Assembly: GCF_009664085.1 (NCBI RefSeq) | Contig: NZ_CP039268.1 | Location: 729,501-793,500 of the forward strand | Length of the DNA: 64,000 nucleotides | DNA from: Thermochromatium tepidum ATCC 43061 | GTDB lineage: Bacteria > Pseudomonadota > Gammaproteobacteria > Chromatiales > Chromatiaceae | Direction of reading: 5' to 3' | Shown: in pieces, positions 1 through 64,000 of the stretch | How the letters are laid out: each line of letters begins with the position of its first letter | How positions within the stretch are numbered: the stretch's first letter is position 1 | Translations under genes and position numbers: made by a program | The notes under the pieces: generated by a model | Database searches by the model: none | The model's input: the letters and a program-made list of their open reading frames with translations, nothing else | What the model was told of the DNA's origin: nothing

Positions 1-22
1 CTGGCCGGACGGGGACCCCTGA
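1..22 (+). CDS. 3' end of an upstream gene (possibly cbbQ)
   Basis: Read in the frame ending at the TGA of bases 20-22, the first bases give a short tail W-P-D-G-D-P and stop. That stop shares its last base with the ATG of the following cbbO (TGATG), as expected of a translationally coupled operon. In CbbQ/CbbO systems the AAA+ ATPase CbbQ normally precedes CbbO, so cbbQ is the natural guess. Only six codons are visible, so identity rests on context alone. Confidence 0.3.
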
Positions 23-2397
23 TGACGATCGATTTCAGCCAATACCTTGCCTGCCTCAAGGCCGATCCAGCGCACGGGCATGCCCAGGCGCTGGAATCGA
101 GCTATCACGAGGCCGCGCGGGTGATGTCTCCGCGCGGGCTCGAACACTATCTGACCGGCATCCGCGCCATGTGCGACCTCAACAAGGGGCCGGATCTGGT
201 GCTGACCTATGTCCAGGAGATGCCGGGCGTGGCCAAGGAGATCGGCGAGGACATCATCCCGGATGTCGTCAGCGCCCTGATGAAACTGGCCTCGCACACC
301 TCGGGCACCGTGATCCTGATGATCATGGCGACCCTGCCCTTGGCGGCCAGCCGCCTGGGCGACATCGAGTTGATGCGCGGCTATCTCAATCTGCTCCATC
401 AGCTCGCGGGCAAGGCCCCGCGGGGCTTGCGACCCATGATGGAGAACATCGACGAGCTGCTCTCCAAGCTCACGCTCGGCGGCCTGAGGCGCTGGGCGCT
501 GTGGGGGGCGCAGGCCCATGCGCGCGACCTGGATGGTCAACTGGCCTATTTCGGACTCCAGACCGAATCCTCGCGTGCGGTGTTACAGAAGGAGCGGCGC
601 GGCACGCTCTTCGTCGACAACCAGCGCAAGCTCAATTTTTATCTGCGCGCGCTCTGGGGACGGGCCTTCTTCATGCGTCCGACCTCGGGCGACTATGAGT
701 CGCGCGTGGGGCTCAAGCCCTTCATCGAGGATTTTCAGATCCATCTGCCCGACGCCTTTGATACCTGGCGCGGGATCCCGGGGATGGAGATCTATCGCGC
801 CGCCGCTGCGCACTGCGCCGCGCACCTGGTCTATACCACCGCGCCCCTGAGCGCCGAGCAGCTCAATCCGGCGCAGCGCGTGCTCATCGGCCTGTTCGAG
901 GACGCGCGCATCGAGGCGCTGGCGATCCGCGATTTTCCTGGATTGAAGAAACTCTGGCTCCAGTTCTTCACGGCGCCCGCCGCGGGCGATGAGCAGATCG
1001 CGCGCCATCCGCTGCTGGACCTGATGATGCGGCTGGCGCGGGCGTTGCTGGACGCCGACTCTCGCGACCCCGAGCCGCTCGTCAACGCCTCGGCCGAGGC
1101 CTTCCGTGCCGCCTTCGCCGCGTCGCCTGAGGACAACCGGATCAGTTGGATCGCTGGGGTCGAGTTCTATAACCGCGTGGTCCAGGTCTGCCCCTTGCCC
1201 AGTCTGCGCATTCTCGAAGACTGGCCGATCCCCTATCGCGACGACAACGACTATGTCTGGGACTTCGACGAAAACCTGTTCATCGCGCGCGGTCTGGGCC
1301 CTCTGCCGGCCAGCCAACATCAGGTGCGGCGCAATGTCAGCGTCATGGAGATGGTCAATGAGGTCGATTGCGAGCTGGCCGGCGACGATGCCCAGGAGAT
1401 CTGGACCCTCTCTACACCCTTCTGGCTCGATCAGGAGGGCTGCACCATCAATGAGCTGGAAGGCCGTGAGCCGGTCTCCGACCCCTATCACTATCCGGAG
1501 TGGGACTATCAGGTGCAGCTCTATCGCCCGGATTGGGCGACCGTGATCGAGCGTCGTCAGGGGCGCGGCGACCCCAAGACCATGGAGGCCATCCTGACCA
1601 AGCACAAGCCGGTCGCCAGTCGTATCCGCCATCTGATCGATGCCCTCCAGCCGCAGGGCATCGTGCGCCGGCGCGGCTATGAGGAAGGCGAGGAGCTGGA
1701 TCTGAACGCCGCGGTGCGCGCCATGATCGACATCCGGCGCGGGGTGATGCCGGATCCGCGCATCAATATCCACATCACCCGCCATGTGCGCGATCTTGCC
1801 ATCCTGGTGCTGATGGATCTGTCGCAGTCGACCAACGAGAAGGTCGGGGTCAAGGAGGGCGAACCTGGCTATGACGAGGCGCCGAGCATCCTGGACCTGA
1901 CGCGCGAATCCACGGGGCTTTTGGCCTGGGCGATCGATTCCATTGGGGACAGCTTTGCCGTGCATGGCTTTGCCTCCGACGGGCGGCACGACGTCCAATA
2001 CTACCGTTTCAAGGACTTCGATCAGCCCTATGACGACGCGGCCAAGTCACGCCTGGCCGGGATGAGGGGTGGACTCTCGACCCGCATGGGCGCGGCCCTG
2101 CGTCATGCCGGTTGGCATCTCGGTCGGCAGCCGGCGCAGAAGCGGCTGGTACTGCTGATCACCGATGGCGAGCCGGCCGACATCGACGAGCGCGATCCGC
2201 AATATCTGCGTCACGATGCCAAGAAGGCGGTCGAGGACCTGCGCATGAAGGGGATCCACACCTACTGCCTGACCCTCGACCCCGAGGCCGACCGCTATGT
2301 GGCGCGCATCTTCGGCGAAAACGGCTATGCGATCGTCGATCATGTCCAACGGCTGCCCGAGCGGTTGCCGGCGGTGTTCGCGGCCCTGACGGGATGA
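22..2397 (+). CDS. cbbO: CbbO-type Rubisco activation protein with C-terminal VWA domain
   Basis: The 791-residue protein has a long helical N-terminal part typical of CbbO/NorD-like proteins. A C-terminal von Willebrand factor A domain carries the metal-ion-dependent adhesion motif D-L-S-Q-S-T near residue 600 (after 'AILVLM'). In the family, CbbO works with the hexameric AAA+ ATPase CbbQ to remove inhibitory sugar phosphates from Rubisco active sites, CbbO acting as the substrate adaptor. The start at 22 overlaps the preceding stop, which suggests an operon with cbbQ. NorD of nitric-oxide-reductase clusters is the related alternative; the autotrophic sulfur-bacterium context favours CbbO. 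No Rubisco gene is visible in the window. Confidence 0.78.
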   Translation: MTIDFSQYLACLKADPAHGHAQALESSYHEAARVMSPRGLEHYLTGIRAMCDLNKGPDLVLTYVQEMPGVAKEIGEDIIPDVVSALMKLASHTSGTVILMIMATLPLAASRLGDIELMRGYLNLLHQLAGKAPRGLRPMMENIDELLSKLTLGGLRRWALWGAQAHARDLDGQLAYFGLQTESSRAVLQKERRGTLFVDNQRKLNFYLRALWGRAFFMRPTSGDYESRVGLKPFIEDFQIHLPDAFDTWRGIPGMEIYRAAAAHCAAHLVYTTAPLSAEQLNPAQRVLIGLFEDARIEALAIRDFPGLKKLWLQFFTAPAAGDEQIARHPLLDLMMRLARALLDADSRDPEPLVNASAEAFRAAFAASPEDNRISWIAGVEFYNRVVQVCPLPSLRILEDWPIPYRDDNDYVWDFDENLFIARGLGPLPASQHQVRRNVSVMEMVNEVDCELAGDDAQEIWTLSTPFWLDQEGCTINELEGREPVSDPYHYPEWDYQVQLYRPDWATVIERRQGRGDPKTMEAILTKHKPVASRIRHLIDALQPQGIVRRRGYEEGEELDLNAAVRAMIDIRRGVMPDPRINIHITRHVRDLAILVLMDLSQSTNEKVGVKEGEPGYDEAPSILDLTRESTGLLAWAIDSIGDSFAVHGFASDGRHDVQYYRFKDFDQPYDDAAKSRLAGMRGGLSTRMGAALRHAGWHLGRQPAQKRLVLLITDGEPADIDERDPQYLRHDAKKAVEDLRMKGIHTYCLTLDPEADRYVARIFGENGYAIVDHVQRLPERLPAVFAALTG

Positions 2398-2413
2398 TTC
2401 GTTCGGATCGAGG

Positions 2414-3508
2414 TCAGGGCGCCCCCAGGCCAATCCCAGCCACCGGGGTTCGGCAGTCCGGACAGACGCCGTTGCGGATCCGGTTCTCTAAGAGTTGAAA
2501 ACCATGACGGCGGATGAGTCGCGCGCCACAGCCAGGGCAGTAGGTGTCCTCGCCGCCGCCGGGCAGATTGCCGACATAGACATACCGCAAACCAGCCTCC
2601 AGGCCGATCCTGGCGGCGCGTCTCAGGGTCGCTGCAGGCGTTGGGGGGGTATCGGTCATGGAATAAGCCCCATGGAACCGCGAGACATGCCAGGGGATAT
2701 CGGGCGAGAGTGAATAGATGAAGTGTGCGATGTCACGCAGTTCCTCGTCGGAGTCGTTGATGCCAGGAATCACCAGGGTTGTGATCTCGATCCAGACCCC
2801 GAGCGCATGATAGCGCGTGATGGCATCGAGCACCGGTTGGAGCCGGATGCGGCTGAGATGACGATAGCTCTGGTCGCGGAAGAACTTAAGATCCACATTG
2901 GCTGCATCCAGCACCTTGGCCAGTTCGCGCTGTGGGGCCTCGTCGATATAGCCGTTGGTGACGAAGAGATTGAGCAATCCGGCTTGGCGGGCGAGACAGG
3001 CCGTCTCATAGGCCAACTCATAGAAGATCGTTGGCTCGGTATAGGTGTAAGCGATGGAGACTGCCCCGGACGCCTGGGCTGCGCTCAGGATCTGCGCTGG
3101 CGTCACTGGCTCGCCCGGCACGCGGTCGCCGAGTCGCGCCAGTTGGGGACAGAGTGGAGTCTCCTGTGTCGCTAGGGTCTCGCCAGAGTCCAGATGTTTG
3201 GGCAGACACTCGCGCGGCCACTGCGAGATCTGCCAGTTCTGACAGAACTCACAGCGTAGATTGCAACCGACCGTGGCGATCGAATAGGTGCTCGAACCTG
3301 GATACACATGGAACAGCGGCTTCTTTTCGATCGGATCCAGGCAGCGCGAAACGACCCGATCGGCCACCAGTGTGAAGAGCTCGCCCTGACTGTTGTAGCG
3401 CACGGCGCAGACACCGCGTCCGCCATTGGGAATGATGCAGTCGTGTGGACAGAGTCGGCACCGGACGCGCTTGGCGTCAAGCAGGTCGTAAAAGCGTGCT
3501 GCCTTCAT
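2414..3508 (-). CDS. amrS: AmmeMemoRadiSam-system radical SAM protein (AmrS/PflA-like)
   Basis: A 364-residue radical SAM enzyme with the cluster motif G-C-N-L-R-C-E-F-C (Cys82, Cys86, Cys89). It also has extra N-terminal cysteines (C-R-L-C-P-H-D-C, then G-V-C) and a C-terminal zinc-ribbon-like C-P-G-C / C-P-D-C pair, as in the family that usually accompanies AMMECR1 and MEMO proteins. Those partners are not in the window. The open frame extends upstream to 3640, but that extension lies inside the left end of an IS605-type element and is an artefact. The ATG at 3508 begins the family-typical N-terminus M-K-A-A-R-F-Y and has GGAGG four bases upstream, supplied by the element. The chemical reaction is not established from sequence. 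Confidence 0.82.
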   Translation of the reverse strand: MKAARFYDLLDAKRVRCRLCPHDCIIPNGGRGVCAVRYNSQGELFTLVADRVVSRCLDPIEKKPLFHVYPGSSTYSIATVGCNLRCEFCQNWQISQWPRECLPKHLDSGETLATQETPLCPQLARLGDRVPGEPVTPAQILSAAQASGAVSIAYTYTEPTIFYELAYETACLARQAGLLNLFVTNGYIDEAPQRELAKVLDAANVDLKFFRDQSYRHLSRIRLQPVLDAITRYHALGVWIEITTLVIPGINDSDEELRDIAHFIYSLSPDIPWHVSRFHGAYSMTDTPPTPAATLRRAARIGLEAGLRYVYVGNLPGGGEDTYCPGCGARLIRRHGFQLLENRIRNGVCPDCRTPVAGIGLGAP

Positions 3509-3517
3509 AGACCCTCC
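3509..3517 (-). promoter_or_regulatory. Ribosome-binding site for amrS supplied by the transposon left end
   Basis: On the minus strand the bases read GGAGGGTCT and are followed directly by ATGAA. The GGAGG lies four bases before the ATG, a slightly short but workable spacing. The nine bases are the first nine of the IS605-type element and recur unchanged upstream of tadA (38541-38549). The SD therefore belongs to the mobile element rather than to amrS. Confidence 0.65.
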
Positions 3518-3526
3518 GCAAGGAAA

Positions 3527-3546
3527 CCCGCGACTTGAGTCGCGGG
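3527..3546 (+). repeat. Left-end hairpin of the IS605-type element
   Basis: A perfect palindrome with a 9-bp potential stem lies 18 bases inside the left boundary. In the family such hairpins are bound by the TnpA dimer on single-stranded DNA. Read on the minus strand it also lies in the new 5' leader of amrS, just upstream of the SD, where it could fold in the mRNA. Confidence 0.75.
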
Positions 3547-3581
3547 AGGAATGGCGGGTGCGCGAAGCGCGCCATGTGGTG

Positions 3582-3587
3582 TATAAT
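3582..3587 (+). promoter_or_regulatory. Perfect -10 box (TATAAT) for tnpA
   Basis: TATAAT ends seven bases before the A of the tnpA ATG at 3595. A transcript starting at the usual distance would begin at or next to the start codon, giving a nearly leaderless mRNA. No convincing -35 box is seen in the GC-rich 17 bases upstream. Expected to be weak. Confidence 0.4.
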
Positions 3588-3594
3588 ACACCGC

Positions 3595-4008
3595 ATGGTT
3601 GACATAGTAACCAACAGGAACTGCGTCTATCAAACGGCATACCATGTGATCTGGTGTCCGAAGTATCGGCGAGATGTACTGACGGGACTGGTGGCAGAGG
3701 AAATGGGGGCGATGCTGGATGCGATTTGCGCGGAGCGCGGCTGGCCGATGATCTCCAAAGAGATTCAGCCCGACCACGTTCACCTGTTTGTCAGCATCCC
3801 GCCTGCCATTGCTGTGGCCGATGCCGTAAAAATCCTGAAAGGGACAACGGCGCGCAAGCTGTTTCAGCGGTTTCCGTGGCTCAAGAACCGCCTTTTGGAC
3901 GGGCATCTGTGGTCGCCCTCCTACTATGTCGGCACGGCAGGTAACGTCAGCGCCGAGACGATCCGGCGCTACATCGAACGATCCGAACACGTCACCAAGC
4001 GGCGATAA
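3595..4008 (+). CDS. tnpA: IS200/IS605-family Y1 transposase TnpA
   Basis: A 137-residue HUH single-strand transposase. The metal-binding H-V-H (His61, His63) lies in D-H-V-H-L-F, and the likely nucleophile is Tyr126 in R-R-Y-I-E-R. Length is normal for a Y1 transposase. The frame is open back to 3535, but the residues before the ATG at 3595 are translated left-end hairpin sequence, so 3595 is preferred. In the family TnpA excises and reinserts single-stranded DNA at a short specific target without target duplication. It is followed three bases later by tnpB. Confidence 0.92.
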   Translation: MVDIVTNRNCVYQTAYHVIWCPKYRRDVLTGLVAEEMGAMLDAICAERGWPMISKEIQPDHVHLFVSIPPAIAVADAVKILKGTTARKLFQRFPWLKNRLLDGHLWSPSYYVGTAGNVSAETIRRYIERSEHVTKRR

Positions 4009-4011
4009 CCC

Positions 4012-5157
4012 ATGCTGCGCACCGCCTCGATTCGCCTGAATGTTCGCCCGGACCAAGTGGCGGCCTTGGGGGCTCTGCAATCGGCTTATGCCGATGCCTG
4101 CAACCGCTTGGTGCCGACGGTGATCGAACATCGCTGCTGGAACCGCGTGGCGCTGCACCAGTTGGCCTATGCCCGGCTGCGCGAGGAAACACCGCTGGGC
4201 TCGCAAATGGTCTGCAACGCCATCTTCTCGGTCTGTAAGTCCTACAAGGCGCAAAAGGAACTCGGTCGCATCAAGAAGGACGAGCCCGCACCTGTAGTGC
4301 ACTTCGACCGCGCCAGTGTCCATTTCGACAAGCGAACATACTCCATCAAAGGGGAGTGCCTGAGTCTCTACACCCTTTCTGGCCGCATCGCCGTCCCGAT
4401 GGTGCTGGGCGAGCATCAGCGCCGCATCATGGCCTCGGGCAAGGCCAAAGAAGCCGAGTTGGTTTGTCGCAAGGGTCGCTGGTATTTCAACCTCGTCGTC
4501 GAGTCCGACGATGCGGACCCCATTGCATCCAGCCCCGTCATGGGCGTGGATGTCGGAGAAAACAATCTCGCTGCCACCAGCACGGGCAAGGTATGGGGCG
4601 GCGGGCAACTGCGCCACAAGCGCAACTGCCACCTTGCCCTTCGTCGTCGTTTGCAGTCCAACGGCAGCCAAAGCGCCAAACAGAAGCTGCGGCAGGTCTC
4701 TGGCAAAGAGCGGCGACGTGTGACGCACATCAACCACGAAACGAGCAAAGCGATCGTTGCCGAAGCGCGGCGCATTGGTGCTTCCAAGATCGTGATGGAA
4801 GACTTGTGCCATATCCGCGACCGCATCCGGGCTGGCAAGCGCGTGAGAGCGAGACTGCATCGCTGGGCTTTCCGGCAACTTCAGACCTTTGTCGAATACA
4901 AGGGTAAGGCTGCCGGAATCGCGGTCGAATACGTCAATCCGGCCTACACCAGCCAGACGTGTTCTTGCTGCGGGGCGTTGGGTCGGCGCGTCAAGCATCG
5001 TTTCGTGTGCGACAAGTGTGGTCTCCGGGCGCACGCCGACTGTAACGCCAGTCGAAACCTGGCCCGGATTGGCAGTGGAGCCCCGCTGCCAAGGGCGGCT
5101 GTAAACACGCCCAATGTTGGGGATGCGGTCAACCATGTTTGCTGCGTCTTACAATAA
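4012..5157 (+). CDS. tnpB: RNA-guided nuclease TnpB of the IS605-type element
   Basis: The 381-residue protein has a complete RuvC-like site: Asp180 in V-M-G-V-D-V-G, Glu263 in V-M-E-D-L, and Asp343 in H-A-D-C-N-A-S. A zinc ribbon (Cys317, Cys320, Cys333, Cys336) lies between the last two. No frameshift is present. TnpB proteins cut DNA next to a short motif equal to the left-end target, guided by an RNA whose scaffold overlaps the tnpB 3' end and right end. They thereby keep the element at the donor site. Here that motif would be TTCAT. The last ~45 residues are encoded by the region expected to form the guide scaffold. Confidence 0.9.
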   Translation: MLRTASIRLNVRPDQVAALGALQSAYADACNRLVPTVIEHRCWNRVALHQLAYARLREETPLGSQMVCNAIFSVCKSYKAQKELGRIKKDEPAPVVHFDRASVHFDKRTYSIKGECLSLYTLSGRIAVPMVLGEHQRRIMASGKAKEAELVCRKGRWYFNLVVESDDADPIASSPVMGVDVGENNLAATSTGKVWGGGQLRHKRNCHLALRRRLQSNGSQSAKQKLRQVSGKERRRVTHINHETSKAIVAEARRIGASKIVMEDLCHIRDRIRAGKRVRARLHRWAFRQLQTFVEYKGKAAGIAVEYVNPAYTSQTCSCCGALGRRVKHRFVCDKCGLRAHADCNASRNLARIGSGAPLPRAAVNTPNVGDAVNHVCCVLQ

Positions 5158-5187
5158 AGCCTTCGACTTCAGTCGAGGGTTGTTTAC
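5015..5187 (+). ncRNA. Predicted guide-RNA (omegaRNA) scaffold of TnpB
   Basis: In characterised IS605-type elements the TnpB guide RNA covers the tnpB 3' end plus the right end and continues into flanking DNA as the guide. This interval is the stretch retained in the internally deleted copy at 38296-38468, which supports functional importance beyond protein coding. It contains the right-end hairpin at 5160-5179. The guide here would begin at 5188 (CCGTGATCGGTA...). The 5' boundary is not known and was set by the conserved block only. Confidence 0.4.
5160..5179 (+). repeat. Right-end hairpin of the IS605-type element
   Basis: CCTTCGACTTCAGTCGAGGG folds into a 9-bp stem with one G-T pair, eight bases before the right boundary. 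The same hairpin occurs in the second copy at 38304-38323 in the opposite orientation. Confidence 0.7.
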
Positions 5188-5241
5188 CCGTGATCGGTAA
5201 AGGCCTGGTCAGGGTACGCCTGGTCGATCGATCCATTCAGC

Positions 5242-6189
5242 TCAGGCTGCTCTGGCCCTGTCGAGTCGGGCCTTGATCCAGATCCAGACCGCCAGCACGA
5301 CCGTGCCCGCCGCCAGGCCGACCAGGGCGTTTGCGACCAAGGGCATCAGCGTGCCGAGCAGCGGCCCGACGGAGTCGAGCGTGCCGAGTGCGTCTGCAAG
5401 ATGCTCGATCGCATGATGCAGAATCTGAACCCCGTGGACCAGGATGCCGCCGCCGACCAGGAACATGGCGAGGGTACCGGCAACGGCCAGCGCCCTCATC
5501 AGCCAGGGCGCGGCCTGAAGCATGAGATCACCGAACGCGCGGGTCGCGACCGCCCACCAGCCCGTGCCGGGCGTGTGGCTGAGAAAGCGTCCGGCGTCGT
5601 CGAGCTTGACGATCCCGGCGACCAGGCCATAGACCCCGAGGGTCATGAGGATCGCGATCCCGGTCAGCACCAGGCTCTGGATGAGAAGGCTCGCCTGTTC
5701 GACTGTCCCGAGGGCGATCACGATGATCTCGGCCGAGAGTACGAAATCGGTGCGGATAGCGCCCCGGATCTTCGCGCGCTCAACCTCCGCCAGATCGGCG
5801 GTCGGGTCGATGAGCGCGGCGGTCAGCTCGGCGCGATGGGCCTTGCGATCTTCGCCCTGACCCAGGCGGTGCGCGATCTTCTCGGCCCCCTCGTAGCACA
5901 GATAGAGTCCGCCGATCATCAGCAAAGGCAGGATCGCCCAGGGGGCAAGCGCACTGATTGCCAGGGCCAGAGGGACCAGGATCAGCTTGTTGACCGCCGA
6001 TCCCTTGGCCACGGCCCAGACCACGGGCAGCTCGCGCTCGGCGCGTACCCCCATCACCTGCTCGGCATTGAGCGCCAGATCGTCGCCGAGCACGCTGGCC
6101 GTCTTGCGCGCCGCGACCTTGGTAAGCAGGGCCACGTCGTCCAAGACGGTCGCAATGTCATCGAGCAGCGCCAATAGACTCGTCGCCAT
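5242..6189 (-). CDS. DUF808 family inner-membrane protein (YedI-like)
   Basis: The 315-residue protein matches the DUF808/YedI pattern: an N-terminal S-L-L-A-L-L-D-D-I-A-x-x-L-D-D-V segment, then several hydrophobic helices (around residues 65-105, 160-200, 225-260 and 285-310). The ATG at 6189 has GGAG seven bases upstream and is preferred over the in-frame TTG at 6195. Function is unknown in the family. It was probably the gene preceding amrS before the IS605-type insertion. Confidence 0.75.
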   Translation of the reverse strand: MATSLLALLDDIATVLDDVALLTKVAARKTASVLGDDLALNAEQVMGVRAERELPVVWAVAKGSAVNKLILVPLALAISALAPWAILPLLMIGGLYLCYEGAEKIAHRLGQGEDRKAHRAELTAALIDPTADLAEVERAKIRGAIRTDFVLSAEIIVIALGTVEQASLLIQSLVLTGIAILMTLGVYGLVAGIVKLDDAGRFLSHTPGTGWWAVATRAFGDLMLQAAPWLMRALAVAGTLAMFLVGGGILVHGVQILHHAIEHLADALGTLDSVGPLLGTLMPLVANALVGLAAGTVVLAVWIWIKARLDRARAA

Positions 6190-6321
6190 CGTCAAACTCC
6201 GGGTGTCTTGAGCAAATTCGTCTTGCCGCTATTTCAGCCTCGGCGCCTGCTTGTGTCGAGCGGGGTCGAAGGAGGAAAATCGCGTGCCATCTTCGCAACG
6301 TCTTCGATCGGGATCTCCGCC

Positions 6322-6792
6322 ATGTCAGTCATCCAGCGTCTTCTCTACCCACTGGCCTTCCCACTGCGTCTGGTGCCCGGCACCCTACACAGCCGTGCGC
6401 TGGCCGCCATCCTCAATCAGGTCATGAACGAGGCCCTGGCCGAGGGTGAGCTCGATTTTCTCAAGGGTCGGCGGATCGCGATCGAGATCGATGACCTCGG
6501 GCTGCGCTATCGGCTGGGACTGGAGAATGGGCGCATCAGGGGCTATGGCGACGAGCGCCCGGCCGATGCCAGCATCGCCGGCGGTCTGCACGAATTCTTG
6601 CTGTTGGCTGCCCGGCGCGAGGATGCCGATACGCTCTTTTTCCAGCGTCGGCTGCGCATGTCGGGTGATACCGAGCTTGGGCTGTATCTTAAAAACTTCC
6701 TCGACGCCTTCGAGCCACCGGCGCGTTGGACGCCGCTGATCCGCGCCCTCGAACGCCTGGCCGATCTACGCCTGCCGGGGCGCAAGGCGTAA
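6322..6792 (+). CDS. ubiT: SCP2-domain protein UbiT, O2-independent ubiquinone synthesis
   Basis: The 156-residue protein carries one SCP2 sterol-carrier-like domain. The ATG at 6322 begins the conserved M-S-V-I-Q-R-L-L-Y start. An earlier in-frame start at 6208 would add 38 residues unlike the family. UbiT is a lipid-binding accessory factor that, with the UbiU-UbiV hydroxylase, supports ubiquinone synthesis without oxygen. That fits an anaerobic phototroph. ubiU and ubiV are not in the window. An unassigned SCP2 protein is the alternative. Confidence 0.65.
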   Translation: MSVIQRLLYPLAFPLRLVPGTLHSRALAAILNQVMNEALAEGELDFLKGRRIAIEIDDLGLRYRLGLENGRIRGYGDERPADASIAGGLHEFLLLAARREDADTLFFQRRLRMSGDTELGLYLKNFLDAFEPPARWTPLIRALERLADLRLPGRKA

Positions 6793-6876
6793 GCCGCTCA
6801 CTTCCCCCACGACCAGGGCGGTCCAGGATACTGCCGATCCCGGACGCCCGCACGCCTCCATCCGCTCCCTAAGCGC

Positions 6877-7530
6877 TTAGCGGATGTTCTCAGGTTCGTC
6901 CTTCAACAGATAGGCCTCTTCCTCGGGGGTCAGGTCCACGTCGTCGAAGCCATTGATCATGGGCTTGAGATGGGCGATGAATGAATGACCGGTCGTCAGC
7001 ATATAGACATGCACCAGTACGAACACCAGGATCGCATAGGCGGCGCCGGTGTGGACATAGGCGAGCCCGGTCAACCAGTCGCTGGCATGGGGCAGGTCGC
7101 GCCACAGAAAATAGCCCAGATAGGCCAGTCCCGTGATCCAGATGAGCGGAAAGATCAGGATCTTGAGCATCAGATAGGCGAACGCCTGAAGCGGGTTGTG
7201 TTTGCGCCAGTAGGCCTTGCGATAGGGGTGGTGCTCGCCCTTGAAGATCCCGTAGCTATAGAAGCGCAGTACCTGCCACATCCCGGAAAAGGTCGGGATG
7301 AAGTGACGCCAGGTCTTGGTCGTAAACAACCAAAATACGCTAAAGGCCCACAGCAGCAAGAGCAGCAGGGCCGCCAGGGTGTGTAGGGTGACGGCGGTCT
7401 CGAAGCCGATCAGACGATGAAAGCCGTGTATCCCGAAACCAGAGAACAGAAGCACCAGGATGAGCGCCATCTGCGACCAGTGCCAGAACCGCTCGAACAG
7501 GCTGAAGATCTTGACGCGCCGGATGGTCAT
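6877..7530 (-). CDS. Membrane b-type cytochrome, quinol partner of the octahaem cytochrome
   Basis: The 217-residue integral membrane protein belongs to the cytochrome b561 / thiosulfate-reductase cytochrome b type. It has four main hydrophobic segments with histidines well placed for haem b: F-W-H-W near residue 17, T-L-H-T near 50, Y-V-H-T near 158 and V-L-V-H-V near 171. Its ATG overlaps the stop of the octahaem cytochrome gene by four bases, so the two are co-translated. The likely role is electron transfer between the quinone pool and the periplasmic octahaem protein. Confidence 0.75.
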   Translation of the reverse strand: MTIRRVKIFSLFERFWHWSQMALILVLLFSGFGIHGFHRLIGFETAVTLHTLAALLLLLLWAFSVFWLFTTKTWRHFIPTFSGMWQVLRFYSYGIFKGEHHPYRKAYWRKHNPLQAFAYLMLKILIFPLIWITGLAYLGYFLWRDLPHASDWLTGLAYVHTGAAYAILVFVLVHVYMLTTGHSFIAHLKPMINGFDDVDLTPEEEAYLLKDEPENIR

Positions 7531-9170
7531 GACTGCGGCCCTCTAAACGATGTACGGATACGGATCAGGGCGTGTCCGAGGATGGCGGCCAGGGTGCCAA
7601 GGACTGCCAGGATGCCGATCAGGTCGAGCCGGCGATTGTGATCCCGCCCCGGGAGATAGAGTCCCTCGAGCCCCTCCAGGCGTCCGCCTCGGGTATGACA
7701 GGACTCGCACCCGAGCGCGTCCTCCTTGGGCGCAACCATGTGGGTAATGGGCCAATAGGAGACCGTTTCAACAAAGCCGTATTGGCCGGAATAGGGCAGT
7801 CCCGCCTTCTGCATGCCGACCGCGATCGCCTTGCCCATGTCGTAGTTGCCCCAGTAGGCACTGTCGTCCTCACCCCAGAGATGGGTATAGACCAGGGTGC
7901 CACGGCCCAGGTCGGCCGGCATCCAGGTGTGCATCACCTTAAACGGCCAGATGCGCGAGCGTCCATCCTCGCGACTGCCCCTAAAATCGTTGATGGCGAT
8001 CGGCTGCTGATCGATGTCGAACGGGGTCTCGATGGTGGTGTAGTGCATCTGGCCATCAAACCAACGATAGATCGGTACCAGGTTCTCGCCATAGGTAAAG
8101 CTGCCCTTGATCGACTTGTAGGTGTAGCGGTGCTCGCCGTTGCCCTGGATGTAGCCATGCTCGTGATAGCCGACACCGTCGCGCGTTCGTCCAGCGGTGC
8201 GCCAGTCCCAATGGGTCATGGTCGCCACGCCGCCGCGCGCGTATTCGGGGATGTGACAGGTCTGACAGGCGAGGCTTGCGATATGATCGTTGCGCTTGAA
8301 GGAGGCGATCGAATCGACCTTGTGCGGGGCCAGTCCGTGGCAGGACTCGCAGCTGGCCACATCGCGACGCTGGCCGGGCAATCCAGTACCTTCCAGATCC
8401 TTGGCCACGACCTGGTAGCGACTGCCGGCCCACAGGTGCTTGTTGGTGATGTGACAGGCGGTGCAGGCGAAGTTCAGACCATCGACGCCCATGTGCACAT
8501 CGAGCGTGCGCGGCGGATTTTTCAGGGCCGATGAGAGATCACCGTGTTTGACGTTGTCCCCGCCGCCGCCATTGAAGTGGCAGGTGCCGCAGTTGGCGCG
8601 CTCGGGCAGACCGACGCTCTGGGCGATCCGGGTCAGATCCATGGCAGGTTTGCCCTCGAACATCACCGAACAGGCGGGGCTCCCTGGGCTGTTGGGCAGC
8701 TTGTAATAGGTCCCGGTGCGATCGTGACAGACCAGACAGTCGATCTTGGTCTCATCGCTGAAGTCGAAGCGCTCGTCCTTCCAGCCATAACCGGCGTGAC
8801 ACTGGGCGCACATGCCCTCATTGCCGCGCGCATTGGTGCAAAAGTTGTTGACCAGGTGCCTCTTGCCGAGCCGCTGGCCGGTCGCCGGATGGATGTATTC
8901 CCAGGTCCAATGGATGTTCTTCATGAAGTGCTTGCCGGTCTCGGTGTGACAGCTCAGGCAGGCCTGGGTGACCTCGGATCCGGTGGCAAAGGGCTGCTTG
9001 AGGATCTCGAACTTGGTGTGATCGGCGGTCCCTCCGGTCAGGGGGCCTGAGACCTGTTCCGAGGCCGGTCGGGCCAGGGGCGACAGCGGATGGCCCTGGG
9101 CATGCGCACCTGTTGCACCGCACGCACCGGCAAGCAGCAGGATCAAGGCGAGTCCAAGCAAGGCTGGCAT
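7527..9170 (-). CDS. Octahaem c-type cytochrome, tetrathionate reductase (OTR) family
   Basis: The 547-residue protein has eight C-x-x-C-H motifs, at about residues 71, 121, 145, 194, 236, 274, 302 and 488. An N-terminal signal peptide (hydrophobic core 3-17, A-H-A-Q near 22-25) and a C-terminal membrane helix (about 516-533) suggest a periplasmic, membrane-anchored enzyme. The long motif-free stretch between haems 7 and 8 matches the OTR family. Characterised OTR reduces tetrathionate, and nitrite and hydroxylamine in vitro; the substrate here is not proven. The ATG at 9170 has GGAG eight bases upstream, so an in-frame extension to 9257 is rejected. It needs the ccm system encoded at 57-64 kb. 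Confidence 0.82.
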   Translation of the reverse strand: MPALLGLALILLLAGACGATGAHAQGHPLSPLARPASEQVSGPLTGGTADHTKFEILKQPFATGSEVTQACLSCHTETGKHFMKNIHWTWEYIHPATGQRLGKRHLVNNFCTNARGNEGMCAQCHAGYGWKDERFDFSDETKIDCLVCHDRTGTYYKLPNSPGSPACSVMFEGKPAMDLTRIAQSVGLPERANCGTCHFNGGGGDNVKHGDLSSALKNPPRTLDVHMGVDGLNFACTACHITNKHLWAGSRYQVVAKDLEGTGLPGQRRDVASCESCHGLAPHKVDSIASFKRNDHIASLACQTCHIPEYARGGVATMTHWDWRTAGRTRDGVGYHEHGYIQGNGEHRYTYKSIKGSFTYGENLVPIYRWFDGQMHYTTIETPFDIDQQPIAINDFRGSREDGRSRIWPFKVMHTWMPADLGRGTLVYTHLWGEDDSAYWGNYDMGKAIAVGMQKAGLPYSGQYGFVETVSYWPITHMVAPKEDALGCESCHTRGGRLEGLEGLYLPGRDHNRRLDLIGILAVLGTLAAILGHALIRIRTSFRGPQS

Positions 9171-9385
9171 CGGGTTGACTCCGGGGCTTTGAATGAAACA
9201 ACCCAATCTTGGCGATAATCCGATCCATCCGCCATGATCTGGGACAAAAAACCTCATTTCTAGTCTTCAGCCAGACTCGTTCTCACCCGGATCTTGGAGC
9301 TAGACGCGCCCGAAAAGCCGCTTAGAATAGGCGCGCCGACGCCGCGCCAGTCACCCATCCCCACACTAAACCCAGGAGTCACCGC

Positions 9386-9904
9386 GTGCTCGAACGCATC
9401 ATCGAACGTCTGCTCTACGCCAGCCGCTGGCTGCTGGCACCCGTCTATCTGGCGCTCTCGCTGGTGCTGATCGCGCTTGCCATCAAGTTCTTCCAGGAGA
9501 TCTATCACCTCTTTGAACACATCCTGGAGATGAGCGAGTCGGACATGGTGCTGCGCATCCTGGCGCTGATCGATCTGTCGCTGGTGGGCAGCCTGTTGGT
9601 GATGGTGATGTTCTCGGGCTATGAGAACTTCGTCTCGCGCATCGATGTGCGCGAGGGCGACGACCAGCTCGACTGGCTCGGCAAGCTCGACGCCGGCACG
9701 CTCAAGCTCAAGGTCGCCGCCTCGATCGTGGCCATCTCCTCGATCCATCTGCTCCAGGTCTTCGTCAACATCCCTCAGATCGAGAACGACAAGCTGAAGT
9801 GGTACGTCATCATGCATCTGACCTTCGTCGTCTCGGCGCTGCTGATGGGGATCCTCGATCGTATTTCGCACCGCGGCCAGGGCGATAAACTGGTCGGGCA
9901 TTGA
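9386..9904 (+). CDS. UPF0114 / TIGR00645 family membrane protein (YqhA-like)
   Basis: The 172-residue protein begins [14 protein letters not shown], the family hallmark. It has hydrophobic segments near residues 15-35, 55-78, 112-128 and 137-155. The GTG start at 9386 has AGGAG seven bases upstream. Function is unknown in the family. It stands alone on the plus strand between two minus-strand transcription units. Confidence 0.8.
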
Positions 9905-9955
9905 GCTGCCGCGCGCAAGGTTCGGTGCCGGGCCTTCAAGGTCGGCCCCCTCAGT

Positions 9956-11083
9956 CTAAACCGTAACGATCCGATCGCGTCCGCCTTGCTTGGCGGCATA
10001 GAGTGCACCATCGGCGGTCTTGAGCCAGTGCTCAGGGCTGGGGTGCGCGCCGAGCTCGGCGAGCCCGATCGAGACCGTAATCTCGAGCTCCAGGCCCTCG
10101 TGCTCGATGCGCATGATGCGCACCGTATCGAGCAGGCGCTGGGCGAGCGGCAGGGCGTCCTTGAGCGCCGTATCCTGCAGGATGGCGGCGAACTCCTCGC
10201 CACCATAGCGTGCGACGAAATCGCTCTTGCGTGGAAAGGCCTTGGTGCAGCAGTTGGCGAGCTGTTTGAGGACCGTATCGCCGGCCGGATGGCCGTAGGT
10301 GTCGTTGATGCGTTTGAAATGATCGGCATCGATCATCAGTAGACAGGCCGGCTGACCCGAGAGCTTGCAGAGCTCGAATACCCGTTCAAGCTGGCGGTCG
10401 AAAGCCTTGCGGTTATAGAGTCGCGTCAGGCCATCGAGATTGATTTCGCGTTGGGCCGCGTCCAGCTCACCCTGGAGCGATTCGAGCTTGCCGGTCAGGT
10501 CTTGGAGCAGTCCCTGGTTGCGCCGTGCGCGCTCGCGGGTGATCTCGGTGATCGACTCGAGGGCATGCATCGCCGTGCGGCTTAGGATCTCGAGCGGGGC
10601 ATTGGTCTCGATCGTCGTGCGCAGCTGCTCGATCACCTGCATGACCTTGGCCTGATCCTCTTTGTCGTCGGCGAGCACCTGTCCCAGTGTCTGCAAGAAC
10701 TCGCCCATGACCTGGCGGATCCCCAGGATCTGGCGGTTGACATAGGACTGCTCACCGCGCCGGACCCGGGTGACGAAGTCGCGCAGACCGTTCCAGTCGC
10801 GGCGTGCGCTCGGATGTGCGACCTCCTCGGACCTGGCCTGGCCCTGGGCGGCATCCAGTGACACAGCGGTGAGGACATGCTGGCTCCAGCGTTCAAGCTG
10901 TTCGGCCAGGGTTGTGGCCTTGATGTCGTCGAGATCAAAGGCATATTTGGCCCAGATTCGCAGCACCAAGGCGAGCTGATCGAGCGCCGACCGTTCTAGC
11001 TCGGCATGGGTCTCTGGGTCGGGTGGCGTGGGCGGTGTCTCACTGGTTACCGTCTTGGGTTCGCGTTTCCAGAACCTAGCCAT
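9956..11083 (-). CDS. Diguanylate cyclase with GGDEF domain
   Basis: The 375-residue protein has a helical, coiled-coil-rich N-terminal half without a recognised sensor domain. The C-terminal GGDEF domain has an intact active site (A-R-Y-G-G-E-E-F) and an inhibitory-site R-K-S-D exactly five residues before it. It should make cyclic di-GMP and be subject to product inhibition. No transmembrane segment is visible, so it is cytoplasmic. The start lies 14 bases beyond the end of ruvB on the same strand. Confidence 0.9.
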   Translation of the reverse strand: MARFWKREPKTVTSETPPTPPDPETHAELERSALDQLALVLRIWAKYAFDLDDIKATTLAEQLERWSQHVLTAVSLDAAQGQARSEEVAHPSARRDWNGLRDFVTRVRRGEQSYVNRQILGIRQVMGEFLQTLGQVLADDKEDQAKVMQVIEQLRTTIETNAPLEILSRTAMHALESITEITRERARRNQGLLQDLTGKLESLQGELDAAQREINLDGLTRLYNRKAFDRQLERVFELCKLSGQPACLLMIDADHFKRINDTYGHPAGDTVLKQLANCCTKAFPRKSDFVARYGGEEFAAILQDTALKDALPLAQRLLDTVRIMRIEHEGLELEITVSIGLAELGAHPSPEHWLKTADGALYAAKQGGRDRIVTV

Positions 11084-11097
11084 GGCTGCGATCGACT

Positions 11098-12213
11098 CTA
11101 TGACATCTGTTCAAGGTTTTGGGATGGCACAGGGTAACGAGTTTCCGGCGGCTCGGCGAGGGTTTCAGACGGTGCGTCAAAGAGATCTGTCGTGACACCC
11201 GGCAGCGGCGCCCGTGCTGGACTGAGCCCGAGATGCCGGTAGGCCGACTGGGTGGCCATGCGCCCGCGCGGGGTGCGGATCAGAAAGCCCTGCTGGATGA
11301 GGAAGGGTTCTAGCACGTCCTCGATGGTGCCGCGCTCCTCGCCGATGGCCGCTGCCAGGCTCTCGACCCCGACCGGGCCGCCGTCGAACTTCTCGATTAC
11401 CGCTGAAAGCAGGCGGCGGTCCATATGATCGAAGCCCAGTGCATCGACCTTGAGCATGGTCAGGGCCTGGTCGGCGATCGCGGCATCGATTCGGCCATCG
11501 CCGCGCACCTGGGCATAGTCGCGAACCCGGCGCAGCAGCCGGTTGGCGATCCGCGGTGTACCGCGCGAACGGCGGGCGATCTCGGCGGCGCCTTCGGGTT
11601 CGGCCTCGATGCCGAGGATCTGGGCCGAACGGCGCACGATCTGGGTCAGATCCGCGGACGAATAGTATTCGAGCCGCTGCACAATGCCGAAACGATCGCG
11701 CAAGGGCGAGGTCAGGAGTCCGGCGCGGGTCGTCGCGCCGACCAGGGTAAAGGGTGGCAGGTCGAGCTTGATCGAGCGCGCCGCTGGGCCCTCGCCGATC
11801 ATGATATCGAGCTGATAGTCCTCCATCGCCGGATAGAGCACCTCCTCGACCACTGGACTCAGGCGATGGATTTCGTCGATGAAGAGCACATCGCCTGGTT
11901 CGAGGTTGGTCAGGAGCGCGGCCAGGTCGCCGGGCTTTTCCAGCACGGGTCCCGAGGTTTGACGGAGGTTGACCTGCATCTCCTGGGCGATGATGTGGGC
12001 AAGCGTGGTCTTGCCCAGTCCAGGCGGGCCGAAGATCAGCACATGGTCGAGCGCCTCCTTGCGCGCGCGTGCGGCAGCGATGAAGATCTCCAACTGTTCG
12101 CGCACCGCCGCTTGACCGACATAGTCGACAAATCGCCGTGGACGGATGGCGCGGTCGATGGCTGTATCTTCGCTGATGACTTCGGCGGTGATGAGTCGGT
12201 CGGGTTTATTCAT
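11098..12213 (-). CDS. ruvB: Holliday junction branch migration helicase RuvB
   Basis: The 371-residue protein starts with the RuvB-typical [11 protein letters not shown] segment. It carries Walker [10 protein letters not shown], Walker B F-I-D-E-I-H, a sensor motif G-A-T-T-R-A-G and the C-terminal winged-helix part. RuvB is the ATP-driven motor of the RuvABC resolvasome. It is about 30 residues longer than typical RuvB because of a proline-rich C-terminal tail after Y-R-H-L-G. ruvA and ruvC are not in the window. Confidence 0.95.
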
Positions 12214-12333
12214 GGCGGTTGCATCAAGCCGCTCACAGGGAGCAAATGGCCGGGTTCGTGATTGTGGTCAGCTTAACCGGATTGCGCCCATAATGTCTGT
12301 AATCAACGTGCCAATCTTTGGCCCCAGGTCTTG

Positions 12334-13863
12334 ATGACGATGCACCGTCTGACTCCGACGCTCGTCCTGATACTCATCCTGGAGGTGACCATCGGGTTGC
12401 TGAACCCAGTGGATGCCTGGGCCAAGAAGGGCCCTTCCAGTAGCGGCTATTCGCACCCCTCATCGCGTCTGAGCCAGCGCACGCCCTCGACGCGCCCAAG
12501 TGCTACCTCACGCACCCCATCGGTCAGCGGCGGTTACAGCCGTCCGACCCCCGTATCGACAGCGACTGGCGCCAATCCGGCACCGCGGGGCAGTGCCGTC
12601 GATCAGGCCCTCTCGCGTCAGGGTTCCCAGCCCGCGCTCGACGATTTCCGCCACCGGAGCGAGCCCAAGGGACCGGCGATCGAAACGATCTGGAATCGTC
12701 CCTCGACCTCGACGACGCCGAGCGCGCCGCGCCGACCCTCGACTCATGACCCGATCCTTGGCAGCGCCTCCTGGTCTCGCCGTACGTCCTCTGCCTCAGA
12801 GGCGCGCCATCCGGTTCCGGCCAATTGGTTGGCAAACTCCTCGCCTCACTTCGGACCCTGGAGTGCCGTCCTGCTCTGGGGGCTGCTCGAAACCCTATCG
12901 CAACCCGGACATGCCGAATTCTTTTACCATCACGCCCAGGATCCAGGCTATCTTCAGTGGCGCGCCGAGGCCGAGCGGCTGGCACTCGATGATCCAGAAC
13001 TGGCACATCGTCTCGATGAGCTCGACAACCGGCTGGATGACATCTCGGGACCGCGCGATCCCAATTACCCGGCCCCAAGCCTCGAATCCACATCGACTGA
13101 ATTTCCATTCGGTGCACTGCTGACGGCGTTGTTCCTCCTGCTCATCGCTGCCGTGCTCGTCATCCTGCTCTGGCGGCGCTTTTTCGGCGATGTCGCTTTG
13201 CGTCGGTCCGTGCTAAAACCGACTGGACGCAGGGGTGCGCAAGCGGCCTATCGTCCCGACTGGTTCCGAATCGGCATGACCCTACCGGTCGATCCGTCAC
13301 TGTTCATCCTGTCTGAGTCCTTCACCAAGGTACGAGCGCCGCAGGCGGCGAGCGGCAGTGGTCTGATCTCGGTCGAGCGTCTGGGTGAGGTCAGGGGGCC
13401 AAGCGTGACCTGGTATCGGCTCTATATCTCGGGCGGCGCGGCCTTCTTCCAGGTCCATCTGGATGGGAAGGGTCAGCCGGATGAGTGTCGCTATTTTTCG
13501 TGGCTCGATGAGGTCACGCCGGCCAACGCCGATGAATGGGCCGTCTGGCTCGATCGCTTTGAGGGGCTGATCGGCTGGCCGGAGTTTCAGACCAAAGACG
13601 GTCAGCTCTATCGGCGTCTGTGGTCGCCCGGCGAGACGCGCCTTGAACCCTATGTGCTGCGCGAGACCCTGGATACTACCGACGGCACTGAAATCGAGCC
13701 CTGCCGCCAACAGGCCATGCTCTATGCGCGCGCCACCGGCGCCCAGCCACCGGCGCCCATGACCGAATATCTGCTGGTGGCCGCCAACGAGCAGGGCGAT
13801 GCCGCCTGGGTGTCGCTGCATGTCGGCATCGATATCCCCGTCGCCGGCCTGAACCTGAGCTGA
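12334..13863 (+). CDS. yjfK: DUF2491 family membrane protein (YjfK-like)
   Basis: The 509-residue protein has an N-terminal signal or anchor segment, followed by a long Ser/Thr/Pro-rich low-complexity stretch (about 30-155). A transmembrane helix lies near residues 260-280, and the C-terminal cytoplasmic DUF2491 domain follows. The ATG at 12334 follows CAGG; an in-frame TTG lies three bases earlier. Enterobacterial YjfK has only the C-terminal domain, so the N-terminal half is an extension here. It is followed by DUF350 and PspA-like genes, the same set as in the yjf gene group. Role unknown, possibly envelope stress. Confidence 0.7.
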   Translation: MTMHRLTPTLVLILILEVTIGLLNPVDAWAKKGPSSSGYSHPSSRLSQRTPSTRPSATSRTPSVSGGYSRPTPVSTATGANPAPRGSAVDQALSRQGSQPALDDFRHRSEPKGPAIETIWNRPSTSTTPSAPRRPSTHDPILGSASWSRRTSSASEARHPVPANWLANSSPHFGPWSAVLLWGLLETLSQPGHAEFFYHHAQDPGYLQWRAEAERLALDDPELAHRLDELDNRLDDISGPRDPNYPAPSLESTSTEFPFGALLTALFLLLIAAVLVILLWRRFFGDVALRRSVLKPTGRRGAQAAYRPDWFRIGMTLPVDPSLFILSESFTKVRAPQAASGSGLISVERLGEVRGPSVTWYRLYISGGAAFFQVHLDGKGQPDECRYFSWLDEVTPANADEWAVWLDRFEGLIGWPEFQTKDGQLYRRLWSPGETRLEPYVLRETLDTTDGTEIEPCRQQAMLYARATGAQPPAPMTEYLLVAANEQGDAAWVSLHVGIDIPVAGLNLS

Positions 13864-13914
13864 CCACCGCGCTCGTAACGAACCTCCTGCCCGCAACATC
13901 CTGGAGTCCCTCCC

Positions 13915-14340
13915 GTGACCGAAACCCTCGATATCCTGTGGCAGACGCTCAACAGCGGACTGCCGATCCTGTTACTGCATTTCCTCACCACGCTGGCGCT
14001 CCTGGTGGTGGGTGTGGGCGGCTATGCCCTGATCACGCCCTATCACGAGCGCGCCCTGATCCGGCAGGGCAATGCGGCGGCCGGTCTGACGCTCGGCGGC
14101 GCCTGGGTGGCGCTGGCCATCCCGCTGGCCGCGACCCTGGCCACCAGCGGCGTCTGGCTCGACATCCTGCTGTGGGGGAGCGTGGCGGTGCTGATCCAGT
14201 TGCTGACCTTTGGGGTCTTCGTCCTCCTGTTCCGTGATCTGCGCGCATCCATCGAGTCTGGCAATGTCGCGGCGGCTGCCTTGCTGGTCGGGGTACAGGT
14301 AGCGGTTGCGCTGTTGAACGCCGGCGCCATGGCTGGTTGA
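13915..14340 (+). CDS. yjfL: DUF350 family membrane protein (YjfL-like)
   Basis: A 141-residue very hydrophobic protein with four predicted transmembrane helices (about 17-38, 57-78, 83-104, 118-138). The G-N-A-A-A-G-L-T-L-G-G segment is typical of DUF350. The GTG start at 13915 has GGAG eight bases upstream. It lies between yjfK-like and PspA-like genes and is probably co-transcribed with them. Molecular function is unknown. Confidence 0.75.
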   Translation: MTETLDILWQTLNSGLPILLLHFLTTLALLVVGVGGYALITPYHERALIRQGNAAAGLTLGGAWVALAIPLAATLATSGVWLDILLWGSVAVLIQLLTFGVFVLLFRDLRASIESGNVAAAALLVGVQVAVALLNAGAMAG

Positions 14341-14405
14341 GCGGACCCCAACCCCTGTCTTTCCATCCTCAAACAACCGATCTGAATCATCAGGAGCGAC
14401 CGTTT

Positions 14406-15182
14406 ATGTTCAATTTCATCCGTCACTTTGCCGGGGTCAAGGCCGATCAGGTCGTCCAGAGCGGGATCGAGGCCCTGGTACGTTGGGATCCCAAGGGCGC
14501 GACCGAGGCCGAGCTGCGCGCCATGGAAGAGCATCTCGACGCACTGGGTCTGGAGGTCGCCCAGGCGCGTGCAGCCTATGAGCGCGAAAAGCAGGAGGCC
14601 GACGCCATTCAAAAACTGCTCGATCAACGCCTGGCTGCCGCCGAGGTGCTGCAAGGTCAGATCGCCGCCGAGATCGACCCGACCCGCCGCGCGGGGCTCG
14701 AACAAAGCCTAAACACCCTGCTCGATCTGCTCGAACAGATGGCGCCGGACGTGGAACGTGAGGCCAGCGAAGCCAAGGATGCCCAGGAGTTTCTGGCGAT
14801 GCTGGAACAGACCTACAACGAGGCGGGTTCCAAGCTCAAGGAGGCGCGTCGCCAACTAGAACGTGCCGAGCGCGACATGCGCCGTGCCGAACAGCAACGC
14901 GAACAGGCCGAGCGTCAGGCCGAGGCGGCGCGCCGTGCCGCCGGACTGAGCGGCGCCACCAGCGGCCTGAGTGTGGCCTTGAAGGCGATGAATGAGGCCG
15001 CCGCGCGCGATCTGGCTCAGGCCGAGGCGGCGAGCCTGAAGGCCAAGCTCCTTGCGCCCACACGCCCCGAACAGGACGATCCTAATATCGCCGCGGCCCT
15101 GGCAGCGGCCAGCGGCAGGGGGCCGGCTCCGCAGTCGGCCAGTGACCGTCTGGCGCGACTGAAGGCGCGGATCGGGAGCTGA
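14406..15182 (+). CDS. yjfJ: PspA/IM30 family protein (YjfJ-like)
   Basis: The 258-residue protein is almost entirely coiled coil, rich in Ala, Glu, Arg and Gln, as in PspA/Vipp1 (ESCRT-III-like membrane-remodelling proteins). The ATG at 14406 has AGGAG nine bases upstream. Upstream in-frame codons to 14337 are in intergenic sequence. With the preceding DUF2491 and DUF350 proteins it likely forms a membrane-associated module. It could instead be a distant PspA acting alone. Confidence 0.75.
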   Translation: MFNFIRHFAGVKADQVVQSGIEALVRWDPKGATEAELRAMEEHLDALGLEVAQARAAYEREKQEADAIQKLLDQRLAAAEVLQGQIAAEIDPTRRAGLEQSLNTLLDLLEQMAPDVEREASEAKDAQEFLAMLEQTYNEAGSKLKEARRQLERAERDMRRAEQQREQAERQAEAARRAAGLSGATSGLSVALKAMNEAAARDLAQAEAASLKAKLLAPTRPEQDDPNIAAALAAASGRGPAPQSASDRLARLKARIGS

Positions 15183-15243
15183 TCCGTCCATCCCTGGTCG
15201 GATCGGGGCGAGGATTCAGGAGCCATCCTCGCGGAAGTTGCAC

Positions 15244-15274
15244 GCGCCATCGGGTCTGCAGGGACAGATGGCGC
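15244..15274. repeat. Hairpin downstream of the yjfJ-like gene
   Basis: GCGCCATC and GATGGCGC form a perfect 8-bp stem around a 15-base loop, about 60 bases after the stop codon. There is no T-tract, so a role as intrinsic terminator is doubtful. Confidence 0.3.
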
Positions 15275-15287
15275 TCGTGGTGTCGAT

Positions 15288-15561
15288 CTTGGCAGTTGAT
15301 ATCGCTACCCCGCGAACGCATCCGTAGGAGCCGGCTTTAGCCGCGATCTTGGCAGTTGATATCGCCACCCCGCGAACGCATCCGTAGGAGCGGCTTTAGC
15401 CGCGATCTTGGCAGTTGATATCGCTACCCCGCGAACGCATCCGTAGGAGCGGCTTTAGCCGCGATCTTGGCGGCTGATATCGCCACCCCGCGAACGCATC
15501 CGTAGGAGCGGCTTTAGCCGCGATCTTGGCAGTTGATATCTCGCCTGAAGGCGCTCCTACA
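15288..15561 (+). repeat. Tandem repeat of 59-60 bp with an embedded REP-like palindrome
   Basis: Four near-identical units begin at 15288, 15348, 15407 and 15466, each starting CTTGGCAG or CTTGGCGG. A fifth partial unit starts at 15525. Each full unit ends with GTAGGAGCGGCTTTAGCCGCGAT, a REP-type palindrome; a close relative lies at 56607-56630. Units 1 and 3 share GATATCGCTACC while 2 and 4 share GATATCGCCACC, so the array probably grew by duplication of a two-unit block. The fifth unit ends with the palindrome in inverted orientation (15545-15560). No coding potential is seen. Confidence 0.85.
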
Positions 15562-15641
15562 GACCTGCCGACCCGCTTTGCCGAGATCCACTTTTGACAG
15601 AGCCAGGGCTTGAAATCGTTCTATCGTTCGCGCCTTCCCGG

Positions 15642-15671
15642 AAGACTGCTCGAGGCGTGTTGCAGTCTTTT
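15642..15671 (+). terminator. Hairpin with short T-run before the CRISPR array
   Basis: AAGACTGC (15642-15649) pairs with GCAGTCTT (15662-15669), followed by TT. It could stop plus-strand transcription before the array. A second stem TGGCCC/GGGCCA (15671-15694) lies directly beside the first, degenerate repeat. Both are weak by terminator standards. Confidence 0.35.
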
Positions 15672-15697
15672 GGCCCGATGGTCTTTATGGGCCACCT

Positions 15698-16015
15698 TCA
15701 ATAATCCCCTCAAAAGCGGGTCTCGATGCGAACGGGCGGAGCGGATCCATTCCATTAATGCATCCCGGTCTTAATCCCCTCAAAAGCGGGTCTCGATGCG
15801 AACGGATAGGCAATGTCAAATTGAGGTCGTGACCAATGGTCTTAATCCCCTCAAAAGCGGGTCTCGATGCGAACTTTATATGGAGTCAAAGTCTGGGCTG
15901 GCGGTAAAGTCTTAATCCCCTCAAAAGCGGGTCTCGATGCGAACTCTTGCCGTCCGCCCCGATCAGGGCGCCGCCAGTGGTCTTAATCCCCTCAAAAGCG
16001 GGTCTCGATGCGAAC
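15698..16015 (-). CRISPR. Short CRISPR array, 5 repeats and 4 spacers
   Basis: 36-bp repeats lie at 15698, 15768, 15839, 15909 and 15980. On the minus strand the repeat starts GTTCGCATCGAG and ends GGGGATTAAGAC. Spacers are 34, 35, 34 and 35 bp. Repeats 2-5 are identical. Repeat 1 differs in its outer four bases, marking the old, leader-distal end. The leader therefore lies at the right, next to cas1, and transcription is expected on the minus strand, the same as the cas genes. Spacer origins cannot be judged without a search. Confidence 0.95.
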
Positions 16016-16217
16016 CCCTTGTGGATAACTTTTGCTTGAAAAATCAATCTGATAGACAAGCTCAAGCATACACAGAGAGTCGGCAAAAAAGTTAGGTCAA
16101 GTTTTGACCAAAAATACAACAGATTTCGGGGTCAGAGTGGCCGTGTCAGCCGCGCTCGATAATATCGAACTTGGGGCTTGAATCAAGTCTTTTAACGCTC
16201 GCATCCCGACCTCCCTT
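16016..16217 (-). promoter_or_regulatory. CRISPR leader between cas1 and the array
   Basis: The 202-bp spacer between the cas1 stop and the first repeat is clearly more AT-rich than its surroundings. It holds an inverted repeat (16095-16109), a small palindrome TCGATAATATCGA (about 16157-16169), and the 9-mer TTATCCACA (minus strand, 16020-16028) five bases from the leader-proximal repeat. The array promoter should lie here, but no clear -35/-10 pair was found. Confidence 0.6.
16085..16109 (-). terminator. Terminator-like hairpin after cas1, inside the leader
   Basis: On the minus strand GGTCAA-AAC-TTGACC is followed by TAACTTTTTT. This is a short stem with a T-run, suited to end cas1 transcripts before the array. 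The stem is only 6 bp and AT-rich, so efficiency is doubtful. It could instead be a leader protein-binding site. Confidence 0.4.
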
Positions 16218-17255
16218 TCAGAACTCCAGGCTGAATTCATCGCCCTGGCTGTATTGCGTCATGACCGGCTTGAGTACCTGATGCAAGACCTCGGTCTGAC
16301 GACGGCACAGTTGTGTGAGGCTGACCACGGTCCTCGCGCGCTCATCTTCCAGCGTCGCCTGTAGATCGGGCCAGTCCTGCCGGGCCTGTGCCCAGGCTTG
16401 GTAGAAGCGCCGGCGCGCCTCCTTCGATAACCGGCATCCGTCCTCAGGGCTGTTGGTGAAATCCTCGGGGGTGAGCAGACGATCCAGCATCCCAAGAATC
16501 ACCAGATCGACAGAAGGACGGAGGGGTTCGATCAGATCGAGCACCAGGGATTCGCGTCCGGGAGCCAGCTCATGCAGCAGTCCGCGCGCCGGGTCGAGTC
16601 CCTGTTGCTGAATGACCGCCAGCATCTCCCCGCTGAGCAGGGTATAGCCGAGCGAGAGTAGGGCATTGACCGGATCACGGGGCGGACGGCGATTGCGCCC
16701 CTTGAATCCCCACCTCGGCGACAGCCAAAGCGACAGCCACTGGAACCAGGCCGCGGCCGCCGCGCCTTCAAGTCCCATGACTTCCGTTGTGCTCGATGCC
16801 TGACCCAGTCGGGCAAGCGCCATGTCTTGCTGACGACGCACCGCCGCCCGGGCCTCGGGCGGATCCGAGGCCAGGGGCAGACGTTCGATGACGCGCGCCT
16901 GAGCCAAGAGCTTGGCCGCGATCAGATCCCGCGCCAACATCAGGCGCCGCTCGATCTGTTCAGCCGCCCGATGCTGGGCCGCGCGCACGACGCCCGTCGC
17001 CCCCAGTGCCGGCCCCATCCAGGCACAGGCCCCAGATCCGCGCCCCGGTTGCAGGACAGCCGGAATCCCGCGCTCGGCCAACGCCCGCCAGACATCGCAA
17101 CCGACCAGGGCGCGTCCATGCACCACCACCAGCCCGAGCACGCCAAGCGGGATATGGCGCGGCTTGGCGCCGGGCGTGGCTAAGCGAAGGGCGCCGCCGT
17201 CGAGCGTCAGTTGCGTGTCGCGGTGGTCGATGACGAGCAGCAGTTGGGCGTTCAT
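16218..17255 (-). CDS. cas1: CRISPR integrase Cas1
   Basis: The 345-residue protein has the Cas1 catalytic residues in order: Glu163 in V-M-G-L-E-G, His228 in G-L-L-H-E-L, and Asp240 in L-V-L-D-L-I-E-P-L-R-P. Cas1 and Cas2 together integrate new spacers at the leader end of the array. The frame is open far upstream (to 17915) but that part is out of frame with, and overlaps, the cas2 genes. The ATG at 17255 overlaps the cas2 stop by four bases and fits the family start. No effector gene follows. Confidence 0.93.
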   Translation of the reverse strand: MNAQLLLVIDHRDTQLTLDGGALRLATPGAKPRHIPLGVLGLVVVHGRALVGCDVWRALAERGIPAVLQPGRGSGACAWMGPALGATGVVRAAQHRAAEQIERRLMLARDLIAAKLLAQARVIERLPLASDPPEARAAVRRQQDMALARLGQASSTTEVMGLEGAAAAAWFQWLSLWLSPRWGFKGRNRRPPRDPVNALLSLGYTLLSGEMLAVIQQQGLDPARGLLHELAPGRESLVLDLIEPLRPSVDLVILGMLDRLLTPEDFTNSPEDGCRLSKEARRRFYQAWAQARQDWPDLQATLEDERARTVVSLTQLCRRQTEVLHQVLKPVMTQYSQGDEFSLEF

Positions 17256-17626
17256 GTGGGGCTCCGGGTGAACGGAAGTAGGGGAGGTGTCGGCGTGGTC
17301 AGTGTCCGCCAGCCGGGCGCGCTGGGGCGTGATTCGGCGGTAGCCGCTTCGCCATCGCCCAACAGATGCCCCTGGACGACGCACTGTCCGCGTAGCCAGA
17401 GCGCCGAGGGCGCGGCGACCGGATAGGCGCGCAGATCGTCCTCGGCCACATCCATCAGGGCCTCCAGCCGATCGATCAGGGCCTCGATCGCAGACTCGGT
17501 GCCCTGCACCAGAAAGACCGAGCGTTGCAGCGCGATCCCTTCGCGACGCACGGCCCGATGCAGCCGCTGCAAGCGGCGTGGATCGGCGATGTCGTAGGCA
17601 AGCAGATACCAACCGCACTGGGACAT
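17252..17626 (-). CDS. cas2: CRISPR adaptation protein Cas2
   Basis: The 124-residue protein has the Cas2 beginning W-Y-L-L-A-Y-D-I-A-D-P-R-R-L and a ferredoxin-like core to about residue 95, including Q-R-S-V-F-L-V-Q-G. The C-terminal ~30 residues are a Pro/Thr-rich tail beyond usual Cas2 length. It overlaps cas1 by four bases. In adaptation complexes a Cas2 dimer bridges Cas1 dimers. Confidence 0.88.
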   Translation of the reverse strand: MSQCGWYLLAYDIADPRRLQRLHRAVRREGIALQRSVFLVQGTESAIEALIDRLEALMDVAEDDLRAYPVAAPSALWLRGQCVVQGHLLGDGEAATAESRPSAPGWRTLTTPTPPLLPFTRSPT

Positions 17627-17652
17627 GCAACGCCTCCAGACAGTGGATAGAG

Positions 17653-17937
17653 TCAGGCGGCCAGCAGTAGGCCATCCTGAAGCGCCGTGGTGCGACCCTT
17701 GCCACGGGCCAACACGGCGCGATGCCCTTCGACCCAGGTGAACAGCCAGGCATCCGTGGCCGGGTCGAGTGCATTGCTGAGTTGCTCGAACAGCCGCCGT
17801 GCCTCAATGGCGTCGACCTGACACTCATGCACCGACAACTGCCCATCGAGACGCCATTCACGCAGGGTCTCGAGCGCGTGCCGACGCACACGATCATCGC
17901 GGATGTCATAGGCAAACACGGCCAGCCGGCTCGACAT
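17653..17937 (-). CDS. Second, divergent Cas2-like protein
   Basis: The 94-residue protein again starts with a Cas2-type strand and acidic residue, L-A-V-F-A-Y-D-I-R-D-D-R-V-R-R. It continues with L-D-G-Q-L-S-V-H-E-C-Q-V and a late strand D-A-W-L-F-T-W-V, matching the ferredoxin-like Cas2 layout, but it is not a close copy of the neighbouring cas2. The ATG at 17937 has GGGGGA upstream; a GTG at 17949 is possible. It is likely the first or second gene of csx16-cas2L-cas2-cas1. Whether it forms a heterodimer with Cas2 is open. Confidence 0.65.
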   Translation of the reverse strand: MSSRLAVFAYDIRDDRVRRHALETLREWRLDGQLSVHECQVDAIEARRLFEQLSNALDPATDAWLFTWVEGHRAVLARGKGRTTALQDGLLLAA

Positions 17938-18015
17938 CGAATCCCCCACCGCCTGAACCGGCGGCCAAGAACGCGGGCGTTGTTCAGTGTGCCTAATTAA
18001 CGGTGTTTTCCCGTC

Positions 18016-18345
18016 TCAGGCGGGCGTCACAAGCTTGCAGCGGCTTCCATCGGCATCAACGCGCGTGATGCGGTATTCCTCGATCCGCGCGCCACAGGCG
18101 CGTATCTGCTCGGTGCTCAGTTCCTGACCGCGGAGCTCGGGCGGCAGATCCAGCGATAGATTCAGGTAACGCCCGCCGCGCGCGCAGACCTCGCCGGCCA
18201 GATTCACCGGCAGCGTCCCGATGACGATGTCGCCCGGCTGGATGATGGCCGGGTCGAGGTGCGGGATGACCGCATCGACCTCGAGGCCTTCCTTAGCGGC
18301 CCAGTCATGGGCGCCAGGATGGCGGGAGACGAAATAGGTGGCCAT
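18016..18345 (-). CDS. csx16: CRISPR-associated protein Csx16
   Basis: The 109-residue protein has the Csx16 hallmarks A-T-Y-F-V-S-R-H-P-G-A near the start, I-G-T-L-P-V-N-L-A in the middle, then C-A-R-G-G-R-Y and L-D-L-P-P-E-L-R-G. Csx16 is an accessory of type III CRISPR systems; from memory, members have been reported as ring nucleases acting on cyclic oligoadenylates. The ATG at 18345 is chosen over in-frame codons to 18390 because it begins the family-conserved segment. It lies upstream of the Cas2-like gene on the same strand. The type III effector complex it would regulate is absent here. Confidence 0.82.
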   Translation of the reverse strand: MATYFVSRHPGAHDWAAKEGLEVDAVIPHLDPAIIQPGDIVIGTLPVNLAGEVCARGGRYLNLSLDLPPELRGQELSTEQIRACGARIEEYRITRVDADGSRCKLVTPA

Positions 18346-18793
18346 GGAGTCTTCCGTGTGGTGTGGATGCTGGATTTCAGCGGGGGTCACGTACCTGAGT
18401 GGTCAAGGCGGCGGGACAGGCGCCGGTCATCACTGTCTGGCCTCAGGCGCCTTGGCACTTCAAGAGGCACCGAGGGCCGTTCGAGGGGTCGCTTGAGGTG
18501 TTGCAAAAAAACACGCATCCCCACTGCGCCAATTGCTGTTGTAAATTCTACACAAAGCATGCTGGCTTTCAAAATCGTCTAAAAGATCACGTTTTTTGCA
18601 CAAAATCTGGACAGAGGGCGGTTGTTGTGTGCTGCATTCATGTACTAGAATGAAGACATGGATTGCTGTATGCAGCTGAAATGAGACACACGCTGTTGCG
18701 TGCATGACTCGATCTCAGTGCGATGAACCCCATCAGTGGTTTATGTGTGGATACCAGCAGTCTACAGATGATTTTTGCGACGAAGGCCAAGAC
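18346..18793. other. Intergenic region between csx16 and the 91-residue gene
   Basis: No convincing gene was found in these ~450 bases. The part 18480-18720 is AT-rich and contains candidate promoters in both directions. One is minus-strand (18545-18572, listed separately). The other is plus-strand, with TTGTTG at 18622-18627 and TAGAAT at 18646-18651, 18 bases apart. Short frames here have no recognisable product. Confidence 0.4.
18545..18572 (-). promoter_or_regulatory. Candidate sigma70-type promoter for the csx16-cas operon
   Basis: On the minus strand TTGAAA (18572-18567) and TAGAAT (18550-18545) are separated by 16 bases. The csx16 start is about 200 bases downstream, leaving a long leader. 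This is a pattern match only. Confidence 0.4.
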
Positions 18794-19069
18794 ATGTTCG
18801 AATCCAACCAAAATACGATCCGCTACAAGTGGGATCCCGAGACCTCTACCGGCTATCAACTACGCTTCGATGCCGAGAGCGCGGCCAAGGGTGGCCACTA
18901 CTGCTTCCATGTCGAGGATTGGAACTGCCGCACCGTCACCAACGAGTGGCCGTGCCAGGATCTGACCGAGGCGCTGGAGGTCCTGAATCATTTCTTCACC
19001 GTTGACATCGAGCAGGAGCGCGAACGTCTGAGCGCCTGGCTGCCCCCCGAGTACCGCGCCGCCGCCTGA
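18794..19069 (+). CDS. Unknown 91-residue protein upstream of soeABC
   Basis: A small acidic soluble protein, M-F-E-S-N-Q-N-T-I-R-Y-K-W-D at its start, with aromatic and Cys residues in the middle (H-Y-C-F-H, W-N-C-R-T). No signal peptide or membrane segment. The ATG at 18794 is preferred over in-frame codons from 18704 because it follows AAGG and begins the compact domain. It is closed by its own terminator at 19100, so it is a separate unit from soeABC. No family was recognised. Confidence 0.6.
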   Translation: MFESNQNTIRYKWDPETSTGYQLRFDAESAAKGGHYCFHVEDWNCRTVTNEWPCQDLTEALEVLNHFFTVDIEQERERLSAWLPPEYRAAA

Positions 19070-19099
19070 TCCGCCCCCTTTGCTTCCTCCGCTCGAAAG

Positions 19100-19123
19100 A
19101 GGCCGCCGTGTGCGGCCTTTTCA
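19100..19123 (+). terminator. Intrinsic terminator after the 91-residue gene
   Basis: AGGCCGC (19100-19106) and GCGGCCT (19112-19118) form a 7-bp GC-rich stem with a five-base loop, followed by TTTTC. It lies about 30 bases after the stop codon. Confidence 0.8.
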
Positions 19124-19147
19124 TTGCGTGCATCGCCAGATGCTCGA

Positions 19148-19160
19148 AATACTGAGTATT
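19148..19160 (+). promoter_or_regulatory. Palindromic operator candidate upstream of soeABC
   Basis: AATACT-G-AGTATT is a perfect 13-base palindrome ending eight bases before the predicted -35 box of soeA. Its place and symmetry suit a dimeric activator or repressor. No regulator is identified. Confidence 0.35.
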
Positions 19161-19168
19161 GCATGGGT

Positions 19169-19198
19169 TTGAAACCACGGATGTTTGACGATTAGAAT
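19169..19198 (+). promoter_or_regulatory. Predicted sigma70-type promoter of soeABC
   Basis: TTGAAA at 19169-19174 and TAGAAT at 19193-19198 are separated by 18 bases. The soeA ATG follows 44 bases after the -10 box. No transcript data. Confidence 0.5.
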
Positions 19199-19242
19199 GC
19201 GGCGATTGTCTCGTCTGTCATCCCCCGTGAAAGGTGCTCCCC

Positions 19243-22146
19243 ATGCAGGATCCAGCCAGTTACTCGGACAGCCTCGTTGGTCGCGTCGAGGTCAAGGAGA
19301 CGACCTGTTACATGTGCGCGTGCCGGTGCGGGATCCGGGTGCATCTGCGCGATGGCGAGGTGCGCTACATCGACGGCAACCCCAAGCATCCGCTGAACCA
19401 GGGTGTGATCTGTGCCAAGGGCAGCTCGGGGATCATGAAGCAGTACTCGCCGGCACGGCTCACCCAGCCGCTACGCCGCAAGGCCAATGCCGAGCGCGGC
19501 ACGAGCGCCTTCGAGGTCGTCTCTTGGGACGAGGCCTTCAGGATGCTGGAGGAGCGGCTGGCCAGGCTGCGCGCCGAAGATCCGAAGAAGTTTGCCCTCT
19601 TTACCGGGCGCGACCAGATGCAGGCACTCACCGGTCTGTTCGCGAAGCAGTACGGCACGCCCAACTATGCCGCGCACGGCGGATTTTGCTCGGTCAATAT
19701 GGCGGCGGGCCTGATCTATACCATCGGCGGTTCGTTCTGGGAGTTCGGTGGCCCGGATCTGGAACGCGCCAAGCTGTTCGTGATGATCGGCACCGCCGAG
19801 GACCATCACTCCAATCCGCTCAAGATCGCCATCTCGGCGTTCAAGCGCCGCGGCGGGCGCTTCATCGCGATCAATCCGGTGCGTACCGGCTATGCCGCCA
19901 TCGCCGATGAATGGGTCCCGATCAAACCCGGGACCGACGGGGCCCTGCTCTTGGCCATCACCCGCGAGATCCTGGACAAGGGGCTGTTCGACCGCGAGTT
20001 TCTGGTGCGCTATACCAATGCCGCCGAGCTGGTGATCGACGACCCGAGCCGCGATGACCACGGCCTGTTTTATCGTGCCGAGATGCACGTCGAGCCCGAT
20101 TGTTTCGATCCGCAGAACAAGCTCTGGTGGGATCGCGAGCTCAATGGCCCAATCAGCACCCATACCCCAGGCGCCGACCCGCGCCTGATGGGCCGCTATG
20201 TCCTGCCCGATGGCACCCCGGTCAAGCCGGCCTTCCAGTTGCTCAAGGAGCGTCTGGAGCAGTACACCCCCGAATGGGCGGCGCCCATCACCGGCATCCC
20301 GCCCGAGACCATCCGCCGCCTGGCCCACGAGATGGGCGTGACCGCGCGCGACCACAAGATCGAGCTGCCGATCAAGTGGACCGACTGCTGGGACGAGGAA
20401 CACGAGTCCGTCACCGGTAACCCCGTTGCCTTCCACGCCATGCGTGGCCTGGCGGCGCACTCAAACGGCTTCCAGACCATCCGGGCGCTCGGCGTGCTGA
20501 TGACCGTGCTCGGCACCATCGACCGTCCAGGTGGATTCAGACACCGGGCGCCCTATCCGCGTCCGATCCCGCCCTGTCCGAAGCCGCCGCATGGCCCCGC
20601 GGCCGTCCAGCCAAACACCCCGCTCGACGGCATGCCGCTCGGCTGGCCGTCCAAGCCCGAGGATCTGTTCGTCGATGCCGAGGGCGAACCCTTGCGCATC
20701 GACAAGGCCTTTTCATGGGAGTATCCGCTCTCGGTGCACGGCCTGATGCACAATGTCATCACCAATGCCTGGCGCGGCGACCCTTACCCGATCGATACCC
20801 TGTTCCTGTTCATGGCCAACATGGCCTGGAACTCGACCATGAACACGGTCGAGGTGCGCAAGATGCTGGTCGACAAGCACCCGAATGGCGAATACAAGAT
20901 CCCGTTCCTGGTGGTGTGCGACACCTTTGCCTCCGAGACTGTGGCCTTTGCCGACCTGGTGTTGCCAGATACCACCTATCTGGAACGCCACGACGTGCTG
21001 TCGATGCTCGACCGCCCGATCTCGGAATACGACGGCCCGGTCGATGCCGTGCGCATCCCAGTCCTGCCGCCCAAGGGCGAGTGCAAGCCGTTCCAGGAGG
21101 TGCTGATCGAGCTCGGCTCGCGTCTCAAACTGCCGGCCTTCACCAATCCGGACGGCAGTCGCAAGTATCGCAACTATCCGGATTTCATCGTCAACTATGA
21201 GACCTCGCCCGGCTCAGGCATCGGCTTTCTGGCCGGCTGGCGGGGCAAGAGCGGTGATCAGTTCCTCAAGGGTGAACCCAATCCGCATCAGTGGGAGATG
21301 TACGCCCAGAACGGTTGCGTCTTCCATTACGAGCTGCCGCGCAGCTATCAATACATGCGTAACTGGAACAAGGGCTATCTGCACTGGGCGCGTGCCCACG
21401 GCATGATCCGCTATGCCGAGCCGATCACCCTGCATCTGTATTCCGAGGTGTTGCAGCGTTTCCGGCTTGCCGCCCAGGGCAAGCGTCCCGGTCGGCAGCC
21501 GCCCGAGCGTCTGCGCCAGCGGGTCGCGACCTATTTTGACCCCTTGCCCTTCTATTACGAACCGCTGGAATCGCGCTTCACGGATACGCAACGCTATCCG
21601 CTCAATGCGATCACCCAGCGCCCCATGGCCATGTATCACTCCTGGGACAGCCAGAACGCCTGGCTCAGACAGATCCATAGCCACAACTATCTGTTTCTGA
21701 GCCCGACGGTCGGTCTGGCCAACGGCTTCAAGGACGGCGACTGGGTCTGGGTCGAGTCGCCGCACGGCAAGGTGCGCTGTCTGTGTCGCTTCTCCGAGGC
21801 CGTGGAGCCGGGGACCGTCTGGACCTGGAACGCCATCGGCAAGGCGGCGGGCGCCTGGGGGCTGGCGCCGGATGCCGACGAGGCGCGCAAGGGCTTCCTG
21901 CTCAACCATGTCATCAGCGAGGAGCTGCCCGCCCACGAGTCCGGTGAACACCTCTCCAACGCTGACCCTGTGACCGGCCAGGCGGCTTGGTTTGACGTGC
22001 GGGTGCGGGTCTACAAGGCCGCCCCGGATGAACCCAGGCTCACCGCACCCCAGTTTGCGCCCATGCCGCGCCTCCCGGGTCAGGAAAAGAAGCGCGGCAA
22101 GTGGCAGGCCTATGTCGCCGGTATCTTCGGGAAGCAGACCCCATGA
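19243..22146 (+). CDS. soeA: Sulfite-oxidising enzyme molybdoprotein subunit SoeA
   Basis: The 967-residue molybdopterin oxidoreductase belongs to the DMSO-reductase superfamily. An N-terminal [4Fe-4S] motif uses C-Y-M-C, R-C-G and V-I-C-A-K-G (Cys22, 25, 29, 57). A likely molybdenum-ligand Cys149 lies in G-G-F-C-S-V-N. No Tat signal is present, so the subunit stays in the cytoplasm, as known for SoeABC of Allochromatium, which oxidises sulfite to sulfate. The ATG at 19243 is preferred over the in-frame GTG at 19234. It overlaps soeB by four bases. A polysulfide or thiosulfate reductase is the alternative, but those are usually shorter and exported. Confidence 0.85.
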   Translation: MQDPASYSDSLVGRVEVKETTCYMCACRCGIRVHLRDGEVRYIDGNPKHPLNQGVICAKGSSGIMKQYSPARLTQPLRRKANAERGTSAFEVVSWDEAFRMLEERLARLRAEDPKKFALFTGRDQMQALTGLFAKQYGTPNYAAHGGFCSVNMAAGLIYTIGGSFWEFGGPDLERAKLFVMIGTAEDHHSNPLKIAISAFKRRGGRFIAINPVRTGYAAIADEWVPIKPGTDGALLLAITREILDKGLFDREFLVRYTNAAELVIDDPSRDDHGLFYRAEMHVEPDCFDPQNKLWWDRELNGPISTHTPGADPRLMGRYVLPDGTPVKPAFQLLKERLEQYTPEWAAPITGIPPETIRRLAHEMGVTARDHKIELPIKWTDCWDEEHESVTGNPVAFHAMRGLAAHSNGFQTIRALGVLMTVLGTIDRPGGFRHRAPYPRPIPPCPKPPHGPAAVQPNTPLDGMPLGWPSKPEDLFVDAEGEPLRIDKAFSWEYPLSVHGLMHNVITNAWRGDPYPIDTLFLFMANMAWNSTMNTVEVRKMLVDKHPNGEYKIPFLVVCDTFASETVAFADLVLPDTTYLERHDVLSMLDRPISEYDGPVDAVRIPVLPPKGECKPFQEVLIELGSRLKLPAFTNPDGSRKYRNYPDFIVNYETSPGSGIGFLAGWRGKSGDQFLKGEPNPHQWEMYAQNGCVFHYELPRSYQYMRNWNKGYLHWARAHGMIRYAEPITLHLYSEVLQRFRLAAQGKRPGRQPPERLRQRVATYFDPLPFYYEPLESRFTDTQRYPLNAITQRPMAMYHSWDSQNAWLRQIHSHNYLFLSPTVGLANGFKDGDWVWVESPHGKVRCLCRFSEAVEPGTVWTWNAIGKAAGAWGLAPDADEARKGFLLNHVISEELPAHESGEHLSNADPVTGQAAWFDVRVRVYKAAPDEPRLTAPQFAPMPRLPGQEKKRGKWQAYVAGIFGKQTP

Positions 22147-22865
22147 CTCAACTTGCCCTCGTCATCGATCTCAACGTCTGCGTCGGCTGCCATGCCTGCG
22201 TGACCTCATGCAAGGAGTGGAACACCTCGGGCTGGGCCGGTCCGCTGAGCGATTACCACCCCTATGAAGGATCACCGACCGGCACCTTTTTCAATCGGGT
22301 CCAGACCTTCGAGGTCGGCAACTTCCCCCATACCGAGACGGTGCACTTCCCCAAGAGCTGTCTGCACTGCGAAGAGCCCCCCTGTGTGCCCGTGTGTCCG
22401 ACCGGCGCCTCCTACAAGCGCCCGGACAACGGCGTGGTGCTGGTCGACTATGACAAGTGCATCGGCTGCAAATACTGCGCCTGGGCCTGTCCCTACGGGG
22501 CGCGCGAGCTCGATGCCCAGCAGCGGGTCATGAAGAAATGCACGCTCTGCATCGACCGCATCACCGATACCAAGCTCCCCGAGCGCGATCGCAAGCCGGC
22601 CTGTGTGTTGGCCTGTCCGACCAACGCCCGCCTGTTCGGCGATGTGCACGATCCAGACTCCGAGGTCTCGATCGCCATCCGCGAGCGCGGCGGTTACCAG
22701 CTCATGCCCGAATGGGGCACCAAGCCGGCTAATCACTATCTGCCGCGCCAGAAGACCCGGATGCACATCGATCCCGAGGAGCTCACCCGCGTCGATAACC
22801 CCTGGCGCAAGGAAGACCTCACCCCCTACACCGGCGAGGAGACGCTCGATGATGTGGCCTGGTAA
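22143..22865 (+). CDS. soeB: Sulfite-oxidising enzyme iron-sulfur subunit SoeB
   Basis: The 240-residue protein has four cysteine clusters typical of four [4Fe-4S] centres: C-V-G-C-H-A-C-V-T-S-C near the start, C-L-H-C...C-V-P-V-C-P, C-I-G-C-K-Y-C-A-W-A-C-P, and C-T-L-C...C-V-L-A-C-P. It passes electrons from the molybdenum subunit to the membrane subunit. The ATG lies within the soeA stop (ATGA overlap), supporting translational coupling. No signal peptide. Confidence 0.87.
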   Translation: MTQLALVIDLNVCVGCHACVTSCKEWNTSGWAGPLSDYHPYEGSPTGTFFNRVQTFEVGNFPHTETVHFPKSCLHCEEPPCVPVCPTGASYKRPDNGVVLVDYDKCIGCKYCAWACPYGARELDAQQRVMKKCTLCIDRITDTKLPERDRKPACVLACPTNARLFGDVHDPDSEVSIAIRERGGYQLMPEWGTKPANHYLPRQKTRMHIDPEELTRVDNPWRKEDLTPYTGEETLDDVAW

Positions 22866-22889
22866 ATCAGCTGTTCAGGAGCAAATCTC

Positions 22890-23867
22890 ATGCATCCAGC
22901 CTTTTCAGTCATCTTTCTGACCACGCTGATCGGTGCCGGCCAGGGTCTGTATTTGGCGATGGTCACGGGTCAGCTCTATGCCATTGCCCGCTTCCTGCCC
23001 GCCCAGTCTGAACACTTCTATGCCTTAGGCAGCCTGGTCGCCCTGCTGCTCCTGGGGGCCGGTCTTGCGGCCTCCTTCTTCCATCTCGGGCGACCGGAAC
23101 GGGCCTGGCGCGCCATCGCCATGTGGCGCACCTCCTGGCTGTCGCGCGAGGTCATCGTGCTGCCGATCGTCATGGTACTGGTGTTTGCCTATGGGATGGC
23201 GCATTGGCTCAACTGGACCCGCCCGCTGTTTCAGCTCGGTGAGGCGTTGCAGGTCGATCTGACCCTGCTGCTCGGGGTGTTGGGAACACTGGCCAGTCTG
23301 GCGCTCTTTATCTGTACCGCCATGATCTATGCCGCGGTGCGCTTCTTGCAGGAATGGCATACCCCGTTCACGGTCACCAATTTCCTGTTCTTGGGGACGG
23401 CCTCGGGCTTCATGCTGGCGGCAGCCTATTCGGCCTATCTCGGCAATCCACTGGTGACCTTCTACGGCACCTGGGCCGTGATCCTGACCCTGGCCGGGCT
23501 GGTCTCGCGCCTGGCGCACCTGCATCGCAACGCCCGGCTCAAGCCGAAGAGCACGCCCCAAACCGCCATCGGCGTGCGCCACGCCACCCTGGTCCAGAAG
23601 GCCCAGGGGGCCACGGGCGGGAGTTTCAATACCCGCGAGTTCTTCCATGGCCAAAGCCAGTCACTGGTCGAGCGGTTGCGCGTCCTCTATCTGGTGCTGG
23701 TGTTCCCGGTCCCCATCCTGCTCATCGGCCTGTCTTATCTCAGTGCCTCGTCGAGCCTGCCCATCATCGCCTTCTGTATCCAATTCCTCGGCCTGTTGAT
23801 CGAACGCTGGTCATTCTTTGCCGAGGCGCGCCATCCCCAGAATCTCTACTATCAATCCGTCGCCTGA
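22890..23867 (+). CDS. soeC: Sulfite-oxidising enzyme membrane anchor SoeC (NrfD/DmsC-like)
   Basis: The 325-residue protein has about eight hydrophobic helices and the DmsC/NrfD-type start M-H-P-A-F-S-V-I-F-L-T-T-L-I-G-A-G-Q-G. It should anchor SoeAB to the inner face of the membrane and hand electrons to quinone. The ATG at 22890 has AGGAG nine bases upstream. It is the last gene of the soe unit; the convergent peptidase gene starts 18 bases beyond its stop. Confidence 0.85.
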   Translation: MHPAFSVIFLTTLIGAGQGLYLAMVTGQLYAIARFLPAQSEHFYALGSLVALLLLGAGLAASFFHLGRPERAWRAIAMWRTSWLSREVIVLPIVMVLVFAYGMAHWLNWTRPLFQLGEALQVDLTLLLGVLGTLASLALFICTAMIYAAVRFLQEWHTPFTVTNFLFLGTASGFMLAAAYSAYLGNPLVTFYGTWAVILTLAGLVSRLAHLHRNARLKPKSTPQTAIGVRHATLVQKAQGATGGSFNTREFFHGQSQSLVERLRVLYLVLVFPVPILLIGLSYLSASSSLPIIAFCIQFLGLLIERWSFFAEARHPQNLYYQSVA

Positions 23868-23879
23868 TCGTGGCGCCTG

Positions 23880-23896
23880 CCGCCTCAAGGAGGCGG
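23880..23896. terminator. Hairpin between convergent soeC and peptidase genes
   Basis: CCGCCTC and GAGGCGG form a perfect 7-bp stem with loop AAG, overlapping the last codons of the minus-strand peptidase gene. It could serve both directions, but no T-tract follows on either strand. Confidence 0.4.
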
Positions 23897-26026
23897 TCGA
23901 CGATAGCTGAGGGCCGAATCACCCGCCGGCCATTGCCCCTTGAACCTGTTGGTCGCCTCCGGGCCGCTGAAGACCAGAATGCTGGATTGGCCGTAGTGCG
24001 GCAGCTTGCGCGCCAAGGCGGGCAGGGCCGCGGGAAGGCGCGTGGCCATCCAGGCTAAGGGTTGATCGGCGATCTGACGGGTCAGCACCAGGCTGTCGCG
24101 CGCCGGATCGATCTGTGCCTGGGCGCCGTTGAGCTCGAGACGTGGGGCCTGCTCGGCGTCCAGGGTCAGGCCAAAGTCGCTGGACCCCTGGGCAAAGGCG
24201 GGGAGATGGCGGTTCTCCCAGCCGAGCAGCCAGATGGGCCGATCGTGCGGCAGGCGCTTGAACTCCAGATCCTCGGCGATGTGCCAGCCGGGATGTCCAG
24301 TCTGCCAGCGCTCGGCCAGGCGGCGATAGCCCGAACGGAGCGCCTCGGGGGCGGCGGCTGGGATCAGGATCAGACCCTGTTCGGCCCCAAAGAGTGCGCT
24401 CAGGGTCACGGGCAGCTCGCCCGGGGCCAGGGCGCGAAAGACCTCGAACTCGGGGTCGAGGCGCAGACGCACCGGCTCAGACTGGAAGGCGAGGTCGAAG
24501 CGGGTCGCGCGCGCCTGACTGGGGATCGTTTCGGTGATGGTGTCGCCCGAGGCGAGCTCGATGACGAGCGGCAGACGCAGGGGGAAGGGCGGTTCGGATT
24601 GGGTCTGGCGGATCAGACCGCGGATCCGATAGCCTTCGGGGGCGCTTTGGATCTCGACCTCCTCCAGCGCCAGCCGCGGTGCGCCGGTGTGCTCGGTCCA
24701 GGCGGCAAAGAAGGCGCCCAGATCGCGCCCACTCACCCCCTCGAAGGCGCGGCGCAGATCGGCATAGCCGGCGACCCGAAAGCGGTGGTCGGCATAGAAG
24801 CGCCGCAGACCCTGGATGAAGGCGTCATCCCCCAGCTCGCGCTTCAGCATGTGGAAGACCATGGCCCCCTTGTTGTAGCCGATGGCCTGGGTGTCCGCCC
24901 CATGCCGCTGCACGAACGCGGTGAGCGGAAAGTCCCGCCCCTGGCGCACAAAGTCGGCAAAGCCCTTGAGCATAGTGCGCCGCGCCTCGACCCCGCGTCC
25001 GGCCCGCTCCATGAACCAGTAGTCGGCCAGATAGTTGGTCAGCCCTTCGCTCCAATTGCCTGCGTCATAATCCACATAGACCCCGTTGCCCCACCAGTTG
25101 TGTAGGATCTCGTGCGGGTAGGAGGTCTCGAGGATGAACGGCAGACGGATGACCTGGGGACCGAGCAGGGTGAAGGATGGCATGCCGTAGCCCGATTCCC
25201 AGACGTTTTCGACCAGGGCGAATTTGGCGAAGGGGTAGGGGCCGATGAGGTCGGAATAGAAGGCGAGATACTCCAGCGTGGCATCCAGATAACGCTCGGC
25301 GAGTGCCGGGTCTGGTTCGCGCAGATAGACCTGGGCCTCGGCCGGTACGGCCTCCGAGCGCCTGCGATAGATGTTAAAACGACCGGCGATCAGATAGAGG
25401 TCGTCCTGGGGTTGCGACTCGGACCAGTGTGAGCGCCCGGTCGGCGGATCTGTTGTGCCCGCACCCTGACTGATCGCCGACCAGCCCTCGGGCAGGCTGA
25501 CATCGAGCACGAAGGCGTGCTGGGCTTCGGGGAGACGCGGGTACCAGCCGCTGGTGCCGGCGAGAAAGACGCCCTCCGGGGCGATGGTCCCGCGCGACCA
25601 CGGATGCGCGCGCCCGAGGCCTTCGTTGATCTGTTCCAGGTCATGGTGGATACGCCCGCCATAGGCGAGGGTCACGGGGCCGGGTGTCTTGCGGTGCAGG
25701 CGATATTCCGTCAGATGCTCGAACTCGGTGACACGGGTCAGGTCGGCCTCGCCGGCGACGATCTTCGGATCGAGTCCGGTATGCAGGATCAGCGACCAGG
25801 TGTCTTTGGCGGCGGGGAGCTGTATCCGGTCTCTGGCCTCGATCCGTCCGTGCTCGGGGTCGATCCGGACCTCGAGCTGGTGCTGGATCAGGGACTCAGA
25901 GGCGAGCACCCGGCTAGACAGGGTCGGCTGGCTGACAAGCAGTGGCGGCATCAGCCAGAGGGCGCGCGCCATGCGCGCACCCCACAGCCGCAGAACAGAC
26001 CAAGCGCATCGGATGTCATCTGCCAT
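23885..26026 (-). CDS. M1-family zinc metallopeptidase, exported
   Basis: The 713-residue protein has the zinc site H-E-I-L-H-N-W-W-G (His305, His309) with the third ligand Glu327 in W-S-E-G-L. A substrate-binding-type segment W-E-S-G-Y-G-M-P-S-F takes the place of the usual G-x-M-E-N. The N-terminus carries a hydrophobic stretch (about 20-40) that could be a signal peptide. The C-terminal ~180 residues differ from classical aminopeptidase N and have no assigned role. The ATG at 26026 follows AGAGG; an in-frame extension to 26056 is less likely. Substrate unknown. Confidence 0.75.
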   Translation of the reverse strand: MADDIRCAWSVLRLWGARMARALWLMPPLLVSQPTLSSRVLASESLIQHQLEVRIDPEHGRIEARDRIQLPAAKDTWSLILHTGLDPKIVAGEADLTRVTEFEHLTEYRLHRKTPGPVTLAYGGRIHHDLEQINEGLGRAHPWSRGTIAPEGVFLAGTSGWYPRLPEAQHAFVLDVSLPEGWSAISQGAGTTDPPTGRSHWSESQPQDDLYLIAGRFNIYRRRSEAVPAEAQVYLREPDPALAERYLDATLEYLAFYSDLIGPYPFAKFALVENVWESGYGMPSFTLLGPQVIRLPFILETSYPHEILHNWWGNGVYVDYDAGNWSEGLTNYLADYWFMERAGRGVEARRTMLKGFADFVRQGRDFPLTAFVQRHGADTQAIGYNKGAMVFHMLKRELGDDAFIQGLRRFYADHRFRVAGYADLRRAFEGVSGRDLGAFFAAWTEHTGAPRLALEEVEIQSAPEGYRIRGLIRQTQSEPPFPLRLPLVIELASGDTITETIPSQARATRFDLAFQSEPVRLRLDPEFEVFRALAPGELPVTLSALFGAEQGLILIPAAAPEALRSGYRRLAERWQTGHPGWHIAEDLEFKRLPHDRPIWLLGWENRHLPAFAQGSSDFGLTLDAEQAPRLELNGAQAQIDPARDSLVLTRQIADQPLAWMATRLPAALPALARKLPHYGQSSILVFSGPEATNRFKGQWPAGDSALSYRRPPP

Positions 26027-26115
26027 GATGGAGCCTCTGTTTAGGTGTGTTGTCATCTATCCGTCTCCACATCTTTCGTGCAAGATGGCCCCTGATTTGA
26101 CCACCCAGGATTGCG

Positions 26116-27069
26116 ATGTCTGACTCAACGCCTCTGAGTTTCACGATCTTAGGTACGGGCGCGCTTGGCGGCTTTTATGGTTCTCGGTTGCTCCTGGGTG
26201 GCGCGACCGTGCGTTTCATCGCCCACAGCGATGTCGATTGGATTCGCGCGCACGGACTGCGCGTCGATTCGCCGCTCGGCGACCACCTGTTCCATCCGGT
26301 TGAGGTCTATGCCAGCTCAGATCTGATCCCGCCGAGCGCGGTGGTCTGTATCGGGCTCAAGACGACCCTGAACGATCGGCTGCCCGAGCTGCTCGCACCC
26401 CTGGTCGGCGCGGGGACGGTCATCCTGAACTGGCAGAATGGTCTGACCCTAGAAGAGGAACTGGCGGCGTGCTTTCCACAGGCCGTCGTGATCGCCGGGC
26501 TCTGTTTTCTGTGCTCGAACAAGGTCGGGCCCGGGCATATCGTGCATCTGGACTATGGTCGCATCAGTCTAGCGGCCCGGGATGAACCTGGGCTCGTCTG
26601 GCTGCCGCGGCTGCAAGCGGCCTTTGGTGCCGGCGGCATCGAGACCGATGTCCAGCCCTCGCTGCCGGCAGCGCGCTGGCGCAAGCTGGCCTGGAACATC
26701 CCGTTCAACGGGCTATCGGTGCTGCTCGACCGCAACACGGATGCCATCATGGCCGATCCCGAGGCGCGCGCCCTGGCCGAGCGTCTGATGCATGAGGTCG
26801 CCGCGGGCGCAGCGGCCTGCGGGGTCCCCTTTGCGCCCGACTTCATCCCCCAGCTCCTTGCGGCCACCGAGCGCATGGCCCCCTATGCGCCGAGCATGCG
26901 GCTCGATTTCCTGGCCAAGCGCCCGCTCGAGGTCGAGTATCTATACCGCCGTCCACTGCGTGAGGCCGCACGGCACGGCGTGCGGATGCCAGGGGTCGAG
27001 ACCATCGCCGCTCAGCTGAGCCTCCTCGATCGGGCGAATCGGGGCGATTCGGCAAGCGGCGCCGAGTAG
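26116..27069 (+). CDS. panE: 2-dehydropantoate 2-reductase family protein (PanE/ApbA)
   Basis: The 317-residue protein has an N-terminal NADPH-binding Rossmann motif, L-G-T-G-A-L-G-G-F-Y-G, and a C-terminal helical domain with the family segment K-L-A-W-N-I-P-F-N-G-L. PanE reduces ketopantoate to pantoate in coenzyme A synthesis. Paralogues with other substrates are common, so specificity is not certain. AGGA lies seven bases before the ATG. It is monocistronic and convergent with glgP. Confidence 0.75.
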   Translation: MSDSTPLSFTILGTGALGGFYGSRLLLGGATVRFIAHSDVDWIRAHGLRVDSPLGDHLFHPVEVYASSDLIPPSAVVCIGLKTTLNDRLPELLAPLVGAGTVILNWQNGLTLEEELAACFPQAVVIAGLCFLCSNKVGPGHIVHLDYGRISLAARDEPGLVWLPRLQAAFGAGGIETDVQPSLPAARWRKLAWNIPFNGLSVLLDRNTDAIMADPEARALAERLMHEVAAGAAACGVPFAPDFIPQLLAATERMAPYAPSMRLDFLAKRPLEVEYLYRRPLREAARHGVRMPGVETIAAQLSLLDRANRGDSASGAE

Positions 27070-27121
27070 TGTCCTCTCTTCGCACGGGAGAGGGGAGAGC
27101 GGCCCGTACAGGAAAAGGGCT

Positions 27122-29632
27122 TCAAGCCACCGGCCTCGGCGCTACGGGCTGCAGACGCCAGATGTCGCGGTTGTAGTCAGCGATGGTGCGATCCGAAGAG
27201 AAATACCCGCTGTGCGCGGTATTGAGGATGCTCATGCGTACCCAGCGTTCGCGATCGCGATAGGCCAAAGCCGCGCGTTCCTGGGCCTCGATATAGCTCC
27301 TGAAATCCGCCGCCGTCATCCAGGGGTCATGCGGATTGCGAATCGAGTGGATGATCGGGTCGAAGAGCCCGCCCTCGAATTGGTTGAAATACCCGGACTC
27401 AAGCAGGTTCATCACCTCTCGTAGTGCCGGATCATTGGCGATGATGACATTGGGGTCATAGTGTCCGCGCAACGACTCCACGCCCTCTGCCGTCAGACCG
27501 AACAAAAAGAAATTGTCCTCACCGACCTGGTCGCGGATCTCGATATTGGCCCCATCGAGCGTGCCGATCGTCACGGCACCGTTCATCATGAACTTCATGT
27601 TGCCGGTCCCAGAGGCCTCCTTGCCGGCGGTCGAGATCTGCTCCGAGAGATCCGTCCCGGGCGCGATCACCTCCATCAGCGACACCCGGTAGTCGGGCAC
27701 GAAGGCCATGCGCAGCAGACCAGAGGTGGCTGGATCCTTGTTGACGACGCGCGCGACATAGTTGATCAGCTTGATGATCAGCTTGGCCATGAAATAGCCG
27801 GGCGCCGCCTTGCCGCCGATCAGTATGCAGCGCGGCGTCCAGTCTGCGGTGTCGCCGTGTTTGATGCGATTGTAGAGATGGATGACATGCAAGACGTTGA
27901 GCAACTGGCGCTTGTATTCGTGGATGCGCTTGACCTGGACATCGAACATGGCCTCGAGCGGGAAATCGACGCCGCAGAGGTCGTGGATCTGCTCGGCGAG
28001 CCTGGCCTTGTTGGCCTGCTTGATCGCGTGCCAGCGCGCGCGCAAGGCGCTGTCCTCAGCATAGTGGGCTAGACGCGATAGCTGTTCCAGATGGCGCGTC
28101 CAGCCCGTCCCGATGGTTTCGTTGAGCAGGTCGCGTAGGCCGGGGTTACACATCGCCAGCCAGCGGCGCGGCGTGACCCCATTGGTCTTGTTGTTGAATT
28201 TCTCGGGCCAGAGTTCATAGAAGTCGCGAAACAGTCCCTCGACCAGCAGCCGTGAGTGCAGCGCCGCCACGCCATTGACCGAAAAGCTGCCGACGATCGC
28301 CAGATAGGCCATGCGCACCTGGGGGTCATGTCCTTCCTCGATCAGCGACATGCGCCGCAGACGGTCGATGTCGCCCGGCCAGCGCAGGGCGACCTCGTCG
28401 AGGAAGCGGGCATTGATCTCGAAGATGATCTCCAGGATCCGCGGCAGGAGCTGGCGGAACAGCCGCACCGGCCAGCGCTCCAGGGCCTCGGGTAGAAGCG
28501 TGTGGTTGGTGTAGGCCAGGGTGCGGCGGGTGATGTCCCAGGCCTCGTTCCATTCCAGATGGTGTTCGTCCAGGAGCTGGCGCATCAGTTCGGCCACGGA
28601 CACCGCCGGGTGGGTGTCGTTGAGCTGGAAGCAGTTCAGCTCGGCGAAGCGGCTGAAGTCATGTCCGTGCAGACGGATCCAGTCGCGCAACACGTCCTTG
28701 AGGCTGGCGCTGGCGAGGAAATACTGCTGACGCAGCCTGAGTTCCTTGCCGTTCTCGCTGGCATCATTGGGATAGAGCACCATGGTGATGTGCTCGGCGG
28801 CGTTCTTCTGCGCCACGGATTCGGTGTAGCTGCCGGCGTTGAACTCGTCGAGGTCGAATTCGTCAGTGGCCGCCGCCTTCCACAGTCGTAATGTATTGAC
28901 GGTGTCGTTGCGATAACCTGGCACCGGGACATCATAGGGGATGGCCAGCACATCATGGGTGTCGACCCAGCGCACGACGATGCGCCCGTTCTGGTCGCGA
29001 TGGGTCTCGGTACGACCGCCGAACTGGATGCGTTGGGTGAACTCGGGGCGCTCGATCTCCCAGGGATGGCCTTCGCGCAACCAGTGATCCGGCTCCTCGA
29101 CCTGAGCGCCGTTCTCGATCACCTGGCGGAACATGCCGTATTCGTAGCGCAACCCGTAGCCGCGTACCGGCAGTTGCAGGGTGGCGCAGGAGTCTAGGAA
29201 GCAGGCCGCAAGCCGGCCCAGACCGCCGTTACCCAGACCCGGATCCGGCTCGGTCGAGGCGATCTCTTCCAGTTCCAGCCCCAGGGTACGCAGACCGCGT
29301 GCCACCGCTTCGTCGAGATCCAGGTTGAAGGTGGCATTGGACAGCGCCCGCCCCATCAGGAATTCCAGCGACAGGTAATAGGCGCGCCTGCAACCGGACT
29401 CGTCATAGGCCTGACGTGTGGTCTTCCAACGCTCCATCAATCGATCGCGCACTGTCGTGGCCAGTGCCTGATAGGGGTAATGGGCCGATAAGCACTGACG
29501 ATCGCGTCCGAAGGTATGGACGTAATAGTGCTTGAAGTCGTGCGCGATCCCATCGGCGTCGAGCGACAGCGGTGGCAGATCAAAGGTAGAGTCGTTGGGG
29601 CAGTTCTTGATGAGCTTGGTCGATGAAGACAT
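27122..29632 (-). CDS. glgP: Glycogen phosphorylase
   Basis: The 836-residue enzyme matches the usual length of bacterial glycogen/starch phosphorylase. Visible landmarks are Y-Y-L-S-L-E-F-L-M-G-R near residue 85, G-L-G-N-G-G-L-G-R-L-A-A-C-F, and the pyridoxal-phosphate region E-A-S-G-T-G-N-M-K-F near residue 665. It releases glucose 1-phosphate from glycogen. The in-frame extension to 29812 is rejected because it overlaps the upstream 100-residue gene and lacks family similarity; AGGATT precedes the ATG at 29632. It is probably the last gene of a minus-strand unit starting at 32450. Confidence 0.95.
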   Translation of the reverse strand: MSSSTKLIKNCPNDSTFDLPPLSLDADGIAHDFKHYYVHTFGRDRQCLSAHYPYQALATTVRDRLMERWKTTRQAYDESGCRRAYYLSLEFLMGRALSNATFNLDLDEAVARGLRTLGLELEEIASTEPDPGLGNGGLGRLAACFLDSCATLQLPVRGYGLRYEYGMFRQVIENGAQVEEPDHWLREGHPWEIERPEFTQRIQFGGRTETHRDQNGRIVVRWVDTHDVLAIPYDVPVPGYRNDTVNTLRLWKAAATDEFDLDEFNAGSYTESVAQKNAAEHITMVLYPNDASENGKELRLRQQYFLASASLKDVLRDWIRLHGHDFSRFAELNCFQLNDTHPAVSVAELMRQLLDEHHLEWNEAWDITRRTLAYTNHTLLPEALERWPVRLFRQLLPRILEIIFEINARFLDEVALRWPGDIDRLRRMSLIEEGHDPQVRMAYLAIVGSFSVNGVAALHSRLLVEGLFRDFYELWPEKFNNKTNGVTPRRWLAMCNPGLRDLLNETIGTGWTRHLEQLSRLAHYAEDSALRARWHAIKQANKARLAEQIHDLCGVDFPLEAMFDVQVKRIHEYKRQLLNVLHVIHLYNRIKHGDTADWTPRCILIGGKAAPGYFMAKLIIKLINYVARVVNKDPATSGLLRMAFVPDYRVSLMEVIAPGTDLSEQISTAGKEASGTGNMKFMMNGAVTIGTLDGANIEIRDQVGEDNFFLFGLTAEGVESLRGHYDPNVIIANDPALREVMNLLESGYFNQFEGGLFDPIIHSIRNPHDPWMTAADFRSYIEAQERAALAYRDRERWVRMSILNTAHSGYFSSDRTIADYNRDIWRLQPVAPRPVA

Positions 29633-29670
29633 GCGCTGGAATCCTGGTTGCGAAGTGCCCTTTTGGGCGT

Positions 29671-29973
29671 TCAGTTGGAGGCCGTCGGGGTCTCGGGTTG
29701 GAGGCTCGGCAGAGGAGAGTGTCCCTGTTTGAAATCCTCGCGCAGGCGTTTGAGCAGACGTCGGCGCTCGTCGGGTCCGGCCACCATCAGGGCCGCGAAG
29801 GCCGCGCGCCATTGAACCATATACTCATAATCAGCCGGGCGATCGGTATAGAGCATGATGGCGGTGCAATAGTCGGCTGCCTTCAGATAGTCCTTAAAGG
29901 GCGTCTCGGTCGGAACCAGCAGTGAGGCGACGACCCGACGGGCCCGATTGGAGGCCTTGTATTGAACGCTCAT
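29671..29973 (-). CDS. Unknown 100-residue protein upstream of glgP
   Basis: A small basic protein, M-S-V-Q-Y-K-A-S-N-R-A-R-R-V at its start, with a helical centre (A-A-D-Y-C-T-A-I-M-L-Y) and a Pro/Ser-rich tail. No membrane segment or known motif. It lies seven bases after the DUF2939 gene and 38 bases before glgP, so it is likely co-transcribed. Coding assignment rests on its position and reasonable codon use. Confidence 0.55.
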   Translation of the reverse strand: MSVQYKASNRARRVVASLLVPTETPFKDYLKAADYCTAIMLYTDRPADYEYMVQWRAAFAALMVAGPDERRRLLKRLREDFKQGHSPLPSLQPETPTASN

Positions 29974-29980
29974 GGGGCTT

Positions 29981-30550
29981 TCAGTCGTACATCAGGGTAA
30001 CTTGCCAGGCGAGTCCTTTGAGTTGGAGTCTCAGGTTGAGCGGCGATGCCAGGGGTGCGCGCTCGATCCGGATCCGCAGATCGTCCGGTGCGCTGAAGAA
30101 GATCTCCGAGATCGACGCCCAGATCCCCGGTCCCTGGAGTGTTGGGATCAACAGAAACTGCTCGCGTACCCAGTCGAGCGTCACCAACCGCTGGAGCGCC
30201 GCGACGCCATGCTGACGGATCCCTGCCTCCAGCCAGTCGATGAAGCTGTCCGAGACCGCCTCGATGAGACTGCTCCGGTCCTTGTCGAGCCGGCGGGCGA
30301 TCTCGTCGCGCACCGCGCCCAGGTCCACCAGGGCAGCGACCTTGGCCTGATCCCCAGCCAGGACCGCATGCTCTAGACGCCGGAGGGTGCCATAGGGCCA
30401 GAGACCATAGCCCAATGTCAAGACCAGGATCAGGATCGCCGCATGCGTCAGTGTAAGACGCACGCGCGACCAAATCTGTTGCAGCCAGGACCAGTGCGAT
30501 CTGTGCCCGCTGAGGACGAGGGTAGGCCGGGGCGCGGTGGTCTCAGGCAT
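29981..30550 (-). CDS. DUF2939 family membrane-anchored protein
   Basis: The 189-residue protein has one N-terminal transmembrane helix (about 35-52). The following soluble domain has the DUF2939 pattern: a tryptophan/tyrosine-rich start G-Y-G-L-W-P-Y, R-R-L-E-H-A-V-L-A-G-D and D-L-G-A-V-R-D-E. Function is unknown. The ATG at 30550 overlaps the end of the ABC-F gene by eight bases, suggesting coupling. Confidence 0.65.
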   Translation of the reverse strand: MPETTAPRPTLVLSGHRSHWSWLQQIWSRVRLTLTHAAILILVLTLGYGLWPYGTLRRLEHAVLAGDQAKVAALVDLGAVRDEIARRLDKDRSSLIEAVSDSFIDWLEAGIRQHGVAALQRLVTLDWVREQFLLIPTLQGPGIWASISEIFFSAPDDLRIRIERAPLASPLNLRLQLKGLAWQVTLMYD

Positions 30551-32450
30551 CGTCGGTCTGGAAGTTCTCAATGGCCTCGCTCACCTCCAGCCAGGCCGTC
30601 TCGGTATCCTCCAGGTCGGCCTGGAGTCGGCGTTGTTCGTCCAGGAGCCTGAGCAGGCGATCCTTGGCGGCTGGTTCGTAGAGTTCGGGCGCGGCCAGCT
30701 CCTGTTCCAGCGCGGCACGGCGTTCGCCCAGCTCGGCGAGCCGTCGCTCCAGGGCCTTCTCGCGCGTGCGCAGGGGTTGCAGTGCCTTGCGCGCCTCGGC
30801 GGCCTGACGCCGCTGCTGCTTGCGCTCGCTGCCGCGTTCGCTCGGGCCTGAATCCTTCGATCGCCGTTGCTGGTCCTGGAGCTGGCGTCCGGCAAGCCAG
30901 GCCGGATAGTCGTCGAGGTCGCCGTCGAACGGACGCACTGCACCGCCGTCGACCAGCCAGAGCGTGTCGCTCGTGACGCGTAGCAGATGGCGATCGTGTG
31001 AGACCAGCACCAGTGCCCCATCGAACTCCTGGAGCGCCTCGGCTAGGGCCTGACGCATCTCCAGATCCAGATGGTTGGTCGGTTCGTCCAAGAGCAGCAG
31101 ATTGGGGCGCTGCCGGATGATGAGCGCGAGCACCAGCCGCGCCTTCTCCCCGCCCGAGAGCGGCGCGACCGGTTCCAGGGCCCGATTACCGGCGAAGCCG
31201 AAGCCGCCGAGATAGTCGCGCAGGGCCTGTTCGGTCGCCTGCGGGTCGAGACGACGCAGATGGGCGAGCGGGCTGTCGTCGGGGCGCAGTTGATCGAGCT
31301 GATGCTGGGCGAAATAGCCGATCTTGAGTTCCTGGGCGCGCTCGCAACGCCCAGATTGAAGCGGCAGGGTGCCGGCCAGGACCTTGATGAGTGTGGACTT
31401 GCCGGCGCCGTTGCGTCCGAGCAGACCGATGCGGTCGCCGGGGGCGAGGCTGAATCCGACCCCATCGAGCACAGTCCGCTCGCCATAGCCGGCGACGGCC
31501 GCCTCGAGCCGCAGCAGTGGGCGTGGTAGATGGTCGGGCGGCTCAAAGCCGAAGCGGAAGGGTGAGTCGACATGAGCCGGGGCGATCCGCTCCAGGCGTT
31601 CGAGTGCCTTCAGGCGGCTCTGGGCCTGACGCGCCTTGGTCGCCTTGGCGCGGAAGCGCTCGACAAAGCGGCGCATCTGGGCGATCTGGTGTTGCTGGCG
31701 CACATAGGCAGACTGCTGTTGGGCGAGACGTTCGGCCCGTTGGCGCTCGAAGGCCGAATAGTTGCCCATGTAAAGCGTCAGACGCCGGTGTTCCAGGTGC
31801 AGGGTATGACCGACCACCGCGTCGAGGAAATCGCGGTCGTGCGAGATCAGGATCAATGTGCCCGCATAGGCCTTGAGCCAGCCTTCGAGCCAGATGACGG
31901 CGTCGAGATCCAGATGGTTGGTCGGCTCGTCCAGGAGCAACAGGTCCGAACGGGACATGAGGGTGCGGGCCAGGGCCAGCCGCCTCCGCCAGCCACCCGA
32001 ATAGCTGTCGACCGGACGTCGTTCCTCGCCGGGCGCAAAACCCAGACCATGCAGCAGCCGTGCGGCGCGGCTGGTGGCCTCATAGGCGCCGATCGACTCC
32101 AGTCGTCCGTGCAGCTCGGCCTGACGCAGACCCTGGCCGGACGCCTCGGCCTCGGCCAGCTCGGACTGGAGCCGGCGCAGTTCGCGATCGCCGTCGAGTA
32201 CGAACTCGATGGCCGGGCGATCGGTGTCCGGGGTATGCTGGGCGACATGGGCGATCTCCCAGCCGGGCGGGATCACAACCTCGCCGGCCTCGGCGTGCAA
32301 CTCGTCGCGCAGCAGGGCGAGCAGGCTTGACTTGCCGCAGCCGTTGGCCCCGACCAGTCCAACCTTCCAGCCCGGATAGAGGCTGAGTGTGGCCCCTTCG
32401 AGCAGCCGATTGGGGCCGCGACGGAAACTCAGGTCTTTCAGTTGCAGCAT
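30543..32450 (-). CDS. yheS: ABC-F family ATPase, YheS-like
   Basis: The 635-residue protein has two ABC ATPase domains, with Walker A G-A-N-G-C-G-K-S-S (about 36-44) and G-R-N-G-A-G-K-S-T (about 345-353). Two signature motifs are present (S-Y-S-G-G-W-R-R-R and P-L-S-G-G-E-K-A-R). A charged linker joins the domains and a C-terminal coiled coil follows. No membrane part is present. ABC-F proteins act on ribosomes; the length and layout fit the YheS branch better than Uup. It is the first gene of the unit ending with glgP. Confidence 0.85.
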   Translation of the reverse strand: MLQLKDLSFRRGPNRLLEGATLSLYPGWKVGLVGANGCGKSSLLALLRDELHAEAGEVVIPPGWEIAHVAQHTPDTDRPAIEFVLDGDRELRRLQSELAEAEASGQGLRQAELHGRLESIGAYEATSRAARLLHGLGFAPGEERRPVDSYSGGWRRRLALARTLMSRSDLLLLDEPTNHLDLDAVIWLEGWLKAYAGTLILISHDRDFLDAVVGHTLHLEHRRLTLYMGNYSAFERQRAERLAQQQSAYVRQQHQIAQMRRFVERFRAKATKARQAQSRLKALERLERIAPAHVDSPFRFGFEPPDHLPRPLLRLEAAVAGYGERTVLDGVGFSLAPGDRIGLLGRNGAGKSTLIKVLAGTLPLQSGRCERAQELKIGYFAQHQLDQLRPDDSPLAHLRRLDPQATEQALRDYLGGFGFAGNRALEPVAPLSGGEKARLVLALIIRQRPNLLLLDEPTNHLDLEMRQALAEALQEFDGALVLVSHDRHLLRVTSDTLWLVDGGAVRPFDGDLDDYPAWLAGRQLQDQQRRSKDSGPSERGSERKQQRRQAAEARKALQPLRTREKALERRLAELGERRAALEQELAAPELYEPAAKDRLLRLLDEQRRLQADLEDTETAWLEVSEAIENFQTDDA

Positions 32451-32607
32451 GAACTCTTGGTCAACCGCGTCTAGGTGATCGACAATTTTCGCGCGAAGAT
32501 TGTGTTGTGTTCAGGCACTGTTCGCCAACGATTCGCATACCCTAGCCCTTATCCACTCGCGGGGGAGGGGTTGGGGAGAGGGAAGACCAGGCGAAACCTC
32601 ATCCCAA

Positions 32608-33936
32608 TCAACGCGCCACCGCCTCGATCCACCCACCGGCCACCCGGATCCGGAGCCAATCGCCCGGTGCGACCTGGGCGGGGTCACGGACGATCTCGTC
32701 CTTGGGCCAGCGGGTCAGGATGGCATAGCCCCGACTCAGGGTTCCCAGCGGACTGCGCGCCTCTAGTCCGGCGACGGCGCGCAACAGCCGTTCGCGCCGA
32801 TGTGTCAGCAGTTCGGACTGAGCACGGCGCAGACGGCGTTCCAGCGCCTCCAATCGCCAGCGTGCACGCTCGATCCGATGCACGGGTATCTGGCGTTCGA
32901 GCCGCTCGACGACCGGTTGCAGACGCCGGCGGGCCTCACCGAGCCGGTTGGCGATGAGCGTGCGCAGTCGCCACTCGGCGCGATCCAGCCGCTGGATCTG
33001 TTGCTGAAGCCGCGCCATCGGGTGCAATAGATTCAGGTGGCGCCGGCTCGCGTCCAGGCGCTGACGAGCCGTGTCGAGTCGACGCTGCTGGGCCGCGACC
33101 AGTCGGTTGAAAAGCATCGCCACGCGCTCGCTCAGATGCGCGCCCGAGGGCGCGACCAATTCCGCTGCCGCCGAGGGCGTGGGCGCGCGCTGGTCGGCGA
33201 CCAGATCGGCGATGGTGAAATCGATCTCGTGTCCGACGCCGCTCACCACTGGGATCCTGGATGCACGGATGGCGCGTGCGAGCCGCTCGTCATTGAAGGC
33301 ATTGAGATCCTCCAGCGAGCCGCCGCCGCGCGCCAGGATCAGGACATCGCAGTCAGCACGCGCATTGGCCAGCTCGAGCGCGGCGATCAGAGACTCGGGC
33401 GCCGACTCGCCCTGTACCAGGGCCGGATAGATCAGTACGGGTAAGGCCGGGAGGCGCCGTTCGAGCAGGGTGATCAGGTCGCGCACCGCTGCGCCGGTTG
33501 GCGAGGTGATGAGTCCGACCTGACGCGGGAAGGCCGGGAGTGGACGCTTGAGCGCCGGGTCGAACAGCCCTTCGGCGGCGAGGCGCTGTTTGAGCTGCTC
33601 GAACGCCAGTCGTAGCGCCCCCGCGCCATCCAGTTCCAGATGCTCGATGAGGAGTTGGAACTCACCCCTGGGCTCATAGAGCGAAACCTGCGCGCGTGCC
33701 ACTACCTGTTGTCCGTTGGCCAGGGCAAAGGTCAGCCGCTGACGCTTGGAACGCCATAGCACGCATCGTACCTGGGCCCCGGCATCCTTGAGGCTGAAAT
33801 AGAGATGCCCCGAGCTGGGTTGGGAAAAGTTTGAGATCTCGCCGCGTACCCAGAGCAGCGGAAAGCCGGTTTCGAGTACAGCACGTGCCTCGCTGACCAG
33901 ACGCGAGACGCTGTGGATGTCGCGTGAGAAACCCAT
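32608..33936 (-). CDS. xseA: Exodeoxyribonuclease VII large subunit
   Basis: The 442-residue protein has an N-terminal OB-fold (W-V-R-G-E-I-S-N-F-S). The catalytic domain follows with G-L-I-T-S-P-T-G-A-A-V-R-D, the glycine-rich I-L-A-R-G-G-G-S-L-E-D-L and G-H-E-I-D-F-T, and then a long coiled-coil part. With XseB it degrades single-stranded DNA to short oligonucleotides. The ATG at 33936 is preferred over the in-frame TTG at 33954. It is divergent from guaB. The downstream gap 32451-32607 holds a G-rich stretch typical of a dispersed repeat. Confidence 0.93.
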   Translation of the reverse strand: MGFSRDIHSVSRLVSEARAVLETGFPLLWVRGEISNFSQPSSGHLYFSLKDAGAQVRCVLWRSKRQRLTFALANGQQVVARAQVSLYEPRGEFQLLIEHLELDGAGALRLAFEQLKQRLAAEGLFDPALKRPLPAFPRQVGLITSPTGAAVRDLITLLERRLPALPVLIYPALVQGESAPESLIAALELANARADCDVLILARGGGSLEDLNAFNDERLARAIRASRIPVVSGVGHEIDFTIADLVADQRAPTPSAAAELVAPSGAHLSERVAMLFNRLVAAQQRRLDTARQRLDASRRHLNLLHPMARLQQQIQRLDRAEWRLRTLIANRLGEARRRLQPVVERLERQIPVHRIERARWRLEALERRLRRAQSELLTHRRERLLRAVAGLEARSPLGTLSRGYAILTRWPKDEIVRDPAQVAPGDWLRIRVAGGWIEAVAR

Positions 33937-36696
<2,760 letters not shown>

Positions 36697-36700
36697 GAAC

Positions 36701-38275
36701 ATGGTCAATCTCTACGCCGATCGCATCCTGATCCTCGATTTCGGTTCCCAGTACACCCAGCTCATCGCGCGCCGGGTGCGCGAGTCCGGGGTCTATTGCG
36801 AGATCCATCCCTGGGATATGGATGCCCAGTCGATCCGCGCGTTCGCTCCCAAGGGCATCATCCTCTCCGGCGGTCCCCAGTCGGTCCATGAGCCAGAGAC
36901 GGCGCGTACCGACCCCAGTGTCTTCGAGCTGGGCGTGCCCGTGCTTGGGATCTGTTATGGATTGCAGACCATGTCCGCCCAGCTCGGCGGCGCCGTGGTG
37001 CCCTCGACCCATCGCGAATATGGCTATGCCGAGGTGCGGGTGCATGGCCATTCGCGTCTGCTCGACGGCATCGAGGATCGCACCAGCCCTGAGGGCCAGG
37101 GTCTGCTCGATGTCTGGATGAGTCACGGCGATCGCGTCGATGTACTCCCACCCGGATTCAGCGTCATCGCCGAGACCGATCATGCGCCCCTGGCCGGTAT
37201 CGCCGATGAGACACGCCGTTTCTATGGGCTGCAATTCCATCCCGAGGTCACGCATACCCGTCAGGGTCAGCGTATCCTGGAGCGGTTCGTCCACGACATC
37301 TGCGGCTGCGGGCGGCGATGGACCCCGCGCAACATCCTCGAGGAGAGCCTGGATCGGATCCGCGCCCAGGTCGGCAAGGATCGGGTCTTGCTCGGGCTCT
37401 CGGGTGGGGTCGATTCCAGCGTGGTGGCCGCCTTGCTGCATCGCGCCATCGGCGATCAGCTCGTCTGTGTCTTCGTCGACAACGGTCTGTTACGGCTCGG
37501 TGAGGGCGATCAGGTGATGAGCACCTTCGCCCGCCACATGGGGGTGCGCGTGATCCGGGTCGATGCCGAGGAGCGCTTCCTGAGCCGTCTGAAGGGTATC
37601 ACCGACCCGGAGCAGAAACGGAAGATCATCGGCAATACCTTCATCGAGATCTTCGACGACGAGGCAAGCCGGCTTGAGGATGTCAGATGGCTGGCGCAGG
37701 GGACCATCTATCCGGACGTCATCGAGTCGGCGGCTGCCAAGACCGCCAAGGCCAGGGTCATCAAGTCGCATCACAATGTCGGCGGACTGCCCGAGACCAT
37801 GAACCTTCGCCTGCTCGAACCCCTGCGCGAGCTGTTCAAGGATGAGGTGCGCCAGCTCGGCATCGAACTGGGACTACCGTATGAGATGGTCTATCGTCAC
37901 CCCTTCCCAGGGCCGGGTCTCGGGGTTCGCGTCCTGGGCGAGGTGGTCAGGGATTCGCTCGCCACCCTGCGCCAGGCCGATCACATCTTCATCGAGGAAC
38001 TGCGGCGCGCCGGGCTTTATGATCAGGTCTCGCAGGCGTTCGCCGTGTTCCTGCCGGTGCATTCGGTCGGTGTGGTCGGCGACAACAGGCTCTATGCGCC
38101 TGTGATCGCCCTGCGCGCGGTCGAGACCCTCGATTTCATGACGGCGCGCTGGGCACATCTGCCCTATGAATTCCTAGACCTGGTCTGTCGGCGCATCGCC
38201 AATGAGGTACCGAATGTCTCGCGTGTGGTCTATGACATCACCGGCAAGCCACCGGGGACCATCGAGTGGGAGTGA
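36701..38275 (+). CDS. guaA: GMP synthase (glutamine-hydrolysing)
   Basis: The 524-residue enzyme has a class I glutamine amidotransferase domain with the nucleophile in G-I-C-Y-G-L and a catalytic His/Glu in F-H-P-E-V. The ATP-pyrophosphatase domain follows with the P-loop L-S-G-G-V-D-S-S, and then the dimerisation domain ending G-T-I-E-W-E. It converts XMP to GMP. The ATG at 36701 is preferred over in-frame codons inside guaB. In the ancestral arrangement tadA followed about 20 bases later; an IS605-type derivative now lies between. Confidence 0.96.
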
Positions 38276-38295
38276 TACCGCCGGTTTGAATCAGC

Positions 38296-39065
<770 letters not shown>

Positions 39066-39085
39066 GCCCACGGGTGTCACGCCGC

Positions 39086-39583
39086 TTAGCGCCGGCTTGC
39101 CTGGTAGCTCGATTGATACGGACGCATGGTCGCTAAACGCTCGGGCACGGCAGCATCGCCGACCAGATTGAAATAGGTCTCGGCGAAATGGCGGTCGGCG
39201 CCCAGGATGTGGGCCAGCAGCCAGTCACGGATGATACCCTGGCTCGTCTCGTCGAAGACCGTCAGGCCATCCTTGCGCCACTCGCGCAGCAGGGCGGTGA
39301 ATTCGGCCATGAGCACGGCATGTTCGCATTGATGCTCGCCGATGCCTTCATAGTCGAACGAGCGCATGAACGCCTCCTCGCGCCGGAAATGTTCGCGCAT
39401 CGACTCGCCCAGCTGAGTTAGGGCGTCGAGCAGCGCGTTGGCGTCTCCCGCGCGTCCTTGTGACGCCTCGGGGCAGAAACGCAAACAGATATCAGCGAGC
39501 TGCTCGATCAGCGCGCGGTGCTCCTGATCGAGTAGCTCGATATCGAGCGACCATTCATCACGCCAAGTCAGTAATCTGGTCAT
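39086..39583 (-). CDS. Bacteriohaemerythrin
   Basis: The 165-residue single-domain haemerythrin has the di-iron ligand pattern: W-S-L-D-I-E-L-L-D-Q-E-H-R, H-F-R-R-E-E, H-Q-C-E-H and H-I-L-G-A-D-R-H-F. Such proteins bind O2 reversibly and are common in microaerophilic or phototrophic proteobacteria. No signal or membrane segment. The C-terminus has a short extra tail rich in Ser, Tyr and Arg. Confidence 0.88.
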   Translation of the reverse strand: MTRLLTWRDEWSLDIELLDQEHRALIEQLADICLRFCPEASQGRAGDANALLDALTQLGESMREHFRREEAFMRSFDYEGIGEHQCEHAVLMAEFTALLREWRKDGLTVFDETSQGIIRDWLLAHILGADRHFAETYFNLVGDAAVPERLATMRPYQSSYQASRR

Positions 39584-39675
39584 GAAATCCTCCGGTTTGC
39601 GTACTCTTGTGGTCCGCTTTATCTATAGATTGGCGCCAGGTACGACGCCCGTGGATACCAAAAACCGCGCGGATA

Positions 39676-40134
39676 TCAATCACGACGCGGTTTGAATGGG
39701 AGAATACGAACTGTCGCGCGCGGCCGTTCCTCGATCGTCTGCTTGAGTCTTAGCCGATCAAGCGCCAAGCCGATCTCGGACAGCAGCCGCCGCTGTATGT
39801 CCTTTAGATCCTTAAAATAATAGACCATCTCACAGGAAACGGGGTCGCACAGCGAAGCCTGTCCGACGAATGGTCGCCAAGCCAGTCGGATCAGTCGTCC
39901 GCCCTCGCCGTTGTGGTAGGCGTAACCGCCCAGGGCATCGACAAAGATCAGCTCCTCGGTGTCGAGCACCGCTAGATATTGCATCGAGCGGATCGGTATG
40001 AACACACTCGATCCGCGCGCCTGTTTCAGCAAGCGGCGCAGGGCATTGTGGATGGGGGCCGGGATGGTGGTCAGCTCGCGCGCATATTCGGTGTCGGGGC
40101 GGAAGAAGACTTCGCGGATGAAGTAGCTAGACAT
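39676..40134 (-). CDS. Unknown 152-residue protein
   Basis: A soluble protein beginning M-S-S-Y-F-I-R-E-V-F-F and containing F-I-P-I-R-S-M-Q-Y-L-A-V-L-D and F-V-D-A-L-G-G-Y-A. The C-terminus is basic (L-P-F-K-P-R-R-D). The ATG at 40134 is chosen; the frame is open to a TTG at 40215, only nine bases after the upstream gene's stop, so a longer form is possible. No family recognised. It is probably co-transcribed with the upstream 99-residue gene. Confidence 0.6.
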   Translation of the reverse strand: MSSYFIREVFFRPDTEYARELTTIPAPIHNALRRLLKQARGSSVFIPIRSMQYLAVLDTEELIFVDALGGYAYHNGEGGRLIRLAWRPFVGQASLCDPVSCEMVYYFKDLKDIQRRLLSEIGLALDRLRLKQTIEERPRATVRILPFKPRRD

Positions 40135-40224
40135 GTCCGGAGCGTCCTCATCGTAAAGTGGAACCGGTCTCGGCTGGCTGCCGACGATCTCTAGGCCGCA
40201 GCGATCAGCGCCCAAGGTATGATG

Positions 40225-40524
40225 TCAGTCGGTCTCGTCGAGTTCCGGATCCCAGCCCGCGGCACGTGCCCGCTCGATGGCCTCGCCATAGATGCGCGCG
40301 TGACGGTCACGCAGCTCGGGTGGCAGATTGGAGACCAGATGGCCATAAGGCTCCCAAGCGGCCGTCACCTTGTCGTAGAGGGCATCGATCCCCTGGATGG
40401 TCCAGCCCTCGCAAGTCTCATCCTCAGGGATGATCCCGAACACCCAGGCATCGCGGATGATGTTGGCCGTCGGGGTCATGGCCTGCTTCTGCTTGTGTAT
40501 GCCCTCGTAGATCTTTGGCTTCAT
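40225..40524 (-). CDS. Unknown 99-residue protein
   Basis: A small soluble protein beginning M-K-P-K-I-Y-E-G-I-H-K-Q-K-Q, with W-V-F-G-I-I-P-E-D-E-T-C-E-G-W and a helical C-terminal half. The ATG at 40524 is preferred over in-frame codons to 40581. Family not recognised. It lies just upstream of the 152-residue unknown gene and is divergent from the histidine phosphatase gene. Confidence 0.55.
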   Translation of the reverse strand: MKPKIYEGIHKQKQAMTPTANIIRDAWVFGIIPEDETCEGWTIQGIDALYDKVTAAWEPYGHLVSNLPPELRDRHARIYGEAIERARAAGWDPELDETD

Positions 40525-40703
40525 GCGTGCTCGGCTTTTTGGTGTTGTAAGGGAAAGCGGATCGGAATCTTTAATGTCCATCGTGGTGGTCTTGCACCTG
40601 TGACCGAATATGAAGACTGGGGCGCGAAAATCCAGACGGCGATCGGATGTCGATGGATCGCTCGTGCAGGCGTCGACGATCGTTGTTGATGGGGGGAAGC
40701 AGC

Positions 40704-41312
40704 GTGACTGAAACGGGCGAGACCTTGGTCGATCTCATGCGGCATGGTGAGCCCCAAGGCGGGCAAGGCTATCGCGGGCAGGGGATCGACGATCCGCTGT
40801 CACCACTCGGTTGGGAGCAGATGCGTCGTGCAGTCGGGGCGCGCTGTCGCTGGGATCAGATCATCAGCTCACCCTTGAGTCGGTGCTGGCTCTTTGCTGC
40901 CGAGTTGGCGGCGCAGCACACCTTGCCCCTGGCCATTGATCCAGCGTTTCGCGAGATCGGCATGGGTGACTGGGAGGGGCGCTCCCATCTAGAGATCCGC
41001 CGCCATGAGTCTGAGCGGTTCGCCGCCTTCAAGCGCGACCCCGTCGCATTCAGGCCACCGGGTGGTGAGCCGTTGGAGTCGTTTCAGCACCGGATCGTTA
41101 CGGCCTATGAGCGCCAGATCGCTGTCTATCCAGGTCGACGTCTGTTGATCGTCTGTCACGCCGGGGTCATTCGCGCGCTCCTGGGCCATATCTTGGGCGC
41201 GCGACCCGAGCGCTGGTATCGGTTGCAGATCGATCATGCCTCGATCAGCCGCATTCGCCTGGATCGCTTCGGAATCTCATCCATCGCGATCCAGACGAGT
41301 GTCCTGGATTGA
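40704..41312 (+). CDS. Histidine phosphatase family protein (CobC/phosphoglycerate mutase-like)
   Basis: The 202-residue protein has the catalytic L-M-R-H-G-E near the start, S-S-P-L-S-R-C in the middle, E-I-G-M-G-D-W-E-G and the second histidine in V-C-H-A-G-V-I-R. It resembles alpha-ribazole phosphatase of cobalamin synthesis, but no cobalamin genes are nearby, so substrate is open. The GTG at 40704 has GGGGGGA seven bases upstream and is preferred over the ATG at 40689. Confidence 0.75.
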   Translation: MTETGETLVDLMRHGEPQGGQGYRGQGIDDPLSPLGWEQMRRAVGARCRWDQIISSPLSRCWLFAAELAAQHTLPLAIDPAFREIGMGDWEGRSHLEIRRHESERFAAFKRDPVAFRPPGGEPLESFQHRIVTAYERQIAVYPGRRLLIVCHAGVIRALLGHILGARPERWYRLQIDHASISRIRLDRFGISSIAIQTSVLD

Positions 41313-41436
41313 CCGTGCCGTTTATTAATGAAGCTTGAAGAAGCGGCTGAGTCCAAACCGGATTGGATTGACTCGGCAACGCATCCACAACGCCTTCGCC
41401 TTCGCTGGCCGCCTCGGCAGGGGATGAGCCTGTTTT

Positions 41437-42276
41437 TCAAGACTCCATGAAGGCAGAGATCACCTCCCGTGTGGTGAGGAGGATCGCCTCGAGTATGGCC
41501 GGAAGCTGCTCGATGTCGAGTCCAGTGCGCTTCCAGGCGTCATCGTCGAGCACTGGAACCAAGCGTGTGCCGCTGGTCCCGAGTCCGAGACTGTTGACGA
41601 TCAGATCGGCGACATGCACGACAGCGGTCTCGGGGACGTGCAGAGAATGCCAGGGGGTGTGGTGATCGGAGACGGCCGAGCGGAAGACCTCGGGCAGCTG
41701 CCAGTGTGCAAGCAGGATGGCGCCGAGTTCAGTGTGGTCAATGCCAAGGTATTGGCGCTCTAGGTCGTGCAGATGGCCCTGGTGTTCACAATGGGCCCGC
41801 AGCGCGGCCCCCATGTTAAGCGGCTCCAGCAGATAGAGCGGCAGGCGCCCAATGTCATGCAGCAGTCCGGCCAGATAGGCGTGTTCCGGGTTGGCTCGAC
41901 CGCCCTGGTGCGCGATGAGACGGGCCGCCACGGCGCAGGCGAGGCTATGTTCCCAGAACGAGCGCATGGACACCGTGCCAGACGGTAGATCACGAAAGAC
42001 CGTCATCAAGGAAGTAGACAGCACCAAGTGATGGGCGGCGGTCGTACCGATGAGTGTCAAGGCGTGCAGGATGGTGTCAACCCGGGTCGCCAGTCCATAG
42101 AGTGGGCTGTTGGCGACCCGCAGCAGGCGCATGCTCAGGGACGGATCGGACTCGATCAGGTTGGCCAGGGTCTCTAGCGCCATGTCTGGGGCCGCGATGG
42201 CTTCGCGCACACGCAGATAGACGTTCGGGAGTGCGGGCAGCTCGCCGAGTTGCTCGATGAGGCGGTCGTCGCTCAT
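41437..42276 (-). CDS. HDOD domain protein
   Basis: The 279-residue protein has an HDOD domain over most of its length: L-P-A-L-P-N-V-Y-L-R-V-R-E, I-E-S-D-P-S-L-S-M-R-L-L-R-V-A-N-S-P, and H-A-Y-L-A-G-L-L-H-D-I-G-R. HDOD proteins are signalling modules related to HD phosphohydrolases but usually not catalytic. It follows a 116-residue gene with a four-base gap on the same strand, so the two probably act together. Confidence 0.85.
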   Translation of the reverse strand: MSDDRLIEQLGELPALPNVYLRVREAIAAPDMALETLANLIESDPSLSMRLLRVANSPLYGLATRVDTILHALTLIGTTAAHHLVLSTSLMTVFRDLPSGTVSMRSFWEHSLACAVAARLIAHQGGRANPEHAYLAGLLHDIGRLPLYLLEPLNMGAALRAHCEHQGHLHDLERQYLGIDHTELGAILLAHWQLPEVFRSAVSDHHTPWHSLHVPETAVVHVADLIVNSLGLGTSGTRLVPVLDDDAWKRTGLDIEQLPAILEAILLTTREVISAFMES

Positions 42277-42280
42277 CCCC

Positions 42281-42631
42281 TCACCCCTGGCGCCGTTCGA
42301 GCATCCGGCTTAGACAAAACGCTTGCAATGCCTGAATCACGGGATGATCGCGATTGCTCAGACTGAATTGGGTATCGATCGAGCGAAGGAGTTCGTCGCT
42401 GATTTCGGGATGTCGCCTCCCTAGATCGCCTGCCTCCTCGTCGCGCGCGATGCAAACATCGGCCACGGCCCACGACCTCAGCAGCCGGATCTGACGCTCG
42501 CTCAGGACAACGCCGGCACGGATCAGGATCCGACCCTGAGGATCGTGAACATCCTTGGCGAGCCGCATTCCTGGTTGGATCTCTGTGAGACGCATGAGAG
42601 ACTGATCCGCGATTATCGTCGATCGGTGCAT
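42281..42631 (-). CDS. Small protein resembling the N-terminal region of HD-GYP proteins
   Basis: The 116-residue protein contains I-Q-P-G-M-R-L-A-K-D-V-H-D-P-Q-G-R-I-L-I-R-A-G and L-S-E-R-Q-I-R-L-L-R-S-W, a pattern often seen at the start of HD-GYP or c-di-GMP-linked regulators. No catalytic domain follows; instead a separate HDOD gene does. The ATG at 42595 (M-R-L-T-E-I-Q-P-G-M) is a possible later start. Role inferred only from similarity and context. Confidence 0.55.
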   Translation of the reverse strand: MHRSTIIADQSLMRLTEIQPGMRLAKDVHDPQGRILIRAGVVLSERQIRLLRSWAVADVCIARDEEAGDLGRRHPEISDELLRSIDTQFSLSNRDHPVIQALQAFCLSRMLERRQG

Positions 42632-42645
42632 TCTACATCAGGCAC

Positions 42646-43392
42646 TCAGTGTAGGCGCTGTCTCGTGCACCAAATCTCGAAATAGCGCTGCATGATCTCG
42701 CGTGCCTGGGTCGGGTAGTCGAGTGTTTCCATTTGCCCCATGCCCTCGCGGAAGAAATCAGGCGCTTCTTCCGGCAAATGCTCGGCGATGGTCTGGAAGG
42801 CAGCTTCCATCAGGGCCGGTTGACGGGTGCGGGTGGCGATGATGGCGCGGTTGATCAGGAGTACGCGCCAGGGGCGGGTAGGGGTGTTGGTTTCCAGCTC
42901 CAGGACACGCTCGATGCCAATGGCGTCCATGATCTCGCTCATCAGTCCGTAGAGTTCGACGAGCGACTCGGGTCGGCGCAGGCTATTGGCCATCCGGGCG
43001 AGTGCGTTGACCACGGGCTCGGGATGTGGCAACTCGCAGCCGCGGCGCAGCATCCAGACACTCAGCGGTAGGGTCAGCCGCTCCAGCGCCTGTGCCTGAG
43101 TCGGTAGATTGAGACGCTGGGCGAGCTCGCTGAGTTGGACGAGCAGTCGCAGCCCGTGCTCCAGGATGAGTTCTGGGTCGGAGCCGGTTGTCTGCCGGAT
43201 CCGGTGCGCAAAGTCGGCCCTCGATCCGCTGTCGGCGGCATGCAGGACCTCAAGCAAACGTTCGAGCCCCGCCAGGAGCACCCGTGGCGTCGGTTCGATG
43301 GGATCTGTTGTTTCGTCGCTGACACGCTGGAGTTCCTCGCCGAGTTCATCGAGACGCTGCACGATGTGGCTGATGTCGATCGGTGGCAACAT
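42646..43392 (-). CDS. Unknown 248-residue helical protein
   Basis: A mostly alpha-helical soluble protein beginning M-L-P-P-I-D-I-S-H-I-V-Q-R-L-D-E-L, with Leu-rich helices throughout and no known motif. The ATG at 43392 is used; in-frame codons to 43500 lack similarity to a protein start and overlap the upstream promoter region. It lies 14 bases before the 116-residue gene and is presumably the first gene of this three-gene unit with the HDOD protein. Confidence 0.6.
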   Translation of the reverse strand: MLPPIDISHIVQRLDELGEELQRVSDETTDPIEPTPRVLLAGLERLLEVLHAADSGSRADFAHRIRQTTGSDPELILEHGLRLLVQLSELAQRLNLPTQAQALERLTLPLSVWMLRRGCELPHPEPVVNALARMANSLRRPESLVELYGLMSEIMDAIGIERVLELETNTPTRPWRVLLINRAIIATRTRQPALMEAAFQTIAEHLPEEAPDFFREGMGQMETLDYPTQAREIMQRYFEIWCTRQRLH

Positions 43393-43517
43393 GGGAGTCC
43401 GCTCTCCGCGTCGATCCGTCCCGCCAGGGGCGTGGATCTGGGAAGCATAGCAAGCGCGGGAGGATCCGTATTGCGTCTGATCGCACGTCGCCTTCGCCAT
43501 TCGGTTAAACTAAATCG

Positions 43518-44387
43518 ATGCCCACTATCCCCGATCTGCATACGCATTCGACCGCCTCCGACGGCACCCTCACACCGACGGAACTGATCGTGCGCGCCGG
43601 TGCGGCTGGGGTGCGGGTGCTGGCACTCACCGATCACGACAACACCGACGGCCTAGCCGAGGCCGCACAGGCGGCGGACGCGCAGGGCCTGATCCTGATC
43701 CCCGGCGTCGAGATCTCGGTCACCTGGAATGCGCTCACCGTGCATGTGGTGGGGCTGAGGCTCGATCCGGCCAACGCGCAACTCCAGGCCGGTCTGGCGC
43801 GGTTGATGGCCTTTCGTGTCTGGCGCGCCGAGGAGATTGGACGGCGGCTGGCCAAGCATGGCATCGAGGACGCCTACGCAGGTGCGCGGGCGCTGGCTCG
43901 CGGGCGTCTGGTCGGTCGCACCCATTTTGCGCGCTTTCTGGTCAAACAGGGGCGCGCGGCGGACACCAACGAGGTCTTTCGGCACTTCCTCACGCGCGGC
44001 AATCCGGGTCATGTGCCGGGCGACTGGGCCAGCCTCGAGGAGGCGGTCGGCTGGATTCGCGGTGCCGGGGGTCTAGCGGTGATTGCCCATCCGGCCCGCT
44101 ATGACCTGACACGCGCCCGGATGCAGCGGCTGCTCGGTGAGTTTCGCGAACTGGGCGGCGTCGGTCTCGAGGTCGTCACCGGCAGTCACAGTCGCGACGA
44201 AACCCTCACCTTCGCCCGTCAGGCGCGCGAGCAGCATCTGCGTGCCTCGGCGGGCTCCGATTATCATGGACCCGAGAATCCCTGGATCGAACTCGGTCGG
44301 CTACCGTCCCTTCCGGACGGCTGTGTGCCCATCTGGCGCGACTGGCCCGAGCTGGTGCTCCAGGAGCCTTGCGCGGCCTACGGTTAG
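43518..44387 (+). CDS. rnm: PHP-domain phosphoesterase, RNase AM/YciV type
   Basis: The 289-residue protein has the PHP metal motifs D-L-H-T-H-S-T-A-S-D-G, L-T-D-H-D-N-T-D-G, P-G-V-E-I-S and a late S-D-Y-H-G-P. The family hydrolyses 3',5'-nucleoside bisphosphates and trims rRNA 5' ends. In enterobacteria the orthologue is also next to yciO, as here. It is the first gene of the plus-strand run reaching rluB. Confidence 0.85.
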   Translation: MPTIPDLHTHSTASDGTLTPTELIVRAGAAGVRVLALTDHDNTDGLAEAAQAADAQGLILIPGVEISVTWNALTVHVVGLRLDPANAQLQAGLARLMAFRVWRAEEIGRRLAKHGIEDAYAGARALARGRLVGRTHFARFLVKQGRAADTNEVFRHFLTRGNPGHVPGDWASLEEAVGWIRGAGGLAVIAHPARYDLTRARMQRLLGEFRELGGVGLEVVTGSHSRDETLTFARQAREQHLRASAGSDYHGPENPWIELGRLPSLPDGCVPIWRDWPELVLQEPCAAYG

Positions 44388-44408
44388 AGACCGAACCGAG
44401 ATCCCTTG

Positions 44409-45032
44409 ATGGCACAGTTCTTCCAGATCCATCCCGAGAATCCGCAGCCGCGGCTGATCCGTCGCGCGGTCGAGATCCTGCTCGAAGGCGGGGTCATCGT
44501 CTATCCGACCGATTCGTCCTATGCGCTTGGTTGCCAGATCGGTGAAAAATCGGCGATGGAGCGCATCCGGTGGATCCGGCGGCTCGACGACAAGCACAAC
44601 TTCACCCTGGTCTGTCGCGATCTCTCCGAGATCGCGACCTATGCCAAGATCGACGATCGGGCCTATCGATTGCTTCGGTTGCTGACACCCGGGCCCTATA
44701 CCTTCATCCACGAGGCGACCAAGCAGGTGCCGCGCCGGCTGCTGCATCCGCGCCGCAAGGCCATCGGTCTGCGTGTGCCGGACAATGTCATCTGTCGCGC
44801 GATCCTGGGCGAACTCGATCAGCCGATCCTGAGCACCACCCTGATCCTGCCCGATCACGACGAGCCGCTAACCGATCCCTATGAGATGCGCGAGGCACTC
44901 GACAAGCATGTGGATCTGATCATCGACGGCGGCTTTTGCGGTCTGGAGCCGACGACCGTGATCGATATGACGGCCGATCCGCCAACCCTGGTGCGTCGCG
45001 GCAAGGGCGACGCCACACTGTTCGAGGAATGA
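44409..45032 (+). CDS. yciO: YciO family protein (Sua5/YrdC fold)
   Basis: The 207-residue protein carries the Sua5/YciO/YrdC domain with V-Y-P-T-D-S-S-Y-A-L-G, K-H-N-F-T-L-V-C-R-D and a late P-T-T-V-I-D-M. It is a paralogue of the threonylcarbamoyl-AMP synthase TsaC but lies in the YciO branch, whose role is less clear. The ATG at 44409 is used; an in-frame TTG lies three bases earlier. It overlaps the next gene by four bases. Confidence 0.87.
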   Translation: MAQFFQIHPENPQPRLIRRAVEILLEGGVIVYPTDSSYALGCQIGEKSAMERIRWIRRLDDKHNFTLVCRDLSEIATYAKIDDRAYRLLRLLTPGPYTFIHEATKQVPRRLLHPRRKAIGLRVPDNVICRAILGELDQPILSTTLILPDHDEPLTDPYEMREALDKHVDLIIDGGFCGLEPTTVIDMTADPPTLVRRGKGDATLFEE

Positions 45033-45703
45033 TGCAAGCGCTCAATCACATGCAACTGCTGGCGGTGTTGGCCGTGCCTGTGTTGCTGGCCATCACCGTG
45101 CATGAGGCCGCCCACGGTTGGGTCGCCAGCAAGCTTGGCGACCACACCGCACTCAGGCTCGGTCGCGTGACCTTCAACCCGTTGCGGCATGTCGATCCGG
45201 TCGGCACACTGCTGGTACCGGCGCTGGCCTTCTTCTTCACCGGGTTTTTGTTCGGTTGGGCCAAGCCGGTGCCGGTCAACTGGCGCAATCTGTATCATCC
45301 AAGGCGCGACATGGCGCTAGTGGCGGTGGCCGGTCCGGGGGCCAATCTCATCATGGCGCTTGCCTGGGGGCTGATCATCCAGGCCGGACTGCTCATGTTT
45401 CCGGTCAGTCACTGGATCGCGCTGCCGCTGATCTATACGGGCGCCGCCGGTGTACTCATCAATGTGTTTTTGATGGTGCTGAATCTGGTGCCGCTGCTGC
45501 CACTCGACGGCGGGCGGGTGCTCAATTCGCTGCTGCCACCGCGTCTGGCCAATCTGTTCTCACGACTCGAACCCTTTGGATTAATCATCCTGCTGGTCCT
45601 GCTCGTCACAGGCGTACTCGGGGCCGTCCTGCTGCCGATCGTTATCTGGACCCTCGGCTGGCTGCCGGGAAGCGGGATCGTCAAGGAACTCTTTTTCGTC
45701 TGA
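45029..45703 (+). CDS. Site-2 protease family (M50) membrane metalloprotease
   Basis: The 224-residue membrane protein has the zinc motif H-E-A-A-H-G in the first hydrophobic helix and the third-ligand motif L-V-P-L-L-P-L-D-G-G-R in a later one. It belongs to the compact M50B group without a PDZ domain. Start at 45029, or 45032 since two ATG codons are adjacent; GAGGA lies just upstream, within the yciO end. Substrate unknown. Confidence 0.85.
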   Translation: MMQALNHMQLLAVLAVPVLLAITVHEAAHGWVASKLGDHTALRLGRVTFNPLRHVDPVGTLLVPALAFFFTGFLFGWAKPVPVNWRNLYHPRRDMALVAVAGPGANLIMALAWGLIIQAGLLMFPVSHWIALPLIYTGAAGVLINVFLMVLNLVPLLPLDGGRVLNSLLPPRLANLFSRLEPFGLIILLVLLVTGVLGAVLLPIVIWTLGWLPGSGIVKELFFV

Positions 45704-45722
45704 TACGCGAGGTCATCGACCC

Positions 45723-46943
45723 TTGGCTTCTGTCTCGACTCAACACAACACGCGCGTTCTCTCGGGCATGCGTCCGACCGGTCGGCTGCATCTCGGTCAT
45801 TATCACGGCGTACTCAAGAACTGGCTGGAGTTGCAGCACGAGTACGAGTGCTTCTTCTTCGTCGCCGACTGGCACGCGCTCACCACCCATTACGAGGATC
45901 CGACCAGGATCCCCGAGAACACGCGCGACATGGTGATCGACTGGCTGGCCGCCGGTATCAATCCAGGCTCGGCCACCCTGTTTGTGCAGTCGCGGGTGCC
46001 CGAACACGCCGAGCTGCATCTGCTGTTGTCCATGATCACGCCGCTCGGCTGGCTCGAACGGGTGCCGAGCTATAAGGATCAACAAGAGAGGCTCAAGGAG
46101 CGCGATCTGGCGACCTATGGCTTTCTCGGCTATCCGCTGCTCCAGAGCGCCGACATCCTCATCTACAAGGCCGGTCAGGTGCCGGTCGGTGAGGATCAAG
46201 TCGCCCATGTGGAACTGACGCGCGAGGTGGCGCGGCGCTTCAATCACATCTTCGGACGCGAGCCGGACTTCGAGGTCAAGGCCGAGGAGGCCAAGAAGAA
46301 GATGGGTAAGAAGAATGCCAAGCTGTTCGACGATCTGCGGCGACGCTATCGGGAACAGGGCGATCAGGAGGCCTTGGAGGTGGCGCGCGCGCTGCTCGAA
46401 GGCCAGGGCAACCTCACCCTATCCGACCGCGAGCGGTTGTTTGGCTATCTGGAAGGCGGCGGGCGCATCATCCTGCCCGAGCCGCAGGCGCTCCTGACCA
46501 AGGCGTCGAAGATGCCGGGGCTGGACGGTCAGAAGATGTCCAAGTCTTACAACAATGCGATCTCGCTGCGCGACTCGCCAGCCGAGGTCGAGAGGGCGTT
46601 GCGGACCATGCCGACCGATCCGGCGCGGGTGCGGCGCACCGATCCGGGCGATCCGGAGAAGTGCCCGGTGTGGCCGTTCCATCAGGTCTATTCGAGCGAA
46701 TCCGTGCGCGAATGGGTACAGCAGGGCTGCCGCTCGGCTGGGATCGGCTGTCTGGAGTGTAAGCAGCCGATCATCGACGCCGTGCAGGCTGAACTGACGC
46801 CGATCCAGGAGCGCGCGCGCGAGTACGAGGCCCAGCCCGATCTGGTGCGCAGCATCCTCAATGAAGGCTGCGAGAAGGCCCGCGATGTGGCCCGCGAGAC
46901 CATGGACGAGGTCCGGCACGCCATGTCGCTGGTGATGTCCTGA
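45723..46943 (+). CDS. trpS: Tryptophanyl-tRNA synthetase
   Basis: The 406-residue class I synthetase has the HIGH-like motif H-L-G-H-Y-H-G after M-R-P-T-G-R-L and the K-M-S-K-S loop near residue 270. An insertion relative to short bacterial TrpS is visible around residues 180-240, rich in Lys and Glu. The start is a TTG at 45723, with GAGG about ten bases upstream. The next ATG would remove the first 15 residues leading into the active site, so it is unlikely. Confidence 0.92.
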   Translation: MASVSTQHNTRVLSGMRPTGRLHLGHYHGVLKNWLELQHEYECFFFVADWHALTTHYEDPTRIPENTRDMVIDWLAAGINPGSATLFVQSRVPEHAELHLLLSMITPLGWLERVPSYKDQQERLKERDLATYGFLGYPLLQSADILIYKAGQVPVGEDQVAHVELTREVARRFNHIFGREPDFEVKAEEAKKKMGKKNAKLFDDLRRRYREQGDQEALEVARALLEGQGNLTLSDRERLFGYLEGGGRIILPEPQALLTKASKMPGLDGQKMSKSYNNAISLRDSPAEVERALRTMPTDPARVRRTDPGDPEKCPVWPFHQVYSSESVREWVQQGCRSAGIGCLECKQPIIDAVQAELTPIQERAREYEAQPDLVRSILNEGCEKARDVARETMDEVRHAMSLVMS

Positions 46944-46956
46944 AGCGCGTTGCGGC

Positions 46957-47820
46957 TTGAACGCACCGGGTGAAGCGAAAGAAATCGTCGCCGTCGAGGT
47001 CTCGGACTCGACGGCGGACGCGCCGCTAGGGCGGCCACGCGCCGTCGTCCGGGGGACGCCGATCCTGACGCTGCCCCAGGACCTCTACATCCCGCCGGAT
47101 GCGCTGGAGGTCTTTCTTCAGACCTTCGAGGGACCGCTCGATCTGCTGCTCTATCTGATCCGGCGTCAAAACCTGGATATCCTCGACATCCCGATCGCCA
47201 CGATCACCGAGCAGTATATGGAGTACATCGAGCTGATGCGCGAGCTGCGTTTGGAACTCGCGGCCGAGTATCTGCTGATGGCCGCCATGCTGGCCGAGAT
47301 CAAGTCGCGGATGCTGTTGCCCAGGCCCCAGGAAGCCGAAGACGAAGACACAGACCCGCGTGCCGATCTGGTCCGGCGACTCCAGGAGTACGAGTGCTTC
47401 AAGCAGGCCGCCGCCGCCCTCGACGCCCTGCCCCGGCTAGAGCGCGATCATTTCCTGGTCCAGGCCGCCATGCCGCCCGGATTCAGCCGACGCCTGCCGC
47501 CGGACGTGGAACTGCATGAACTGCTCTCGGCACTGCGCGAGGGATTGGCGCGCGCCGAGCTCTTCGCCAGCCACAAGGTCGAGAAGGAACAACTGTCGCT
47601 GCGCGAGCGCATGTCGCAGGTGCTGGAACATCTGAGCGGCGGCGGATTCGCGCGTCTGACCGACCTCTTCGACCCAAGTGAAGGGCGTCCCGGAGTGGTC
47701 GTCACCTTTCTGGCGCTCCTGGAATTGATCAAATCAAGCGCGCTTGAATTGGTGCAGTCTGAACCCTTCGCCCCCATCCATGTCAGACTCCGCGAACCGT
47801 CGCCGTCGACCACCACATGA
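46957..47820 (+). CDS. scpA: Segregation and condensation protein A
   Basis: The 287-residue protein has the ScpA pattern F-E-G-P-L-D-L-L-L-Y-L-I-R-R-Q-N-L-D-I, then A-E-Y-L-L-M-A-A-M-L-A-E-I-K-S-R-M-L-L-P, and a C-terminal winged-helix part. It is the kleisin subunit of the Smc-ScpAB condensin complex. An uncommon TTG start at 46957 is assumed; the N-terminal ~45 residues are not conserved, so the true start could be later. It overlaps scpB by four bases. Confidence 0.9.
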   Translation: MNAPGEAKEIVAVEVSDSTADAPLGRPRAVVRGTPILTLPQDLYIPPDALEVFLQTFEGPLDLLLYLIRRQNLDILDIPIATITEQYMEYIELMRELRLELAAEYLLMAAMLAEIKSRMLLPRPQEAEDEDTDPRADLVRRLQEYECFKQAAAALDALPRLERDHFLVQAAMPPGFSRRLPPDVELHELLSALREGLARAELFASHKVEKEQLSLRERMSQVLEHLSGGGFARLTDLFDPSEGRPGVVVTFLALLELIKSSALELVQSEPFAPIHVRLREPSPSTTT

Positions 47821-48404
47821 CCGACCAACCGCTCAAGGCCATCGTTGAGGGGGCGTTGTTCGCCGCCGGCGGTCCGCTGACGCTCGAACGGCTCCTGGGC
47901 CTTTTCGGCGAGGACGAGCGTCCCGAGCGTGCGGCCATCCTTGACTGCATCCGCGCGCTGAGCGCCGACTACGCGGGGCGCGGCATCGAGATCACCGAGG
48001 TCGCCGGCGGCTATCGGGTGCAGGTGCGCGCCTCAGTCGCGCCCTGGGTGGCGCGGCTGTGGGACGAGAAGGCCCCGCGCTACTCGCGCGCCCTGCTGGA
48101 GACCCTGGCCCTGATCGCCTACCGTCAGCCGATCACGCGCGCTGAGATCGAGGACATCCGCGGCGTGTCCGTGAGCACCAACATCATCAAGACCCTCACC
48201 GAGCGCGAATGGGTGCAGGTCGTGGGTCATCGCGAGGTGCCGGGCCGCCCGGCGCTCTATGCGACCACCCGCCGCTTCCTGGATTATTTCGGACTGCGCT
48301 CGCTCAACGAGCTGCCGCCCCTGTCCGAAATCCGCGACCCCGAGTCCTATTCCCCATCCACGAACGTCGTGCCGACGTCCGAACCGACCGAGAACACCCG
48401 ATGA
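47817..48404 (+). CDS. scpB: Segregation and condensation protein B
   Basis: The 195-residue protein has the two winged-helix domains of ScpB, including L-A-L-I-A-Y-R-Q-P-I-T-R-A-E-I and G-R-P-A-L-Y-A-T-T. It binds the kleisin ScpA in the condensin complex. It overlaps both neighbours by ATGA, giving tight coupling scpA-scpB-rluB. Confidence 0.92.
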   Translation: MTDQPLKAIVEGALFAAGGPLTLERLLGLFGEDERPERAAILDCIRALSADYAGRGIEITEVAGGYRVQVRASVAPWVARLWDEKAPRYSRALLETLALIAYRQPITRAEIEDIRGVSVSTNIIKTLTEREWVQVVGHREVPGRPALYATTRRFLDYFGLRSLNELPPLSEIRDPESYSPSTNVVPTSEPTENTR

Positions 48405-49279
48405 AGAATGATCGACAATCGACCCGTCGTCCAGGGTCAGGCGACCAACCCGTCCGGCTCCAGAAGCTGCTCGCCGAGGCCGGACTCGGCTCGCGCCGAC
48501 AGATCGAGGGCTGGATCAGCGCAGGCCGGGTGCGCGTCAATGGTCGGCTCGCCAAGCTCGGCGATCAGGCCACCCGTGCCGACCGCATCCGCGTCGACGG
48601 ACACGAGGTCAAGCTCAAGCCCAAGCGTGATTCAGAGACCCAGATCATCGTCTACCACAAGCCAGAGGGCGAGCTGGTCACGCGCCGCGATCCCGAGGGG
48701 CGCCCGACCGTCTTCCGCCGTCTGCCGCGACCCAAGCAGGGACGCTGGATCGCGGTCGGTCGGCTTGATATCAATACCTCGGGTCTGATCCTGTTCACCA
48801 CCGACGGCGAGCTGGCCAACCGGCTCATGCACCCCTCGCACGAGATCGAGCGCGAATACTCGGTGCGCATCCTGGGTGAGGTCGCACCCGCGACCCTAGA
48901 GCGTTTGACGTCCGGCATCGAGCTTGACGACGGCCTGGCCAGGTTCGAGCGCATCACCGACCAGGGTGGAACCGGTGCCAATCACTGGTACAACGTGGTG
49001 CTGCGCGAGGGGCGCAATCGTGAGGTGCGTCGACTGTGGGAGGCCGCCGGCTGTACCGTCAGCCGCCTGATCCGCATCCGCTACGGCAATATCGAGCTCG
49101 GGCGGAGGCTCTTCCCCGGCAACTGGCGTCCGCTGACCGACGAAGAACGCACCGGTCTTGTGACCCTCGCCGGACTGCGTGTGCTTGAGCGTCCAGCTCT
49201 GCGCCGCCCCGCGTCTAGCTCACACTCTTCCCGTATGCGAGAGAAAAGGCACTTTCAAGTGAAGCTACACAAGCCCTAA
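48401..49279 (+). CDS. rluB: 23S rRNA pseudouridine synthase RluB
   Basis: The 292-residue protein has an N-terminal S4 RNA-binding domain (R-L-Q-K-L-L-A-E-A-G-L-G-S-R-R-Q-I-E) and the RsuA-type catalytic motif V-G-R-L-D-I-N-T-S-G-L. RluB modifies U2605 of 23S rRNA in E. coli numbering. The ATG at 48401 overlaps the scpB stop. The stop TAA is the first three bases of a MITE-like repeat starting at 49277. The Ser/Arg/Lys tail may therefore have been altered by that insertion. Confidence 0.9.
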   Translation: MKNDRQSTRRPGSGDQPVRLQKLLAEAGLGSRRQIEGWISAGRVRVNGRLAKLGDQATRADRIRVDGHEVKLKPKRDSETQIIVYHKPEGELVTRRDPEGRPTVFRRLPRPKQGRWIAVGRLDINTSGLILFTTDGELANRLMHPSHEIEREYSVRILGEVAPATLERLTSGIELDDGLARFERITDQGGTGANHWYNVVLREGRNREVRRLWEAAGCTVSRLIRIRYGNIELGRRLFPGNWRPLTDEERTGLVTLAGLRVLERPALRRPASSSHSSRMREKRHFQVKLHKP

Positions 49280-49392
49280 GGAAACGCTGATTGATTCTGT
49301 TCGCGGCCAAGATTGCTCCTACAACCCATTGATTTTTTGGGTGAAGCTTTAGCCGCGATTCGGGGAGACGCGATTGATTCGGTGTTTCCTTA
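49277..49392. mobile_element. MITE-like element between rluB and the PBP7 gene
   Basis: Left end TAAGGAAACGCTGATTGATTC (49277-49297) is an imperfect inverted copy of the right end (49372-49392), which reads TAAGGAAACACCGAATC on the other strand. The 116-bp interior holds ACCCATTGATTTT and AGCTTTAGCCGCGATT, both also found in the related block at 56591-56660. There is no coding capacity. Mobility by a trans-acting transposase is inferred only. Confidence 0.6.
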
Positions 49393-49413
49393 ATGCCTCG
49401 GATCGCGCCTGGA

Positions 49414-50481
49414 TCAACGCGCCGCTGTCATGCGGCTGCCGCTTAGAATCCAATCGCGCACCCGGTTTGAGTCGCCGACGGTACCCAGTTTGCCATCCGA
49501 ACCCAGGAAGACCATGTAAAAACTGCGATTCGCGATGCGCGCCCGCATCACCAGGCAGCGCCCGGCCTCGTTGATGAAGCCGGTCTTGCTGACCTCCACC
49601 GTCCACTCCGGACTGCGCACCAAGGGATTGGTATTGCGATACTGCAGTGCCGTGCCGTCCGAGAAGGGATGCAGCGTCATCTCGCTGCGCGATGTGGTCT
49701 CGCGGATCAGCGGGTAGTTCGAGGCGGCGCGCACCATCTTGACCAGATCCTCGGCTGTGGACTGGTTGCGCGGGTCAAGACCGGAGGCGTCGACGAACCG
49801 AGTGTTATACATCCCGAGCGCACGTGCCTTGCGGTTCATGGCCTGGATGAATTCTGGAGTCCCGCCGCGGAAGGTGGTACGCCCAAGCGCATGGGCAGCG
49901 CGATTGTCGGACGACATAAGTGCAACCATGATCATCTCACGGCGCGACAGCACGGTATCTTGGATGCGCAGACGCGAGCGGCTGTTTTTTAATCGATCAC
50001 GGTCATCTTCGATGATCTGGATGGGCGTCTGGAGCGAGACGCCCGTGTCCAGCACCACCATGGCTGTCATCAACTTGGTGATGGACGCGATGGGCCGGAC
50101 CATGCGCGCATTTTTGGCATATAGCACGTTGCCGTATTCATCCACGATCATCGCGCTGGTCGAGTTCAGATTCAGGGCCGCGGGGTTGAGTCCACTCCAG
50201 ACCGTAGAACGCTTGTTGATCTGCCACTCATCCTGGTCCCCCGAGAGGTTGCGCCAGTCGTAGCCCGACGGATTGACGGGCGCCGAGGCATTGACATAGG
50301 GCTTGGGCGGCGTGGTGGCCTGGGTTGAGCGATCCTGGTGTGCTTGATGGCCCGCGCAGGCACCGCCGGTCAGGACAAGGGGTGCCGAGAACAGGAGCAC
50401 GCACAGCAGGCGTCTCACCCGTTGGGTGCCCGATCGCCATCGTTGGCCGGATAGGGAGTGGGAGACGGAGAGCCTGGGCAT
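49414..50481 (-). CDS. pbpG: D-alanyl-D-alanine endopeptidase (PBP7/PbpG-like)
   Basis: The 355-residue serine peptidase has the three motifs S-I-T-K (S-x-x-K), S-S-D-N (S-x-N) and S-K-T-G-F-I (K-T-G). An N-terminal hydrophobic segment (about 22-40) ends in G-A-C-A-G and may be a signal peptide or lipoprotein signal, although the lipobox is imperfect. The family cleaves peptidoglycan cross-links in the periplasm. Its 3' end faces rluB with the MITE-like element between. Confidence 0.85.
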   Translation of the reverse strand: MPRLSVSHSLSGQRWRSGTQRVRRLLCVLLFSAPLVLTGGACAGHQAHQDRSTQATTPPKPYVNASAPVNPSGYDWRNLSGDQDEWQINKRSTVWSGLNPAALNLNSTSAMIVDEYGNVLYAKNARMVRPIASITKLMTAMVVLDTGVSLQTPIQIIEDDRDRLKNSRSRLRIQDTVLSRREMIMVALMSSDNRAAHALGRTTFRGGTPEFIQAMNRKARALGMYNTRFVDASGLDPRNQSTAEDLVKMVRAASNYPLIRETTSRSEMTLHPFSDGTALQYRNTNPLVRSPEWTVEVSKTGFINEAGRCLVMRARIANRSFYMVFLGSDGKLGTVGDSNRVRDWILSGSRMTAAR

Positions 50482-50633
50482 GGTGGTTTAAAGTCTCTCT
50501 GGTGTATTTGGAGTCAAGCGGCGATTATTGCATAGGGGATTGGCGGCTGGTGCAGCGCCTTGTAGCAAGGATCCGCTTGGCGGAAAATGCCGGCTCAAGG
50601 TTGATCACATCATCATCGAGGGCGCGTACCCCA

Positions 50634-52046
50634 ATGACGGACACACAGGGTTCTATCCACGACCAATGGTCGTCGCGGTTCGTCTTCATCCTGGCGGCCA
50701 TCGGCTCGGCGGTCGGTCTGGGCAACATCTGGAAGTTCCCCTATATCACGGGTGAGAACGGCGGCGGGGCCTTTGTCCTTGTCTATCTAATCTGTGTTGC
50801 CCTGATCGGTGTCCCGATCATGATGGCTGAGATCCTCATGGGGCGGCGTGGGCGTCAGAATCCAATCAATACCATGCGTACCCTGGTTGCCGCCGAGGGG
50901 GGGCATCCGGTCTGGCGCGGCCTGGGTTGGCTCGGGGTGGTGGCCGGACTCCTGATTCTGTCCTATTACAGCGTGATCGCTGGCTGGTCAATGGCTTATG
51001 TGTTCCGGGCTGGGGCTGGACTCTTCACCGGCGCCGATGCCAAGACCATCTCGACCCTATTTGAGGATCTGCTCCAGTCACCCGGATCCATGCTTGCCTG
51101 GCACAGTCTCTTCATGATCATGACAGTGGCCGTGGTCGCGCGTGGGGTGCGCAGTGGTCTGGAACGCGCCGTGACCCTGCTCATGCCGGCGCTCTTCGCA
51201 TTATTGGTGATCCTGGTGCTGTATGCCCTCTATGAGGGCGATTTTACGCGCGGTAGTGCCTTTCTCTTTACCCCTGACTTCAGCAAGGTGTTCCAGCATT
51301 GCGAAGTCGAGGCCGCTATAAAGACCTGTCGTTTCACCGGTGAACCCCTGTTGATCGCCTTGGGCCATGCCTTTTTCACCTTGAGCCTCGGCATGGGGGC
51401 GATCATGGTCTATGGCTCGTATATGCCGAGCAATGCTTCGATTGCGCGTGCCACCCTGGCCATCGTGCTCGCCGACACGCTGGCGGCCTTGCTGGCAGGT
51501 CTGGCGATCTTTCCGATCGTGTTCGCCAATGGACTGGAACCGGCCTCGGGTCCAGGGCTGGTCTTCCAGACCCTGCCGATCGCCTTTGGGTCGATGCCGG
51601 GCGGGCAGGTGTTCGGCACTCTATTCTTCGTGTTGCTGGTGTTTGCGGCCTGGACTTCGTCGATCTCGCTGATCGAACCGGCGGTGGCCTGGTTGGTCGA
51701 GAATCGGGGGATGGGGCGGGCCTCGGCGGCGCTTGTGGCTGGTATGCTCGCCTGGTTGTTGGGTATCGGGTCGGTGCTGTCTTTCAATCTCTGGTCGGGC
51801 GAGTCGTTCCAATTCTTGGGTAAGACCTGGTTTGGCCTCGTAGATTACCTGGCAGCCAATATCCTCTTGCCAGTGGGCGGACTGCTCATCGCACTCTTCG
51901 CCGGTTGGGTGATGTCGCGTGCCTCTACGCTTGACGAGCTAGGTATGGGCGATGGCCTGGCGTATCGGACCTGGAGGTTCCTGGTGCGCTATATCTCGCC
52001 CTGGCTGGTCATGATCGTCTTCTTCAATACCATTGGACTGATTTGA
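50634..52046 (+). CDS. Sodium-dependent transporter, NSS/SNF family
   Basis: The 470-residue protein has about 11-12 membrane helices. The first carries A-A-I-G-S-A-V-G-L-G-N-I-W-K-F-P-Y, the conserved Na+/substrate region of the neurotransmitter:sodium symporter family. The ATG at 50634 fits the family N-terminus; the frame is open to 50325 over the divergent PBP7 gene and is not coding there. Substrate, probably an amino acid, is not deducible. A DedA gene follows after 22 bases. Confidence 0.87.
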   Translation: MTDTQGSIHDQWSSRFVFILAAIGSAVGLGNIWKFPYITGENGGGAFVLVYLICVALIGVPIMMAEILMGRRGRQNPINTMRTLVAAEGGHPVWRGLGWLGVVAGLLILSYYSVIAGWSMAYVFRAGAGLFTGADAKTISTLFEDLLQSPGSMLAWHSLFMIMTVAVVARGVRSGLERAVTLLMPALFALLVILVLYALYEGDFTRGSAFLFTPDFSKVFQHCEVEAAIKTCRFTGEPLLIALGHAFFTLSLGMGAIMVYGSYMPSNASIARATLAIVLADTLAALLAGLAIFPIVFANGLEPASGPGLVFQTLPIAFGSMPGGQVFGTLFFVLLVFAAWTSSISLIEPAVAWLVENRGMGRASAALVAGMLAWLLGIGSVLSFNLWSGESFQFLGKTWFGLVDYLAANILLPVGGLLIALFAGWVMSRASTLDELGMGDGLAYRTWRFLVRYISPWLVMIVFFNTIGLI

Positions 52047-52068
52047 ACTGCGCGCGAGGTGGTTGTGG

Positions 52069-52674
52069 ATGCTGCATGACATGATCGCCTGGCTGGTGAC
52101 GACGGTCGATGGCTGGGGCTATACGGGAGTGATAGTGCTGATGGCCGTCGAGTCGAGCTTTATCCCGTTCCCGAGCGAGGTGGTCTTGATCCCAGCGGGT
52201 TATCTAGCGCATCAGGGCCAGATGGACCCGGGTCTGGTGCTGTTGGCCTCGATCCTCGGTTGTCTGATCGGGGCCTTTGTCAATTACGGGCTGGCGCTTT
52301 TGGTGGGGCGCCCTTTCCTGGAGCGCTATGGGCGTTATTTCTTCATTGCCCCGTCCGTCCTGCACAAGACGGATGCCTTCTTCGCGCGTCATGGGGCCAT
52401 TTCGACCTTCACCGGGCGTCTGATCCCAGGCATCCGGCAATTGATCTCGATCCCGGCAGGGTTGGCGCGGATGCGGGTCGCGACCTTTGCCTTCTATACC
52501 GGGTTCGGGGCCGGGCTCTGGTCGCTGGTACTGATCGCGTTGGGGTATTTCATCGGGGATAACGAGGCCCTCATCCGTGAGAACCTGCCGTTGGTGACGT
52601 TTGCAGCCCTGGTCTTCGTGGCCCTGACCCTGCTGGTCTATGTATTCTGGAATCGTCAGCGTCAGTTGGAATGA
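52069..52674 (+). CDS. DedA family membrane protein
   Basis: The 201-residue protein has the DedA signatures E-S-S-F-I-P-F-P-S-E-V-V near residue 31 and F-T-G-R-L-I-P-G-I-R-Q-L-I-S-I-P-A-G near 125. The family contributes to membrane lipid flipping and envelope homeostasis. The ATG at 52069 has GAGG nine bases upstream; an in-frame GTG at 52063 is possible. It is probably co-transcribed with the NSS transporter. Confidence 0.87.
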   Translation: MLHDMIAWLVTTVDGWGYTGVIVLMAVESSFIPFPSEVVLIPAGYLAHQGQMDPGLVLLASILGCLIGAFVNYGLALLVGRPFLERYGRYFFIAPSVLHKTDAFFARHGAISTFTGRLIPGIRQLISIPAGLARMRVATFAFYTGFGAGLWSLVLIALGYFIGDNEALIRENLPLVTFAALVFVALTLLVYVFWNRQRQLE

Positions 52675-52739
52675 GGGCGATCCAGTCGCAGGCTCGACTG
52701 AGGCCACTCGCTTGGGCCGAGTGGCACCCAGCTATCTTT

Positions 52740-53534
52740 TCAGTCACAGAGTTTGTCATTACCCCAGGGGGATCCGAGCATGAAGGAGACCGCATCCCAG
52801 GCGGCCCATTTCGAGGGATCATCGAATGTCAGTGCAGGCGGCGGATTTGACGCAGTGGGATCGATGGCTGGTCCAACGATGCCGATCAATGACCATAACC
52901 CTTGTTTTAGATCGTCGAATCGAATGTAGGATCTTAGTGTCGAATCGGTGATTTTACCGGTTCCGATGTTTTCATCCTTCGATAGATAGATGTGCTCAAT
53001 GTCACCGAAACGGATGTGGGCAGGGCTTGCGAGTGGACGCATAGCAAACGGCTCGACGCCAATGGCAGGCCGGTTGATCACCCAGACCCTGGGGTCGCAG
53101 GCCTGGTATTGGGTCGCGTTGATTTCACACATGTTAGGGTAATTGGCATCGGTGTCGGTCGTATCATTGGGGTTGGTCTTGGGAGTGGCAGTTGACTTCA
53201 AGCCGAGCCCTTGGGGGTTGTAGAAGAATAAATAGGTATCCGTGACGCTCGAGGTTACAGTGCCGTCTTTTTTATTGACCGTGCGTTTGCCCGCATCATA
53301 GACCAATTGAAATGACAAGACATCGCGCTTGAACACGTCGGTACAGGGGGTGAGTACCGTCGTCGAGGGTTTGGTCTTATCCTTACTGCTGGTCTCTGCA
53401 TCGCTACCCTTGGGTCGGAGCACGGAGACCTTCATCGAATAGGCATAGGGCTTAGACGCCGTTTGCGCGTAACTCATCGACCAGGAAAGGGCCAAACAGC
53501 ACGCGAGTGATGAAACAGTAAAAAATTTGATCAT
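52740..53534 (-). CDS. Unknown secreted protein, 264 residues
   Basis: A clear signal peptide (M-I-K-F-F-T-V-S-S-L-A-C-C-L-A-L-S-W, cleavage likely after S-Y-A) is followed by a soluble domain with a Thr/Lys/Asp-rich linker. Scattered cysteines (about seven after the signal) could form disulfides. The ATG at 53534 has GGAG seven bases upstream; codons to 53693 are rejected. The gene is noticeably richer in A+T than its neighbours, which may point to acquisition. No family recognised. Confidence 0.65.
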   Translation of the reverse strand: MIKFFTVSSLACCLALSWSMSYAQTASKPYAYSMKVSVLRPKGSDAETSSKDKTKPSTTVLTPCTDVFKRDVLSFQLVYDAGKRTVNKKDGTVTSSVTDTYLFFYNPQGLGLKSTATPKTNPNDTTDTDANYPNMCEINATQYQACDPRVWVINRPAIGVEPFAMRPLASPAHIRFGDIEHIYLSKDENIGTGKITDSTLRSYIRFDDLKQGLWSLIGIVGPAIDPTASNPPPALTFDDPSKWAAWDAVSFMLGSPWGNDKLCD

Positions 53535-53864
53535 GATGAGGCTCCAATTTGTGAGGCTTATCGTGTAACTCGACACTAGTTCGGCGCGCTGATGGATGCG
53601 AAAGTGGGGTGACCCTGTCTGTAGGACGGCTTGTTCGCTTGTCGCATCCTCGACCTTATAACGGCCAAGCGCCTCCAAGTTTGAGGGAGACATGGCTGCA
53701 AGTCTGTGACCCCATTCGATCGATCCAAGTCGGATCCAGAGGACCTTGGTTCGATCGGCTGTGTCAAGCGCTTATGCCCAAACGCGGGGCCTAAAAATCC
53801 CGCCTCTCCTGCCAGGCAGGGTTGAGGCTAGGCTTCGCGCCGACCCTATTAGTGGAGAATCAGT
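53535..53864. other. Intergenic region between divergent genes
   Basis: No supported gene in these 330 bases; short frames have no recognisable product. It should hold promoters for the secreted protein (minus) and the superinfection-immunity-family gene (plus), but no convincing -35/-10 pair stands out. No repeat seen. Confidence 0.4.
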
Positions 53865-54251
53865 ATGGATCAACACCTATCGTCCGACCGCGCCCAAGGT
53901 TGGCCTTCCCGCCTCTGGATGACGACCCTCGGGCGCCTGCGCCGCCTTGGTCTGCGGCGCGGCATCCCTGTCCTCGTCTTGGTGTGGCTGCTTTTGCTCC
54001 TCGCCATTGACAGGCTTTACCCGATCGATGTGCGCGGCTGGTTCATCTCCGCGCTCCTGATCCTAGCCTATCTGCTGCCGAGCTTCTTGGCGTTTGACCA
54101 GGGCCACCGCCGGCGCATCCTCATCAGTGTACTCAACGTCCTGCTCGGCTGGACCATCCTCGGCTGGATCGGTTTGCTGCTTTGGTCGATGACCCGGAGT
54201 CATCCTGATGCGCAGGCGCTTCAGGGGGCGCGGCGCAGCGCGGACGTCTAG
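53865..54251 (+). CDS. Superinfection immunity (Imm) family membrane protein
   Basis: The 128-residue protein has hydrophobic segments near residues 35-50, 58-75 and 86-108. The family core is visible as L-L-P-S-F-L-A-F-D-Q-G-H followed by N-V-L-L-G-W-T-I-L-G-W. The family is named after the phage T4 Imm protein that blocks entry of superinfecting phage DNA. Many chromosomal members have unknown roles. GGAG lies seven bases before the ATG. The extra basic N-terminus is not part of the domain. Confidence 0.75.
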   Translation: MDQHLSSDRAQGWPSRLWMTTLGRLRRLGLRRGIPVLVLVWLLLLLAIDRLYPIDVRGWFISALLILAYLLPSFLAFDQGHRRRILISVLNVLLGWTILGWIGLLLWSMTRSHPDAQALQGARRSADV

Positions 54252-54313
54252 CGGCCGGATCTCAGGCGGAAGGTCGCTGAAAGGTCCGGTCCGAAGAAGA
54301 TTCGAGACCGCGC

Positions 54314-56359
54314 TCAGTCCTCGGTGCGCTGATAGGCCTCCATCATCTGTTTCTGGATGTTGGCCGGCACCGGATCGTAATGGCTCAGCTCGATGCTGTA
54401 GGTGCCCTCGCCGCTGGTGAGTGACTTGAGCCGCGCGTCATAGCCCTCCAGCTCGGCCAGCGGCACCTCGCCCTCGATGACCACGCGCCCGCGGCTCTTG
54501 GAGTCGCTGCCGTTGATACGTCCGCGCCGGCTCGACAGGTCTCCGGCCAGATCGCCCATGGCATTGCCGGGTGCTGTGATGCGGATCTTGACGATGGGCT
54601 CCAGGATCACCGGCTGGGCCTTGAGCACGGCGTCGATGAAGGCCTTGCGTCCGGCGGTGGCAAAGGCGATGTCCTTGGAGTCCACCGGATGGTGTTTGCC
54701 GTCGTAGACGGTGACCTTCACGTCCTGGAGCGGATAACCAGCGATGACTCCCTCTTCCAGCACCTGACGCACGCCCTTTTCGATCGAGGGGATGAAGTTG
54801 CCCGGAATGGCACCACCGACCACGGCATCGACGAACTCGAACCCGGTCCCACGTTCCCTGGGCTCGACCCGCAGATAGACCTCAGCGAACTGCCCGGCGC
54901 CGCCGGTCTGCTTCTTGTGCCGATGGTGCCCCTCGGCCCGGCCCAGGATGGTCTCGCGATAGGGGATACTCGGCGGTCGGGTCTCGACCTCGACATGGAA
55001 CTGATCGGTGAGCCGCCGCAGCACCACCTTGAGATGGGCCTCGCCGAGTCCACGTACCACGGTCTCGTTGGCGCTGGCGTTGTGCTCGATATGGAGGCAG
55101 GGGTCTTCCGAGCGCAGTTTGTTGAGCGTGTCGGTGAGCTTTTGTTCGTCGCCGCGCTTGCTGGGGCTGATCGCCAGTCCGAACAGCGGGACCGGGCATT
55201 CCATCGTGGTCAGATGGAGATGATCCTCATCGTGCGAGTCGTGCAGCACGGCATCGAAATGGATGTCATCGATCCGGGTCACAGCCAGGATATCACCCGG
55301 GACGCCCTCCTCGACCTCGATCAGATCCTTACCGTGCACGCGGTAGAGATGGTTGACCTTGAACGGCTTGCGCGCGTCGCCGATGAAGAGCTGACTGGAG
55401 GGGGTGATGCGGCCCTGATGGACGCGGAAGATGCCGATCTTGCCGCGATAGGGGTCGTTGAGGACCTTGAACACATGGGCCACGACATGCAGCCTCGGAT
55501 CCGGGATGACGCGCACCGGCTCCATGGCTGCGCCCTCGCCCTTGAGAAAGGGTGGGGGGTTCCCCTCGGCTGGGTTGGGCATCAGCCGCGCCAGGATCTC
55601 CAAGAGCTCCGGGATGCCGACGCCGGTCTGGGCCGAGACATAGCAGATCGGCATCAGGTGCGCCTCGCGGAGCGCCGCCTCGAAGGGTTCGTGGATCTGC
55701 TCGGGCTGAAGCTCCTGGCCCTGCTCCAGATAGAGCGCCATGAGATCCTCATCGACCTCGACCACCTGGTCGATGATCTGGCGGTGCGCCTCCTCGACCG
55801 AGGAAAAATCCGTAGTCCCGCCGCTGGGTTGGAAGAAGCAGTCGACCACACGCCTCCCACCCTCGGCGGGCAGGTTGATCGGCAGACACTCGGGGCCAAA
55901 GGTCTCGCGGATCTGGGCGGTTAACTGACCCAGGTCGACGTGCTCGGCGTCGATCTGGTTGACGATGATCAACCGGCATAGATGACGGTTGTCGGCGGCC
56001 TTCATCATGCGGGTGGTCATGGATTCGATCCCGGTCTGGGCGTTGATGACCAGGGCCGCGGTCTCAACCGCCGGCAGCACCGAGAGACTGCGCCCGAGGA
56101 AGTCGGGATAGCCGGGGGTGTCGATCAGATTGATGTGCTTTCCGCTGCTGGTGAAGCTGGTGATGGCAGCATCGAGCGAGTGCTGCAACTCCTTTTCCAT
56201 GGGGTCGAAGTCGCAGATCGTGGTGCCCTTGGTGACGTTACCGGGCACATCGATGACGCCGGTGGCCGCGAGCAGCGCCTCCACCAGGGTGGTCTTTCCA
56301 GAGCCGGCGTGACCGACCAGGGCGATGTTGCGGACGTCCTCGGCATTGTAGTCAGACAT
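54314..56359 (-). CDS. Elongation factor G paralogue (EF-G-like)
   Basis: The 681-residue translational GTPase has G1 G-H-A-G-S-G-K-T-T, G3 D-T-P-G-Y-P-D-F and G4 N-Q-I-D in place of the usual N-K-M-D. EF-G domains II-V follow, ending with the C-terminal fold. Canonical FusA has G-H-I-D-A-G-K-T-T and is encoded with rpsL/rpsG/tuf, which are absent here. This is therefore a secondary EF-G (FusA2-like) of uncertain role. It has its own promoter region next to palindromic repeats. Confidence 0.82.
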   Translation of the reverse strand: MSDYNAEDVRNIALVGHAGSGKTTLVEALLAATGVIDVPGNVTKGTTICDFDPMEKELQHSLDAAITSFTSSGKHINLIDTPGYPDFLGRSLSVLPAVETAALVINAQTGIESMTTRMMKAADNRHLCRLIIVNQIDAEHVDLGQLTAQIRETFGPECLPINLPAEGGRRVVDCFFQPSGGTTDFSSVEEAHRQIIDQVVEVDEDLMALYLEQGQELQPEQIHEPFEAALREAHLMPICYVSAQTGVGIPELLEILARLMPNPAEGNPPPFLKGEGAAMEPVRVIPDPRLHVVAHVFKVLNDPYRGKIGIFRVHQGRITPSSQLFIGDARKPFKVNHLYRVHGKDLIEVEEGVPGDILAVTRIDDIHFDAVLHDSHDEDHLHLTTMECPVPLFGLAISPSKRGDEQKLTDTLNKLRSEDPCLHIEHNASANETVVRGLGEAHLKVVLRRLTDQFHVEVETRPPSIPYRETILGRAEGHHRHKKQTGGAGQFAEVYLRVEPRERGTGFEFVDAVVGGAIPGNFIPSIEKGVRQVLEEGVIAGYPLQDVKVTVYDGKHHPVDSKDIAFATAGRKAFIDAVLKAQPVILEPIVKIRITAPGNAMGDLAGDLSSRRGRINGSDSKSRGRVVIEGEVPLAELEGYDARLKSLTSGEGTYSIELSHYDPVPANIQKQMMEAYQRTED

Positions 56360-56681
56360 CTTGGATCCCGTCGTGGCGCTTGAGTGGAAATCGGGGCGCT
56401 GAGTCGGCGCCCAGGGAGGTTCTTCCGAACGAATCGAAATTATACTGTAATCGAAGCTGGACTCAGGCGAGCTGAGGGAAGCACTGATTCAATCAGCGCT
56501 TCCCATCCGAGGCAGGAGGCCTGCCCGAACCAGGGCTTAAAGCCCGGGATACGCTAAGGGCCCATCCCGGGGTGGCAAAACCTTCTCAAGTAACCCATTG
56601 ATTTTGTAGGAGCGGCTTCAGCCGCGATTGAGAGGCACGCGATTTATTAGTGTTTCCTTAGCACAACGCTGGAGGCCAAAG
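56360..56681. repeat. Palindrome-rich intergenic region between EF-G paralogue and PEBP gene
   Basis: No gene. Three adjacent palindromes occur: GGGAAGC...GCTTCCC (56476-56504), GGCAGGAGGCCTGCC (56511-56525) and GGGCTTAAAGCCC (56533-56545). They are followed by a repeat block (56591-56660) with ACCCATTGATTTT, the REP-like AGGAGCGGCTTCAGCCGCGATT, and GTGTTTCCTTA. These are shared with 49277-49392 and partly with the tandem repeat at 15288-15561. The EF-G promoter must lie at the left end, around the AT-rich 56440-56455. Confidence 0.6.
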
Positions 56682-57164
56682 ATGGCACTAGTCCTCAAAT
56701 CCGATGCCTTTGTCGATGGTGGATCCATTCCATTGCGTTATACCTGCGAGGGCGAGGACTGCTCGCCGCCATTGAGATGGGAGAATCTACCGGAGGGGAC
56801 CCGGAGCCTGGTGCTGATCGTCGATGACCCGGATGCGCCCGATCCGGCGGCACCGCGCATGGTCTGGGATCACTGGATCCTCTACAACATCCCGCCTGAG
56901 TGCGGGGGCCTGCCCGAGGACGCCGCGCGCACCGGGCTGCCCGCGGGCACGCGCGAAGGGATCAATAGCTGGGGGCGGACCGGATACGGCGGTCCCTGTC
57001 CACCGATCGGGCGTCACCGCTATTTTCATCGGCTCTATGCCCTGGATGTCTGTCTTGCAGATCTGGGCACACCCCGCAAGGATGACCTGCTGCTGGCGAT
57101 GGACGATCACATCCTGGGCCACGCCGAGCTGGTCGGAACCTACCAAAAGTCAGCGACGGGCTGA
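56682..57164 (+). CDS. YbhB/YbcL family Raf kinase inhibitor-like (PEBP) protein
   Basis: The 160-residue protein has the bacterial PEBP motifs Y-T-C-E-G-E-D-C-S-P-P-L-R-W, V-D-D-P-D-A-P-D-P and G-P-C-P-P-I-G-R-H-R-Y. Function in bacteria is poorly known. The ATG at 56682 has GGAGG seven bases upstream; the frame upstream to 56628 is repeat-derived. No signal peptide, so cytoplasmic. Confidence 0.87.
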   Translation: MALVLKSDAFVDGGSIPLRYTCEGEDCSPPLRWENLPEGTRSLVLIVDDPDAPDPAAPRMVWDHWILYNIPPECGGLPEDAARTGLPAGTREGINSWGRTGYGGPCPPIGRHRYFHRLYALDVCLADLGTPRKDDLLLAMDDHILGHAELVGTYQKSATG

Positions 57165-57232
57165 TACCGACCGACTCGAAACGAGGCGCGGGGATGCCGA
57201 GGACGCCCTGTCCTTGGCGTCGGCGTATGCGT

Positions 57233-58579
57233 TCAGGGGCGCACATGTTCGATGTGGATCTGGATGGTGTCCTGGGTATCACGCCGGATTGGTCCAGACT
57301 CGCCGAACAGATCGCCGGGCTGGGGCGTGGCCTGTCCGCTCAGCGCGACCCGTGCCCCGACCTGGACCTGGTCGAAGGCCGACAGTCGCAGGGCTGGGCT
57401 TATGGCCTGGCTGTCGTCGAGCGTCAGGGTCGCGGGCAGATCCTTCACCTGGAGACGCTGCACGGCCAACGGCATCGGCGGTCCCTGAACGGCACGCGCA
57501 AAGACAAAGACCGTATCCTCAGGCGAGACACGATCCGAAAGACTCGGATCGAGACTGACGGCCAGGGTCAGACGCGCTTGGGAGGCCGTCGCAGACGGCT
57601 CAGGGGGCTGGGCAGGCGTCTCGGGATTCGCCGCCTCGGCTTGAGATCTAGCCGGTGCAGCTGAGTCCGAGGTTGTAGGGACCGCCGTTTCGCCAGGCGT
57701 GGTCGATGCGCTTGCGGTCGGGACCCCGGCGCGACGCTGGGCCTCGTCCATCATCTGTCGCAGATTGCCAGCCTCCTCGCTTGCCGGATCGAGCTCATCG
57801 AGGATGCCCTGCCAGGTGGTGCGCGCGGCCTGATATTGACCGCGCTGGAAGGCGATCAGACCCGAGAACCAGCGCGCATTGGAGTTGCTTGGGTCCAGGG
57901 CGAGCGCCTCGGCGATCAACTCGGCGGGACGTCCCAACAAACTCTTGTTGGGATCGGCCAGTCCCAACACCTCGGCATAGGCGATCTTGAGCTCGACCTC
58001 GTTGGGCGCGAGCGCATAGGCGCGCTCCATGGCCTTGACCCCGGCATCGAGCCGACCCATGGCCAGATAGGTGCGGCTGAGCATCATCCAGCCATCGATA
58101 TTGGTCGGCTCCTGTTCGAGCCGTTGTTCCAACTGCTGGACCAGCTCATCCAGCGAGGCGGCCTGGGTCTTGTCGCTTGCAGACAGGGCGTCCGCTAGAT
58201 GCCGGTCGATCAGATCTGTTCGACCGAGTTCCAGATAGGCGAGCACGGTGGCCGTGGGGACGATGAGGGTCAACGCCAGACCCAGTGCCCAGCGACTGAA
58301 GGCCGAACTCGGACGCGCGGCCTTGGCGGACTCGGCGCCTTCCAGATCGTAGAGCAGCTCGCGCTCAAGATCGCGTCGTGCGGCGTCGTACTGTTCCTGG
58401 TTGAGAAAACCGGTCTCCAGATCGGCGTCGAGTTCCTTCAGCCGTTGCTGGAAGACCTCCAGGTTGAGCCGATCCTGACTGGGCGCGGTATCCAGCGGCG
58501 TGGGTCGCACCAGAGGCGCGAGCACGAAGACGAGCGACAAAGCCAGCAGAAGGCCGGCAAGGATCCAGAAAATAATCAT
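57233..58579 (-). CDS. ccmI: Cytochrome c biogenesis protein CcmI
   Basis: The 448-residue protein has two N-terminal membrane helices (about 4-24 and 95-115). A TPR-containing periplasmic domain follows, then a Pro/Ala/Ser-rich linker, and a C-terminal beta-type domain (S-L-D-P-S-L-S-D-R-V-S-P-E-D). CcmI holds apocytochrome c for delivery to CcmF/CcmH. It overlaps ccmH by four bases and is the last gene of ccmABCDEFGHI. Confidence 0.88.
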   Translation of the reverse strand: MIIFWILAGLLLALSLVFVLAPLVRPTPLDTAPSQDRLNLEVFQQRLKELDADLETGFLNQEQYDAARRDLERELLYDLEGAESAKAARPSSAFSRWALGLALTLIVPTATVLAYLELGRTDLIDRHLADALSASDKTQAASLDELVQQLEQRLEQEPTNIDGWMMLSRTYLAMGRLDAGVKAMERAYALAPNEVELKIAYAEVLGLADPNKSLLGRPAELIAEALALDPSNSNARWFSGLIAFQRGQYQAARTTWQGILDELDPASEEAGNLRQMMDEAQRRAGVPTASASTTPGETAVPTTSDSAAPARSQAEAANPETPAQPPEPSATASQARLTLAVSLDPSLSDRVSPEDTVFVFARAVQGPPMPLAVQRLQVKDLPATLTLDDSQAISPALRLSAFDQVQVGARVALSGQATPQPGDLFGESGPIRRDTQDTIQIHIEHVRP

Positions 58580-59076
58580 GGGTTTCGAGTCATTTGGTCG
58601 CCGGTCTCGGCGAGGAGCTGTTGTAATCGGGCGCGTTCGGTCTCGCTCAGATCCTGGTCGGGTTCGGCCGTCTTGCGCTGGAGCGTGCGCGCAAGCAGAT
58701 AGGCCCCAAAACCGACGAACAGGAAGGGGCCGAACCAGAGCACCAGGGTCGAGGCCTTGAGCGGCGGATCATAGAGCACGAAGTCGCCATAGCGCGCGAC
58801 CAGAAAGTCGATGACCTCCTGACGGCTCCGGCCCTCCTGCATCAGGCGATAGACCTCCTTGCGCAGGTCCTGGGCGACGCTGGCCTGCGAGCCGGCGAGC
58901 GATTCGTTCTGACAGACCAAACAGCGCAGCTCGCCGATGAGTGCGCGGAACTCCCGGGTGCGTGCCGGATCCTCGAAGGTAAATTCTTCCAGGGTGAAGG
59001 CGCGGGACTGAGTCGTCAGCAAGACACTGCCGAGGCTCAAGGCCGCCAGGACGGTTGTGGTGGATAGCCGCTTCAT
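58576..59076 (-). CDS. ccmH: Cytochrome c biogenesis protein CcmH
   Basis: The 166-residue protein has a signal segment, the thiol motif R-C-L-V-C-Q-N-E-S (Cys52, Cys55) and one transmembrane helix near 108-128. It reduces the apocytochrome haem-binding cysteines before haem ligation. It corresponds to the short form; the TPR part is a separate gene (ccmI). Four-base overlaps join it to ccmG and ccmI. Confidence 0.92.
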   Translation of the reverse strand: MKRLSTTTVLAALSLGSVLLTTQSRAFTLEEFTFEDPARTREFRALIGELRCLVCQNESLAGSQASVAQDLRKEVYRLMQEGRSRQEVIDFLVARYGDFVLYDPPLKASTLVLWFGPFLFVGFGAYLLARTLQRKTAEPDQDLSETERARLQQLLAETGDQMTRNP

Positions 59077-59618
59077 GACTTGCCCTTTCGATACTGCTCG
59101 ACGATGGGTTGGATCTCCTTGGCCCAGACCTGGGCATCGATCGGGCCGACCCGTTTGTGACGGATGATGCCCTCGGCGTCGACGACAAAGCTCTCGGGGG
59201 CACCATAGACGCCCCAGTCGATCCCGGCTTGATTATCCGGGTCGTAGAGGGAGACCGTATAGGGATCACCGAAGCGCCGGAGCATGGCCAGCGCCTCGGA
59301 CCGGGTGTCCTTCCAGTTGAAGCCGATCACCCGCACGCCATACTCACGCGCGATACGCATGAGCTCGGCGTGTTCCTGACGGCAGGACGGACACCACGAG
59401 GCCCAGACGTTCACCAGCGACACCTCGCCGATGAGGATGTCGCGGGTCAGGGTGCGGTTGGGATCCTTGAGATCGGGCAGACTGAACTCAGGGGCCGGTT
59501 TGCCGACCAGGGGCGAGGGGATCTGGCGCGGATCCAGTTGCAATCCATAGAAGAGCAGGGCCGCCAGGGCCAGGAAGACCCCGAGCGGGATGAGGGCGCG
59601 TTTGGCGGATGGGTTCAT
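59073..59618 (-). CDS. ccmG: Thiol:disulfide interchange protein CcmG/DsbE
   Basis: The 181-residue protein has one N-terminal membrane helix and a periplasmic thioredoxin fold with W-A-S-W-C-P-S-C-R and a late G-V-Y-G-A-P-E-S-F-V. It supplies reductant to CcmH/apocytochrome c. It starts ten bases after ccmF and overlaps ccmH. Confidence 0.93.
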   Translation of the reverse strand: MNPSAKRALIPLGVFLALAALLFYGLQLDPRQIPSPLVGKPAPEFSLPDLKDPNRTLTRDILIGEVSLVNVWASWCPSCRQEHAELMRIAREYGVRVIGFNWKDTRSEALAMLRRFGDPYTVSLYDPDNQAGIDWGVYGAPESFVVDAEGIIRHKRVGPIDAQVWAKEIQPIVEQYRKGKS

Positions 59619-59628
59619 GTTCGATCCT

Positions 59629-61614
59629 TCAGGCCTTGGCCAGCGCGATCCCGGTCGGAACGGTCGCGGTCTGGCGCACGGTACGATAACGCCGATCGGT
59701 CGCGGCCCAGGCGCCGCCGATGGCCATCAGGAGGCAGCCGAGCCAGATCCAGCGCACATAGGGTTTGTAATAAAGCCGCACTGCCCAGTCACCCTGGGTA
59801 CCGACCGGCTCGCCGAGCGAGACATAGATGTCGCGCAAGAGTCCGGCATCGATCGCCGCCTCGGTCATGGGCATGCCGCCCGAGAGATAATGGCGCTTCT
59901 CGGGAGAGAGGCGGGCGATCTCCCGTTCGCCGCGATAGACGATGAAGTCGCCCCGGAACGCCCGATAGTTGGGTCCGGGCACGGCGGTCACGCCATTGAA
60001 CTGGAAGCGGTAGCCTGCGACCTCGTGACTGGCGCCGGGCGATAGCCGTACATCGGTCTCTTCGCCGTGGATCGAGACCAGGGTCACGCCGACGATGAAG
60101 ACCGCTAGCCCCAGGTGCGCCAACCACATGCCGTAATAGCCGCGGCTGTTGCCAGCGAGATCGGCCTTGAGCGCGCGCAGCCCGCCCTTGTGCCTGAGCC
60201 GCTCGAATAGACCCAGCACATGGGCGACCACCAGCCATACCGCCATGCCGACGCCGAATCCGGTCGCTATCTGATCAGCGGACATTCCCGGCAGCGAGAC
60301 CGCTAGGAAGGCCGTAACGCCGAGCGCCAGCGCAATCCAGAGCGCGCGCACCAGACGCCAGGGCTCGTCGTGTTTCCAGTGCACATGGGGCCCGATCGCC
60401 GTGGCCAGGATTAGGAGCGGCGACAGGGCAACAAACATCTTGTTGAACCAGGGGAAGCCGACCGAGATCTTGCCCCAGCCCGCCGCCTCATAGATCAGCG
60501 GGGCCAGGGTGCCGAACAGCACCAGGGCGGCGAGGGTGGAGAGCAAAAGGTTGTTGATGAGCAGAAAGGTCTCGCGCGAGAGCAGATCGAAGCGTCCGCC
60601 GCCAGAGATCGTCGGTGCGCGCCAGGCATAGAGCGCGAGCGAACCGCCGATGACGAGACATAGAAACAGCAGGATGAAGGTACCGCGCGCCGGATCCGTG
60701 GCAAAGGCATGGACCGAGGTCAAGACCCCCGAACGCACCAGAAAGGTGCCGAGCAAAGACAGCGAGAAGGTCGCAATCGCCAGCAGCACCGTCCAGTTCT
60801 TGAAGGCCGCGCGCTTCTCGGTCACCGCCAGCGAGTGTATCAGTGCGGTACCGACCAGCCAGGGCATGAAGGAGGCATTCTCGACCGGGTCCCAGAACCA
60901 CCAGCCGCCCCAGCCGAGTTCGTAGTAGGCCCACCAGGAGCCGAGTGCGATGCCGATGGTCAGGAATACCCAGGCCATGGTGGTCCAGGGCCGCGACCAG
61001 CGTGCCCAGGCCGCGTCGAGCTTGCCGCCGATCAGGGCAGCGATGGCAAAGGCAAAGGCCACCGAGAAGCCGACATAGCCCATATAGAGCAGCGGCGGGT
61101 GGATGGCCAATCCGGGATCCTGCAACAGCGGATTGAGGTCGCGGCCCTCGGGCGGTGCTGGGAAGATCCGCTCGAACGGGTTGGAGGTCAGCAGCATGAA
61201 CAGCAGGAAGCCGATCGCGACCATCGCCTGGACCGAGAGGACGCGCGCGATCATCGGCAGCGGCAGGTGGCGGCTGAACTGCGCGACCGCTGCGCCCCAG
61301 CCGGCGAGCATCAGTACCCACAGCAGCAGCGAGCCCTCGTGTGCCCCCCAGATGGCCGAGACCTTATAGGGCGTCGGCATCAGGGTATTGGAATTGGACG
61401 CGACATAGAGCACCGAAAAATCATCGCCTAGGAAGGCGATCAGCAGACAGAGAAAGGCGATGCCGATGAAGCTGAGCTGACCCCAGGCCAGCGGACGCGC
61501 CATGGCCATCCAGGCGCGGTTGCCGGTGAAGCTCCCGATCAGGGGCACGCTGGCCTGGACCAGGGTCAGCATCAGCGCCAGCAATAGGGCGAAATGACCG
61601 AGTTCAGGGACCAT
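59629..61614 (-). CDS. ccmF: Haem lyase subunit CcmF
   Basis: The 661-residue multi-pass membrane protein has the tryptophan-rich haem-handling motif W-G-G-W-W-F-W-D-P-V-E-N, conserved histidines (L-A-I-H-P-P-L-L-Y-M) and about 14-15 helices. It ligates haem from CcmE to apocytochrome c. The ATG at 61614 shares one base with the ccmE stop. Its presence fits the need for haem in the octahaem cytochrome at 7.5-9.2 kb. Confidence 0.95.
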   Translation of the reverse strand: MVPELGHFALLLALMLTLVQASVPLIGSFTGNRAWMAMARPLAWGQLSFIGIAFLCLLIAFLGDDFSVLYVASNSNTLMPTPYKVSAIWGAHEGSLLLWVLMLAGWGAAVAQFSRHLPLPMIARVLSVQAMVAIGFLLFMLLTSNPFERIFPAPPEGRDLNPLLQDPGLAIHPPLLYMGYVGFSVAFAFAIAALIGGKLDAAWARWSRPWTTMAWVFLTIGIALGSWWAYYELGWGGWWFWDPVENASFMPWLVGTALIHSLAVTEKRAAFKNWTVLLAIATFSLSLLGTFLVRSGVLTSVHAFATDPARGTFILLFLCLVIGGSLALYAWRAPTISGGGRFDLLSRETFLLINNLLLSTLAALVLFGTLAPLIYEAAGWGKISVGFPWFNKMFVALSPLLILATAIGPHVHWKHDEPWRLVRALWIALALGVTAFLAVSLPGMSADQIATGFGVGMAVWLVVAHVLGLFERLRHKGGLRALKADLAGNSRGYYGMWLAHLGLAVFIVGVTLVSIHGEETDVRLSPGASHEVAGYRFQFNGVTAVPGPNYRAFRGDFIVYRGEREIARLSPEKRHYLSGGMPMTEAAIDAGLLRDIYVSLGEPVGTQGDWAVRLYYKPYVRWIWLGCLLMAIGGAWAATDRRYRTVRQTATVPTGIALAKA

Positions 61615-62102
61615 CAGTGGGCGGCTCCGCTGTTGGCTGGGGGTTGGCCAGCGGCCCCTGCCACACCCTCGGCATGGGCGGTCTGGAGCGTGCTTGCGAC
61701 CTCGGGTGGCATGTATTCCTCATCATGCTTGGCCAGGACCTCCTCGGCCTGGAACACGCCATCCGGGCGTAGTCGGCCCTTGGCGACAACGCCCGAGCCT
61801 TCCTTGAACAAATCGGGCAAGATGCCCTCATAGGCGACCTTGACGGTCGCTACGTTGTCGGTCACGTCGAAATAGACCGTCAGGCCCTCGTCCTGGCGCC
61901 GCAACGAACCCTTGGTGACCAGTCCGCCGAGTCGGAAGACGTGATTGCTTGGGGCCTCCTTGGCCAGCACCTGGGAGGGGCTGAAGAAATAGGAGAGATT
62001 GCTCTGGAGGGCGGTGATGGCCAGGGTCGAGGCCGCGCCAATCCCGAGGATCGCCAGGCCGACGAAGAGCAGGCGTTTCTGTCGTGCTTTCATAGCGGGC
62101 AT
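61614..62102 (-). CDS. ccmE: Haem chaperone CcmE
   Basis: The 162-residue protein has an N-terminal anchor helix, the core F-R-L-G-G-L-V-T-K-G-S, and the haem-attachment motif K-H-D-E-E-Y-M-P-P-E-V, whose His binds haem covalently. Two starts are possible: ATG at 62102, directly after the ccmD stop and with GGAG four bases upstream, or ATG at 62093 (M-K-A-R-Q-K-R-L), three residues shorter and more family-like. Confidence 0.92.
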   Translation of the reverse strand: MPAMKARQKRLLFVGLAILGIGAASTLAITALQSNLSYFFSPSQVLAKEAPSNHVFRLGGLVTKGSLRRQDEGLTVYFDVTDNVATVKVAYEGILPDLFKEGSGVVAKGRLRPDGVFQAEEVLAKHDEEYMPPEVASTLQTAHAEGVAGAAGQPPANSGAAH

Positions 62103-62103
62103 T

Positions 62104-62274
62104 TCACTCCGAACGCGAGGATTGGGACAGTCGGGCCAGTCGACCCAAACGCGCCCAAATGGTTCGCTGCTGAAGACGCAGTTGTAGCACCTCAGCCACC
62201 AAGACCAGGGCCACCATGCCATAGGCGCCCCAGACGAAGAAGGCGTAACCGCCCTGAGAGAGGAAATCGCTCAT
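62104..62274 (-). CDS. ccmD: Haem exporter protein CcmD
   Basis: A 56-residue protein with one membrane helix (G-A-Y-G-M-V-A-L-V-L-V-A-E-V) after the typical start M-S-D-F-L-S-Q-G-G-Y-A-F-F-V-W, and a basic tail. It helps release haem-loaded CcmE from CcmABC. The ATG at 62274 overlaps the ccmC stop by four bases. It was identified by size, helix and position. Confidence 0.9.
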   Translation of the reverse strand: MSDFLSQGGYAFFVWGAYGMVALVLVAEVLQLRLQQRTIWARLGRLARLSQSSRSE

Positions 62275-63029
62275 CGTGAACGCTCCCGGTTCAGCAATTC
62301 TTGGACCCAGCTCGCTTCGGCCTCGCGCCTGAGGATGATCGCACGCAGTCGCATCAAGCTGGTCGCAAAGGAGTACATCCAGAAGGCCAGGGTCATGGTC
62401 AGCATCGAAAATAGGATGTTGCTCTCGATCTTGCCCAGCCCAGAACGCTGGTGGAGGGCCGCGCACTGGGTTGGGTCGGGACAGTTGATCGACCAGTAGA
62501 TGACCGGGACCATGACCAGTCCGACGATCGCCAGCAGGGCCGAGGCGCGGTCGGCGCGGCGGGTGTCGTCGATGGCGGCGTGCAGGGCGATATAGCCGAT
62601 ATAGAGAAAGAACAGCACCAGCTCCGAGGTCAGACGCGGATCCCAGTCCCAATAGGTGCCCCAGCTCGGACGGCCCCAAAAGGCACCGGTCCAGAGCGCC
62701 AGGAAGGTGAAGACCGCGCCGGTCGGTGCGACCGCGTTGGCCATCATGAACGACAGCCGGGTGTTGAAGACCAGCCCGAGCGCCGCCCAGAACACCAGCA
62801 CGACATAGAGCCACATCGACATCCAGGCCGCCGGGACATGGACGAAGATGATGCGGTAATACTCCTTCTGCGCATTGCTGCCGCCGAGCTGATCGGGCGT
62901 CTGGAAAAACCCCCAGTAGAGACCGATCACGAGTAACACCCCGGTCAGGATCCAGAAGGGCGGGATGAGGCGGCCCGCGAGCGGATAGAAGGTCGCGGGC
63001 GAGGCAAATTTGAACCAGTTCAGGGTCAT
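62271..63029 (-). CDS. ccmC: Haem exporter membrane protein CcmC
   Basis: The 252-residue protein has six membrane helices and the haem-handling motif W-G-T-Y-W-D-W-D-P-R-L-T-S-E-L, with flanking periplasmic histidines (H-V-P-A-A-W-M near the start). It loads haem on CcmE. It lies ten bases after ccmB. Confidence 0.95.
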   Translation of the reverse strand: MTLNWFKFASPATFYPLAGRLIPPFWILTGVLLVIGLYWGFFQTPDQLGGSNAQKEYYRIIFVHVPAAWMSMWLYVVLVFWAALGLVFNTRLSFMMANAVAPTGAVFTFLALWTGAFWGRPSWGTYWDWDPRLTSELVLFFLYIGYIALHAAIDDTRRADRASALLAIVGLVMVPVIYWSINCPDPTQCAALHQRSGLGKIESNILFSMLTMTLAFWMYSFATSLMRLRAIILRREAEASWVQELLNRERSR

Positions 63030-63039
63030 GGCAGTAGCG

Positions 63040-63711
63040 TCATTCCAGCGAGATCTTGAGCGCCGCTGCCGAGGCCAGTGGCGCCAGTGTCAGGGCCGCG
63101 AGCAGAAAGGCACTCAGCAGCATCAGATAGGGTTCGGTGTCGGTGAGCGCGATCCGGCTGACCTCGACCGCACCGGCGCCATAGACCAGCACCGGGATAT
63201 AGAGCGGTAGGATCAGGAGCGAAAGCAGGATCCCACCGCCACGCAGTCCGAGCGTCAAGGCCGCGCCGATGGCCCCGATCAGGCTCAGGATCGGCGTACC
63301 GAGCAGGAGTGCGAGCATCATGATCCCGATCTGGGCCTCCGAGAGATGGTACTGCATCCCGACCAAGGGCGCGATCAGCACCAGCGGCAGTCCGGTCAGC
63401 AGCCAGTGCGCGCCGACCTTGGCCAGCACCAAGAGCGACAGCGGCTGGGGGGTCAGGAGCATCTGCTCCAGCGTCCCATCCTCATAGTCCGCCGCGAACA
63501 GCCGCTCCAGCGCCAGCATCGAGGCCAGCAGGGCCGCGACCCAGACCACGCCAGGTCCCAGGATCTGCAACACCTGACGCTCGGTGCCCACTCCAAGCGG
63601 AAACAGACTGACCACGATCACAAAGAAAAACAGCGTGGTGAGCACCTCGGTCCGCCGCCGCAGGGCCAGTAGCAGATCGCGCTTGAGGATGCACCAGAAG
63701 ACCGCCCACAT
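63040..63711 (-). CDS. ccmB: Haem exporter membrane protein CcmB
   Basis: The 223-residue protein has six membrane helices and the CcmB-typical segments L-K-R-D-L-L-L-A-L-R-R, A-D-Y-E-D-G-T-L-E-Q-M-L and L-P-L-Y-I-P-V-L-V-Y-G. It is the membrane part of the CcmAB ABC complex. It starts four bases after the ccmA stop. Confidence 0.94.
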   Translation of the reverse strand: MWAVFWCILKRDLLLALRRRTEVLTTLFFFVIVVSLFPLGVGTERQVLQILGPGVVWVAALLASMLALERLFAADYEDGTLEQMLLTPQPLSLLVLAKVGAHWLLTGLPLVLIAPLVGMQYHLSEAQIGIMMLALLLGTPILSLIGAIGAALTLGLRGGGILLSLLILPLYIPVLVYGAGAVEVSRIALTDTEPYLMLLSAFLLAALTLAPLASAAALKISLE

Positions 63712-63715
63712 CGTC

Positions 63716-64000
63716 TCAGCCCCCCAGATCCAGACGGGCGACCTGGCCCGAGGTCAGTGGTACCTCCTGGTGCGTGGTCAGGACCACCAGACCGCCGCCG
63801 GCCAGATGCTCGGCGATCAGCCCCTGGAGCAGGGCCACGGCCTCGACGTCGAGCGCCGTGAATGGCTCGTCCAGCACCCAGAGCCGGGCGCGACTGAGGA
63901 TGAGCCGAGCCAGGGCCACGCGCCTCTTCTGGCCCTGCGAGAGCATCCGCGTCGGTAGATCCTCGAAGCCGCGCAGACCGATACGCGCAAGCGCCTGCCA
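63716..64000 (-). CDS. ccmA: Haem exporter ATPase CcmA, 5' part outside the window
   Basis: The last 94 residues of an ABC ATPase are visible: signature [13 protein letters not shown], Walker [13 protein letters not shown] and the switch histidine in L-T-T-H-Q-E-V. The frame continues without a stop to the window edge. An apparent short ORF starting at the internal ATG (63946) is not the real start. Confidence 0.93.

Follow-up and report, generated by a model that had tools for sequence, protein, structure and literature searches.

An insertion element in the 64-kb window of the Thermochromatium tepidum genome analysed here ends exactly at the start codon of an amrS-type gene, which raises the questions of what brought it to that codon and whether the Shine–Dalgarno (SD)-like motif in its left end now serves the gene. 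A sequence-only reading of this DNA had placed the left boundary directly 3′ of TTCAT, the complement of the amrS start, and the sequence confirms that junction (Table 1). On the forward strand, TTCAT is followed by AGACCCTCCGCAAGGAAA and then by the hairpin CCCGCGACTTGAGTCGCGGG; read outward, the left end consists of the hairpin, TTTCCTTGC, GGAGG, GTCT and ATGAA. The amrS product belongs to the AmmeMemoRadiSam radical SAM family, as judged by its profile match, and the abutting ATG is its first codon. We consider it likely that a target complementary to the start codon, together with purifying selection, places these elements, and that the SD was exapted and makes such sites tolerable.

The element has the hallmarks of the IS200/IS605 family: genes for a Y1 (HUH) transposase and for the accessory RNA-guided nuclease TnpB and, across 42 copies in the host genome, subterminal hairpins, constant end points and a left flank of NTCAT. 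There is no target duplication, as the joint at tadA matches the sequence of relatives. The mechanical open reading frame of tnpA spans 3535–4008, with the ATG at 3595 as its putative start. At 3577–3597, a TATAAT lies inside the palindrome GGTGTATAATACACC, a few bases 5′ of this ATG, and its position suggests that tnpA may be leaderless or have a very short leader. A search of the whole window gave no Rfam gathering match to HEARO RNA. Like ISDra2 and IS608, the element has a Y1 TnpA, TnpB and subterminal hairpins, and it inserts on the 3′ side of a short target that is not duplicated. However, those use TTGAT or TTAC (excerpts of PMC8612924), whereas with TTCAT the outward flank reads ATGAA and so provides a start codon, and many of the copies here are core-deleted. 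By analogy with ISDra2 (same excerpts), TTCAT may also act as the TAM of TnpB.

The same arrangement had been noted at tadA. The junction there is indeed identical, with the parts in the same order up to the ATG, but the copy is a core-deleted derivative of 254 bp, which the sequence-only reading had not mentioned. It keeps the left and right ends and lacks the transposase, as PATE/MITE derivatives do, and a consensus scan found no outward promoter in it. The PATEs of Haloquadratum walsbyi are likewise non-autonomous IS605 derivatives with near-terminal palindromes, in which loss of the core has left ends of some 50 bp; they differ in that no link to start codons is made, the term 'start codon' being absent from the available part of the text (PMC3119063).

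Table 1. Features of the two element junctions in the 64-kb window.
Feature	Position	Strand	Evidence or remark
amrS-type radical SAM gene, ATG adjoining element	2414–3508	−	TIGR04337, 6.2e-100; same start codon position in relatives
TTCAT, expected TnpA target and TnpB TAM	3504–3508	+	Reverse complement of ATGAA, the amrS start
Full-length IS200/IS605 element, 1679 bp	3509–5187	+	Ends from alignment of copies
GTCT spacer, SD-like motif to amrS ATG	3509–3512	−	4 nt
GGAGG, outward SD-like motif of left end	3513–3517	−	Leader pairing energy −10.0 kcal/mol
Subterminal hairpin of left end	3527–3546		CCCGCGACTTGAGTCGCGGG
tnpA, Y1 transposase	3595–4008	+	PF01797, 3.5e-39
tnpB, guided TnpB family	4012–5157	+	NF040570, 8.5e-55, above cut-off; PF07282, PF01385
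Right end with short hairpin (5163–5176)	5163–5187	+	Last bases GTTTAC
Core-deleted, non-autonomous copy, 254 bp (PATE/MITE-like)	38296–38549	−	
Left-end hairpin of tadA copy	38512–38531		Also terminator-like on + strand
GGAGG of tadA copy's left end	38541–38545	+	4 nt 5′ of tadA ATG
tadA, ATG adjoining element	38550–39065	+	NF008113, 1.7e-63

The host genome is one contig of 2,958,290 bases. Searching it with a 27-base left-end pattern that omits the target bases, at up to three mismatches, gave 41 left ends, and one more diverged copy brought the total to 42; the same pattern read backwards had no match in the genome, and a left-end match at 807976 with six mismatches was excluded for want of a right end. 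All 42 copies have a right end (five are 1679 bp long, 36 are 254 or 260 bp and one is 117 bp), and all carry GGAGGGTCT, read outward, directly before ATGA. The outward pentamer is ATGAA in 39, ATGAC in two and ATGAT in one, so that the expectation of TTCAT at every copy holds for 39, the other three having NTCAT. Single-strand transposition by Y1 would insert the left end directly 3′ of TTCAT, which would explain why the outward left end always lies exactly 5′ of ATGA(A). Among 210 genomes of the order, the exact left-end pattern is limited to the host, suggesting that the element may have reached this genome recently. A check for lagging-strand bias of insertion gave 19/42 (p = 0.64), with the replichores inferred from ori and ter positions guessed from sampled skew. 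The copies at 2706695 and 2810859 have near-identical outward flanks and differing inner flanks, hinting at another repeat adjoining them. Three copies away from gene starts (182844, 277263 and 2467962) lie, by eye, directly after terminator-like hairpins whose T-run supplies TTCAT.

We rebuilt the empty sites by joining the flanks and called genes over 529,781 bases, mostly around copies, with a home-made codon-hexamer finder that was run once with an SD term and once without it plus a 60-nt tolerance. Without the SD term, 17 of the 42 copies lie at called starts, compared with 52 of 822 background ATGAA sites (Fisher's exact test, 1.7e-9); with it, the counts are 14/42 and 40/822, and the union of both runs gives 19/42. 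Called coding sequence contains 2/42 copies versus 638/822 background sites (without the SD term, sites less than 30 nt from a gene end not being counted as inside) or 8/42 versus 666/822 (with the SD term). The proposed excess at gene starts therefore stands against all ATGAA sites, but is modest outside coding sequence, where starts account for 17/40 copies versus 52/184 background sites without the SD term (odds ratio 1.9, p = 0.09) and, outside coding interiors, for 14/34 versus 40/156 with it (p = 0.09); in the host, about 28% of non-coding ATGAA sites coincide with a called start codon. Thus, the target motif and the loss of disruptive insertions cover most, perhaps all, of the start excess of the IS605 family. 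Insertions within genes would mostly be lost, leaving survivors at gene starts or elsewhere between genes. The sequence-only reading had held that random positions of other copies relative to genes would speak against it; this applies in part, as 23 to 28 of the 42 copies, depending on the finder, are off called starts. The finder files some true starts as intergenic (profile searches identified HPr at L460, IHF-β at L459 and TsaB at L486, all at ends of the second class described below).

Genes that profiles could name among the 19 sites include obgE, recB, rnfE, pal, tadA and those for a copper ATPase, an exopolyphosphatase and a phosphogluconate dehydrogenase. For ObgE, RecB, RnfE and TadA, the matches begin at residues 1–9, at the matching start of the profile; those for msrB (2943119) and pal (662686) lie far from the N terminus. 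The ATG abutting an element is very likely a functional start.

What the left end offers these genes is a strong SD at an unusual distance. The element leader pairs with the anti-SD at −10.0 kcal/mol, compared with a median of −4.4 kcal/mol for 343 native ATG leaders, only 3.2% of which are as strong; these energies use the standard anti-SD sequence, the host's own 16S 3′ end not having been found by pattern. At 15 of 17 start cases, the element leader pairs better than the leader it displaced. SD-like motifs occur in 8/17 displaced (joined) flanks versus 18/52 background starts. The GGAGG-to-ATG spacing is 4 nt, as against a native mode of 6–7, and spacing 4 is rare among natives (1 of 20 GGAGG leaders in the 343 native ATG genes). 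The claim that the element replaces the leader and supplies an SD is thus upheld for pairing strength, whereas the spacing falls short of native practice. In longer RNA folds predicted for both window junctions, the basal stem of the hairpin would take up the leading GG of GGAGG, and the bases that follow would pair with the open reading frame. Insertion at a start would shift the native leader 117–1679 bp upstream and put the hairpin, GGAGG and 4-nt spacer in its place, from which tadA, obgE and other genes would still be translated; we infer that host genes use the donated SD.

Relatives offer element-free sites for comparison. In four genomes of the same genus (L323–L326), tadA begins with GTG at the matching position after a guaA-like end, with no element. 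We located amrS in six of seven other genomes of the genus: two (L342 and L339) have no element and native leaders, gcgggagggccacgac and gggagggtcaaacc, in which GGGAGGG is present; two (L343 and L344) are element-free with other leaders; and two (L340 and L341) carry the end of a different element, IscB/HEARO, at the same codon (GGGGTTTCTCGCGGAGGAACTG). Both tadA and amrS in relatives therefore lack the IS605 element, with the start codon position unchanged. The sequence-only reading had held that empty sites with a pre-existing GGAGG leader would speak against it; the sites are empty at the same codon, but this objection applies in part, two amrS sites already having GGGAGGG leaders. An SD would thus have been replaced, not newly invented, even though the host's own displaced amrS flank has none. 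An amrS homologue (39% identical, genome G008) also has a decayed IscB/HEARO end. Our survey of 80 TnpA relatives covered the upstream regions of 25 and the left ends at seven loci (L091–L096 and L102).

The IscB/HEARO elements of relatives belong to another class of RNA-guided nuclease than the window element, yet have the same geometry: at amrS and other starts, they match HEARO and adjoin ATGA. Of 204 genomes in the family, 13 have a version of the end with a 9-nt linker, and a looser pattern gave 145 matches in 15 chosen genomes, with contexts for 141 distinct ends. HEARO RNA (RF02033) was matched seven times in six of the nine loci scanned, and the IscB domains RRXRR (PF14239) and HNH were found in L487, the single locus scanned for them. 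The search patterns require ATG, leaving only the fourth base informative; it gives ATGA in 137/141 and ATGG in four. Viral contigs were set aside, as the at least 120 stretches matching a 14-base pattern were judged to be mostly chance.

A regular expression on the linker splits these ends into type 2a, with linker CGCAAGACTG, no SD (−2.7 kcal/mol) and an intact length of about 1700 or 470 bp, and type 2b, mostly with linker CGGAGGAACTG (exactly so in 23 of 32 intact ends) and an intact length of about 397 bp; L439 and L461 (GGAT and GGGG) were filed as 2a, whereas L371 and four linkers with GGAAG went to 2b. Leaving out ends cut by contig borders (24/75 of 2a, 2/66 of 2b), intact ends lie at called starts in 17/32 cases for 2a and 21/32 for 2b (p = 0.45). 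A native leader can therefore be lost without a replacement SD and, since intact ends reach starts at similar rates with and without an SD, the SD does not account for start-codon placement. Outside coding sequence, the shares are 17/30 (2a) and 21/29 (2b), compared with 206/794 ATGA sites in the sample from the host genome (p = 5e-4 and 4e-7); ATGA starts in the same flanks outside coding sequence number 105/731, a region in which the finder misses genes. This enrichment above non-coding background means that purifying selection alone is not a full explanation for HEARO.

Many of the genes that follow these ends are again housekeeping genes. Type 2b ends precede SurE, malate synthase G, ACP, HPr, IHF-β and PyrH, and type 2a ends precede SurE (in a different genome from the 2b case) and TsaB (twice), with profile matches from residues 1–6; of ten chosen proteins, nine match in this way and PheS (L421) from residue 52 only. 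What can still be recognized of the element end before malate synthase G, PyrH and HPr is a stretch of some 40 nt or nothing beyond the pattern itself. IscB/HEARO ends likewise adjoin housekeeping start codons in related genomes at L446, L455, L416 and other loci. Decayed HEARO-like ends lie at called starts in 21/32 cases for 2b, with an SD, versus 6/19 for 2a, without one (Fisher's exact test, p = 0.023), in a post hoc contrast made with the home-made finder, and the remnants include ends for which BLAST showed no similarity outside the pattern (2a, L401 and L497; 2b, L422, L397, L460, L457 and L412). Seven 2b ends are core-deleted to 43–46 bp, and all seven lie at called starts with GGAG, two of them sharing a protein start across two genomes; they read GTCAACTA, hairpin, TTTCTCGC, GGAG.. 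and then ATG (L433, L440, L427, L435, L437, L451 and L454). The Haloquadratum PATEs have comparable core deletions (PMC3119063). A check by eye for selective retention of left ends in genome G103 found that 8 of 25 left ends lack a right end that fits the pattern, although at least two of the eight have one under a looser pattern, and that 3 of 20 right ends lack a left end.

How the SD relates to this distribution can be read in several ways. It is rather doubtful that target composition and the loss of gene-disrupting copies alone determine placement, with the SD having no effect on survival. The start share of the IS605 family outside coding sequence (p = 0.09) and the similar frequency of 2a and 2b ends at starts are what this would give, but HEARO ends exceed the non-coding background, and tadA and obgE, which are essential genes, have lost their native leaders and must still be translated. 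We regard as unlikely the opposite extreme, in which the SD is an adaptation of the element, evolved or kept since insertions at starts become harmless and lineages with an SD survive better. Such an adaptation would fit the six left ends of an Acidiferrobacter metagenome-assembled genome (G210), whose linkers have diverged and which show outward GAGG or GGAGG in five cases and GGGG in one, the GAGG of a Nitrospirae genome (G211) and of a Methylococcaceae locus (L102), the uniform linkers of intact 2b ends, the decayed ends and the seven core-deleted ones. However, GAGG is absent from Sutterella (three linker types in five copies) and from Neisseriaceae relatives, intact 2a and 2b ends do not differ significantly in start share, and the contrast among decayed ends is post hoc and includes some known by a 14-base pattern alone.

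A closer competitor, to which we give a little less than even weight, is that GGAGG is conserved for its part in the DNA fold that the left end adopts during transposition, the linker pairing with bases 3′ of the hairpin, and that its likeness to an SD is incidental. Top-strand DNA folds are predicted to enclose the hairpin in a basal stem (CCGC/GCGG). In G210, GAGG or GGGG is kept while other linker bases vary, several ATTCCTC linkers could pair with a GAGGAAT that follows the hairpin, and in one copy (L311) both partners have changed, to ATTCCCC and GGGGAAT. Each Sutterella linker fits the sequence on its own 3′ side (GACGCAA/TTGCGTC and GCCGCAA/TTGCGGC). Against this, the sequences are few, the complementarity was read by eye and two G210 linkers match over four bases only. 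Two of the six G210 left ends (L311, L314, L316, L318, L320 and L321), namely L314 and L318, adjoin long start-like open reading frames. We favour placement by the target and purifying selection, with GGAGG as an exapted by-product of the left end that would not be the cause of the distribution. Of the earlier suggestion that insertions are tolerable and possibly selectable, tolerability probably holds, whereas selection for them was not borne out.

HEARO is said, in work by Weinberg from 2009, to adjoin ATGA or GTGA; in the relatives studied here, it is often at gene starts, and one subfamily carries GGAGG. Few HEARO nucleases adjoin TnpA (excerpts of PMC9755519). Among the open-licence PMC titles and abstract openings listed, none describes an SD supplied to a start codon by the end of an IS200/IS605 or HEARO element, and none matches TTCAT with TnpB and TAM. 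Tentatively, and with some leaning against it, TnpB-type IS605 and IscB/HEARO elements might be regarded as portable 5′ leaders in Chromatiaceae-like genomes, which land repeatedly at start codons (at amrS, by two unrelated classes), replace housekeeping ribosome-binding sites and, in some cases, have shrunk to a 46-bp hairpin and GGAGG kept as a ribosome-binding site. The finding links the target or TAM of RNA-guided transposon systems to where such elements can live: a target complementary to the start codon may make gene starts a refuge, in which the end of the element rewrites a translation signal of the host. The sister HEARO families, with and without an SD in related genomes, offer a natural experiment on how much a native leader matters.
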